A DNA stretch of 42,100 nucleotides from Sneathiella sp. (GTDB lineage: Bacteria > Pseudomonadota > Alphaproteobacteria > Sneathiellales > Sneathiellaceae): contig JAEPMY010000021.1 in the NCBI GenBank assembly GCA_017643685.1, positions 1-42,100 on the forward strand, given 5' to 3'. A program made the translations under genes and the position numbers. Each line of letters opens with the position of its first letter. Within the stretch, counting starts at the first letter, position 1. The notes beneath the pieces were generated by a model. It worked only from the letters and a program-made list of their open reading frames with translations. It did not search any database and was not told the origin of the DNA. This document shows, in pieces, positions 1 through 42,100 of the stretch.

Positions 1-1806
1 ACCCCCGACGGCCTGAAACATCATCTGATCGTTAAGTTTGCCCTTCGAGATAAATCGGAGAACCTTTTAGGGGTCGGCTTAATCGCTAGCGATATCACAG
101 AGCTCACTGAGGCTGAAAATGAGCTAAAACGTGCTTCAGAGGAGCTCGAAAAAGAGGTTGCCCGGCGCACTCAAGAGCTCTCAGAAGAGATTGCTATTCG
201 CCAACAAACTGAGGAAGAGCTTCGTAATATCCTCTCCGATAGTCCAATCGCTGTTGGTATCTCGAAACCCCGTTCTGGCTACATGTCATTTGCCAATGAA
301 AGTCTTTGCAAGTTACTTGGGCGGCCACGGGAGGAACTCGTTGGACACTCTACAATTCAGTTTTGGCCGGACATTGCCGTTCGCGATCGACTAATTAAGG
401 AGTTTAGAGAAAATGGGCGCACAGAGCCTATCGAGACGCAAATCTATGCCAAAGACAAGAAAAAGCTGTGGGTGTTACCCAGTTGGACCAGCCTGACAAT
501 CGACGGCGAGAGTGTGATTGTTTCTTGGTTGCAGGATATTGAGAAAATTAAAACGGCAGAAGTGGTGTTGCAGCAGTCAAATGAGGAACTGGAAGCCCGA
601 GTTGCGGAAAGAACTCAGGCGCTTAAAGCAGAAATTGACGTGCGTTTAAAAGTCGAAGAAGCACTCCGAGAGCGAGAGCAGCTCCTTGAAACATATGCAA
701 CGGCGAGCTCTGACTGGTTCTGGGGCATGGACACTGAGTTTCGCTACAATTCACTCTCTGACAAATTTGAGCAATTAACAGGTATTCCTGTCTCCTCGCT
801 CATTGGTAAATACCGTTGGGAGTATGTTGTGCCTTCCGAAGCTGGGGAGCAAGTCGACGCATTCTGGAAAGAGCATCGCAAATTATTAGAGCGGCATGAA
901 CCATTCCGTGACATGCCTGTTCACATCCAAACGAGTGATGGCAGTACACTGCATGCATTAACCAGTGGCGTTCCTATCTTTGACAAAAACGGTAAATTCG
1001 ATGGGTATGTTGGCATTGGCCGAGATGTCACCGAAGCGGTAAAAGCGCAGCAGCATGCGGAAGCAATGGAAATTCAACTGCGCCAGAGCCAAAAAATGGA
1101 AGCTATCGGCCAGCTAACTGGCGGAATTGCGCATGATTTTAACAATATCTTGGCGATCATCTTGGGTAATACTGAATTAATGCAGGAGATGGTTCCGCCT
1201 GATGACCAATTACAACGTTTCTTAGGCAGCATTGACCGATCGGCAAACCGCGGCGCGCAACTAACTCAGCGTCTACTTGCCTATTCCAGAAAACAGGAAC
1301 TTCGCCCTGAAAAACTGAACATCAACAAACTAATCGCAAATATTGGAGAATTAGTGGACCGGCTAATCAGTGAAGAAATTGAAGTCACTTATAACTTTAA
1401 TACAGCGACAAGAGATGTTCTCGCAGACCCCGGCCAACTAGAAAATGCCTTTGTAAATATTTGCATCAACGCGCGTGACGCTATGCCTGAAGGTGGTCAG
1501 CTTGATATCAAAACCAATAATTTGGTAATTGATGCCCGCAATCAGGATAAATACCCAGATCTCAAACCAGGCCAATACAGCTATCTCTGCATTACCGATA
1601 CTGGCAATGGCATGGATGAAGAAACTTTAGCCCATGCGTTCGAGCCGTTTTTCACAACTAAAGAAACAGGAAAAGGTACGGGCTTAGGGCTTAGCATGAT
1701 TTACGGTTTTGCCCGTCAATCTGGAGGTACAGTCTCACTGGCGAGTACGCCCGGGCATGGCACCCGGGCTCGCCTTATCTTGCCAAGTGTAATGGACGAA
1801 AATTAA
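1..1806 (+). CDS. PAS-domain sensor histidine kinase (5' end outside window)
   Basis: The frame is open from base 1, so this is the C-terminal 601 residues of a longer kinase. Visible order: the end of one PAS domain (about residues 1-35, ending in a DITE-type motif), a charged coiled coil (35-70), a second PAS domain (75-190), another coiled coil (RVAERTQALKAE), a third PAS domain (about 225-345, starting SSDWFWGMD), a HisKA domain with the phospho-acceptor in GGIAHDFNN (His codon at 1132), and a HATPase domain with the N box (NICINARDAMP), DTGNGMD and GKGTGLGLSM. It stops after the ATPase domain with no receiver, so its response regulator lies elsewhere. No membrane segment is visible in the part present. 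The last 4 bases overlap the convergent serine hydrolase gene. The module resembles the kinase at 36420-38306. The signal sensed cannot be told. Confidence 0.9.
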   Translation, partial: TPDGLKHHLIVKFALRDKSENLLGVGLIASDITELTEAENELKRASEELEKEVARRTQELSEEIAIRQQTEEELRNILSDSPIAVGISKPRSGYMSFANESLCKLLGRPREELVGHSTIQFWPDIAVRDRLIKEFRENGRTEPIETQIYAKDKKKLWVLPSWTSLTIDGESVIVSWLQDIEKIKTAEVVLQQSNEELEARVAERTQALKAEIDVRLKVEEALREREQLLETYATASSDWFWGMDTEFRYNSLSDKFEQLTGIPVSSLIGKYRWEYVVPSEAGEQVDAFWKEHRKLLERHEPFRDMPVHIQTSDGSTLHALTSGVPIFDKNGKFDGYVGIGRDVTEAVKAQQHAEAMEIQLRQSQKMEAIGQLTGGIAHDFNNILAIILGNTELMQEMVPPDDQLQRFLGSIDRSANRGAQLTQRLLAYSRKQELRPEKLNINKLIANIGELVDRLISEEIEVTYNFNTATRDVLADPGQLENAFVNICINARDAMPEGGQLDIKTNNLVIDARNQDKYPDLKPGQYSYLCITDTGNGMDEETLAHAFEPFFTTKETGKGTGLGLSMIYGFARQSGGTVSLASTPGHGTRARLILPSVMDEN

Positions 1807-3020
1807 TCGACCAAAGCTTGGTGGACCAGCGCCCGCAGTTCTTTACGAATTGGATGGAAGCTGGACGGCAACAACTGGGTTGCAAACAAAACCACCATAT
1901 CTTCGACAGGGTCAGTCCAGAAAACCGTACTCGCCATTCCGCCCCATCCAAAATCACCCACAGATCCCATCATTTGGGATTTTGGTGGGTCGAGCATAAC
2001 CCACCCCCCAAGGCCAAAGCCAACGCCCTCAAAAGAAACCTCTGAGAAGACAGCTTGTCCCATAGACGCCAAATCTCCCGGCATATGATTACTCATCATA
2101 AAATCTGCAGTGCGAGACCCAAGAATTTGTGCCGCGCCCAAGCGTCCTCTACCGCGGAGCATTTCCGCAAATTTCAGGTAATCTGGAACGGTACTCAGAA
2201 GCCCCCCACCGCCAGAGAGGCATGTCACTCGCTCCTTGGTGTAGATTGTGTTTTCACCGCTATCCACAAGCTTAATTCCACCATTTCCATCAGGCGTGTA
2301 GCTGGAAGCAAGCCGGTCCTGCTTCACATCCTCAATATAGAAAGACGTGTCAGACATCTCTAACGGATCAAGGATTGTTTCCTGCAGATACACATCCAAC
2401 GCCTTACCACTGATGACCTCTACCAGACGGCCAACAACATCTGTAGAGACGCCATAGTTCCAACGAGTCCCTGATTCAAATTTCAGTGGAAGCGAGGCAA
2501 GGCGCTTCACTTCATCTGCAAGCTTCTGCTTGTTAGGACCAAAGTTGACCTTCTGCGCCCCATATTCGCTTTCAAGAACTCCAAGATTAAAATCATACGT
2601 AAGGCCGGAACAATGTGTCAGCAGATGCCGAACTGTTGGTTTCACTTCACAAGGGACCGTATCTTCAATGCTCTGAGCATTAGGGCGAAGAACCCGCATG
2701 TCAGAGAATTCAGGGAGGAACTGCTCTATCGGGTCATCCAGATGGAAAAGACCTTTTTCATAAAGTGTCATCAAGGCGACCGACGTAATCGGCTTGGTCA
2801 TTGAGTAAAAGCGGGCGATTGTATCTTCTTCCCACTTTTGCCCAGTTTCCACATCACGAACACCCGTCCAGCCGGAATAAACAACCTGACCTTTACGCGC
2901 AACTAACGTTTGCGCTCCGGCAAGCTTGCCAGCCTCTACGTAGCGCTTCATCCAGTCAGTAATAAAACCAAGGCGTTCTGATGAAAAACCGACTTTTTCC
3001 GGATTAGTTACCTTAAGCAA
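1803..3020 (-). CDS. Serine hydrolase, class C beta-lactamase/EstB-like family
   Basis: A 405-residue protein of the beta-lactamase/D-alanyl-D-alanine carboxypeptidase fold, most like EstB-type carboxylesterases. The SxxK motif is SMTK at residues 73-76, giving the nucleophile Ser73 and Lys76. The second catalytic motif is NYGVSTD with Tyr189, and a late FGWGGMAST segment corresponds to the third motif. No signal peptide is seen, so it is probably cytoplasmic. The start is a TTG at 3018-3020: it lies six bases after a strong AGGGGAGG ribosome site and no better ATG is available. It follows the FAA-hydrolase gene by 21 bases (after its stop at 3042) and is probably cotranscribed with it. Substrate unknown; an ester or lactone that feeds the downstream hydrolase reaction is an inference. 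Penicillin resistance is not implied. Confidence 0.88.
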   Translation of the reverse strand: MLKVTNPEKVGFSSERLGFITDWMKRYVEAGKLAGAQTLVARKGQVVYSGWTGVRDVETGQKWEEDTIARFYSMTKPITSVALMTLYEKGLFHLDDPIEQFLPEFSDMRVLRPNAQSIEDTVPCEVKPTVRHLLTHCSGLTYDFNLGVLESEYGAQKVNFGPNKQKLADEVKRLASLPLKFESGTRWNYGVSTDVVGRLVEVISGKALDVYLQETILDPLEMSDTSFYIEDVKQDRLASSYTPDGNGGIKLVDSGENTIYTKERVTCLSGGGGLLSTVPDYLKFAEMLRGRGRLGAAQILGSRTADFMMSNHMPGDLASMGQAVFSEVSFEGVGFGLGGWVMLDPPKSQMMGSVGDFGWGGMASTVFWTDPVEDMVVLFATQLLPSSFHPIRKELRALVHQALVD

Positions 3021-3041
3021 AGTGTTCCTCCCCTCTAATTA

Positions 3042-3893
3042 TTATGGTCGTGCGTTGATCGTCATTTGAGACTGGCGGCCCAAGCCTTCAACTTCCATTT
3101 CAATTTTCTGCCCCACCTTAAGATAAACTGGTTCAGGTTTCACACCCATTCCAACTCCCGGAGGGGTTCCGGTTGAAATAACATCACCGGGCATCAAAGT
3201 CATGAAGTTACTGAGGTAAGAAATCACAGTTGCCACATCAAAGATCATTGTACCAGTGGTGCCGTCCTGATAGCGCTTGCCGTCAATCTCTAACCACATA
3301 GCCACATTCTGTGGGTCAGGAACTTCATCCCGTGTCACAAGCCAAGGGCCCATTGGTGCAAAAGTATCGTGACTTTTTCCTTTAATCCACTGTCCCCCAC
3401 GCTCTGCCTGAAATTCCCGTTCAGAAACGTCATTCACCGCGCAATAACCAGCGACATAATCAAGTGCTTCTTCTTTTGCGACATATTTTGCCCGCTTGCC
3501 AATAACAACACCGAGCTCAACTTCCCAGTCTGTTTTCACAGAATTCTTCGGAATTTCAATGTCATCATTAGGACCACAAATAGATGTTGTCGCCTTAGAA
3601 AAGACAATAGGCTCTTCCGGAATTGGCATTCCTGTTTCTGCGGCATGGTCAGAATAATTAAGCCCAATACAAATCAGCTTTCCAACATTTCCAACACAGG
3701 CGCCAATGCGAACATCTGCATTTATGGCAGGCAACGTACTTGTATCCAGTGCTTTCAACTTGCCCAACTCTTCGTCAGACAGAATAGAGCCTTCAATATC
3801 CCCGACAACACCAGCCAAGCTTCGGATAACCCCGTTATCATCCAAAATAGCGGGTTTCTCTGATCCCTGTTCACCATAACGCAGCAGTTTCAT
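3042..3893 (-). CDS. Fumarylacetoacetate hydrolase family protein
   Basis: A 283-residue member of the FAH family, whose members cleave or isomerise 2-oxo/acylpyruvate compounds (fumarylpyruvate, ureidoglycolate, 2-keto-3-deoxy acids and others). The signature is complete: ICIGLNYSDHAAE, then the metal-binding acidic residues in DWEVELGVVIG, the NDVSEREFQ segment, KSHDTFAPMGPW, and STGTPPGVGMG near the end. A GTG codon five codons upstream (3908) is in frame, but AAGGGA sits five bases before the ATG at 3893, so the ATG is chosen. First gene of a two-gene unit with the serine hydrolase; the divergent TauE-type exporter starts 177 bases away. This suggests a small catabolic unit for an organic acid, but the exact substrate cannot be read from the sequence. 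Confidence 0.9.
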   Translation of the reverse strand: MKLLRYGEQGSEKPAILDDNGVIRSLAGVVGDIEGSILSDEELGKLKALDTSTLPAINADVRIGACVGNVGKLICIGLNYSDHAAETGMPIPEEPIVFSKATTSICGPNDDIEIPKNSVKTDWEVELGVVIGKRAKYVAKEEALDYVAGYCAVNDVSEREFQAERGGQWIKGKSHDTFAPMGPWLVTRDEVPDPQNVAMWLEIDGKRYQDGTTGTMIFDVATVISYLSNFMTLMPGDVISTGTPPGVGMGVKPEPVYLKVGQKIEMEVEGLGRQSQMTINARP

Positions 3894-4003
3894 TTTTGTC
3901 CCTTTCACGGAAGATGTTTTTCTCTTTTTAGCATAGGCTCAAGGGTTCCTGAAAGATCAGCTTATCCCACCTGATGAAAAGATTGGTTTTGGAATTTTCT
4001 TTG

Positions 4004-4017
4004 ATTAAGAGCTTAAT
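4004..4017. promoter_or_regulatory. Candidate operator in the FAA-hydrolase/TauE divergent region
   Basis: ATTAAG and CTTAAT form a perfect six-base inverted repeat around AG, inside an A+T-rich stretch between two divergent genes. It lies where a regulator could act on the + strand gene. No regulator is known for it and the site is short, so chance is a real alternative. Confidence 0.25.
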
Positions 4018-4070
4018 TAACGCAGTATGCTAAAAACAATACCAACGGCCCGTCCACAAAAAACATCACC

Positions 4071-4844
4071 ATGATTGAAGAAATCTTTAGCAATTTTAAC
4101 CTGTTTCATTTCGCTGTCATCTGTACGGCGTTTTTCTTGGGCGGGTTAGTTAAGGGGACATCATCATTTGGTTTGCCGACAGTCTCTGTACCGATTTTGA
4201 TTACTGTTCTACCCCTTCCGGCAGCTCTTTCAGTGCTGGCTGTCCCACTTGTGCTGAGTAATGTCTTCCAAATGGTGAGTGCGGGCGGGATCAAACAGGC
4301 CGTAAAACGCCACTGGTCACTTTATATCACCGTGTTGGCAACATTACCCGTTGGTGTTTATTTATTGGCAATTGCCGATATCAATTTGCTAACCGTTATT
4401 CTAGGCATCGTTTTGATGATCGTGACATCCTTTGAAATCTTCGGGATCCCCTTGAGCTTCCTAAAAAATCACGAGAAAGTTTACGCCCCTATTATTGGCG
4501 TTCTGTCTGGTATTATTGGGGGGATGACCTCACTATTCGCTATTATGCCAATCTTTTTTATGGTTGCTCTAGGACTTGAAAAAGAACGCTTTGTGTCAGC
4601 GGTGAGCGTCATGCTCTGTACGGGGAGTCTCGTTCTCGCCATTAGCCTTCAAAGGACTGATAACCTAGGTGCGCTTGAAACCGTGTACGGTGTTTTGGGA
4701 ATGATGCCGATCATTGCGGGTATTTGGCTGGGCACAAAACTTCGGCAAAAAGTAGATCAGATGATTTTCCGGAAAATTGTCCTCAGCCTGATTTTTGTGA
4801 TCGGCGTTTCAATGGTCGTTCGCTCCTACGAAGTGTTCTTCTGA
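4071..4844 (+). CDS. TauE/SafE family membrane transporter (sulfite/organosulfonate exporter type)
   Basis: A 257-residue polytopic membrane protein with about eight hydrophobic segments. The start is typical of the TauE/SafE (DUF81) family: FFLGGLVKGTSSFGLPTVSVPIL, with the glycine-rich G-x(3)-KG turn, and the second half repeats the pattern with GVLSGIIGGMTSLFAI. Family members export sulfite, sulfoacetate or related anions across the cytoplasmic membrane; several are only inferred by homology. No clear Shine-Dalgarno sequence precedes the ATG. It is transcribed away from the FAA-hydrolase unit and converges on the SSS kinase: the two stop codons abut with no gap. Substrate unassigned. Confidence 0.85.
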   Translation: MIEEIFSNFNLFHFAVICTAFFLGGLVKGTSSFGLPTVSVPILITVLPLPAALSVLAVPLVLSNVFQMVSAGGIKQAVKRHWSLYITVLATLPVGVYLLAIADINLLTVILGIVLMIVTSFEIFGIPLSFLKNHEKVYAPIIGVLSGIIGGMTSLFAIMPIFFMVALGLEKERFVSAVSVMLCTGSLVLAISLQRTDNLGALETVYGVLGMMPIIAGIWLGTKLRQKVDQMIFRKIVLSLIFVIGVSMVVRSYEVFF

Positions 4845-7601
4845 TCAGTCCCCAGCAAGCGCCGAACTGCCCCGGGCCTCTACAGGTAATGTAAAGACAA
4901 ACCGGGCACCGCCAGCAGACATGTTCTCTGCCCAGATCCGCCCACCGAAGAAGGTCACAATCTGGCGGCAAATGGCAAGGCCAAGCCCTGACCCTTGAGG
5001 TTTACTGCCGCCAATTGCCGCGCTTTGATGAAACCGTTCAAAAATTTTCTCTTTCAGCGGCGCGGGTACACCCAAACCATTATCCTCAACTGTTATAATC
5101 AGCTCATCCCCCTCATCCCGCACCTTGAGCCAGATTTTACCGTTATAAGGATCACAAAATTTAATAGCGTTCGAAACCAGGTTGATAATCACTTGAATAA
5201 GCTGATCCCGATCTGCCTGAACCGTTGGCAAAAACCGCGGAATATCCAGGTAAAAATCAATATTCTTCTCACGCACCAAGCCAATAAGCGCCTGAACACC
5301 GTCTTCTACCGCCGCATTCACATTAACGTCTGACAAACTCCAATCCATTCGGCCGGCTTCCATCTTCGCCAAGTCCAGCAACTGATCGATAAGCCTTGTC
5401 AAACGGTCACTCTCAGTTACAATCACATTTAAAAACTGCTGGCGTTCTTGCTGAGAAACATCCGGATTATCCTGTAATATCTCCCCAAAGGCGCGAAGGC
5501 TGGTGAGCGGCGTCCGAAGTTCATGACTGACCATTGATAAGAAGTCATCCTTCAAGCTATCCAGTTCTTTTAATCGATTATTCGCCATTTGCAGCTGTTC
5601 TGTCGCGGCTTGCAGCTGAGCTGATTTCTGCTCCAACGTATGGCTATACTCGATGACTTGACTGGTTTCGTCCAGAATACGATACACCTCATCGAGACTT
5701 ACAATCTCACCTTTGACAATTGATCCAATGAGAACCCGCGCCGTCGCGGACCCTATGGCACCGGCAAGCAACCGCTCAGCATATTCCAAAAGAGAACTGT
5801 CGACGCTTTGCCCCTTTCGCAACGTTACATTATTGTCGGTTGCAAACTCCTCAAAAGCCTGTTCAACCCGCCGAACACCAACAAAGCGACCAACAAGCTG
5901 CTGCAACTCTCCCACGGTAACGCTACCGCGCCAATAACCACTATCGGTATTACCCTCTGTTAAGCGGAAAACATCAACGAACAGTTTAGCCTGAATACGT
6001 TCAATTGCAGTTGGTTGGGTCAAGAGAGATATCACCCAATATCCACCGATGTTCGCAAGCATACTCCAGAACAATGCATGGGTAAGGCGATCAAACCCAT
6101 CCAGACCAAAGAGTGCGTAAGGCTTCAGCCACTCTAATCCAAACGGCCCTTCACTGATGAAGGCGTCCGGCAACCATCCCGATTGCGCAAGAGACGGGAG
6201 AAATAAAGTGTATAGCCAAACAACAAAGCCTGCCCCAAGACCACAGATCGCCCCGCGGAACGTAGCACCCTGCCAGAAAATACCGCCGATAATGGCCGGT
6301 GCAAATTGTGCGGCGGCGGCAAAAGACACCAGACCGATGGTGACAAGAGAATAGCTTTCGCTCGCAAATCTGTAATAGCCATACCCCAAAATCAAAATGA
6401 ACAGGATACTTGTCCGCCGAATGGCGATCAAAAGACCTGTCAAATCCTCAGCTTGCCGATTTTGGAACCAACGAGATCGAAGGAGTAATGGCATAACCAG
6501 ATCATTGCAGACCATAGTCGCCAAAGCGATCGAGGCGACAATAACCATAGAAGTTGCCGCTGAAAGCCCCCCAATAAAGGCAATCAAGGAGATAGTACCG
6601 TGATCGTAATAAAGGGGTAACGTCAGAACAAACATGTCCGCATCCACCTCGGTGCTCGAGAAAGCAAGCCTTCCCCCAAGAGCAATTGGCAGCACGAATA
6701 AATTAATCACCAAAAGATATGCAGGAAAAAGCCAGGTTGCTTTTCGCATGTAGCTCTCTTCCGCATTTTCGACTGCGGTAATGTAGAATTGGCGCGGCAG
6801 GCAAATGATGGCCGCCATCGACAAGAGCGTCATAGTAATCCAGGAGCTATAGCCTGTACCGTTACTAACGGTGAATAGCTCTCTTAGCTGTGGATCTACC
6901 GAAGCTCGCTGGAACAGGTCTGTAAAACCGCCAAAAATGCCATAAGTTGCGAAAATACCGACTGTTAAAAACGCCACCAGCTTGACGACAGATTCAAACG
7001 CAATCGCGGCAACCAGTCCTTCATGATGTTCACTTGCATCAATATGCCGTGTCCCGAACAGCGCAGCAAACACCGCCAGCGTGATCGCAACAATCAGCGT
7101 TGTATCCATAAAAAATATAGGCTCCACCGGGATTTCGGGAACCCGCCCACCACCCGGTGACGTAATCAAAATTCGAAAGCTTGTCGCAATAGATTTAAGC
7201 TGAAGCGAAATGTAGGGCATGGTGCCGATCACAGCGATGATCGTCACAAGTCCGCCAATAGAAGCCCGTTTACCATAGCGGGATGAAACAAAGTCCGCGA
7301 TCGACGTAATACGATTTTGCTTACAAATCCGGATAATCTTAATCCAGATAAATGGCCAAAGCACAAATACCAACGTTGGCCCCAGATAAATGGGCAAGAA
7401 ATCCAGTCCCGTTGTCGCGGCGCGTCCTACACTCCCATAAAACGTCCAAGACGTACAATAAACCGCAATGGACAAGGTGTAGATATAAGGGTTGCGGGAT
7501 AGAACCCGGCGGACACCTGCGCGGCTATCCACATAATGCGCAATAGCAAAGAGGAGCCCAAGATACAGAAAGGAGACGGTAATAACGACGCTACTATTCA
7601 T
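4845..7601 (-). CDS. SSS-transporter-fused sensor histidine kinase (CrbS/CbrA-like)
   Basis: A 918-residue fusion of a sodium:solute symporter and a histidine kinase. Residues 1-525 carry about 13 membrane segments, including TSWTFYGSVGRAA, ITSIADFVSSRYGKR and LPRQFYITAVEN, which are typical of SSS-kinase fusions. Residues 548-630 fit a STAC-type linker, followed by a coiled coil (650-685). HisKA has His693 in SMVSHELRTPLTSL. The ATPase has N807/N811, DNGLGVP (840) and GSGLGLA (870). No PAS and no receiver domain are seen. In Vibrio and Pseudomonas such kinases (CrbS, CbrA) control acetyl-CoA synthetase or carbon catabolism (established). Here it is the last gene of an operon with a receiver protein and a small membrane protein, and acs lies directly upstream, so control of acetate use is a good inference. 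Confidence 0.93.
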   Translation of the reverse strand: MNSSVVITVSFLYLGLLFAIAHYVDSRAGVRRVLSRNPYIYTLSIAVYCTSWTFYGSVGRAATTGLDFLPIYLGPTLVFVLWPFIWIKIIRICKQNRITSIADFVSSRYGKRASIGGLVTIIAVIGTMPYISLQLKSIATSFRILITSPGGGRVPEIPVEPIFFMDTTLIVAITLAVFAALFGTRHIDASEHHEGLVAAIAFESVVKLVAFLTVGIFATYGIFGGFTDLFQRASVDPQLRELFTVSNGTGYSSWITMTLLSMAAIICLPRQFYITAVENAEESYMRKATWLFPAYLLVINLFVLPIALGGRLAFSSTEVDADMFVLTLPLYYDHGTISLIAFIGGLSAATSMVIVASIALATMVCNDLVMPLLLRSRWFQNRQAEDLTGLLIAIRRTSILFILILGYGYYRFASESYSLVTIGLVSFAAAAQFAPAIIGGIFWQGATFRGAICGLGAGFVVWLYTLFLPSLAQSGWLPDAFISEGPFGLEWLKPYALFGLDGFDRLTHALFWSMLANIGGYWVISLLTQPTAIERIQAKLFVDVFRLTEGNTDSGYWRGSVTVGELQQLVGRFVGVRRVEQAFEEFATDNNVTLRKGQSVDSSLLEYAERLLAGAIGSATARVLIGSIVKGEIVSLDEVYRILDETSQVIEYSHTLEQKSAQLQAATEQLQMANNRLKELDSLKDDFLSMVSHELRTPLTSLRAFGEILQDNPDVSQQERQQFLNVIVTESDRLTRLIDQLLDLAKMEAGRMDWSLSDVNVNAAVEDGVQALIGLVREKNIDFYLDIPRFLPTVQADRDQLIQVIINLVSNAIKFCDPYNGKIWLKVRDEGDELIITVEDNGLGVPAPLKEKIFERFHQSAAIGGSKPQGSGLGLAICRQIVTFFGGRIWAENMSAGGARFVFTLPVEARGSSALAGD

Positions 7602-7604
7602 AAC

Positions 7605-7853
7605 TCAGTCTCGTCGTACCTCTGGCCCGCGCGCACCGGTTGGAGGCGGAGGCGAACGCCGCCCCTGCCGGGCACCAAGCGCCATAAACAATATCATAAC
7701 GGCCCAAAAGCCGTAGAGATACAGAAAGCTAAGCGGAAGACCGAAAACCAGATCAGGTTTATCAAACACATAAATTAGAGGTGGAGAAATCCCAAAAATA
7801 AACAGGCAAAAAACCAGAATGGTCCATTCACGTTTTCGCCCGGTTCTCAGCAT
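7605..7853 (-). CDS. Small two-helix membrane protein beside the SSS kinase
   Basis: An 82-residue protein with two predicted membrane helices, one from about residue 10 to 29 (TILVFCLFIFGISPPLIYVF) and one from about 37 to 59, then a basic, proline-rich tail (RQGRRSPPPP). It sits between the receiver gene (3-base gap) and the kinase gene (3-base gap), so cotranslation is likely. SSS permeases often have small two-helix partners (DUF485 or DUF3311 type); this one has the same size and topology and a GLPLSFLY segment like DUF3311, but the match is only by eye. An accessory subunit of the sensor's transporter domain is the best inference. Confidence 0.72.
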   Translation of the reverse strand: MLRTGRKREWTILVFCLFIFGISPPLIYVFDKPDLVFGLPLSFLYLYGFWAVMILFMALGARQGRRSPPPPTGARGPEVRRD

Positions 7854-7856
7854 GAC

Positions 7857-8243
7857 TTAACCTCCAGCCTTTTCAGGCAAGCCTGTCAGCTTCTTCACCA
7901 AATCCCCCAATGTTCTCGTCGAAAATGGTTTGGTCATGAATTCATCAGCGCCAAGGGCTATCGCTTTATCCCGGTCGGCCTCACGGCTTTTCGCAGACAA
8001 CATAATGATTTTTAAACGCTGGCAGGAAGGGTTGTTGCGAATAATTTCGCAAACCTGAAACCCATCTCTTTTCGGCAGCATGATATCCAACAAAACGATA
8101 TCAGGAACAAATTCATCAATGGCTTTCAAGGCCTGCTCCCCATCGGATGCAACCCTGACTGTAAATCCAAGTTGCCGCATAATAAATTGCAGCGATAAAA
8201 CTATATTAGGCTCGTCCTCAACGACGAGTGCAGTATACGACAT
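7857..8243 (-). CDS. Stand-alone receiver-domain response regulator
   Basis: A 128-residue CheY-like receiver with no output domain. Acidic residues lie in VVEDEPN (10-12), the phosphorylated Asp is Asp53 in VLLDIMLP, the switch residue is in IIMLSAKS, and the conserved lysine is in FMTKPFS. It is the first gene of the operon receiver/small membrane protein/SSS kinase, so it is the probable partner of that kinase. In Vibrio the CrbS kinase partner CrbR carries a DNA-binding domain (established); here none is present. It must pass the signal by protein contact or phosphotransfer. The start has a GGGAGGGG element about ten bases upstream. Confidence 0.92.
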   Translation of the reverse strand: MSYTALVVEDEPNIVLSLQFIMRQLGFTVRVASDGEQALKAIDEFVPDIVLLDIMLPKRDGFQVCEIIRNNPSCQRLKIIMLSAKSREADRDKAIALGADEFMTKPFSTRTLGDLVKKLTGLPEKAGG

Positions 8244-8274
8244 CCGGCCGCGTCCCCTCCCATGGCACGACTGA

Positions 8275-8285
8275 ATTGCAAATTC
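8275..8285 (-). promoter_or_regulatory. Candidate ScfR/RamB-like site before the receiver operon
   Basis: The minus strand reads GAATTTGCAAT, 32 bases upstream of the receiver start. It matches 9 of 11 positions of the RamB site (A/G)AACTTTGCAAA known from Corynebacterium. A related TTTGCAA core lies before scfR. RamB is a distant relative of ScfR, so transfer of the motif is inference. Confidence 0.3.
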
Positions 8286-8382
8286 CGATTTCTGCTTGGT
8301 TAGTTATTTTCAGAAACCTGCGCCTGCAATCCGCATATCAGATAATACGCAAGTTTAACGCAATATGGCTCGCGTTGTCATG

Positions 8383-8413
8383 TCCTATCCGCAGATTTTC
8401 GCTGCGGATAGGA
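8383..8413. terminator. Perfect 12-bp stem-loop downstream of acs
   Basis: TCCTATCCGCAG and CTGCGGATAGGA pair perfectly around a seven-base loop, 17 bases beyond the acs stop. Read on the acs strand there is no T tract after the stem. Read on the + strand a T-rich stretch follows after several bases. It may be an mRNA 3'-end stabiliser or a factor-dependent terminator for acs rather than a simple intrinsic terminator. It lies within the 186-base gap before the receiver operon. Confidence 0.6.
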
Positions 8414-8429
8414 TCAATTATATTATTTT

Positions 8430-10370
8430 TTAGCGGTTCATTCGATTATCGATCAACTCATCAACAACCGCAGGTTCCGCAAGCGTTGAAGTATCTCCAA
8501 GGCTGCCGTAATCATTTTCAGCAATTTTACGAAGGATACGACGCATAATTTTCCCGGACCGTGTTTTCGGCAGGCCCGGTGCCCATTGGATCAAATCTGG
8601 CGATGCAATTGGACCGATTTCGTGGCGAACCCACTTCACCAGCTCTTTCCGAAGCTCATCAGTTGGCTCCACATCCGCCGCCAAAGTCACATAAGCGTAT
8701 ATCCCCTGACCTTTAATATCATGTGGATACCCAACAACTGCGGCCTCAGATACAGTCTCATGGGCAACAAGTGCACTTTCCACTTCAGCAGTACCCATGC
8801 GGTGACCAGATACGTTAATCACGTCATCAACACGCCCTGTGATCCAGTAATAGCCATCTGCATCCCGGCGGGCGCCATCACCAGAGAAGTACTTCCCTGG
8901 GAAATTAGAGAAATAGGTCTGGATAAAGCGCTCATGATCCCCATAGACACTGCGCATCTGACCAGGCCAGCTATCTTTAATACAAAGGACGCCCTCGCAT
9001 TCACCTTCCAGGACTTTTCCGTCATTATCGACCATCACGGGCTCGATACCAAAGAATGGTCGTGTCGCGGATCCCGGTTTCAAATCAGTTGCCCCTGGAA
9101 GCGGCGTAATCAAAATGCCCCCGGTTTCTGTTTGCCACCATGTATCAACAATCTGGCAGCGGCCTTCTCCTACCACATCGTGATACCAGCGCCACGCTTC
9201 CGGATTAATCGGCTCGCCAACAGATCCAAGCAAACGAATAGATTTGCGGGATGCTGCTTTCACTGGATCATTACCAGCCTGCATCAATGCGCGGATCGCA
9301 GTTGGCGCTGTATAGAAGATGTTGACCTGATGCTTATCACACACATCCCAGAAACGGGACATATTCGGGTAATTTGGCACTCCTTCAAACATTAGGGTTG
9401 TCGCCCCGTTCGCAAGCGGACCATAAAGAATATAGCTATGGCCAGTTACCCAGCCCACATCGGCCGTACACCAGTAGACATCGCCATCATGATAATCGAA
9501 CACATACTGGTGCGTCATAGAGGCATATACAATGTAGCCACCGCTCGTATGCAAGACACCTTTGGGCTGCCCAGTAGAACCAGAGGTGTAGAGGATAAAT
9601 AGCGGATCTTCCGCGTTCATTTCCTCCGGCGGGCAATCCTCAGAAGCACTCGCCATTTCTTCGTGATACCAGACATCACGGCCTTCAACCCAATTTACTT
9701 TATTGCCTGTATGCTGAACGACAATATTGACAACTTTCTGACCACAGTGATCTAGGGCCTCGTCCGTGTTGGCTTTCAACGGTACAATTCGGCCACCACG
9801 AATGCCTTCATCCGCGGTAATCACACAATTGCTGTCACAATCAACAATACGCCCAGCCAATGCTTCTGGGGAAAAGCCGCCGAATACAACAGAATGCACC
9901 GCCCCAATACGGGCACAGGCAAGCATAGCAACCGCAGCTTCAACAATCATCGGCATGTAGATGGTGACACGATCACCTTTTTTAATGCCATTATTTTTCA
10001 GTACATTTGAAAATTTACAGACTTCGCGATGCAATTCGCGATAAGTCAGCTTTTTATCCTGATCAGGCTCATCGCCTTCCCAAATGATCGCGGTCTGATC
10101 ACCCTTGGTTTCTAAATGGCGATCAAGGCAGTTCGCGCTTACGTTCAAGGTCCCGTCATAATACCAACGGATATGCAGATCGTCCTGATTGTAGGAAACA
10201 TCTTTCACCTTGGTGAAGGGTTTCATCCAATCGATCCGTTTCCCATGTTCCGCCCAGAAGCCCTCTGGGTCCTTGATGGAAGCCTCATACATTTCTTGAT
10301 ATTTGGCATTATCCACCCATGCGGATTTCGCAAGCGCCTCCGGTACCGGATAGATTTCACTGTCAGCCAT
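8430..10370 (-). CDS. acs: Acetyl-CoA synthetase
   Basis: About 646 residues, the full length of AMP-forming acetate:CoA ligase, which turns acetate, ATP and CoA into acetyl-CoA in the cytoplasm. The P-loop-like motif is [12 protein letters not shown], the adenylate site is [11 protein letters not shown], the hinge region is [17 protein letters not shown], and the C-terminal [11 protein letters not shown] contains the catalytic lysine that is acetylated to switch Acs off in many bacteria (established). Two ATGs are possible, 10376 and 10370; AAGGGA lies three bases from the first and nine from the second, so the second is preferred. It stands between the liv-type operon and the receiver/SSS-kinase operon, on the same strand as both, with its own 150-base upstream region holding a large palindrome. 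Confidence 0.96.
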
Positions 10371-10488
10371 TTCCATAATTCCCTTACATCGCGTCAGCTT
10401 ATATTCGTCGGAGATTTTATCACTCTCCCTGTTGCCGACATTCGACCCAATTCACATCTCTTTGTCAATTGCCAGTTAAAGAATAATT

Positions 10489-10517
10489 CACCATAAAAAT
10501 ATAGTATTTATATGGTG
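10489..10517. promoter_or_regulatory. 29-bp near-perfect palindrome upstream of acs
   Basis: CACCATA and TATGGTG flank an A+T-rich core that is itself self-complementary: 12 of 14 base pairs around the centre at 10503 match. It lies 119 bases upstream of the acs start and 19 bases past the livF-like stop. The lack of a T tract and the symmetrical core favour a protein-binding operator over a terminator, but a cruciform or liv transcript end is possible. Confidence 0.5.
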
Positions 10518-10535
10518 TTATCCTGTTTTAGAAAC

Positions 10536-11249
10536 TTAGATCGCGAGATATTCGTGGCGAAGTTCCTGATCTTCCAGAACTTCTTTAGCTGTTCCTCTGA
10601 AAGCAATTTTACCCATATCCAAAATCAGCGCTTTATCTGCAAGCTGCAGTGCGGCCACCGCATTTTGCTCAACGATAACAGTTGTGATGCCAAGCTTCTT
10701 AACTTCCATCAGAATGCGCTCGATTTCTTCAACAATAACTGGAGCAAGCCCCTCATATGGCTCGTCCAAAAACAGGATCTTCAAATCCCGCGCCAAAGCT
10801 CGTGCAACAGCCAGCATTTGCTGCTCTCCGCCTGACATCGTAATCGCTTCCTGATTACGCCGCTCCCCAAGGCGGGGGAAATGGTCATAAATTTTCTCAA
10901 TAGGCCAGCCTCGTGGCTCTGCGACCTGAGACAAAATCAGATTTTCCTCCACAGTCAGACCACCAATAATCCGGCGATCCTCTGGCACAAGCTGTATACC
11001 AGCCTGCGCCGCCTCGTGAGATTTCATATCGTGGACAGCTTGTCCCTGCAGATAAATTTCACCTTTGGTCAATAAAGGCTCATCCACACGGGCGAGCGCC
11101 CGCAACGTGGATGTCTTACCAGCGCCATTTCGACCGAGAAGAGCGACAATCTCCCCCTCTTCCACATCAAAGGAAACACCCTGAACGATATATGACTCAC
11201 CATAGTAAGCGTGAATATCCCGAACGCTGAAAAATGCTGTATCGGCCAT
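10536..11249 (-). CDS. Branched-chain-type ABC transporter ATPase (LivF-like)
   Basis: A 237-residue ABC ATPase of the LivF group, one of two ATPases powering import through the LivH/LivM-like permeases. Walker A is GRNGAGKTST, the signature is MSGGEQQMLAVARAL, Walker B is ILFLDEPYEGLAP, and the switch histidine region is replaced by VIVEQN as in LivF proteins. Its start overlaps the stop of the LivG-like gene by one base (TAATG). It is the last gene of the operon; the palindrome 10489-10517 follows it. The imported substrate is probably not fixed by this subunit; neighbours acs and scfR suggest a carboxylate. Confidence 0.93.
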   Translation of the reverse strand: MADTAFFSVRDIHAYYGESYIVQGVSFDVEEGEIVALLGRNGAGKTSTLRALARVDEPLLTKGEIYLQGQAVHDMKSHEAAQAGIQLVPEDRRIIGGLTVEENLILSQVAEPRGWPIEKIYDHFPRLGERRNQEAITMSGGEQQMLAVARALARDLKILFLDEPYEGLAPVIVEEIERILMEVKKLGITTVIVEQNAVAALQLADKALILDMGKIAFRGTAKEVLEDQELRHEYLAI

Positions 11250-12010
11250 TAGTGCGCCCCTCCTAGATATGCTTCCTTAACACGCTGATCTTCGCGGACT
11301 TCTTCTGGTTTACCACCCGCAATAATAGCACCGCGTGCCAAAACACTGACCTTATCAGCAAGACTAAAAACAACATGCATGTCATGCTCAATAATCACTT
11401 TTGTCATGCCCCGACTTTTGATCTTTTTCAAAAGATCGATAGTCCGGTTGGTATCATGCCGCGACATGCCCGCAGTTGGTTCATCAAGAAGCAGCAAACG
11501 GGGCCGTAAAATCAGGCACATTCCCAGTTCTAACCGGCGTTTGTCTCCACGTGAAAGACTACCTGCCTCCTGCATCATCATTTCCTGAAGGCCAACATCC
11601 TCCAGAATATGCTCCGCTTCATCACGAATTTCGTTCTGTTTTGACAGCATGTTATGAGCATTAAAGGCAAAAGAGCCGTCCCGTTTGGAAAAAGCAGGCA
11701 ACATGACATTTTCAAGCAGAGACATTTCAGGAAAAATCTCAGGTGTCTGAAAAACACGAGCCACACCGATCTGCGCTATTTCGTGCGGCGCGCGGCCCGT
11801 GAGCTCCTGACCATCGAAAGTCACCTTACCTGCATCTGGCTTAAGCCGCCCGATACAAACGTTCAACAAAGTGGATTTACCTGCTCCATTCGGGCCGATA
11901 ATGGCGTGGGTTGTTCCCTCCTCCACATGTAAATTCACATCTGAAAGAGCCGCTAAGCCCCCGAAGTTTTTCTGGATATTGTCCAGGTGAAGAACCAAGT
12001 CACTCATCAT
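11249..12010 (-). CDS. Branched-chain-type ABC transporter ATPase (LivG-like)
   Basis: A 253-residue ABC ATPase of the LivG group. Walker A is GPNGAGKSTLLN, Walker B is RLLLLDEPTAGMSRHD, and the switch histidine is in VIIEHDMHVV. The signature motif is unusual: SLSRGDKRRLELGM instead of LSGGQ or the usual LivG LSYGxQR. This points to a distinct subfamily of the liv transporters rather than a classical leucine/isoleucine/valine system. It starts 10 bases after the LivM-like stop and overlaps the LivF-like gene by one base. Confidence 0.92.
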   Translation of the reverse strand: MMSDLVLHLDNIQKNFGGLAALSDVNLHVEEGTTHAIIGPNGAGKSTLLNVCIGRLKPDAGKVTFDGQELTGRAPHEIAQIGVARVFQTPEIFPEMSLLENVMLPAFSKRDGSFAFNAHNMLSKQNEIRDEAEHILEDVGLQEMMMQEAGSLSRGDKRRLELGMCLILRPRLLLLDEPTAGMSRHDTNRTIDLLKKIKSRGMTKVIIEHDMHVVFSLADKVSVLARGAIIAGGKPEEVREDQRVKEAYLGGAH

Positions 12011-12020
12011 CTATACTCCC

Positions 12021-13175
12021 TTACTCACCTGGTTGATCCTGAGGGGATGCTGTCCCGTTCATATTCTCTTGATCTTTTCGTCTGAATAACCCGGCCAGCC
12101 GGCTCATTCCCTCGACGATACCGCCAGGTAGGAAGATCACGATCACGACAAATAGCAACCCGAGTGTTAAATGCCAGCCACTCCCGACAAACAGACCCAC
12201 GATCGGCACCACCACTTCAACAGCAGCATCCGGTAAGAACGAGAATATCTCTGTTAATGTTTGGTTGTTGAATGCAGAGAAAATGTTTTCGAAATACTTG
12301 ATTAGTCCAGCGCCTAACATTGGCCCTGCGAGCGTTCCAACACCACCAAGGATCGTCATCAGAACCACTTCACCGGAGGCAGTCCATTGCATCCGTTCAG
12401 CCCCAGCCAGTGGGTCTGTCACCGCAAGAAGCGAACCTGCAAGTCCTGCATACATGCCTGAGATCACAAATGCAGTCAGCATATATGGTCGTGTATTCAG
12501 CCCCGTATACATCATCCGGTTCTGGTTAGATTTGATACCGCGCAGCATCAATCCGAACGGAGATCGGAAAATCCTCATAGAGATGTAATAGCAAAGGATC
12601 AGCATCACTGCGCAGAAATAGAAACCTTCAAACCCGCTCATTTTCAAACCAAAAAGATTGGTAGATGGAAGACCAGCACCTGCCTCGACAAACATGCTAT
12701 CGATGATGCGTGGATCTTGCTGTGAGAGCTGCAACCCTGTTTCACCATTCGTAATTGGCGTCAGAACTGAATAGGCAAGATTATAAGACATCTGCGCAAA
12801 AGCGAGGGTCAGAATTGAAAAGTAAATCCCGGTTCGGCGCAGTGACAGGAACCCAATGATAAAGGCAAGCAAACCTGCGAATAAAACACCAAAGATAATG
12901 GCCGGGATTGCATTCATGGTGAACAGTTTGAAAGACCAAACCGCAGCATAGGAACCCACCCCCAAAAAGGCGGCGTGCCCGAAAGAAAGATAGCCCGTAA
13001 GCCCGAAAAGAATGTTAAATCCAATGGCGAAGATACCGTAAATCGCAAATTTCTGCAGCAGATCCGGATAAGCTCCGCCAAGCGGGATCATCCAAATTGG
13101 CATCAATAGGATGATCGCGGCAAAAATCAGAAAACGGTTTGTGTCGTTGAGTTTAGCCAAAGTCATATCAGTCAT
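12021..13175 (-). CDS. Branched-chain-type ABC transporter permease (LivM-like)
   Basis: A 384-residue inner-membrane permease with about ten hydrophobic segments. The N-terminal half contains the LivM hallmarks [18 protein letters not shown] and [22 protein letters not shown]; later ones are [17 protein letters not shown] and [13 protein letters not shown]. The C-terminus is a charged cytoplasmic tail ([13 protein letters not shown]). Its first 8 bases overlap the end of the LivH-like gene, showing tight coupling. It pairs with LivH to form the channel. Confidence 0.94.
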
Positions 13176-14184
13176 CCATCACACCAGCTCGGCCCATAAG
13201 ACCACGCGGCAATACAAGTAGAATAATCACGGCCACCAGGTAGATAATGATCTGGTCGATACCAGGCAGAATGGCTTTCACCTCGGTCATGGAAGCAAAG
13301 GACTGAACAATCCCAAGCAGGAAGCCCGCAAGCACAGCCCCGCCAAGAGAGCCCATCCCGCCAACAACAACCACAACGAAGGACAGAACAAGAAAGTCCA
13401 TACCCATGTGATAATCCGGCGGCAAAATCGGTGTATACATGACGCCCGCCAAGCCAGCGACAACGGTGGCCATGGCGAACACAATGGTAAACCGGCGTTC
13501 AATGTTAATTCCCAGCAATCCGACCGTTTCCCGATCTCGCATACCGGCGCGGACCACCATTCCGTATGTCGTAAATTGCAAGAAGGAGAAAACCGCAAAG
13601 ATAATCAATCCAGAGAATAGCAGGTAAACAAGCCGCCACCATGGATAGACAACATTCTCACCCATTCCAAACCACGCCCCGACATTCGCGCTGCCTGCCA
13701 AGATATCGGGAGCTGTTTGAGGGATCGGGTTAGCACCAAACACAGCCTTAATGACTTCCTGCAATACAATTGCGAGACCAAAAGTCACCAGAATTTGCTC
13801 AGCATGTGGTCGCTTATAGAAGTGCTTGATCAGCCCTCGTTCCATCACATACCCGATTAATATCATCACCGGTATAGCCATCAGGATGGAAAGAGGAACT
13901 GCATAGTCCAACAGGATAGGGCCTGCATCCGGGAACCAGATCTCTAGATAAGGTTGCTCCTTATAGGCCTTGAAGAGGGTTACGCTTTTGTCTTCCACTT
14001 TTGTGGACAACATCAACAGCTTGTTGAAAGTCACCGCGCAAAAAGCGCCCATCATAAACAGGGCGCCATGCGCAAAATTCACGATACCAAGTGTCCCAAA
14101 AACAAGAGTTAAGCCAAGCGCAATCAGCGCATAGGCAGCTCCCTTGTCCAGTCCATTCAATATCTGCAGAAAGATCGCGTCCAT
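13168..14184 (-). CDS. Branched-chain-type ABC transporter permease (LivH-like)
   Basis: A 338-residue inner-membrane permease. The start [21 protein letters not shown] and [16 protein letters not shown] are typical of LivH, as are [23 protein letters not shown] and [17 protein letters not shown]. It has a loop of about 45 residues ([20 protein letters not shown] onward) between early helices that is longer than in classical LivH. It is separated from the binding-protein gene by 125 bases that include a terminator-like stem-loop, so the permease and ATPase genes are probably expressed below the level of the binding protein. Confidence 0.94.
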
Positions 14185-14255
14185 ATTACTCTACCTTGCA
14201 GGACGGGCGAGCCATTAAAGGCGCAGCCCAGATTATCTGATGATCAAATTTCAGG

Positions 14256-14296
14256 AAAAAAGACGGGCGGGAACTCCGCAGCGTTCACCGCCCGCC
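14256..14296 (-). terminator. Intrinsic terminator/attenuator between binding protein and permease genes
   Basis: On the minus strand GGCGGGCGG pairs with CCGCCCGTC (one G-U pair), a one-base bulge is followed by GAAC/GTTC, the loop has eight bases, and six T residues follow at once (14261-14256). It begins 14 bases after the binding-protein stop. Partial termination here would leave binding-protein mRNA in excess over permease mRNA. Confidence 0.8.
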
Positions 14297-14309
14297 AAAT
14301 AAACGACTG

Positions 14310-15656
14310 CTAGACTTTGTAAGGGCCGAGTTCCCCACCAAAGATTTTCCAGTCGTACTCCACCTGTGCCCGAGGGGTCTGCTCAACCACTTTCAAAAGG
14401 TCAAACTGACTTGTTGGGTTTTCATTTCCGCGCACCACCAGAACGTCTTTAAAGCACTGATGATCTTCCGCACGATAGAGGGTTGGGCCATTGCCCATAC
14501 CGTCAAACTCAAACCCTTCCAGGGACTTAATGACTTCGGGCGGATAGAATGTACCTGCCATTTCACAGGCATTTGCATAAAGCAGTGTCTGTACATAGCA
14601 GGTGTGGGCAGCCATAGATGGCGGCGCACCATATTCCGCACCGAATGATTTAACAAAGGCTTGCGATCCTTCATCCTGCAACGACCAGTTCCAGTTGGTT
14701 GTTCCAAGGATACCTTTAATGGCATCGCCCGCACCCTGCGCCATCAGACGAGAGAAGAGCGGCACAACAATCTCAAAGTTTTTGCCGTTTGCCTGTTTTT
14801 CACGAAGACCAAACTGAACTGCTTGGCTCAGGGAGTTGATCATGTCCTTACCATAGTGGTTGAGGATCAACACATCCGCGCCAGAATTCAGAACGGGCGT
14901 AATATACTGAGAGAAGTCACCCGCACCCACAGGGGTCCGAACAGTTGCGACAGTGTCCCAACCCAGCTCTTCAGTAGTGTTTTTGATGGATTCTTCTTGT
15001 GTCCAACCCCATGTGTAGTCGGCTGTCAGGTGATATGCACGGCGCTCTTTACCATACTCTTTTTCAAGTACTGGACCCAGCGCACGACCAGACATATAAG
15101 CATTGAAGAAGTGACGGAAACCATAACGGCGCTTGTCTTTACCTGTCGTGTCATTGGAGTGTGTGAGGCCGGCCATAAAGACAACCCCCTCTTCCTGACA
15201 GAGAGACTGCACAGCAACAGCCACACCAGAGGAAGAACCGCCGGAGATCATCAACACCTGCTCTTTTTCGATCAAGCGTTTCGCAGAAGCGCGGGCTGCA
15301 TCGGATTTTGTCTGCGTATCACCGGTCGCATAGGTGACTTTTTTGCCCAAAACACCATTACCTTTAAGTGCAGATGGTTTGAATGTATTCAACATACCGC
15401 CATCCCCCTCACCGTTAAGGTGCTTCACCGCCAGTTTAAAGGCCCGAAGTTCGTCTTTACCCTCTTCTGAGTAAGGTCCGGTTTGCGGAACGTTAAAACC
15501 CAATTTAATCTCAGACGCATTACCTGGATTGTTCCGGAACTCTTCCGCCCAAGCGTTTTTCATAAAAATGGATGGGGTCGCCGCCACCAAACCAGCACCG
15601 GCTCCTGCCTTCAGCAAGCCTCGGCGTGAAAAGTCGAACTTGATATCCTTAGTCAT
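14310..15656 (-). CDS. Periplasmic ligand-binding protein of a liv-type ABC transporter, Tat signal
   Basis: A 448-residue type-1 periplasmic binding protein (Peripla_BP_6 type). The N-terminus holds a twin-arginine signal, SRRGLLKAGAGAG (Arg 11-12) followed by a hydrophobic stretch and AWAEE as likely cleavage region. Family features include KLGFNVPQTGPYSEEGK, SDAARASAKRLIEKEQV and GGSSSGVAVAVQSLCQ. The start at 15656 is chosen over a longer frame (15719) because GGAGGAAACTT precedes it and the Tat motif then falls at the usual place. It is longer than LivJ/LivK (about 370), matching amide/urea or carboxylate-type relatives. Being next to ScfR and acs suggests a short-chain organic acid ligand, but this is inference. 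Confidence 0.92.
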   Translation of the reverse strand: MTKDIKFDFSRRGLLKAGAGAGLVAATPSIFMKNAWAEEFRNNPGNASEIKLGFNVPQTGPYSEEGKDELRAFKLAVKHLNGEGDGGMLNTFKPSALKGNGVLGKKVTYATGDTQTKSDAARASAKRLIEKEQVLMISGGSSSGVAVAVQSLCQEEGVVFMAGLTHSNDTTGKDKRRYGFRHFFNAYMSGRALGPVLEKEYGKERRAYHLTADYTWGWTQEESIKNTTEELGWDTVATVRTPVGAGDFSQYITPVLNSGADVLILNHYGKDMINSLSQAVQFGLREKQANGKNFEIVVPLFSRLMAQGAGDAIKGILGTTNWNWSLQDEGSQAFVKSFGAEYGAPPSMAAHTCYVQTLLYANACEMAGTFYPPEVIKSLEGFEFDGMGNGPTLYRAEDHQCFKDVLVVRGNENPTSQFDLLKVVEQTPRAQVEYDWKIFGGELGPYKV

Positions 15657-15740
15657 AAGTTTCCTCCAACTTGTTAGACCGCAGGCCATCGCCTCAATTA
15701 AAGAAGACACGGCCGACACACACTTCTTTTGTTTTAGGGT

Positions 15741-15850
15741 TGTAAAATTTTCACATTATCTTTTTCTTTACCATTTAATCCTTGCAAAACTGCGATTTTT
15801 TCTGTTAAATTTGAAAAATCTTAAGTGTAAATCTGTAAAATATTGTAAAA
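15741..15850. promoter_or_regulatory. Divergent liv-type/scfR control region with TGTAAA repeats
   Basis: The 197-base gap is A+T-rich. TGTAAA-type elements occur at 15741, 15826, 15834 and 15844; the first is half of a pseudo-palindrome TGTAAAATTTTCACA (15741-15755). The minus strand at 15791-15781 reads AGTTTTGCAAG, 8 of 11 matches to the RamB site. The three clustered TGTAAA elements end four bases before the scfR ATG, as expected for autorepression. No Shine-Dalgarno sequence precedes scfR. Confidence 0.45.
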
Positions 15851-15853
15851 AAT

Positions 15854-17470
15854 ATGGCTCGCACCCCCTACATGGGATCTCGCCTTCGGCGACTTCGCAA
15901 AGACAAACAGCTCTCGCAAACCGACCTTGCGAGCTTACTTGGCATTTCCACGAGCTATCTCAATTTAATTGAGCATGACAGGCGGGACTTAACTGTCCCT
16001 CTCCTTCTAAAAATCAGTCAAACCCTTCAAGTTGACCCAATGGCGTTCGCTGGCGGTCAGGATGGTCAATTACTGGCCGAAACCACCGAAGCCTTTAATG
16101 ATCCCATGTTTGCAGCAGATGCATACCCAAACGATGCGCTTGCAAATTTCACTTCAGATTACCCTGAACTGGCTCGCCTTATGGTGAAACTGTATCAGGC
16201 TTACAAAATGACAAGTGGTGATCTGCAAATGCTACGGGAGCGCCTCTCTCAAGACAGCCTGCTTGCAGATTCGTCTTTTCGAATGCGGACGCTCGTCACC
16301 TCTGTCCTTTCCTTAACAGAGATCATGCATGACAACAGTGACTTGGATGAGGAAGACAGGCAGCGCTTTTTGGATATCGTTCTAAAAGACAGCACGTCCC
16401 TTGCTGACACTGTCGATGAAATGATGGGCTTTGTAGGCGGCGAACATCTATCCGGTAAAGAACTCTCCCCATCAGCTATGGAAGCAGTGACCGACTTCAT
16501 TCAAGGACACAACAACTATTTCGATGAGATTGAACAGGCAGCAGATGCATTGCGCCCTGATCTTGGGAGCGGTAGCCCCAATTTAATGGAGCTGACACAG
16601 TACTTACAACAGCAGCTGAAAGTTGACATCAATTATGCCGCAGAAGAACAGCATGATATTGAAATCACTCTATTTGATGAGAAAAGACGCCTTTTAACCC
16701 TTTCAAAGGCCTTACCACCCTCGACCGTTAAATTTCACATGGCTCTGCTGATCGGGCAGCTCACCTCTGACACCTTGTTTGATCAGATCATTAACAGAGA
16801 CGCCTCTCTCTCTACCGATGTCGCCAGAGCCAAAGCAAAAGACGCACTCGCCAATTATTTTGCTGGAGCATGCCTTCTGCCCTATGAAGTGTTTTTAGAG
16901 GCTGCTGAAAGGGTTCGGTATGATATCGAATTATTGCAACAACAATTTGGCGCAAGTTATGAACAAATCTGCCATCGCCTTACCACATTGCAGCGCCCCG
17001 AAAGAAGTGGAATTCCCTTTCATCTCATTCGAACAGATGTGGCCGGGAATATCTCCAAACGGTTTAGCGCTTCAGGTTTGCGCATTCCAAGATATGGCAC
17101 CGCGTGTCCCCGCTGGATCGTACATGCTGCCCTCTTAACCCCCGGATCTATCTGCACACAGATAGCTGAACTTCCCGATGGTTCGCAATTTTTTTCCATC
17201 GCGCGAACCGTCGCAAAACCAAGTCTCGGCTATAACAAACCCAAACGACACTATGCGATCAGCATTGGCTGCGCCTTACCCCACGCGCATCGGTTGGTTT
17301 ACGCAGATAATATGAACCTGACCAACCCCAAAAGTGTTATGCCTGTGGGTATAACTTGCCGCCTATGCGATCGGAATAATTGCGGTCACCGCGCAGCGCC
17401 ACCGCCCAATCAGCCCGCGAAAAAGAATAGCACGGCCCGGAATATTTCACCGGGCATCGGCGATTGGTGA
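15854..17470 (+). CDS. ScfR-family (short-chain fatty acyl) XRE transcriptional regulator
   Basis: A 538-residue regulator. Residues 8-62 form an XRE helix-turn-helix (GSRLRRLRKDKQLSQTDLAS). Residues 246-380 resemble the IrrE/ImmA-like domain of ScfR proteins, with the peptidase HExxH degenerate (KFHMALLIGQL). Residues 385-515 form the C-terminal ScfR domain ending with TCRLCDRNNCGHRAAPP (Cys 502, 505, 510, possibly metal-binding). Family members such as RamB, MccR and PrpQ control acetate, propionate and glyoxylate/methylcitrate genes and sense acyl-CoA (established). Residues 140-192 align without gaps to kinase dimerisation helices (see findings). It is divergent from the liv-type operon, and the stop abuts the convergent gene. 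Around 70 residues longer than actinobacterial relatives. Confidence 0.92.
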   Translation: MARTPYMGSRLRRLRKDKQLSQTDLASLLGISTSYLNLIEHDRRDLTVPLLLKISQTLQVDPMAFAGGQDGQLLAETTEAFNDPMFAADAYPNDALANFTSDYPELARLMVKLYQAYKMTSGDLQMLRERLSQDSLLADSSFRMRTLVTSVLSLTEIMHDNSDLDEEDRQRFLDIVLKDSTSLADTVDEMMGFVGGEHLSGKELSPSAMEAVTDFIQGHNNYFDEIEQAADALRPDLGSGSPNLMELTQYLQQQLKVDINYAAEEQHDIEITLFDEKRRLLTLSKALPPSTVKFHMALLIGQLTSDTLFDQIINRDASLSTDVARAKAKDALANYFAGACLLPYEVFLEAAERVRYDIELLQQQFGASYEQICHRLTTLQRPERSGIPFHLIRTDVAGNISKRFSASGLRIPRYGTACPRWIVHAALLTPGSICTQIAELPDGSQFFSIARTVAKPSLGYNKPKRHYAISIGCALPHAHRLVYADNMNLTNPKSVMPVGITCRLCDRNNCGHRAAPPPNQPAKKNSTARNISPGIGDW

Positions 17471-18016
17471 TTAATTCGCTGTTTTGATGAGAGTGCCGCC
17501 TGCTGTACGGCGGACCTCTCCGTTGCGAAGCGCCTTAAAATCAAGTTTCATGTTGAGGCCTGTAAGCGTCCTTGCATAAATCAGCATGTCATAGCCGCCA
17601 TCATCACGAACCGCCATGGAGTAAAGGGTCAACGTCTGATCCTTTAACGTTACCCATGAAAGTGGTTGACCATCAAAACCGCTACCTGCTGGCTGTTGCC
17701 GCCAAACTTTATCGCCCGCTTCTTTCTCATAAATCCGCTTCGTTTCTTTAAGTTCGCTCTTCGGCTTGTCCGGGCTGCCCTTCTGACGCAGCAGAGTTCG
17801 CCACGTAATTTCAAAACGACTATCACTGGCTGGCTTAATTTCTACGTCCAGATCCCGACTGGTGATAGGAAACTCAGCGCTATTATTGCTGTAGGAAACC
17901 GCATTCCCTTCCCACAGACCTGAGAAAGCTTTGATGGAAAGATCATCAGCCGATGCGGTTTGCGTCCCCACAAATATACCAAGCACGGCAACGGCCGCCC
18001 CCATAACTTTGCGCAT
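17471..18016 (-). CDS. Secreted protein of unknown function
   Basis: A 181-residue protein with a clear Sec signal peptide: MRKVMGAAVAVLGIFVG, then TQTASADD, with cleavage likely after ASA. The mature part is about 157 residues and begins FSGLWEGNAVSYS; a G-x-W near the start followed by alternating hydrophobic segments is reminiscent of a lipocalin-like barrel, but this is only a resemblance. No cysteine is seen in the mature part. It is transcribed convergently with scfR (stops abut) and away from olsB's end by 88 bases, so it may be a single-gene unit. I do not recognise the family. Confidence 0.75.
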   Translation of the reverse strand: MRKVMGAAVAVLGIFVGTQTASADDLSIKAFSGLWEGNAVSYSNNSAEFPITSRDLDVEIKPASDSRFEITWRTLLRQKGSPDKPKSELKETKRIYEKEAGDKVWRQQPAGSGFDGQPLSWVTLKDQTLTLYSMAVRDDGGYDMLIYARTLTGLNMKLDFKALRNGEVRRTAGGTLIKTAN

Positions 18017-18104
18017 AATTTACGCCCCCTGTTCGTTTTTTTTCGATCATATTGTAGGGCGACGACCTCTTCCAGAGAAAACTTAATTAGAAAAGGAGCA
18101 TTAC

Positions 18105-18908
18105 TTATGCAGAGACACGCATATCCACTTCCTTAGAACCTTCAAGGAAATGTCGCTGATAGCGACCTGTAATATTGCTGGTTTCAACGAGTAAACATAC
18201 ATCCGTTGTATTGAAGTCCGCATCGATAACAGCACCGTCACCAATGACACCACCAACCCGGAGATACCCTTTAATCAAGGCAGGCATCTCCCGCATTGCC
18301 TGACGCATATCAACCTGATCTTCTTCCAGAACATTCATTTTCACATACCGCTCTGCTTGCGCTCGCGGTTGCCAGTCGGATGGGGCCAAATGAAAGTGAT
18401 TAAGGTAGGAAAGCGCAGAAGCCATCTGAGCCAAATCCGTTCCCGGAAAGCTAGCGCAGCCAAACATCAACGAAATATCATGAGCCATAATGTAATCTGC
18501 AATACCTCTCCAGAGGAGCTGCATAATTGCTTTGCCGCGATATTCGGGGTCAACACAAGAGCGCCCAAGCTCAACATGCTCACCGCTGTAAGCTTCCAAA
18601 CGACGTAAATCAAATTCGTCTGCTGAATAGTAGCCTTGATGCTGTTCTGCGATGGATTTTCGAAGGAGCCGGTAGGTTCCGACGACACAGACATCAATAT
18701 CGGAGGAGCGGGACTGGTCAATCACAATCAAATGGTCACAATAATCGTCAAATGCATCAAAGTCTCTTTTCAGCAATTTGACAGACGGTGAAGCTGCCGC
18801 TCCCATACCCTCATAAAACACTTGGTAACGAAGTTCTTGTGCCTTAGTCACCTCTGCCTTGTTTTTCGCCAGACGAATAACAAGATCAGAAGATTGAACC
18901 GTACCCAT
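18105..18908 (-). CDS. olsB: Ornithine N-alpha-acyltransferase (OlsB-like)
   Basis: A 267-residue GNAT-fold acyltransferase. The recognisable parts are LRYQVFYEGMGA near residue 30, DAFDDYCDHLIVID, VVGTYRLL, the core VELGRSCVDPEYRGKAIMQLLWRGIADYI, and MFGCASFPG. This is the pattern of OlsB and related hemolysin-named acyltransferases, which transfer a 3-hydroxyacyl chain from ACP to ornithine, the first step of ornithine lipid synthesis. OlsA, the second enzyme, is not in the window. GGAG lies seven bases before the ATG. In Sinorhizobium the olsB gene is PhoB-induced (established). Here an array of PhoB-like half-sites lies upstream, and phoX is divergent, in line with that control. Confidence 0.85.
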   Translation of the reverse strand: MGTVQSSDLVIRLAKNKAEVTKAQELRYQVFYEGMGAAASPSVKLLKRDFDAFDDYCDHLIVIDQSRSSDIDVCVVGTYRLLRKSIAEQHQGYYSADEFDLRRLEAYSGEHVELGRSCVDPEYRGKAIMQLLWRGIADYIMAHDISLMFGCASFPGTDLAQMASALSYLNHFHLAPSDWQPRAQAERYVKMNVLEEDQVDMRQAMREMPALIKGYLRVGGVIGDGAVIDADFNTTDVCLLVETSNITGRYQRHFLEGSKEVDMRVSA

Positions 18909-18963
18909 AACGCGTCTCCAGCATAATTTTCTATGGCTGGAACGCTACGGTGACAGAGGGGCA

Positions 18964-19019
18964 CTTTCTTGGCATTTAGGTGAAATTTAGGTGACAGACA
19001 TTTGTCATCTTTATGACAA
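18964..19019 (-). promoter_or_regulatory. Candidate PhoB array: five half-sites at exact 11-bp spacing
   Basis: Read on the minus strand from 19018, successive 11-base units begin TGTCA, TGACA, TGTCA, TTTCA and TGCCA. PhoB half-sites are TGTCA-type repeats 11 bases apart, so five in phase fits tandem PhoB dimers. The first two also form a perfect inverted repeat (TTGTCAT/ATGACAA, 19002-19019), so they read in both directions. The third and fourth units share ten bases (TCACCTAAAT). The array ends 56 bases before the olsB start. Confidence 0.65.
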
Positions 19020-19056
19020 CAATTACGCGAAAATGAAAACACGAAGGCCACACTTT

Positions 19057-19090
19057 TCGTCATGAGACTGCAATAAATGGCCGCTAATTT
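19057..19090 (+). promoter_or_regulatory. Candidate PhoB box and -10 for phoX
   Basis: TCGTCAT, four bases, then CTGCAAT (19057-19074) agrees with the Pho box at 10 of 14 half-site positions. Ten bases later TAATTT (19085-19090) could be the -10, the layout of PhoB-activated promoters that lack a -35. The start codon follows 52 bases later. Weaker than the array upstream. Confidence 0.4.
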
Positions 19091-19142
19091 TCTTCGCTTA
19101 GACAAACCACGAGGTTGTCGAGCTATTGAGGGAAGGCACATT

Positions 19143-21146
19143 ATGTCTGAGCAAAACAAATTTATTCAAACACGGGCCTTTCGGATGGAAACATCCGAAG
19201 ATCATCCAAGCAATAATACTGAAAACCCAACAATGGGCGATGTTATTAATGCCCGGCTTGGGCGCCGCGACGCCCTTCGTGGGATGCTGGCTGTTACTGC
19301 TTTGAGTAGTGTTGGAGGCCTTGCTGGCAATATTTTAACAGCTGGCGCCGCTGATGCTGCACACCATATGAAAAGTAGCTTTAAATTCGACGAGATTTCT
19401 CACGGGGTAGATGAAAAACATCATGTTGCGTCTGGCCATGATGCTGACATTCTGCTCCGTTGGGGTGATGCCTTATTTGAAAATAGCCCTGTTTTCGATC
19501 CCGCTAAGCAGACCAAAGCCTCTCAGGAGAAACAGTTTGGTTACAATAACGACTTTGTTGGCTTTATTCCGTTAAATGGGGCAGCAGATAACGGTTTGCT
19601 GTGCGTAAATCACGAATACACTAACGAAGAGCTGATGTTCCCAGGCCTGGGCAGACAGGACAAAGCCAATTATGCCGGAATGACTAAAGACATTGCCGAT
19701 GTGGAGATGGCAGCTCACGGCGGAACTGTTGTTGAGATTAAGAAGTCGGGTGGAAAATGGGCACCGGTCCTTTCTTCAGAATATAACCGCCGAATTACAG
19801 CAACAACCGAAATGGAAATGTCAGGCCCTGCTGCAGGTAATGCTCTTGTTAAAACAAATGCCGATACATCTGGCACCAAAGTTCTAGGCACCATTAACAA
19901 CTGCGCTGGCGGGATCACCCCGTGGGGTACATACCTCATGGCCGAAGAAAACTTTAATGGCTACTTCTGGAATAAAGATGGTGCGGCATCCCATCCAAAT
20001 GCCGACATGCTCAAGCGATATGGCGCGCCTGGCCAATGGTATAACTGGGGTGCTTATTACGATCGCTTCGATGTCGCAAAAGAGCCAAACGAAGTGCATC
20101 GCTTCGGTTGGATCGTTGAGGTCGACGCTATGGACCCAACTTCCACTCCAAAGAAACGAACTGCTCTGGGTCGTTTCAAACATGAAGGTGCAGAGACTAT
20201 CATCAACAAAGATGGTCGTATCGTTGTGTATACCGGTGACGATGAGCGTGGGGATTACCTCTATAAATTCGTGACCAAGGGCAAATATGATCCGAACAAC
20301 CGTGCAGCTAACATGAACCTCCTAGATGAGGGCACACTGTACGTCGCGCGTTTCAATGCAGATGGCTCTCTCAACTGGTTGCCGCTGGTGCATGGTGAGA
20401 ATGGACTGACAGAAGCCAATGGATTTGCGGATCAGGCCGCCGTTCTTGTATTTGCCCGTAAAGCAGGCGACGTGGTAGGCGCCACCAAAATGGATCGCCC
20501 TGAAGATGTGCAGCCAAATCCAAAAACCAACAAGGTGTATGTCTGCCTGACAAACAACAAATACCGCGGTGATCGCCATCCGCTTGACGCGGCCAACCCA
20601 CGAGAGAAAAACCCATTTGGCCATATCATCGAGATCACACCGAATGGTGATGATCACGCCGATGCGTCATCTAAGTGGGACATTCTGGTACAGGGTGGCA
20701 ACCCCGCCAAGCCAGAACAAGGTGCCGTCTTCAACAAAGCGACAAGCGAAAATGGTTGGTTTGGCTCTCCCGACAACGCCACAGTGGACCACACAGGTCG
20801 CCTCTGGATCACAACAGACCAAGGCAGCGCTTGGCCGAAGACGGGTACAGCGGACGGTGTCTGGGCCTTGGAAACCGATGGTGAACTGCGGGGAACAGGT
20901 AAAATGTTCTTCCGCGTACCAATTGGTGCAGAAATGTGTGGGCCTTGCTTTAACCCAGATGACACGGCGTTCTTCCTTGCCGTTCAACATCCAGCGTCAG
21001 ACGGCGCAAAAGCCTTTCCGGGTTTTGAGCGAAATTCAACCTTTGAAGACCCAGCAACCCGCTGGCCTGACTTTAAAGATGATATGCCGCCCCGCCCATC
21101 TGTTGTTGTAATCAGCAAAAAAGGTGGTGGAGTTGTCGGCTCCTAA
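19143..21146 (+). CDS. phoX: PhoX-type alkaline phosphatase, Tat-exported
   Basis: A 667-residue protein of the PhoX/DUF839 family, calcium- and iron-dependent phosphatases that free phosphate from organic esters outside the cytoplasm. A twin-arginine signal LGRRDALRG (Arg 41-42) is followed by a hydrophobic stretch and AGAADAA. Family motifs: RWGDALF, FNGADN-type segment FIPLNGAADNGLLCVNHEYTNEELM, CAGGITPWGTYLMAEENFNGYF, RFKHEGAE, VYTGDDERGDYLYKFV, MDRPEDVQPNPKT and WITTDQGS. An in-frame ATG at 19077 exists, but GGGAAGG lies seven bases before 19143 and the longer form would displace the signal. Divergent from olsB with PhoB-like sites between; a strong terminator follows. Confidence 0.93.
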   Translation: MSEQNKFIQTRAFRMETSEDHPSNNTENPTMGDVINARLGRRDALRGMLAVTALSSVGGLAGNILTAGAADAAHHMKSSFKFDEISHGVDEKHHVASGHDADILLRWGDALFENSPVFDPAKQTKASQEKQFGYNNDFVGFIPLNGAADNGLLCVNHEYTNEELMFPGLGRQDKANYAGMTKDIADVEMAAHGGTVVEIKKSGGKWAPVLSSEYNRRITATTEMEMSGPAAGNALVKTNADTSGTKVLGTINNCAGGITPWGTYLMAEENFNGYFWNKDGAASHPNADMLKRYGAPGQWYNWGAYYDRFDVAKEPNEVHRFGWIVEVDAMDPTSTPKKRTALGRFKHEGAETIINKDGRIVVYTGDDERGDYLYKFVTKGKYDPNNRAANMNLLDEGTLYVARFNADGSLNWLPLVHGENGLTEANGFADQAAVLVFARKAGDVVGATKMDRPEDVQPNPKTNKVYVCLTNNKYRGDRHPLDAANPREKNPFGHIIEITPNGDDHADASSKWDILVQGGNPAKPEQGAVFNKATSENGWFGSPDNATVDHTGRLWITTDQGSAWPKTGTADGVWALETDGELRGTGKMFFRVPIGAEMCGPCFNPDDTAFFLAVQHPASDGAKAFPGFERNSTFEDPATRWPDFKDDMPPRPSVVVISKKGGGVVGS

Positions 21147-21173
21147 ACAACCTATTTGTATAGATTTTTGAAG

Positions 21174-21202
21174 AAGTGGCGCAAATCAGCGCCACTTTTT
21201 TT
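21174..21202 (+). terminator. Intrinsic terminator of phoX
   Basis: AAGTGGCGC and GCGCCACTT pair perfectly around the six-base loop AAATCA, followed by seven T residues. It begins 28 bases after the phoX stop and its T tract touches the stop codon of the convergent aldo/keto reductase. Confidence 0.9.
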
Positions 21203-22193
21203 ATGCAAATTCTTCGGTAAAGACGGTACCTTGCGCCCGTTCATCATAACGTCCGCCAACCACCGTATTTTGATTAATCAAATTTTCCAGGCAAAGCATC
21301 ACATCATCGCTGATGGTTACGGCATCCGCAGCTGCATTTTCTTTCATATGCTCAATAACTGTAGTTCCTGGGATGGGAATAATGTGATCATCTTTTTGCA
21401 GAAGCCACGCCAAAGCAAGCTGCGCCATACTACACCCAGTTTCTTCCGCAAGGTTTGCATATTCCTCCAGCAATTCCAGGTTCTTTTCATAAGTTTCTGG
21501 TTGGAAGCGCGGCATTGTCACACGGATATCATCTTCATGAAAATGCGTAACATCCTGCAAAGTACCTGTCAGGAATTTACGCCCCACCGGGCTGAAAGCT
21601 ACAAAAGCGATACCCAACTCTTTACAGGTATCTAACACCGCAATTTCTGGATTACGGGTCCAAAGAGAATACTCAGTTTGAACGGCCGCAATTGGATGCG
21701 TTGCATGTGCCCGCCGGACAATCTCGCCAGACACCTCTGAAAGACCAATATTTTTAATCTTACCTTCAGCTTTCAGCTCAGCCAGTGCTCCAACGCTCTC
21801 CTCAATCGGAACATTGGGATCCATACGGTGAAGATAATAAAGATCAATCACGTCAACACCTAAACGGGATAATGATTGCTCGCATGTTTCCCGAATGACA
21901 TCTGGGCGACCATTGATTTCTCGCACTCCCTCATTATTACGGCGCAGGCCACATTTAGAGGCGAGAAAAAATTCGTCCCGGCGGTGCCCAATGGCAGCGC
22001 CCACCAGTTTTTCATTTTCCCCAAACCCATAAAGCGCAGCGGTATCCATGAAAGTGTACCCTTCATCCAGCGCCTCGTTCAAAAGCCGAATGCCATAGCC
22101 CCGATCCGGACCAGGCCCATAACCATAGGACAAGTTCATACATCCAAGTCCGATGCGGGAGACGTCGTTACCTGCGATTTGTCTTGTTTTCAT
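21201..22193 (-). CDS. Aldo/keto reductase
   Basis: A 330-residue NAD(P)H-dependent oxidoreductase of the AKR superfamily, close to the group that includes YajO/IolS-type enzymes. The barrel motifs are present: GLGCMNLSYGYG, DTAALYGFGENEKLVG (catalytic Asp and Tyr), FLASKCGL (Lys), IDLYYLHRMDP (His), and the cofactor loop IPIPGTTVIEHMKENAAA. Starts at 22250 are in frame, but GGAGG lies six bases before the ATG at 22193. It is divergent from glpR with 174 bases between. The substrate is not known; a role on glycerol-derived aldehydes or ketones is a weak inference from the neighbours. Confidence 0.92.
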   Translation of the reverse strand: MKTRQIAGNDVSRIGLGCMNLSYGYGPGPDRGYGIRLLNEALDEGYTFMDTAALYGFGENEKLVGAAIGHRRDEFFLASKCGLRRNNEGVREINGRPDVIRETCEQSLSRLGVDVIDLYYLHRMDPNVPIEESVGALAELKAEGKIKNIGLSEVSGEIVRRAHATHPIAAVQTEYSLWTRNPEIAVLDTCKELGIAFVAFSPVGRKFLTGTLQDVTHFHEDDIRVTMPRFQPETYEKNLELLEEYANLAEETGCSMAQLALAWLLQKDDHIIPIPGTTVIEHMKENAAADAVTISDDVMLCLENLINQNTVVGGRYDERAQGTVFTEEFA

Positions 22194-22367
22194 TTTTTGC
22201 CTCCATTCTAAATTTTGCCCCATTAGAAGGCCCGAGCGGCTGCTTCGCAACAGTTTTGTTTTCGAAAAGGTTGCGCATCGCTTGCTATTTGATCACCGGT
22301 ATAGATAATTAAGCTAAAGGATAGCCGATCCACGGTTATGGTCAGGGATGAGCAGGGGAACAGGCTA

Positions 22368-23156
22368 ATGGATATCATCAGCCCAAGACAAACAGACATC
22401 ATGAATATGCTGCGGCAAGACGGGCGTGTTGGTGTTGAAGAATTAGCCGCGAAATTTAATGTGTCACCGCAAACCATTCGAAAAGACCTCAACGAGCTTG
22501 GAGAACAGGATCTGCTTCAGCGGGTTCATGGTGGTGCGGTTCTCTCTTCCGGCGTGAAGAATTTTGAATATGAAGCACGCAGATTGTTGGCTGTAGAAGA
22601 AAAGCGACATATCGGTGTCTTGGCGGCCTCCCTGATCCCGGATAACTGCACCCTTCTGATTAACATTGGGACCACCACTGAACAGGTTGCCATGGCCTTG
22701 CGCGGTAAAGAAGGCATGATGGCCATTACCAATAACGTAAATGTCGTCAATATCCTATCTGGCACCCCTGGGTTTGAGGTCATTGTTGCAGGCGGCGTGG
22801 TCAGACCGACGGATGGCGGTGTCATCGGAGAGGCCACTGTTGATTTCATTAAGCAATTCAAGGTGGATTATGCCGTTATTGGGGCCTCTGCCATTGATGA
22901 GGACGGGTCTCTTCTGGACTATGATTACCGTGAAGTGAAAGTTGCGCAGGCAATTATTGAAAATGCGCGAAAAACCATTCTGGTTGCCGATAGCATGAAA
23001 CTCGAACGATCCGCACCTGTTCGTATTGGCCATATCAGCCAGCTTGATTACATCGTCACAGATAAACCTTTGCCCGAAAAGTTGATGGATGTTTGTACAG
23101 AAAATGACGTGATTATCCGGATCACAGATCCCATCCCATCCAGCTTAGAGATCTAA
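22368..23156 (+). CDS. glpR: DeoR-family regulator, GlpR-like
   Basis: A 262-residue repressor. The N-terminal DeoR helix-turn-helix is clear: RQTDIMNMLRQDGRVGVEEL and AAKFNVSPQTIRKDLNEL, followed by RVHGGAV. The effector domain has the DeoR sugar-phosphate fold with INIGTTTEQVA and the D-x-SLLDYD segment. The start at 22368 is favoured over 22338 since GGGGA lies eight bases upstream. It stands 94 bases before glpK, on the same strand; GlpR proteins are released from DNA by glycerol-3-phosphate (established). Likely targets here are glpK, ugp and glpD, which have related upstream repeats. Confidence 0.9.
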   Translation: MDIISPRQTDIMNMLRQDGRVGVEELAAKFNVSPQTIRKDLNELGEQDLLQRVHGGAVLSSGVKNFEYEARRLLAVEEKRHIGVLAASLIPDNCTLLINIGTTTEQVAMALRGKEGMMAITNNVNVVNILSGTPGFEVIVAGGVVRPTDGGVIGEATVDFIKQFKVDYAVIGASAIDEDGSLLDYDYREVKVAQAIIENARKTILVADSMKLERSAPVRIGHISQLDYIVTDKPLPEKLMDVCTENDVIIRITDPIPSSLEI

Positions 23157-23162
23157 GCAAGC

Positions 23163-23180
23163 TTTCATTTTCTTTCACTT
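23163..23180 (+). promoter_or_regulatory. Candidate GlpR box before glpK
   Basis: TTTCATTTTCTTTCACTT holds two TTTCA-type elements 10 bases apart, 71 bases before glpK. The site at 29783-29800 next to ugpB matches it at 14 of 18 positions. Assigned to GlpR by position only. Confidence 0.35.
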
Positions 23181-23250
23181 GTTGCCATTTTCATATAAAA
23201 AACGAACAAAGAGAAAATGACGACAAATTAGTCAAAGGGAAGGAACGGAT

Positions 23251-24747
23251 ATGGCCGACTATATTCTCGCCATTGATCAGGGGACAACTTCAACCCGGGC
23301 AATCCTGTTTGATCGTGATATGCAGGTGGTTGCTGTCGATCAACAAGAGTTTACTCAATTCTTTCCTGCATCTGGCTGGGTAGAACATGACGCTGAAGAA
23401 ATTTGGAGTTCCACCCTCTCTACTATTCGGGGGGCAATGGAAAAAGCAGGTGCCAAAGCCGAAGATATTGCCGGTATTGGTATTACAAACCAACGTGAAA
23501 CAACCGTCATTTGGAACCGCGAAACCGGCAAGGCCATCCATAAAGCGATCGTTTGGCAGGATCGAAGAACGGCCGATTTCTGTAATGAGCTTAAAAACCG
23601 AGATCTAGAAGCTGTTTTCAGCTCAAAAACAGGACTTCTTCTTGACCCTTATTTCTCAGGCACCAAAGTCCGTTGGCTCTTAGACAACGTGCCCGGCGCA
23701 CGAGAGCACGCCAAGAAGGGCGAGTTGGCCTTTGGTACAATTGATAGTTTTTTGCTGTGGAAGCTCACCGGTGGCAAGGTCCACGCAACAGATGCCACAA
23801 ATGCCAGCCGAACGCTAATTTACGACATTCACGAAGGGTGTTGGTCTGAGGAGCTCTTAAAGATCCTTAATATTCCAAGCAATATCTTGCCAGGGGTCAA
23901 AGACAGCGCCGCGGATTTTGGGACAACTGATCCGGCTTTGTTTGGCCGTAGTATCCCCATCACAGGCATTGCAGGGGACCAGCAAGCCGCGACAGTTGGG
24001 CAGGCCTGCTTCGAACCGGGCATGATGAAATCAACCTATGGCACCGGCTGTTTCGCTATTCTAAATACAGGCGACACGCCTGTAATTTCCCAAAACCGGT
24101 TACTTACGACCATTGCCTATCAGCTAAATGGTAAACCAACCTATGCGTTAGAAGGGTCGATTTTTGTCGCTGGCTCAGCCGTGCAGTGGCTTCGTGATGG
24201 CTTGACAATCATTGATGACGCCGCGCAATCTGGTGAATTTGCTGCCAATGCGGACCCTGAGCAAGACGTGATCATGGTGCCTGCCTTTGTCGGTCTTGGC
24301 GCCCCCTACTGGGATGCTGAATGCCGCGGGGCAATTTTTGGCCTGACACGGGCGAGCGGTGCTAACGAAATATGCAAAGCCGCGCTAGAAAGTGTGTGTT
24401 TTCAGACCCGCGACCTGCTGGAAGCGATGCAAGCAGATATGGGCGGCAAGGGAGAAACTGTTCTACGCGTCGATGGCGGCATGGTTGCATCTGATTGGAC
24501 AATGCAATGCCTCTCCGATTTCTTAGCTGCGCCAGTGGATCGGCCAGAGATACTCGAAACAACAGCCATCGGCGCCGCTTATCTTGCTGGTTTACAAGTT
24601 GGCTTCTACCCTGAGCCGTCTGAATTTGCGAAAAAATGGAAATGTGAACAACAATTCACACCAAGTCTTAACGAGAACATCCGGAACGCGCGCTATGCGA
24701 ACTGGAAGGATGCAATTCGGCGCACCCTGACACAACGAGGTTCCTAA
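23251..24747 (+). CDS. glpK: Glycerol kinase
   Basis: A 498-residue FGGY kinase that phosphorylates glycerol to sn-glycerol-3-phosphate. The phosphate-binding start is [15 protein letters not shown], followed by [57 protein letters not shown] and TYGTGCF, and late [14 protein letters not shown]. Length and motifs fit GlpK over its full length. An AAGGAACGG ribosome site precedes the ATG. It follows glpR and ends in a TAATG overlap with the DsbA-like gene, so the two are translated together. Its product is the substrate of GlpD (34745-36259). Confidence 0.97.
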
Positions 24748-25367
24748 TGGAAATTGAGTATTTTTACGCGTCTTATTCTGCCTACGCATACATTGGCGCC
24801 AAGAAACTTGCGTGGATTGCGAAGAAGCATGGTGCAAAAATCATCCACAAACCAATAGATCTAAGAGTAGTGATGCCAGCTGCTGGCGGTCAGAGCTTTG
24901 CCGAACGGACAAAGGCGCATAAAGACTATTTCTTTAATCGAGAGATTATTCGCTGGGCTGAGTATCGCGGCATTCCCATTATGAACGGAATGCCAACCCA
25001 CCATAATAATAGTATTAAAATCTCAAACTGCATGCTGATTGCCGCGGATAAAGCGGGCCTTGATGTCGGTGCACTGGGGCAGGAAATGCTGCGGGCTCAT
25101 TGGGTAGACGACGCGGATCTGGATAATCGGGATGATTTGAAACGCATTTGCACGGCCGTCGGTATGGAGGCAGAGCCTCTATTTAATGCGGCAGAAACCG
25201 ACGCAGTTGTCGCTGAATATGAAGCGAACACAAAAGAGGCTACAGAGCGTAGCGTATTTGGCTCCCCCACCTATTTTGTGGGCGGAGACATGTTCTATGG
25301 TCAGGATCATCTGGAGTTGGTAGAGCGAGCCCTGCTCAAGCCCTTTAGAGGAAGCTGGCCCCTTTAA
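24747..25367 (+). CDS. DsbA-fold 2-hydroxychromene-2-carboxylate isomerase-like protein
   Basis: A 206-residue thioredoxin-fold protein of the DsbA/GST-kappa group. The start EIEYFYASYSAYAYIGAKKL occupies the place of the FDFxSPYSY motif of HCCA isomerases; there is no CxxC, so it is not a disulfide oxidase. The end GSPTYFVGGDMFYGQDHLELVE is the cis-proline and C-terminal motif of the family. HCCA isomerases use glutathione in aromatic degradation, but many relatives have unknown roles. The start codon overlaps the glpK stop by one base, an unexpected partner. The stop codon lies in the loop of a stem-loop (25354-25375). Confidence 0.85.
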   Translation: MEIEYFYASYSAYAYIGAKKLAWIAKKHGAKIIHKPIDLRVVMPAAGGQSFAERTKAHKDYFFNREIIRWAEYRGIPIMNGMPTHHNNSIKISNCMLIAADKAGLDVGALGQEMLRAHWVDDADLDNRDDLKRICTAVGMEAEPLFNAAETDAVVAEYEANTKEATERSVFGSPTYFVGGDMFYGQDHLELVERALLKPFRGSWPL

Positions 25368-25375
25368 GGGCCAGC
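25354..25375 (+). terminator. Stem-loop over the stop of the DsbA-like gene
   Basis: GCTGGCCC and GGGCCAGC pair perfectly around CTTTAA, whose last three bases are the stop codon. No T tract follows, so it is probably a 3'-end stabiliser working with the next stem-loop. Confidence 0.5.
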
Positions 25376-25388
25376 AAATATCCATATC

Positions 25389-25417
25389 AAAAGCGGATCA
25401 GAAATCGATCCGCTTTT
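25389..25417. terminator. Bidirectional terminator between glpK operon and ugpC
   Basis: AAAAGCGGATC and GATCCGCTTTT pair perfectly (11 bp) around AGAAATC. A/T runs form the base of the stem on both strands, which fits two-way termination of convergent transcripts. The ugpC stop (25398-25400) lies inside the stem. Confidence 0.75.
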
Positions 25418-26486
25418 CTGTTTCAGGATCAAACAGGTGAATGTGATTAGGCGTAATGGTGATTGGCAGCACTTCTCCTGCTTTCGCCAAGTGAGTGCCT
25501 GACTGACGCAGTGTCAGATCCGTCTTATCATTTCCAAAATGGCCATGTAGCAATGTATCAGCACCCAGATGCTCAACCAGAGTCACTGTCAGCGGCAGAG
25601 CACCTTCAGCGCCCGGTGTGATTTCCAGATGCTCTGGGCGGATACCAAGCTTAACCGGTTTGCCATCAAACCCTTCCACGCCATTTGCCCCAACAGGCAA
25701 AACTGTATCGGTGCCGATAACCACAGACTTACCATCCTCAGCAACAGTAGCATCAAGGATATTCATCGCGGGAGAGCCAATGAAACCGGCAACGAAGAGA
25801 GAGGCCGGCTTTTCGTACAGCTCAAGGGGCGTGCCCAATTGCTCGACATTACCAGCATTTAGAACCATCAAGCGGTGACCAAGTGTCATCGCCTCAACCT
25901 GGTCATGCGTCACATAAACACTTGTGATGCCCAAAGATTCTTGAAGCTGCTTAATCTCGACACGCATCTGAACTCGCAGTTTTGCGTCCAAGTTTGATAG
26001 CGGCTCATCAAAAAGAAACACACTCGGTTTACGAACAATCGCGCGGCCCATTGCCACACGCTGACGCTGACCACCAGAAAGCTGACGTGGTTTACGGCTC
26101 AATTGCTCGTCTGTCAGTTCCAAAATTGACGCAGCATTCTTAACTCGCTGATCAATCTCGTCTTTGCTCAAACCCATGATTTTCAAACCATAAGCCATAT
26201 TGTTGTAAACCGTCATATGCGGATAAAGTGCATAGTTCTGGAACACCATCGCGATATCACGCTTTGATGGCTCCAAATCGTTTACCGCTTTTCCCCCAAT
26301 GCTGAGGGAACCATCCGTAATTGTCTCAAGTCCGGCGATCATCCGAAGCAAGGTGGATTTACCACAGCCGGAAGGGCCAACAAGAACCAGAAACTCACCA
26401 TCCTGAATATCAACATCCACACCGTGGATTGCCTTGAAACCGTTCGGATAGGTTTTCTGGAGGTTTTCAAGTGTTACGCTTGCCAT
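25398..26486 (-). CDS. ugpC: sn-Glycerol-3-phosphate ABC transporter ATPase
   Basis: A 362-residue ABC ATPase of the MalK/UgpC group. Walker A is GPSGCGKSTLLR, the signature is LSGGQRQRVAMGRAI, Walker B is VFLFDEPLSNLDAKLR, and the C-terminal 120 residues form the TOBE/OB regulatory domain (IRPEHLEITPGAEG). Several substrates are possible for this ATPase class; the assignment to glycerol-3-phosphate rests on the operon ugpB-ugpA-ugpE-ugpC and the glp neighbours. It starts 16 bases after the ugpE stop and is the last gene before a bidirectional terminator. Confidence 0.92.
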   Translation of the reverse strand: MASVTLENLQKTYPNGFKAIHGVDVDIQDGEFLVLVGPSGCGKSTLLRMIAGLETITDGSLSIGGKAVNDLEPSKRDIAMVFQNYALYPHMTVYNNMAYGLKIMGLSKDEIDQRVKNAASILELTDEQLSRKPRQLSGGQRQRVAMGRAIVRKPSVFLFDEPLSNLDAKLRVQMRVEIKQLQESLGITSVYVTHDQVEAMTLGHRLMVLNAGNVEQLGTPLELYEKPASLFVAGFIGSPAMNILDATVAEDGKSVVIGTDTVLPVGANGVEGFDGKPVKLGIRPEHLEITPGAEGALPLTVTLVEHLGADTLLHGHFGNDKTDLTLRQSGTHLAKAGEVLPITITPNHIHLFDPETEKRIDF

Positions 26487-26502
26487 TTTTTACCTTCAAT
26501 CC

Positions 26503-27351
26503 TTACTTCTCAGTCTCTGTCAGACCTTGAACAAACAGCTTCTGCATTGCGACAACCACCAGCACTGGTGGGATAATGGCAAGCAGAGTAATCATCATAA
26601 TCAAATGCCATTGCGGCGCTTCTTCACCAGCCTCAAGCATGTTTCCAATCTGCATCACAACGGTGTACATGCTCTGATCTGTTGTAACCAACAACGGCCA
26701 CAGATACTGGTTCCAACCGTAAATGAAGAGGATCACAAACAATGCGGCGATATTTGTACGCGACATTGGCAGTAGGATATCTTTAAAGAACCGCAGTGGG
26801 CCTGCTCCGTCGATGCGGGCGGCTTCCAGCATTTCATCCGGAATGGTGAGGAATACTTGCCGGAACATGAATGTCGCTGTTGCTGAAGCAATCAACGGCA
26901 CCGTTAGCCCCCAATAGGTATCCAGCATCCCGAGGTTAGCCACCACTTCAAAGGTTGGAAGAATACGAACCTCAACCGGCAGCATCAGCGTCAGAAAGAT
27001 CATCCAGAAGAAGAACATTCTGAATGGGAAACGGAAATACACGATCGCAAAAGCTGACAGTAACGAGATGATGATCTTACCAATCGCAATCATCAGCGCC
27101 ATTATCGTACTATTGAGCAGCATGTATCCCATACCAGAGGCATCGCCGCCATACAGCCCCACGAAAAGGACCCGATCGAGATTTTCAAAAAAATGAGAGC
27201 CAGGAAGCAAAGGCAGAGGAAGTTCCGTCATCCGCGTCGCATCATGAGTTGACGCAACAAAGGTTACCCAAAGCGGAAACGCCACCATAATCACCCCGAG
27301 GATCAGGATGATATGCGAGAAAATTTTCAAAAGTGGTCTGTTTTCAATCAT
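26503..27351 (-). CDS. ugpE: sn-Glycerol-3-phosphate ABC transporter permease
   Basis: A 282-residue inner-membrane permease of the MalG type with six hydrophobic segments. The EAA loop is EMLEAARIDGAGPLRFFKDILLP, which contacts the ATPase. FGLYGGDASGMGYMLLNS and YGWNQYLWPLLVTTD are typical of UgpE. The start overlaps the ugpA stop by one base (TGATG). It forms the channel with UgpA. Confidence 0.94.
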   Translation of the reverse strand: MIENRPLLKIFSHIILILGVIMVAFPLWVTFVASTHDATRMTELPLPLLPGSHFFENLDRVLFVGLYGGDASGMGYMLLNSTIMALMIAIGKIIISLLSAFAIVYFRFPFRMFFFWMIFLTLMLPVEVRILPTFEVVANLGMLDTYWGLTVPLIASATATFMFRQVFLTIPDEMLEAARIDGAGPLRFFKDILLPMSRTNIAALFVILFIYGWNQYLWPLLVTTDQSMYTVVMQIGNMLEAGEEAPQWHLIMMITLLAIIPPVLVVVAMQKLFVQGLTETEK

Positions 27352-28232
27352 CAGTATTCCACCTTCTTCTCAACAAAACGGAACTGGAAAACGGTCAGGG
27401 CAACAACAATGGCCATTAGAACGGCTGACTGGGCAGCAGAGCCGCCAAGATCAAGCCCGACAAAGCCATCATTATAAACCTTGTATACGAGGATTTGCGT
27501 TGAGTTTGCAGGGCCGCCGGCTGTCATCGCATCCACGATACCAAAGGTCTCGAAGAAGGCATAAACCACATTAACCACCAGCAGGAAGAATGTCGTCGGA
27601 GACAGAAGCGGGAAAATGATAGTCCAGAACCGACGTGATGGGCCTGCGCCATCAATGGCTGCAGCCTCAATTAATGATTTCGGAATTGATTGTAATCCAG
27701 CAAGGAAGAACAAGAAGTTATAAGCAATCTGTTTCCAGGCGGCCGCAAAAATAATGAGCGCCATCGCCTCGTCCCCATTAATTTTGTGGTTCCAGTCATA
27801 CCCGAAGAATTGCAGGGTATATGGAATAAAACCAAGGGTCGGATTAAACAGAAAGAAGAACAAAGCGCCAGCGGCAGCAGGTGCCACCGCGTATGGCCAA
27901 ATCAACAACGTCCGATAAATACCGGAGCCCTTGATCACCCGATCCGCCATCGTTGCAAGAAGAAGCGCAATGGACATGGACAAGCCAGCCACTAAAAATG
28001 AGAAAATAAATGTACGCTGAAAAGAACCCCAATAGTGAGGGTCAGCAAACAATTCTTCAAAATTCTGGAACCAAACAAATTCGGTTTTAAGACCGAAGGC
28101 ATCTTCCACCAACATCGATTGGAAGAGCGCCTGACTAGCTGGCCAGATAAAAAAGATAATCGTCACAATGATCTGCGGAGCTACCAACAGGTAGGGTAGC
28201 AGTGACGGTTCAAAATGCACGCGTTTCAGCAT
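27351..28232 (-). CDS. ugpA: sn-Glycerol-3-phosphate ABC transporter permease
   Basis: A 293-residue inner-membrane permease of the MalF type. Visible features are [20 protein letters not shown] at the N-terminus, the EAA loop [20 protein letters not shown], and [20 protein letters not shown]. Six membrane segments are expected. It lies 75 bases downstream of ugpB; that gap holds a long stem-loop. The ribosome site is weak, which together with the stem-loop would hold permease synthesis below binding-protein synthesis. Confidence 0.94.
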
Positions 28233-28259
28233 TGTATGGTGTACCTGTCAAATAAAGCG

Positions 28260-28291
28260 ACCCGCCGCGCAGCCTAGGCCACGCAGCGGGT
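28260..28291 (-). terminator. Intercistronic stem-loop ugpB/ugpA
   Basis: On the minus strand ACCCGCTGCGTGGCC can pair with GGCTGCGCGGCGGGT over about 14 base pairs including three G-U pairs. No T tract follows. It starts 17 bases past the ugpB stop, as in many binding-protein operons where such stems protect the upstream mRNA from decay. Confidence 0.6.
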
Positions 28292-28307
28292 ACTCTCGGA
28301 ACAAAGA

Positions 28308-29621
28308 TTACTTGTTTGCGTCTTCGAATTTACGAAGCAGTGCGTTACCACGCTCAACCGCTGTGTTCACAGCTTCTTCAGCAGTTTTGTCACCGGCCCA
28401 AAGAGCTTCCATTTCTTCGTTAATTACGTCACGAACCTGAACGAAATTACCGAAACGGATACCACGGGAATTTGGTGTAGGTGTATTCAGGCTCAGCTGT
28501 TTAATCGCTGTATCTGTACCTGGGTTCTCTTTGTAGAAGCCTTGCTCCTTAGACAGCTCATAGGCAGCTGTTGTAATCGGAACATAACCTGTACCCTGGT
28601 GCCACCATGCCTGTACTTCTGGAGAAGACAGATATTTCATGAAGTGGGCAACGCCTTTATATTCTTCTTGTGGCTGACCGCGCAGAACCCAAAGAGTAGC
28701 ACCACCGATGATGGAGTTCTGTGGTTTCTCAATGAGGTCTTTGTAGAAAGGCAGCATTGACTGACCAAACTCAAATTTAGCCTGATTTTTGATAGAACCA
28801 TAGTAGGCGGAAGAGTTCATCCACATACCACATTCTTGGTTGATGAACATTGGCAGGCTGTCACCGCGGCGACCGCCATATGCAAATGTGCCATCTTTTG
28901 TCCACTCAGCAAGGTTGCTCCAGTGTTTTTTCACTGCATCATTGTTGAATGTGAATTCTGTGTCGAAACCAGCAAAGCCGTTTTCTTTTGTCCCCATTGG
29001 GATATTGTGCCATGAACCGAAGTTCTCAACCATAACCCATGACTGCCAACCGAAGGAGAAACCACACTTCATGCCGGAGGCGCGCAGCTTATCAGAAGCT
29101 TCTTTCATTTCGGCCCAAGTTGATGGAACTTCAGAGATACCCGCTTTTTTGAAAGCATCTTTGTTGTACCACAGAACTGGTGTGGAGCTGTTGAACGGCA
29201 TGGACAGCAGTTCACCTTTTGGTGTCTGGTAATAAGAGATCACCGCTGGCAGATAATCGGATTTGTCGAAATCCACGCCTGCGTCAGACATAACCTGCTC
29301 TACTGGGTATACAGCGCCTTCAGCCGCCATCATGGTCGCGGTACCAACTTCGAAAACCTGAACGATATGTGGCTGCTTTTTCGCGCGGAACGCAGCGATA
29401 GAGGCCGTCATAGTTTCAGTGTAGTTACCTTTAAATGTCGGAACAACTTTGTATTCAGACTGAGAATTATTGAAATCTTCGGCGATTTTATTAACCCGCT
29501 CACCGTTTGCGCCACCCATGGCGTGCCACCAGTTGATTTCAGTTACAGCAGAAGCAAAAGATGTGCTCCCCACCAGTGCAGCCAGTGTTGCAGGTGCAAC
29601 AAGTTTCTTCATCATTGACAT
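28308..29621 (-). CDS. ugpB: sn-Glycerol-3-phosphate periplasmic binding protein
   Basis: A 437-residue family-1 solute-binding protein. A Sec signal peptide (KKLVAPATLAALVGSTSFASA) is followed by the mature start VTEINWWHAMGGANGE, the classical UgpB beginning. Further UgpB matches are YKVVPTFKGNYTETM, FEVGTATMMAAEGAVYPV, NSSTPVLWYNKDAFKKAG and GFSFGWQSWVMVENF. AGGGAAGAG lies four bases before the ATG. First gene of ugpBAEC. Upstream there is a Pho box, a glp-like box and a divergent LysR gene. UgpB in E. coli belongs to the Pho regulon (established), matching the site here. Confidence 0.95.
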   Translation of the reverse strand: MSMMKKLVAPATLAALVGSTSFASAVTEINWWHAMGGANGERVNKIAEDFNNSQSEYKVVPTFKGNYTETMTASIAAFRAKKQPHIVQVFEVGTATMMAAEGAVYPVEQVMSDAGVDFDKSDYLPAVISYYQTPKGELLSMPFNSSTPVLWYNKDAFKKAGISEVPSTWAEMKEASDKLRASGMKCGFSFGWQSWVMVENFGSWHNIPMGTKENGFAGFDTEFTFNNDAVKKHWSNLAEWTKDGTFAYGGRRGDSLPMFINQECGMWMNSSAYYGSIKNQAKFEFGQSMLPFYKDLIEKPQNSIIGGATLWVLRGQPQEEYKGVAHFMKYLSSPEVQAWWHQGTGYVPITTAAYELSKEQGFYKENPGTDTAIKQLSLNTPTPNSRGIRFGNFVQVRDVINEEMEALWAGDKTAEEAVNTAVERGNALLRKFEDANK

Positions 29622-29742
29622 TGCTCTTCCCTATCGGTTGATGCCATTTCTCGCCGGATTAATTCCGGCATGTGAAAATGATTTTGTGAACGGAGGCATC
29701 ACTCCTCCCTCCGCTACACTAGTAGGATTTATTCTGGCATCA

Positions 29743-29760
29743 ATGACCGTTTGATGACAA
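29743..29760 (-). promoter_or_regulatory. Candidate Pho box of ugpB
   Basis: The minus strand reads TTGTCATCAAACGGTCAT, matching the E. coli Pho box at 15 of 18 positions, with the two half-sites 11 bases apart. Eleven bases further a TAAATC could be the -10. It lies 122 bases upstream of the start codon; the leader between holds small inverted repeats, including GCCGGA/TCCGGC at 29653-29669. Confidence 0.65.
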
Positions 29761-29782
29761 TTGCGACAACTTGCGGTTTGAC

Positions 29783-29800
29783 CTTCATTTTTTTTCGTTA
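29783..29800 (+). promoter_or_regulatory. Candidate GlpR box in the ugpB/lysR gap
   Basis: CTTCATTTTTTTTCGTTA has the same two TTC-type elements 10 bases apart as the site before glpK (14 of 18 bases shared). It could join ugp to GlpR control in addition to phosphate control. The match includes a T run, so chance is possible. Confidence 0.35.
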
Positions 29801-29822
29801 TTGATAATGACAATGAATGATG

Positions 29823-29841
29823 TCATAACTTTACGTTATGA
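29823..29841 (+). promoter_or_regulatory. Candidate LysR operator
   Basis: TCATAACtttacGTTATGA is a perfect 7-base inverted repeat with a T-N11-A core, the usual LysR-type site, 28 bases before the lysR start. Autoregulation and control of ugp are both plausible. Confidence 0.5.
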
Positions 29842-29869
29842 AGTAAGGGTTTTTGCAGGTTTTATTACA

Positions 29870-30760
29870 ATGATTCGCCTTCGACAATTGGAAGCTTTTC
29901 GGGCTGTTATCTCTACTGGCGGTGTAACCGCCGCTGCCGATATGCTCGGCATCTCGCAACCCGCAGTTAGCCGCCTTATTTCGAGCTTAGAGAAATCAAT
30001 GAGAATGCCTTTGTTCGAAAGGCGTAGAGGCCGGTTACACCCGACTCACGAAGCAAAATTCCTTTCAGAAGAGGTTGAACGAGCCGTTTCGAATCTAGAG
30101 CACATTTCCCGTCTATCCGAAGATATTCGAAACCAAAAAGCTGGGCATCTGCGCATCGCGGCCCTCCCGGGCTTTGCAACTTCGCTTATGCCGAAGGTTA
30201 TTGCAGAGTTTTTGAAAGACCGAGATGACGTTACAATTTCCATTCAAACCCGCTCCTCCACACGGGTAAGAGAGTGGATCGCAGCCCAGCAATATGACAT
30301 CGGGGTAGCCGACGAGTTTGAAGGGCATAGTGCGGTCAATCACGAAACCATCCAAATTCGAACTGAATGCGTTCTCTCCCCGCTCCATCCACTTGCTGCA
30401 CAAAAAATTATCCGCCCTGAAGATCTGCACGATCAGCCAATGATCATTCAGGACCGTGAAAATCGTTTCTATCACCGCCTTAAAAAGACTTTTGACACAG
30501 CAGGGGTTGAACTAAACGCCAAGGTAGAAGTAAGACAGTTTGCAACGGCCTGCCTTCTTGCGATGAACAATGTAGGCGCCGCTGTTGTAAGCTCGATTGA
30601 TGCCGCCGAATATGCAGGTCGTGGTTTGATCGTTCGCCAATTTGAACCAGAACTGCCATTTACACTGGATTTACTATATCCAAAGTATCATCCCCGCTCC
30701 TTGTTGCTGCAGGACTTCATGTCTCACTTCAAATCGAGGCTAGAGCCGTGTCTTCGTTAA
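29870..30760 (+). CDS. LysR-family transcriptional regulator
   Basis: A 296-residue regulator. The winged helix-turn-helix is typical: RLRQLEAFRAVISTGGVTAA, ADMLGISQPAVSRLISSLEK, PLFERRRGRLHPTHEA. The effector domain follows from about residue 90. An extended frame to 29771 (TTG) is rejected because the LysR-type inverted repeat lies inside it. It is divergent from ugpBAEC, so it may regulate that operon or itself; the inducer is unknown. It converges on the carboxylase gene across 125 bases with only weak inverted repeats. Confidence 0.9.
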   Translation: MIRLRQLEAFRAVISTGGVTAAADMLGISQPAVSRLISSLEKSMRMPLFERRRGRLHPTHEAKFLSEEVERAVSNLEHISRLSEDIRNQKAGHLRIAALPGFATSLMPKVIAEFLKDRDDVTISIQTRSSTRVREWIAAQQYDIGVADEFEGHSAVNHETIQIRTECVLSPLHPLAAQKIIRPEDLHDQPMIIQDRENRFYHRLKKTFDTAGVELNAKVEVRQFATACLLAMNNVGAAVVSSIDAAEYAGRGLIVRQFEPELPFTLDLLYPKYHPRSLLLQDFMSHFKSRLEPCLR

Positions 30761-30885
30761 TCTTCAAGGCGGCGTGAAGAAGTGTGAAGGAACGTGCGTT
30801 TTCATCAAGCTCCTTCACGACTATTTCTGTGGTGGGCATCGCACCACATGCCCAGTTCGGAACTGGTAACTGCAGCCCCAATCTT

Positions 30886-33800
30886 TTACCAGGTATCGAC
30901 AAAAGTCCGCTTCCTGCCTCGCCGTGGGGCAGGAAGCGCGACAGCTTTTAAGCCCTGCAACAACCGCTCTCGGGTTGTCGCTGGATCAATAACGTCGTCA
31001 ATTTCCATAAAAGCCGCAGCATTAACAGCCTTGCCTCGCTTATAGGCTTCATCAACCATGGCTTGGAACGTGGCTTGCTGTTCTTCAAAGTCTTCAATCG
31101 CAGCCAGTTCTTTCTTAAATCCAAGCCTAACCGCCCCTTCAAGCCCCATTGGCCCCATTTCACCCGTCGGCCAAGCAAGAGTAACAAACGGGGCATGCAT
31201 GCTACCTCCGCCCATCGCCTGGGCCCCAAGACCATATCCTTTACGTAGAATGACCGTAAAGACAGGTACAGTTAAACTCCCTGCCGCAGCAAATAACCGA
31301 GCTGTTTTACGAACCAGCGCCGTTTTCTCTGCATCCGGCCCGACCATAAATCCGGGGGTATCGCATAATGTCAGGATCGGGATATCAAACGCATCACACA
31401 GCTGCAGATGACGGGCTGCTTTTTCCGAACCATCAGCATCAATTGCACCGCCCAAATACTTTGGATTATTGGCGATCAATCCCATCGGCCGCCCCCCAAT
31501 ACGGATAAAGGCCGTAATCATTCCAGGCGCATAATCCGGGCGTATTTCCTGAACAGTTTCTTTATCTGCCAGCAACCGGATGACCTCGCGAATATCATAG
31601 ACCCGAAGACGATTTTCTGGGATGACAGAGCGAAGCAGCCGTTGATCTTCCTCTTCATACTCAAGAACCGCCCCCTGAAAATAGGATAGCAGCTTTTTCG
31701 CAATATCTGTGGCGTCGGCTTCGTCTTCGGCAACCACATCAATAACACCATTAGGCGCCTGATCAGAAACGGGTCCAACCTCCTCAGGAGAGAACACACC
31801 AAGCCCACCGCCTTCAATCATCGCCGGGCCACCCATTCCAAGGGACGTATCTTTTGTTGCAATCAGCAGATCGCTTACACCCATCAACGCTGCATTTCCT
31901 GCGAAACATCGCCCCGACGCAATTCCTATTCGGGGCACGAGCCCAGAGAGACGGGCATATGTTTGAAAGGTAGGTACATCAAGCGTACTAGCCGCATTGA
32001 CATCCACATCGCCAGGACGTCCACCGCCCCCTTCCCCATAAAAAATAATAGGCAGTTGCCGCGCCTCAGCCAAATGCAATAGGCGATCAGTTTTCTTGTG
32101 GTTCATCATCCCCTGAGTGCCCGCAAAAACCGTGTAGTCATACCCAAGTACTACGCAGCCAGAGCGATCTTCCGGGAATTTATCACCATTTACACTCGCT
32201 GTTCCGGCGACCATGCCATCCGCCGGACTTATTCTTTCAAGCGTTTCCACATCAAAACGGGATCTCTGTGCCGCTAAGTTGAGCCCCCCATATTCTGAGA
32301 AACTCCCCTCGTCCACTAAACGCGATACATTCTCACGTACTGTAGACTTATTTTTAGAATGACGCTTTGCGACGGCCTCCGGTCGTGCTTCATCCAAAAT
32401 AGCGTGTTTTTTCGTCAACAACTCTGCTAGATCCGGCCGAATGTAATCTGGATCTTGAACGGCTTGCTCATCATCTAATTCTTTTCCCACATCGCCTGGC
32501 AGAATGACGAACAAGGCATCTCCCTCGGCAACCGTCTGACCAACCGCACCACATATGGATTGGACACGGCCGCTCACAGGCGCTTCAATCTGATGCTCCA
32601 TTTTCATGGCTTCAAGGATCGCGACCACTTGTCCCGCAACCACTTCTTCCCCCTCAGCAACTAAATACTCAACGACTGTCCCTGTCAGGCTAGCAGTCGC
32701 GGCTTCCATGCCTTCTGGGACGTTAAGGGAACTGGTTGTTGGGGTATCCTCTAGAATTATCTCTTGCTCCGCATCCTCAGGCATATTTTTGATCAGTTCT
32801 GACATATGCTGATCAATAAACCGGGTGGTAACCGGAGCAGAAGAGAGTTGCGGGTCGCTCAACAAGCTCTTCAAGAACCGAATATTTGTCTTAGTTCCGG
32901 AAATTTTATAACCGCTCAGAGCCTTTTTGGCCTTTTGTACAAGCCGTGGATAATCATCGACCGGAGATCTAACAATCAGCTTAGCCAATAAACTGTCATA
33001 CCGAGGATTTGCCTGCCATCCAGTTGTTGCGGCTCCGTCAATCCGAATGCCTGGCCCACCCGGTACTTCCATTCTCTCAATGCGTCCTAGTGGAAGCTTC
33101 AAGCTACCATCCGCCTCGACCCTCTCAGCATTGATCCGCAATTGAGCGGCCATGCCTTTTGGGCGCAATGCGGTAAAATCGATATCCAAATCTGAAAGGC
33201 GGCTACCCGTACAAACCCCAAGCTGAAGCGCGACCAAATCCAATCCAAGAATTTCTTCTGTGACCGTATGCTCTACTTGAATACGTGGGTTTGCCTCCAA
33301 AAATGCATAGCTGTTATCAATCGAGCTAACCAGAAACTCAAATGTTCCAAGGCCACGATACTGAACCGCATTTGCCATCTTTAATGCTGCATCGAACAAT
33401 GCTGCTTTTACGTCCTTCGTCAAATCTGGGGCAGGTGCAATTTCCAACAGCTTCTGATTTCGGCGCTGAGCGGAACAATCCCTCTCAAACAAATGAACTG
33501 CATCTTTACCATCCCCAAGGATTTGAACCTCGATATGACGCGCTTCGGGCATAAACCGCTCAACATAAACACGATCATCCCCAAAAGCTGACAATGCTTC
33601 CCTTTTTGCGCTTTCATACGAAGAGGTTATGTCATCTGCGTCGGATATAAGCCGCATACCGCGGCCACCGCCCCCAGAAGCAGCTTTAATAAACATCTGA
33701 CTTCCTGCTTCCAAAGAATTGAAAAATTCGGTCACCTCCTCAAGGGTAGTGTCTTCGTTCCGCCCCGCAAGAACGGGAACACCCTCTTTTATCGCAAGCC

Positions 33801-34161
33801 CTCGCGCCTGACTTTTATCAGCCAGCACCGCTAAGGCAGATAATGATGGACCAATGAAAATAAGACCCGCAGCTTCACATGCTTCTGCAAACGCCGGGTT
33901 TTCACTCAAGAAGCCATAGCCTGGATGAACAGCTGTCGCGCCAGCAGATATCGCAGCATTAATTACCGCGTCGATATCAAGGTAAGCGGCCGCCCCCGAG
34001 CCCGGTAATCGTTCCACGCTTTCAATGCGGGAGGCATGCAGGCTACTCAAATCATCTTCTGGTGCGATAGCAACAGGTGTCCACCCAAGCTCTTCGGCGG
34101 TATGTGCGATACGAATGGCAATTTCGCCGCGATTGGCGATAAGAAGGGTAGGGTTTTGCAT
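30886..34161 (-). CDS. Single-chain biotin-dependent acyl-CoA carboxylase (LCC-like)
   Basis: A 1091-residue protein holding all parts of a biotin carboxylase on one chain. Biotin carboxylase: residues 1-450, with ATP-grasp loop GGGGRGMR (163-170) and EANPRIQVEH (289-298). Biotin carrier: about 485-555, with Lys520 in LEAMKMEHQ. Carboxyltransferase N- and C-halves: about 590-1091, with GYDYTVFAGTQGMMNHKKTD, YGEGGGGRPGDVD and TPGFMVGPDAEKTALVRKTAR. This order and size match the long-chain acyl-CoA carboxylases known from structure in Mycobacterium avium subspecies; they accept acetyl- to long-chain acyl-CoA. GGAGG precedes the ATG. Role here unclear: malonyl-CoA supply or acyl-CoA catabolism. 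It lies after sufE and glpD on the same strand. Confidence 0.9.
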   Translation of the reverse strand: MQNPTLLIANRGEIAIRIAHTAEELGWTPVAIAPEDDLSSLHASRIESVERLPGSGAAAYLDIDAVINAAISAGATAVHPGYGFLSENPAFAEACEAAGLIFIGPSLSALAVLADKSQARGLAIKEGVPVLAGRNEDTTLEEVTEFFNSLEAGSQMFIKAASGGGGRGMRLISDADDITSSYESAKREALSAFGDDRVYVERFMPEARHIEVQILGDGKDAVHLFERDCSAQRRNQKLLEIAPAPDLTKDVKAALFDAALKMANAVQYRGLGTFEFLVSSIDNSYAFLEANPRIQVEHTVTEEILGLDLVALQLGVCTGSRLSDLDIDFTALRPKGMAAQLRINAERVEADGSLKLPLGRIERMEVPGGPGIRIDGAATTGWQANPRYDSLLAKLIVRSPVDDYPRLVQKAKKALSGYKISGTKTNIRFLKSLLSDPQLSSAPVTTRFIDQHMSELIKNMPEDAEQEIILEDTPTTSSLNVPEGMEAATASLTGTVVEYLVAEGEEVVAGQVVAILEAMKMEHQIEAPVSGRVQSICGAVGQTVAEGDALFVILPGDVGKELDDEQAVQDPDYIRPDLAELLTKKHAILDEARPEAVAKRHSKNKSTVRENVSRLVDEGSFSEYGGLNLAAQRSRFDVETLERISPADGMVAGTASVNGDKFPEDRSGCVVLGYDYTVFAGTQGMMNHKKTDRLLHLAEARQLPIIFYGEGGGGRPGDVDVNAASTLDVPTFQTYARLSGLVPRIGIASGRCFAGNAALMGVSDLLIATKDTSLGMGGPAMIEGGGLGVFSPEEVGPVSDQAPNGVIDVVAEDEADATDIAKKLLSYFQGAVLEYEEEDQRLLRSVIPENRLRVYDIREVIRLLADKETVQEIRPDYAPGMITAFIRIGGRPMGLIANNPKYLGGAIDADGSEKAARHLQLCDAFDIPILTLCDTPGFMVGPDAEKTALVRKTARLFAAAGSLTVPVFTVILRKGYGLGAQAMGGGSMHAPFVTLAWPTGEMGPMGLEGAVRLGFKKELAAIEDFEEQQATFQAMVDEAYKRGKAVNAAAFMEIDDVIDPATTRERLLQGLKAVALPAPRRGRKRTFVDTW

Positions 34162-34213
34162 GATCCTCCGGGCGGCAAGCCGCTTATTTTTATCAGTTTT
34201 GGATCATGCTACA

Positions 34214-34237
34214 CCCCTCGATCTTAAAATCAAGGGG
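34214..34237 (-). terminator. Stem-loop downstream of sufE
   Basis: On the minus strand CCCCTTGAT pairs with ATCGAGGGG (one G-U) around TTTAAG, six bases past the sufE stop. There is no T tract, so it may only shape or protect the transcript between sufE and the carboxylase gene. Confidence 0.45.
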
Positions 34238-34243
34238 CCGGAA

Positions 34244-34666
34244 CTAGCTAGAGTAGCGTTTTGCAGCGGCCATAACATGCTGCACAAGAGAATGTAGTCC
34301 ATTACTGCGGGACGGAGAGAGATGCTTCTTTAGCCCTAATTCATCCAAAAAGGCTGGATCAGTTGCCAAAACTTCCTCCGGTGTGCGGTTATCATAAACT
34401 TTGAGGATCATAGCGATAAGGCCACTCACAATCATGGCATCACTTGCAGCTTTGAACCGGAGTTTATCACCCTCCATGTAAGACACGAGCCAGACTTGTG
34501 ACTGGCAGCCGGGCATCAGATTTTCTTCAACCTGTAGCTCAGGTGGAAACTCCGGCAGTTTTTTACCCAGATCGATCAGGTAACCGTACCTGTCAGTCCA
34601 TTCTTCCAAGAACAGAAAGGCATCTTTTAGATCCTGAATGGTCTCTTCTGCGGTCTGTTGGCTCAT
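34244..34666 (-). CDS. sufE: SufE-like iron-sulfur cluster assembly protein
   Basis: A 140-residue cytoplasmic protein that accepts sulfur from the cysteine desulfurase SufS and stimulates it. The active cysteine is Cys54 in LMPGCQSQVWL. Further matches are EEWTDRYGYLIDLGKKLP, FKAASDAMIVSGLIAMIL and LKKHLSPSRSNGL. Length is the usual one for SufE. The rest of the suf cluster is not in the window. It follows glpD by 78 bases on the same strand and may be cotranscribed; there is no evident functional link with glpD. Confidence 0.93.
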   Translation of the reverse strand: MSQQTAEETIQDLKDAFLFLEEWTDRYGYLIDLGKKLPEFPPELQVEENLMPGCQSQVWLVSYMEGDKLRFKAASDAMIVSGLIAMILKVYDNRTPEEVLATDPAFLDELGLKKHLSPSRSNGLHSLVQHVMAAAKRYSS

Positions 34667-34744
34667 GAGCAGGGTATCTCTCTTTGATCATGTCTGAAGG
34701 GGTGACTTAACAATCTTTCCCAGAGACTTCAACGGAGAAATCCT

Positions 34745-36259
34745 TCAAGCCACAAGCTTGCGACTTTTCATCCAGCTATCCAGCACTTCGATTTGCTCTT
34801 CATTAAGGCGCAGCCCAAGCTTACTTCGCCTCCAAACCACATCGGATGCTTCTTCAGCCCATTCAGACAGCATGAGATACTTGACCTCTACCTCTGTCAG
34901 ATCAGCCCCAAAATTCTGCCCAAGATCGGAGAGGCTTTTTGCGTTGCCAAGCATTTTAAAACTGCTCGTCCCATAGGAGCGTACGAAACGGGCAACAGTT
35001 TTGTCAGCTAGGAACGGGTATTTTTCCATTATCTGAAGTGCCAAGCGGTGCGTTCCATCTGCTGGGAAGTCGCCTCCTGGTAAAGTAGAGCCGGCTGTCC
35101 ACCGTGCGCCTTTTTTTCCAAGGCTAGTCTCAATTTTCTCTAGCGCGCTTTCGGCAAGGCGACGATACGTTGTGATCTTACCCCCAAAGATGTTGATCAG
35201 TTTTGCCTGACCATCCCCCCCCTCTTCACGAAGAACATAATCGCGCGTCGCTTCCTGTGCTTTACTGGCCCCATCATCATAAAGAGGGCGGACACCAGAA
35301 TAAGTCCAACTCACGTCTTCAACCGCGACAGGCTTATTAAAATATTCGCTCGCTGCATTGCAGAGATACTCCGTCTCGGCATAGGTGATCCCAAATTCCT
35401 TCAGGTCACCTTTAAAATCCTGATCTGTCGTACCGATTAGGGTAAAGTCCTGTTCGTAGGGAATCGCAAAAATAATTCGGTCGTCTGCATTTTGGAAAAT
35501 GTAGCAGCGATCATGATCAAACATTTTAGGAACAACGATATGGCTGCCTTGAACCAAACGAACGTTTTTGCTGTTACCTGCACCAGTTTCAGTCAGTGAC
35601 TGATTAATAACCTGATCAACCCAAGGCCCACCAGCGTTAATCAGCATTTTGGCTTTGAATACTTTCTGCTCTTTCGAATGCTGATCTTCGGTCGTGACGA
35701 CCCAGTTGCTTCCCTCGCGGACGGCACTCACACATTTTGTGCGCGTCATGATATCGGCCCCTTTATCACGGGCATCTTGCGCATTCAAAACCACAAGGCG
35801 CGCATCATCAACCCAACAATCAGAATACTCAAACCCTTTGACGAACTCATCGCGAATGGGTGCGCCTGCCTGATTGCTCCGAAGGTCAAGGGTCTTGGTG
35901 CCCGGCAACTTCTTTCGCCCGCCAATATGATCGTAGATAAATAACCCTAAGCGCAACAGCCAACTTGGACGTAGCTCTTTATGGTGAGGAAGTACAAAAC
36001 GAAGCGGCCAAATAATATGAGGGGCCATTTCCCACAGAATTTCACGCTCACTCAATGCTTCTCGCACGAGGCGAAATTCATAGTGCTCCAAATAGCGAAG
36101 ACCGCCGTGCACAAGCTTTGTAGACCCACTGGAGGTCCCACTCGCCAAATCACGCATCTCACACAGTGCGACTGAATATCCCCGCCCTACAGCATCACGG
36201 GCGATTCCACATCCGTTGATACCGCCGCCGATAATGAAAAGGTCTACTTCCTGTGTCAT
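34745..36259 (-). CDS. glpD: Glycerol-3-phosphate dehydrogenase (quinone-linked)
   Basis: A 504-residue FAD enzyme that oxidises glycerol-3-phosphate to dihydroxyacetone phosphate and passes electrons to quinone at the inner membrane. The FAD-binding start is DLFIIGGGINGCGIARDAVGRG; other motifs are GTSSGSTKLVHGGLRYLEHYEF, INAGGPWVDQ and YSGVRPLYDD, and the C-terminal GlpD domain has ARWTAGSTLPGGDFP. The start at 36259 gives the usual N-terminus; a second ATG is at 36271. A longer frame from a TTG at 36391 adds a hydrophobic stretch but passes through operator-like repeats and is rejected. Third glp function of the window; regulation by GlpR is likely. Confidence 0.95.
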   Translation of the reverse strand: MTQEVDLFIIGGGINGCGIARDAVGRGYSVALCEMRDLASGTSSGSTKLVHGGLRYLEHYEFRLVREALSEREILWEMAPHIIWPLRFVLPHHKELRPSWLLRLGLFIYDHIGGRKKLPGTKTLDLRSNQAGAPIRDEFVKGFEYSDCWVDDARLVVLNAQDARDKGADIMTRTKCVSAVREGSNWVVTTEDQHSKEQKVFKAKMLINAGGPWVDQVINQSLTETGAGNSKNVRLVQGSHIVVPKMFDHDRCYIFQNADDRIIFAIPYEQDFTLIGTTDQDFKGDLKEFGITYAETEYLCNAASEYFNKPVAVEDVSWTYSGVRPLYDDGASKAQEATRDYVLREEGGDGQAKLINIFGGKITTYRRLAESALEKIETSLGKKGARWTAGSTLPGGDFPADGTHRLALQIMEKYPFLADKTVARFVRSYGTSSFKMLGNAKSLSDLGQNFGADLTEVEVKYLMLSEWAEEASDVVWRRSKLGLRLNEEQIEVLDSWMKSRKLVA

Positions 36260-36290
36260 GCTGCGCACCATTTTCTTCGAAACATCTTCG

Positions 36291-36330
36291 CCTCGAAACA
36301 ATATCGAAACCAAATGAAGAAATAATGAAA
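36291..36330 (-). promoter_or_regulatory. TTTC-repeat control region of glpD
   Basis: On the minus strand, elements TTTCATT, CTTCATT, TTTCGAT and TTTCGAG follow each other at 11, 10 and 11 base steps, starting 71 bases before the glpD ATG. They resemble the repeats before glpK and ugpB, so they may be GlpR sites. Four copies in helical phase are more than expected by chance in this composition, but A/T bias lowers the weight. Confidence 0.35.
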
Positions 36331-36419
36331 GCACTACAAAAGTCAAAGGAAATGTATGCTTTCCCGGTGCAGGAAAGCTATGCTGTGTCAAAATTTTCAG
36401 GAATTAAGTTCGCAAAAAC

Positions 36420-38306
36420 CTAGTCTGCGGCTTTCGGTAAATACAAGCGAACTTCTGTACCTTCGCCTTCACGCGAATGGATTGAGAGATGCCCCTGAGA
36501 TTGATGCGCAAACCCATAGACCATGCTAAGTCCTAGCCCCGTACCCTTCCCAACTTCTTTGGTTGTAAAGAAAGGTTCCATAATATGAGGCAATACCTCC
36601 TCAGGAATACCAGCCCCTGTATCCCTTACTGTCATACGGATATACTCACCTGGAGACAGTTCTGGATCTCCTTCCGGCGGTTGTTTTCGGGCATCACAAT
36701 TTGTGAGACCTATCGTTAAAGTTCCCCCATTGGGCATCGCATCTCTCGAATTGATACAGAGATTCAAAAACGCATTTTCAAATTTGCCTGCATCAGCAAG
36801 ACATGGCCAAAGTCCATCGGCAAACGTCGGTTCAATTTCAATCGTTTCACCTAAAGTCCGTTGCAAAAGCCCAAGAATCGATCCGATACGCTCATTGAGA
36901 TAAAATTGCGAAGGCCTCAAGTCCTGTTTTCGAGAGAATGCCAACATACTCTGTGTCAGTTCCGCGCCGCGATCGGCTGCCCTCATAATCGCACTGACAT
37001 GACGCTGCAGTTTAGGGTCAGCGCATTCGGCCGCCTCTAACAGGAATTCACCGTTCCCCTGAATGATCGCCAACAGGTTATTAAAATCATGTGCAACCCC
37101 ACCGGTTAGCTGGCCGATTGCCTCCATTTTCTGGGATTGCTGCAAATGCTCTTCCAGAAATACTTTTTCGGTAATATCCGTTGTCGCACCGCGGTAGCCT
37201 TGAAATTCACCGTCGCTATCATAGTAGGGCTGCCCACTAGTTCTGAGCCATACAGTCTCAAAAGTAATCGGGTGCGTTCTCTTTAAGATAACTTCTCTAA
37301 AAGGCTCACGAGCCTCAAACTGGCGATTGATCTCAGCCATCCCCGGATCTTCATATTGACCATAGACCTGTTCCATAGTCCGCCCGAGGAAATAGCTGGT
37401 CGGCTTACCCAGAGATTTACTGACATTATTCGAGAGATAAGTGAAACGCTGGTTACAATCCTGCTCCCAATACCAATCCGTACTAGCACGCGCAAAGCCT
37501 GCCAACCTCTCCTGGCTTTCGCTGAGGGCAATCTCAGCTTCATTTATCTCTGTAATGTCTTGCCCAGAGATAAATAAACAATCGAGACCATCAACCTCCA
37601 TGATTTCGCTATTAAGGATAATTTTGCGAATATCCCCTTCCTTGGTGCGCACTTGAGACCGAAAGCCGACGAGATTTTTTCCCGTTTTCAGCTGATCAAT
37701 AACTTTCGCCCTATTATAGGCATTGCCCCAAATTTGCAGCTCAACAGCCGTTTTTCCGACAGCTTCCTCGCGGGTATATCCGAGGCACTCACACCATGCG
37801 TTATTTACGTCGAGGAATTTCCCAGTATCCAAAACTGTAATTGAACAAATAGAAGAATTCGCATTAAAGGCCGCTTCGAACAGCACCCGGCTGCGCCGAT
37901 TTTCTTCTTCAAGTTTTCGGCGAGCTGTCAAATCTCGCTGGATGCTAACAATTCCGCCAGAGGCCGTCCGCTTTTCATTTACATGAATAATCCGGCCATC
38001 TTTTAATTGAATGTCATATGTCCCCTGCCCGCAATCAATCCGCCTTAACCGCTCTGCGATGTATAAATCCACAGTTTCGGGAGTTTGTTCTTTCACGAAA
38101 TGGCCTTTACGAATATTCGCAAGGGCAACGTCACGCAGATGTGTCCCAGGCAACGCCTCATCGGCGCTCAACCCATAGATTTCAAGCAATCGTGTATTGC
38201 ATAAGATCAACCGATGGTCAGCGTCATAAAGAACAAACGCTTCTGTGAGACTTTCCAAGGCATCGAATAATTGATGCTCAAGATCCGTTGTCAGATTTCT
38301 TTTCAC
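36420..38306 (-). CDS. PAS-domain sensor histidine kinase
   Basis: A 628-residue soluble-looking kinase with no membrane segments. Three PAS domains: about residues 10-130 (ALESLTEAFVLYDADHRLIL), 140-260 (with CSITVLDTGKFLDVNNAWCE), and 275-395 (ASTDWYWEQDCNQRFTYLS). HisKA follows with the acceptor His in GGVAHDFNN, then the ATPase with LCINSRDAMPNGG, DTGAGIPEE and GKGTGLGLSMVYGF. No receiver domain. The best start is a GTG at 38306, with no strong ribosome site. The kinase core and third PAS are related to the kinase at 1-1806. The gene is 160 bases upstream of the glpD start and could share its signal, but nothing shows it. Confidence 0.92.
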   Translation of the reverse strand: MKRNLTTDLEHQLFDALESLTEAFVLYDADHRLILCNTRLLEIYGLSADEALPGTHLRDVALANIRKGHFVKEQTPETVDLYIAERLRRIDCGQGTYDIQLKDGRIIHVNEKRTASGGIVSIQRDLTARRKLEEENRRSRVLFEAAFNANSSICSITVLDTGKFLDVNNAWCECLGYTREEAVGKTAVELQIWGNAYNRAKVIDQLKTGKNLVGFRSQVRTKEGDIRKIILNSEIMEVDGLDCLFISGQDITEINEAEIALSESQERLAGFARASTDWYWEQDCNQRFTYLSNNVSKSLGKPTSYFLGRTMEQVYGQYEDPGMAEINRQFEAREPFREVILKRTHPITFETVWLRTSGQPYYDSDGEFQGYRGATTDITEKVFLEEHLQQSQKMEAIGQLTGGVAHDFNNLLAIIQGNGEFLLEAAECADPKLQRHVSAIMRAADRGAELTQSMLAFSRKQDLRPSQFYLNERIGSILGLLQRTLGETIEIEPTFADGLWPCLADAGKFENAFLNLCINSRDAMPNGGTLTIGLTNCDARKQPPEGDPELSPGEYIRMTVRDTGAGIPEEVLPHIMEPFFTTKEVGKGTGLGLSMVYGFAHQSQGHLSIHSREGEGTEVRLYLPKAAD

Positions 38307-38400
38307 AGGCGGTTACTACTATTCCAACTTATTCAACAAATGCAAAATATTGCTGCCTACTTTTTCTAATACATTCGACTACTAACAACAAGCGAGTATT

Positions 38401-38437
38401 AAAGCAAAATGGCGCCTCCCCTATTGGAAAGGCGCCA
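38401..38437 (-). terminator. Intrinsic terminator of the RTX gene
   Basis: On the minus strand TGGCGCCTTTCC pairs with GGGGAGGCGCCA over 12 base pairs (two G-U) around AATA, followed by TTTTGCTTT. It starts 26 bases after the RTX stop. The 157-base gap up to the kinase start shows nothing else. Confidence 0.8.
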
Positions 38438-38463
38438 CTTCGAATTAGTCCATTTAACCTATA

Positions 38464-41400
38464 TTATATCTCAATTTTCTCAATTCCCTCAAAGGTGAGT
38501 ACCGCGTCATCTCCGAGGTTGATTGTGCCGGACGCATCTTCAGACAAGAAAATCTCACCATCCTGAACACTTTCCACTTCACCCGATGTGAGCGTCAGCC
38601 AGTCTTCGATATTTCCTTCAGGCGCCCCATCATACAGGGCAATGCTATCTGCCCAGCCACCACCAAGACCACCTGAGATATTATCACTGCCATCTTCTGT
38701 CCCGAAATAGAAGATATCTGCCCCTTCACCACCGGACAGAGTATCATCTCCAGCTCCGCCGATAATTTCATCATTTCCGGAGCCGCCATGAACTTCGTCA
38801 TCTCCCGCTCCAGCGTAAATCAGATCATCGCCGCTTCCGCCATCAACCGTATCATGCCCGTCGCCAGCGTTGATAAGATCATTATTACCGCCACCTGACA
38901 GGCTATCATGACCATCACCACCGGACATCAAATCCGACCCATCACCGCCAATAACCACATCATTGCCGTCACCAGCATAATAGTTGTCGTGACCGCCCCC
39001 TCCTGTCAGGGTGTCGTCACCATATCCGCCATTCAGTGTATCATTCTCGGCAGTTCCGTTAATGACTTGATCCTCACCCACAGTACGAGTTGTGGATAAG
39101 ATATCCATCTCCTCACCATGCGCGCTGACACCTTCTACACTGATATCTCGGACACCTGAAATGTCGACACCCTGATCGGGGTTGAAGAAGTTAATACTCT
39201 GAACAATAGACTCGTATAGCTCTGTTGAAGCTTCCCCTTCTATTGTTACCGTGATTGTTGATCCATCGTCGTGAATTGACGCAGCTAGCCCCAAATCAGT
39301 CCCATCTGTAAGGAGTAACTGACCATCAACGATTTCGTATCCACCGCTTAAATTTAGCTGATCCCCATCTAGGCAATTGGTCATCGTTAGGGTCAATGAC
39401 TGCATGTTTGCGCCGTCAGGGTCTGCCATCTGGAAAGTTGAATTTCCGGCATCATCTTCGACAAATAACGCATTTGGAACCTGCACCAAGTCGCGGACAT
39501 CAATTTCAACGCTAAACATACCATCGTTGAAATCTTCGTCACCGCCACCATACAGGTCTTCGAAACCAAAATTAAGAATGCCGTTTTCGGCATCAACACC
39601 TGCAACAAAATGCTCGCGGTCATCAACATTTCCCTCAGGATTCAATGCGTCCTGATGGGTGGAATGATAAACATTTGTATTAATCGAATGAACGGTACCA
39701 TCTTCCTCAACAAACACGAGTTTCGGAGCACCGGTATCTTCATTCACATTATATCGGTAATCTTCCGGAGAATGCGAATTCGCGTCAAAGTCAGCCCTCA
39801 CAAAGACCCATTGGCCGCTATCAGGAAAGCTGTTTCCATCCCCTTCATAGGAACAATCCGGGAGTTTGCCGAAACCATTTTGAATAACAAAGAAACCGAG
39901 CTGGTTGCCTTTATCGATGCCTTCATAAACGGCAGTCGATTGACCTGTTTCCAGCTTATTATCAGATGCATCCCCCCAAAGAAGCTGCACACCGACAATA
40001 TTGCCGTCGCCGTCAACCTGATAACCGCCGACTGAGTTTCGGTATCCTGCTATTTCCCCCTGAAATGTTACACGGGCATCAGATTGGTAATTTACATAGA
40101 CGTCGTTGGCATCTGCGACCATATCCTCAAAAACTTCTGTACCAACCCGCTCTTCCAAGTTTCCGGGGGAATGGAGATCTGGGAACACATCCATGTGATC
40201 GAGGTCCATTGCCTCGCCCACATTTTGTGTATCAACAGTACTGCCGCGCCCATCCATATCCCCTGGCGCAATATCAGTCACTTGCACTGTGAAATTCTCA
40301 GAAATCGTGGTGTCACCGTCCGACACCTCAATCACAAGATCATGAGTTGGCGCGGTTTCAAAATCTAATTCACCCGCTACGGTTATTTCACCTGTCTCGC
40401 TATCAATCTGGAATTTTCCGCCGGCATCATCAACTAAGGAATAAGTAAGTGTATCCCCGTCAAGATCCGTTGCGGAGGCAACTCCAACCACGTCACCAAC
40501 GTCCGCGTTCTCGGCAATAGTTGCATTATCTAGCAACAAATCCTCTGGCGCTGTTTCATACGCATTCGCGGAAATGGAAACAGTTGTCGTCGCTGGCACC
40601 GCCGAACCATCGGCAGAAGATACCGAAACAGTAAAATCAAATGTGCTATCGATAGAATCTGCAGGAACCTGCAGTTGCAGGTCGTTCAGCTGATCTAAGG
40701 GTACAGTCCAACTGCCATCAGCATTCTGACTTCCTGCGCTCAGTTCCGCACCTTCTGGCAAGTTATCGAAGGTAATGGCACTCAACGTTTCAGACCCATC
40801 CAGATCTGTCAGCGCAGCGCTTACATTTAGATCATAAACATCAAGCGGCACCTCAGGCATAACCTGGTCAAGCTCGATAGATGTAATGGCATAATCACTA
40901 TGACCATTTGTTCGGCCATAAAAATCCTCAGCTGCCGTAAAAATGATAGTATCGAAAGGCTCATTGCCATCTGCCGTCAGAGTATAGCGCTCTTCATGAC
41001 CGCCTGGCTCACCGATAAAGTTACCACTTCCAACAACTTCACCATCACGCAGTAATGTGTAAAACCCTTCTTGTTTACTGCCATTCCCGTTGCTTCCCAT
41101 CAAATGAAGAATACCAACATCTGCGGACGTCGCCTGTCCATCCAATTGAATGATCAGCTGCTCGGAAAGCCCCGCATCTTCATCTGCGCCAATGAGGTGA
41201 TTGTTACCATCATTGGACCCATTGACCGAAATATATCCTGGAGTGCTTCCGCCATGCTCCCCAAGCCCATTCCATCCAGCTTCAACATACTCCGAAGACG
41301 CTTCGCTTAATGTGCCGTCATCCTGGATAACCCGCCCCAAAACAGTGAACCCATTATCCGTAGAGAAAACGCTATTCACATTGACAGTCGCGTGCTGCAA

Positions 41401-42100
41401 GTTACCGCCAGCAACATCCAAGACTGGATCACTGATTGAAACACTTAATTCAGGTGCATCAGAAACAGCGATTACATCGATTGAGGCTGTCGCATCACTT
41501 GTAATTTCGCCATCAGAGATCGTGAACTGAATAGGAATATCGTCGCCACTGAAGTCAGCCGTGGGGTCAAAACGATACTCACCAGGTGCTGTTTCCGCGA
41601 TCGTTCCATATGATGGATCAACAGTCACAGAAGTAACAGACAAACTATCACCATCAACGTCCGAACTGTTTGCGATTAAATCAGAACTGGTAAATGTATA
41701 GGCTGTATCTTCTTGAGTTACCCCAAAGTCAACGTTACCTGCCTCTGGTCCTTCATTTTCATCGCCCACGTTAATCGTAAAGCGCTGCTCAGTGACGTTC
41801 GTACCATCCGACACCTCAACCACAATCTCGTGGGAGGTCGCCGTCTCATAATCCAGATCGCCCGCAACACGGATTTCACCTGTAGCTGAATCAATGGTGA
41901 ACTTACCGCCGGCATCATCCGCCAAGCTGTATGTCAGGTCGTTATTTTCCTGATCCGTCGCGGAAACAGTGCCAACCAGCTCGCCAACCGCTGCATTCTC
42001 AATGATGCTGTTGTCATCAAGTGAGAGATTCTCTGGCGCTTCATTTTCATCGCCCACGTTAATCGTAAAACGCTGCTCAGTGACATTCGTGCCATCCGAC
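38464..42100 (-). CDS. Giant cadherin/DUF4114/RTX surface protein (N-terminus outside window)
   Basis: The frame runs past base 42100, so only about 1211 C-terminal residues are seen. From the N side: two cadherin-type repeats (to about 41770 and 41470; the first bears the near-copy noted as a repeat), a domain I do not recognise (41460-40861), an Ig-like domain (40860-40560), a third cadherin repeat (40560-40260), a DUF4114 domain (about 40095-39502; FGFEDLYGGGDEDFNDGMF), a cadherin-like sandwich (39500-39070), RTX nonapeptides (39060-38701) and a 78-residue C-terminal tail ending FEGIEKIEI, as in type I secreted proteins. Calcium binding is expected in cadherin and RTX parts. Probably a secreted adhesin exported by a type I system whose genes are not in the window. 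A GTG seen at 42057 is internal. Confidence 0.9.
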   Translation of the reverse strand, partial: SDGTNVTEQRFTINVGDENEAPENLSLDDNSIIENAAVGELVGTVSATDQENNDLTYSLADDAGGKFTIDSATGEIRVAGDLDYETATSHEIVVEVSDGTNVTEQRFTINVGDENEGPEAGNVDFGVTQEDTAYTFTSSDLIANSSDVDGDSLSVTSVTVDPSYGTIAETAPGEYRFDPTADFSGDDIPIQFTISDGEITSDATASIDVIAVSDAPELSVSISDPVLDVAGGNLQHATVNVNSVFSTDNGFTVLGRVIQDDGTLSEASSEYVEAGWNGLGEHGGSTPGYISVNGSNDGNNHLIGADEDAGLSEQLIIQLDGQATSADVGILHLMGSNGNGSKQEGFYTLLRDGEVVGSGNFIGEPGGHEERYTLTADGNEPFDTIIFTAAEDFYGRTNGHSDYAITSIELDQVMPEVPLDVYDLNVSAALTDLDGSETLSAITFDNLPEGAELSAGSQNADGSWTVPLDQLNDLQLQVPADSIDSTFDFTVSVSSADGSAVPATTTVSISANAYETAPEDLLLDNATIAENADVGDVVGVASATDLDGDTLTYSLVDDAGGKFQIDSETGEITVAGELDFETAPTHDLVIEVSDGDTTISENFTVQVTDIAPGDMDGRGSTVDTQNVGEAMDLDHMDVFPDLHSPGNLEERVGTEVFEDMVADANDVYVNYQSDARVTFQGEIAGYRNSVGGYQVDGDGNIVGVQLLWGDASDNKLETGQSTAVYEGIDKGNQLGFFVIQNGFGKLPDCSYEGDGNSFPDSGQWVFVRADFDANSHSPEDYRYNVNEDTGAPKLVFVEEDGTVHSINTNVYHSTHQDALNPEGNVDDREHFVAGVDAENGILNFGFEDLYGGGDEDFNDGMFSVEIDVRDLVQVPNALFVEDDAGNSTFQMADPDGANMQSLTLTMTNCLDGDQLNLSGGYEIVDGQLLLTDGTDLGLAASIHDDGSTITVTIEGEASTELYESIVQSINFFNPDQGVDISGVRDISVEGVSAHGEEMDILSTTRTVGEDQVINGTAENDTLNGGYGDDTLTGGGGHDNYYAGDGNDVVIGGDGSDLMSGGDGHDSLSGGGNNDLINAGDGHDTVDGGSGDDLIYAGAGDDEVHGGSGNDEIIGGAGDDTLSGGEGADIFYFGTEDGSDNISGGLGGGWADSIALYDGAPEGNIEDWLTLTSGEVESVQDGEIFLSEDASGTINLGDDAVLTFEGIEKIEI
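38701..39060 (-). repeat. RTX calcium-binding nonapeptide array
   Basis: About 120 residues with at least ten GGxGxDxLx-type units, for example GGYGDDTLT, GGDGSDLMS, GGSGDDLIY, GGAGDDTLS. Units are 9 residues with a few degenerate ones (NNDLINAGD). The array folds as a calcium-bound beta roll after export. Confidence 0.9.
41751..42100 (-). repeat. Tandem cadherin-repeat DNA duplication, 288-bp period
   Basis: Bases 42039-42100 and 41751-41812 are identical at 59 of 62 positions, spaced 288 bases (96 codons). The translated copies both read SDGTNVTEQRFTINVGDEN. The true array may extend off the right edge. Confidence 0.9.

Follow-up and report, generated by a model that had tools for sequence, protein, structure and literature searches.

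Why would a transcriptional regulator carry a segment resembling the dimerization (DHp) domain of a histidine kinase that is encoded in the same stretch of DNA? The question arose from an initial annotation of 42,100 nucleotides of a Sneathiella sp. contig (JAEPMY010000021.1, positions 1 to 42,100; hereafter the window), in which part of an ScfR regulator was aligned with the DHp of an SSS histidine kinase. It was proposed that ScfR holds a pseudo-DHp domain allowing it to dimerize, or to contact the kinase or a nearby stand-alone receiver. The two gene calls on which this proposal was built were correct: ScfR (538 aa) is encoded at 15854–17470 on the plus strand and the SSS kinase (918 aa) at 4845–7601 on the minus strand.

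Domain organization of ScfR

Pfam searches identified an XRE-type helix-turn-helix at residues 7–63 (15872–16042, plus strand; HTH_3, E 4e-11), an IrrE/Peptidase_M78-like domain at residues 253–377 (16610–16984, plus strand; E 2.3e-15) and a ScfRs C-terminal acyl-CoA regulator domain at residues 378–532 (16985–17449, plus strand; E 5.7e-58). The presence of all three places the protein in the ScfR family, as the same domains are found in RamB, PccR and PrpR/MccR, and the best PDB matches of the ScfR model were M. tuberculosis PrpR structures. Pfam detected no HATPase (CA) domain in ScfR and the HE-R-TP motif is also lost; the protein is thus not a histidine kinase. The family member RamB binds CoA esters, as stated in an excerpt of PMC10370305. 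Binding of a short-chain acyl-CoA by the window ScfR is putative, being extrapolated from the family.

ScfR contains a HisKA-type hairpin

The segment in question lies between the helix-turn-helix and the IrrE-like domain, at about residues 134–194 (16253–16435, plus strand). The gap-free core of the original alignment to the kinase was reproduced, as were its count of 17 identities in 48 positions over kinase residues S692–D739 and the placement of Phe142 (codon 16277–16279, plus strand) opposite the phospho-acceptor His693. Its outer register did not hold, however, since ScfR residue 140 pairs with kinase residue 691 rather than 689, a slip of two residues. BLASTP aligned the ScfR segment with the kinase DHp at an E-value of 5e-10, and the Smith-Waterman score of the two segments was 110, compared with a maximum of 60 among 2000 shuffles. 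A HisKA profile constructed only from kinases gave the ScfR segment 40.2 bits, whereas 2000 shuffles reached no more than 14.3 bits. Because the real scores far exceed those of the shuffles, we rejected chance similarity between amphipathic helices as the source of the match. With the Pfam HisKA profile the window segment scored 20.3 bits (E 5.6e-4), which is under the curated cut-off of 26.9 bits, and ScfR orthologues of four other loci exceeded that cut-off (38.7, 33.7, 33.0 and 31.9 bits). The Pfam, orthologue and kinase-only profile scores thus all place the segment above background.

AlphaFold2 predicted an antiparallel two-helix hairpin for the segment, the fold that the annotated resemblance had implied, with helices at residues 135–160 and 166–194, and a hairpin was also obtained when the segment was predicted by itself. 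Its best structural neighbors, identified by a Foldseek search of the PDB, were mostly DHps of histidine kinases, with HK853 first and DivL among them. The best Foldseek E-value was modest (5.9e-3), which is not surprising for so small a hairpin. The profile scores, the predicted hairpin and the Foldseek neighbors together provide good support for a HisKA-type DHp hairpin in ScfR.

The DHp is an insertion related to the DHp of the SSS kinase

Ordinary short ScfRs align with the window ScfR only at residues of about 1–130 and 206–538, passing directly from residue ~130 to residue ~206, and no DHp domain was found in the 20 ordinary ScfRs examined. Judged from these alignments, the DHp segment is a clean insertion between the helix-turn-helix and the IrrE-like module that ordinary ScfRs do not have. 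A survey of 387 alphaproteobacterial genomes distinguished two ScfR types: full-length matches were present in 37 genomes, and a larger group matched the C-terminal part only. In a phylum-wide sample, every long ScfR among the matches listed was alphaproteobacterial. In addition, several DHp-ScfR variants of about 430–485 aa (L231–L235, L239, L240 and L243) retain the helix-turn-helix and the DHp together with a shortened or degenerate IrrE-like part; one of them is split into two frames.

The closest DHp is that of the SSS kinase of the window (5352–5552, minus strand; His693). A profile was built from 34 ScfR DHps outside the window's genus, and in each of two genomes, of which the top 30 HisKA matches by score were compared, the SSS kinase came out on top (E 1.1e-17 and 2.5e-14; 4.7e-6 for the next best). 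In a DHp tree based on 74 columns, 36 ScfR DHps formed one clade (support 0.97), which nested with moderate support (0.61) within the SSS-kinase DHp clade, away from the other kinases tested. The simplest account of these relationships is that a single transfer from the neighboring SSS kinase gave ScfR its DHp. The annotated DHp is therefore present in ScfR, but as an insertion apparently derived from the SSS-kinase DHp rather than as a general feature of the family.

The acceptor position varies among lineages. Among 41 long ScfRs the residue was His in 31, Phe in 7 (the window's genus), Gln in 2 and Tyr in 1, and His was kept in all 14 further DHp-ScfR variants. The window ScfR, with Phe142, does not have the phospho-acceptor His of a HisKA DHp. 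Because most relatives retain His, its absence is a lineage trait; the description of the domain as a pseudo-DHp fits the window, with its replacement of His by Phe, but does not extend to long ScfRs in general.

ScfR, a stand-alone receiver and a non-hybrid SSS kinase form a cassette

The kinase of the window terminates after its CA domain and is thus non-hybrid. Its N-terminus gave no match to Pfam SSF, and its assignment as an SSS (SLC5-like) kinase is based on TIGR03648 (E 4.4e-6) together with homology to PDB 10ed_A, which is named a histidine kinase. The nearby receiver (7857–8243, minus strand) has Response_reg as its only Pfam match above cut-off (E 6.4e-28). Like the other cassette receivers it has no output domain, and the active-site Asp and Lys are invariant in 67 homologues. 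Alphaproteobacterial SSS kinases fall into two lengths, about 890–1040 aa without a receiver domain and about 1130–1420 aa, apparently hybrid, and the two classes differ in their gene neighbors.

Outside the window's genus, most loci have the order ScfR, stand-alone receiver, SSS kinase on the same strand. The SSS kinase was found inside the fetched stretch at 35 of 41 long ScfR loci and at none of 20 short ScfR loci (Fisher 4e-11, with loci that are not independent), and neither an SSS kinase nor a receiver was found beside the 20 short ScfRs examined. Four of the six long ScfR loci with no SSS kinase in the fetched stretch also had no nearby receiver, and the genomes of all six encode a receiver-kinase pair elsewhere. 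At the level of genomes, a non-hybrid SSS kinase was present in 37 of 37 with a long ScfR and in 26 of the remaining 350; the lower-scoring shortened variants L231–L244 were left out of this comparison because they had been discovered through the kinase. No DHp-ScfR partner was found near the 10 long, apparently hybrid SSS kinases examined, which resemble CrbS/RpuS. Whether other alphaproteobacterial ScfRs share the segment, a point raised at the outset, is thus answered: many do, and in them it is linked to a stand-alone receiver and an SSS kinase. Named carriers include Neorhizobium sp. SOG26 and Paracoccus ferrooxidans, in which the genes are annotated only as ‘XRE family transcriptional regulator’, ‘response regulator’ and ‘sodium:solute symporter’. 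From these data we conclude that a module of ScfR, receiver and SSS kinase is well supported.

Several other loci were inspected. A Cereibacter azotoformans match (H38), in which ScfR lies beside glyoxylate-cycle genes in a stretch without two-component genes, was set aside. Nine of ten non-hybrid SSS-kinase/receiver pairs without ScfR have a protein with PAS and DEDDh-exonuclease domains encoded between the two genes (L251 and L253–L260, e.g. L253:9855–12017, minus strand). A weak DHp-like match was seen in six of these nine proteins, mostly with Glu where His would be expected, as read from the alignment. A short open reading frame near one cassette (L135:5498–6127, minus strand; 210 codons from stop to stop) scored 28.9 bits with HisKA, above the cut-off, and had no other Pfam matches.

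Docking columns are shared and kinase-activity columns are lost

We compared alignment columns in 32 ScfR/kinase pairs. The residues that distinguish the SSS kinase from other kinases (H+7 T, +10 R, +11 S, +15 I, +30 F, +33 I, +37 E and +38 S) are common to ScfR in most pairs, and in our own alignment positions +8, +11, +15 and +33 line up with HK853 residues whose alteration served to rewire receiver specificity, as the title of PDB 4jau states. Columns associated with kinase activity were seldom retained in ScfR, with Glu at +1 kept in 4 of 32 pairs, Arg at +3 in 8 and Pro at +5 in none; a Thr, Ser or Asn at H+4 was retained in all 32. Such a pattern would be expected if the domain docks a receiver but has no kinase activity, and common descent could explain part of it. 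For judging covariation between receiver and DHp, the pairs are too few and the first helix of the receiver seems too uniform.

Gene organization and candidate operators in the window

About 7.5 kb separate the genes for ScfR and the receiver in the window's genus. Divergent from ScfR is a minus-strand run comprising a five-gene branched-chain/urea-type ABC transporter (10536–15656), an acetyl-CoA synthetase gene (acs, 8430–10376; TIGR02188, 1045 bits), the receiver and the kinase. For the ABC binding protein the probable start is ATG 15656 rather than GTG 15719, and the ribosome binding site and start are conserved in part of the genus. An inverted repeat, TGTAAAATTTTCACA, at 15741–15755 is a candidate operator conserved in 20 aligned genus sequences, and no other site in the 3.4 Mb genome comes within one mismatch of the genus consensus. 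Directly before the ScfR start, TGTAAA occurs three times as a direct repeat (15826–15849, plus strand), which constitutes a candidate second site. ScfR may bind to both. ScfR boxes of the known type, TTTGCAAA, were not enriched in the window: with one mismatch allowed, 38 sites matched where 38.6 would be expected.

Discussion

The reading that we prefer, and consider probable, is that ScfR serves as the DNA-binding output of an SSS-kinase/stand-alone-receiver system, which it reads through a captured DHp while adding acyl-CoA sensing of its own. An ancestral alphaproteobacterial ScfR would have acquired an SSS-kinase-related DHp between its helix-turn-helix and its IrrE-like acyl-CoA module. 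The SSS kinase would phosphorylate the output-less receiver, which would then dock onto the ScfR hairpin in the manner used on the kinase and alter the DNA binding or oligomeric state of ScfR, and the C-terminal module would sense an acyl-CoA in parallel. The likely local target would be the divergent ABC-transporter/acs/receiver/kinase run. What we infer here is the docking itself, how it affects DNA binding, and which ligand and operator are used. Among the partners originally suggested for the DHp, receiver contact is favored because of the linkage to a stand-alone receiver and an SSS kinase. Since Phe142 occupies the acceptor position, the window's genus would have to read the receiver by binding rather than by phosphotransfer, and the lost His together with the ~7.5 kb between ScfR and receiver suggests that coupling may be weakened in this genus.

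The conserved His of most long ScfRs could instead point to a phosphorelay, in which the receiver hands its phosphoryl group to the ScfR DHp as in Spo0B or ChpT, the ability having been lost in the window's genus. Consistent with this account, His is present in 31 of 41 long ScfRs and 14 of 14 further variants, every pair has the small polar residue at H+4, and the three lineages without His (Phe, Gln or Tyr) all have an ScfR gene that does not directly adjoin the receiver and kinase. This association is not strict, because a few unlinked ScfRs have His. Moreover, the acidic residue following the His is largely lost (Glu in only 4 of 32), and Phe142 makes transfer impossible in the window; we therefore regard a phosphorelay as rather unlikely. 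The same H+4 residue is used by HisKA phosphatases, and the ScfR DHp resembles that of the kinase, so that it might dephosphorylate the receiver, drain phosphate from it as a sink, or pair directly with the kinase DHp. However, the acidic residue (Glu/Asp) of the ExxT phosphatase motif is gone, the kinase is a membrane protein and the output-less receiver would stay unexplained, which makes these roles highly improbable. DHp hairpins also dimerize, and the predicted fold would suit a segment that does nothing else. Dimerization without receiver contact leaves unexplained both the linkage to the receiver and kinase and the shared docking columns; the segment is missing from short ScfRs, and Paracoccus RamB, an ScfR not assigned to the short or long type, forms tetramers according to an excerpt of PMC10370305. 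We consider this explanation quite unlikely.

Reading of the receiver by binding, as we propose for the window ScfR, has a precedent in the Caulobacter pseudo-histidine kinase DivL, which reads DivK~P (PMC4211667). In both proteins a DHp without kinase function of its own would read a stand-alone receiver and an aromatic residue replaces the acceptor His; DivL, however, retains its PAS and CA domains and does not act as a transcription factor, whereas in ScfR the DHp is part of the DNA-binding output itself. Spo0B and ChpT are histidine phosphotransferases made from DHp folds. They likewise partner with a receiver through a DHp without kinase activity, but are separate relay proteins rather than transcription factors. 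The CrbS/CrbR and RpuS/RpuR systems (SSS/STAC kinases; PMC9100948) share the SSS-type kinase with the window, and the window kinase gene runs with acs, the classical target of CrbS/R. Their kinases are hybrid and act with LuxR-type regulators, whereas the window kinase is non-hybrid and its receiver has no output domain, so the window system does not belong to the CrbS/R type. Ordinary ScfRs differ from the window ScfR in having neither the DHp nor, in the 20 examined, an adjoining SSS kinase and receiver. The Paracoccus denitrificans ScfR-network gene Pden_1785 adjoins a two-component system, and the excerpted text reports no DHp domain or function for it (PMC10370305); other Paracoccus records contain the ScfR/receiver/kinase cassette. 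A search of part of the literature found no description of a DHp in an ScfR or of the three-gene module, and both are likely to be novel.

In relatives that bear the His, the relay may end on the histidine of a DNA-binding protein and, more broadly, CA-less DHps may be portable receiver-reading modules, an extended reading that we consider rather unlikely. Such DHps were seen in ScfRs and, more weakly, in the PAS–DHp-like–exonuclease proteins of sister cassettes. Stand-alone receivers are frequent in the Alphaproteobacteria, and many of them have no assigned output. If our preferred reading is correct, the output of one widespread class of these receivers would be a separate transcription factor with a kinase-related DHp, and docking specificity would be reusable through domain relocation. 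One regulator would then unite a nutrient sensor of the membrane with an acyl-CoA sensor inside the cell, joining acetate-type two-component sensing to acyl-CoA sensing.
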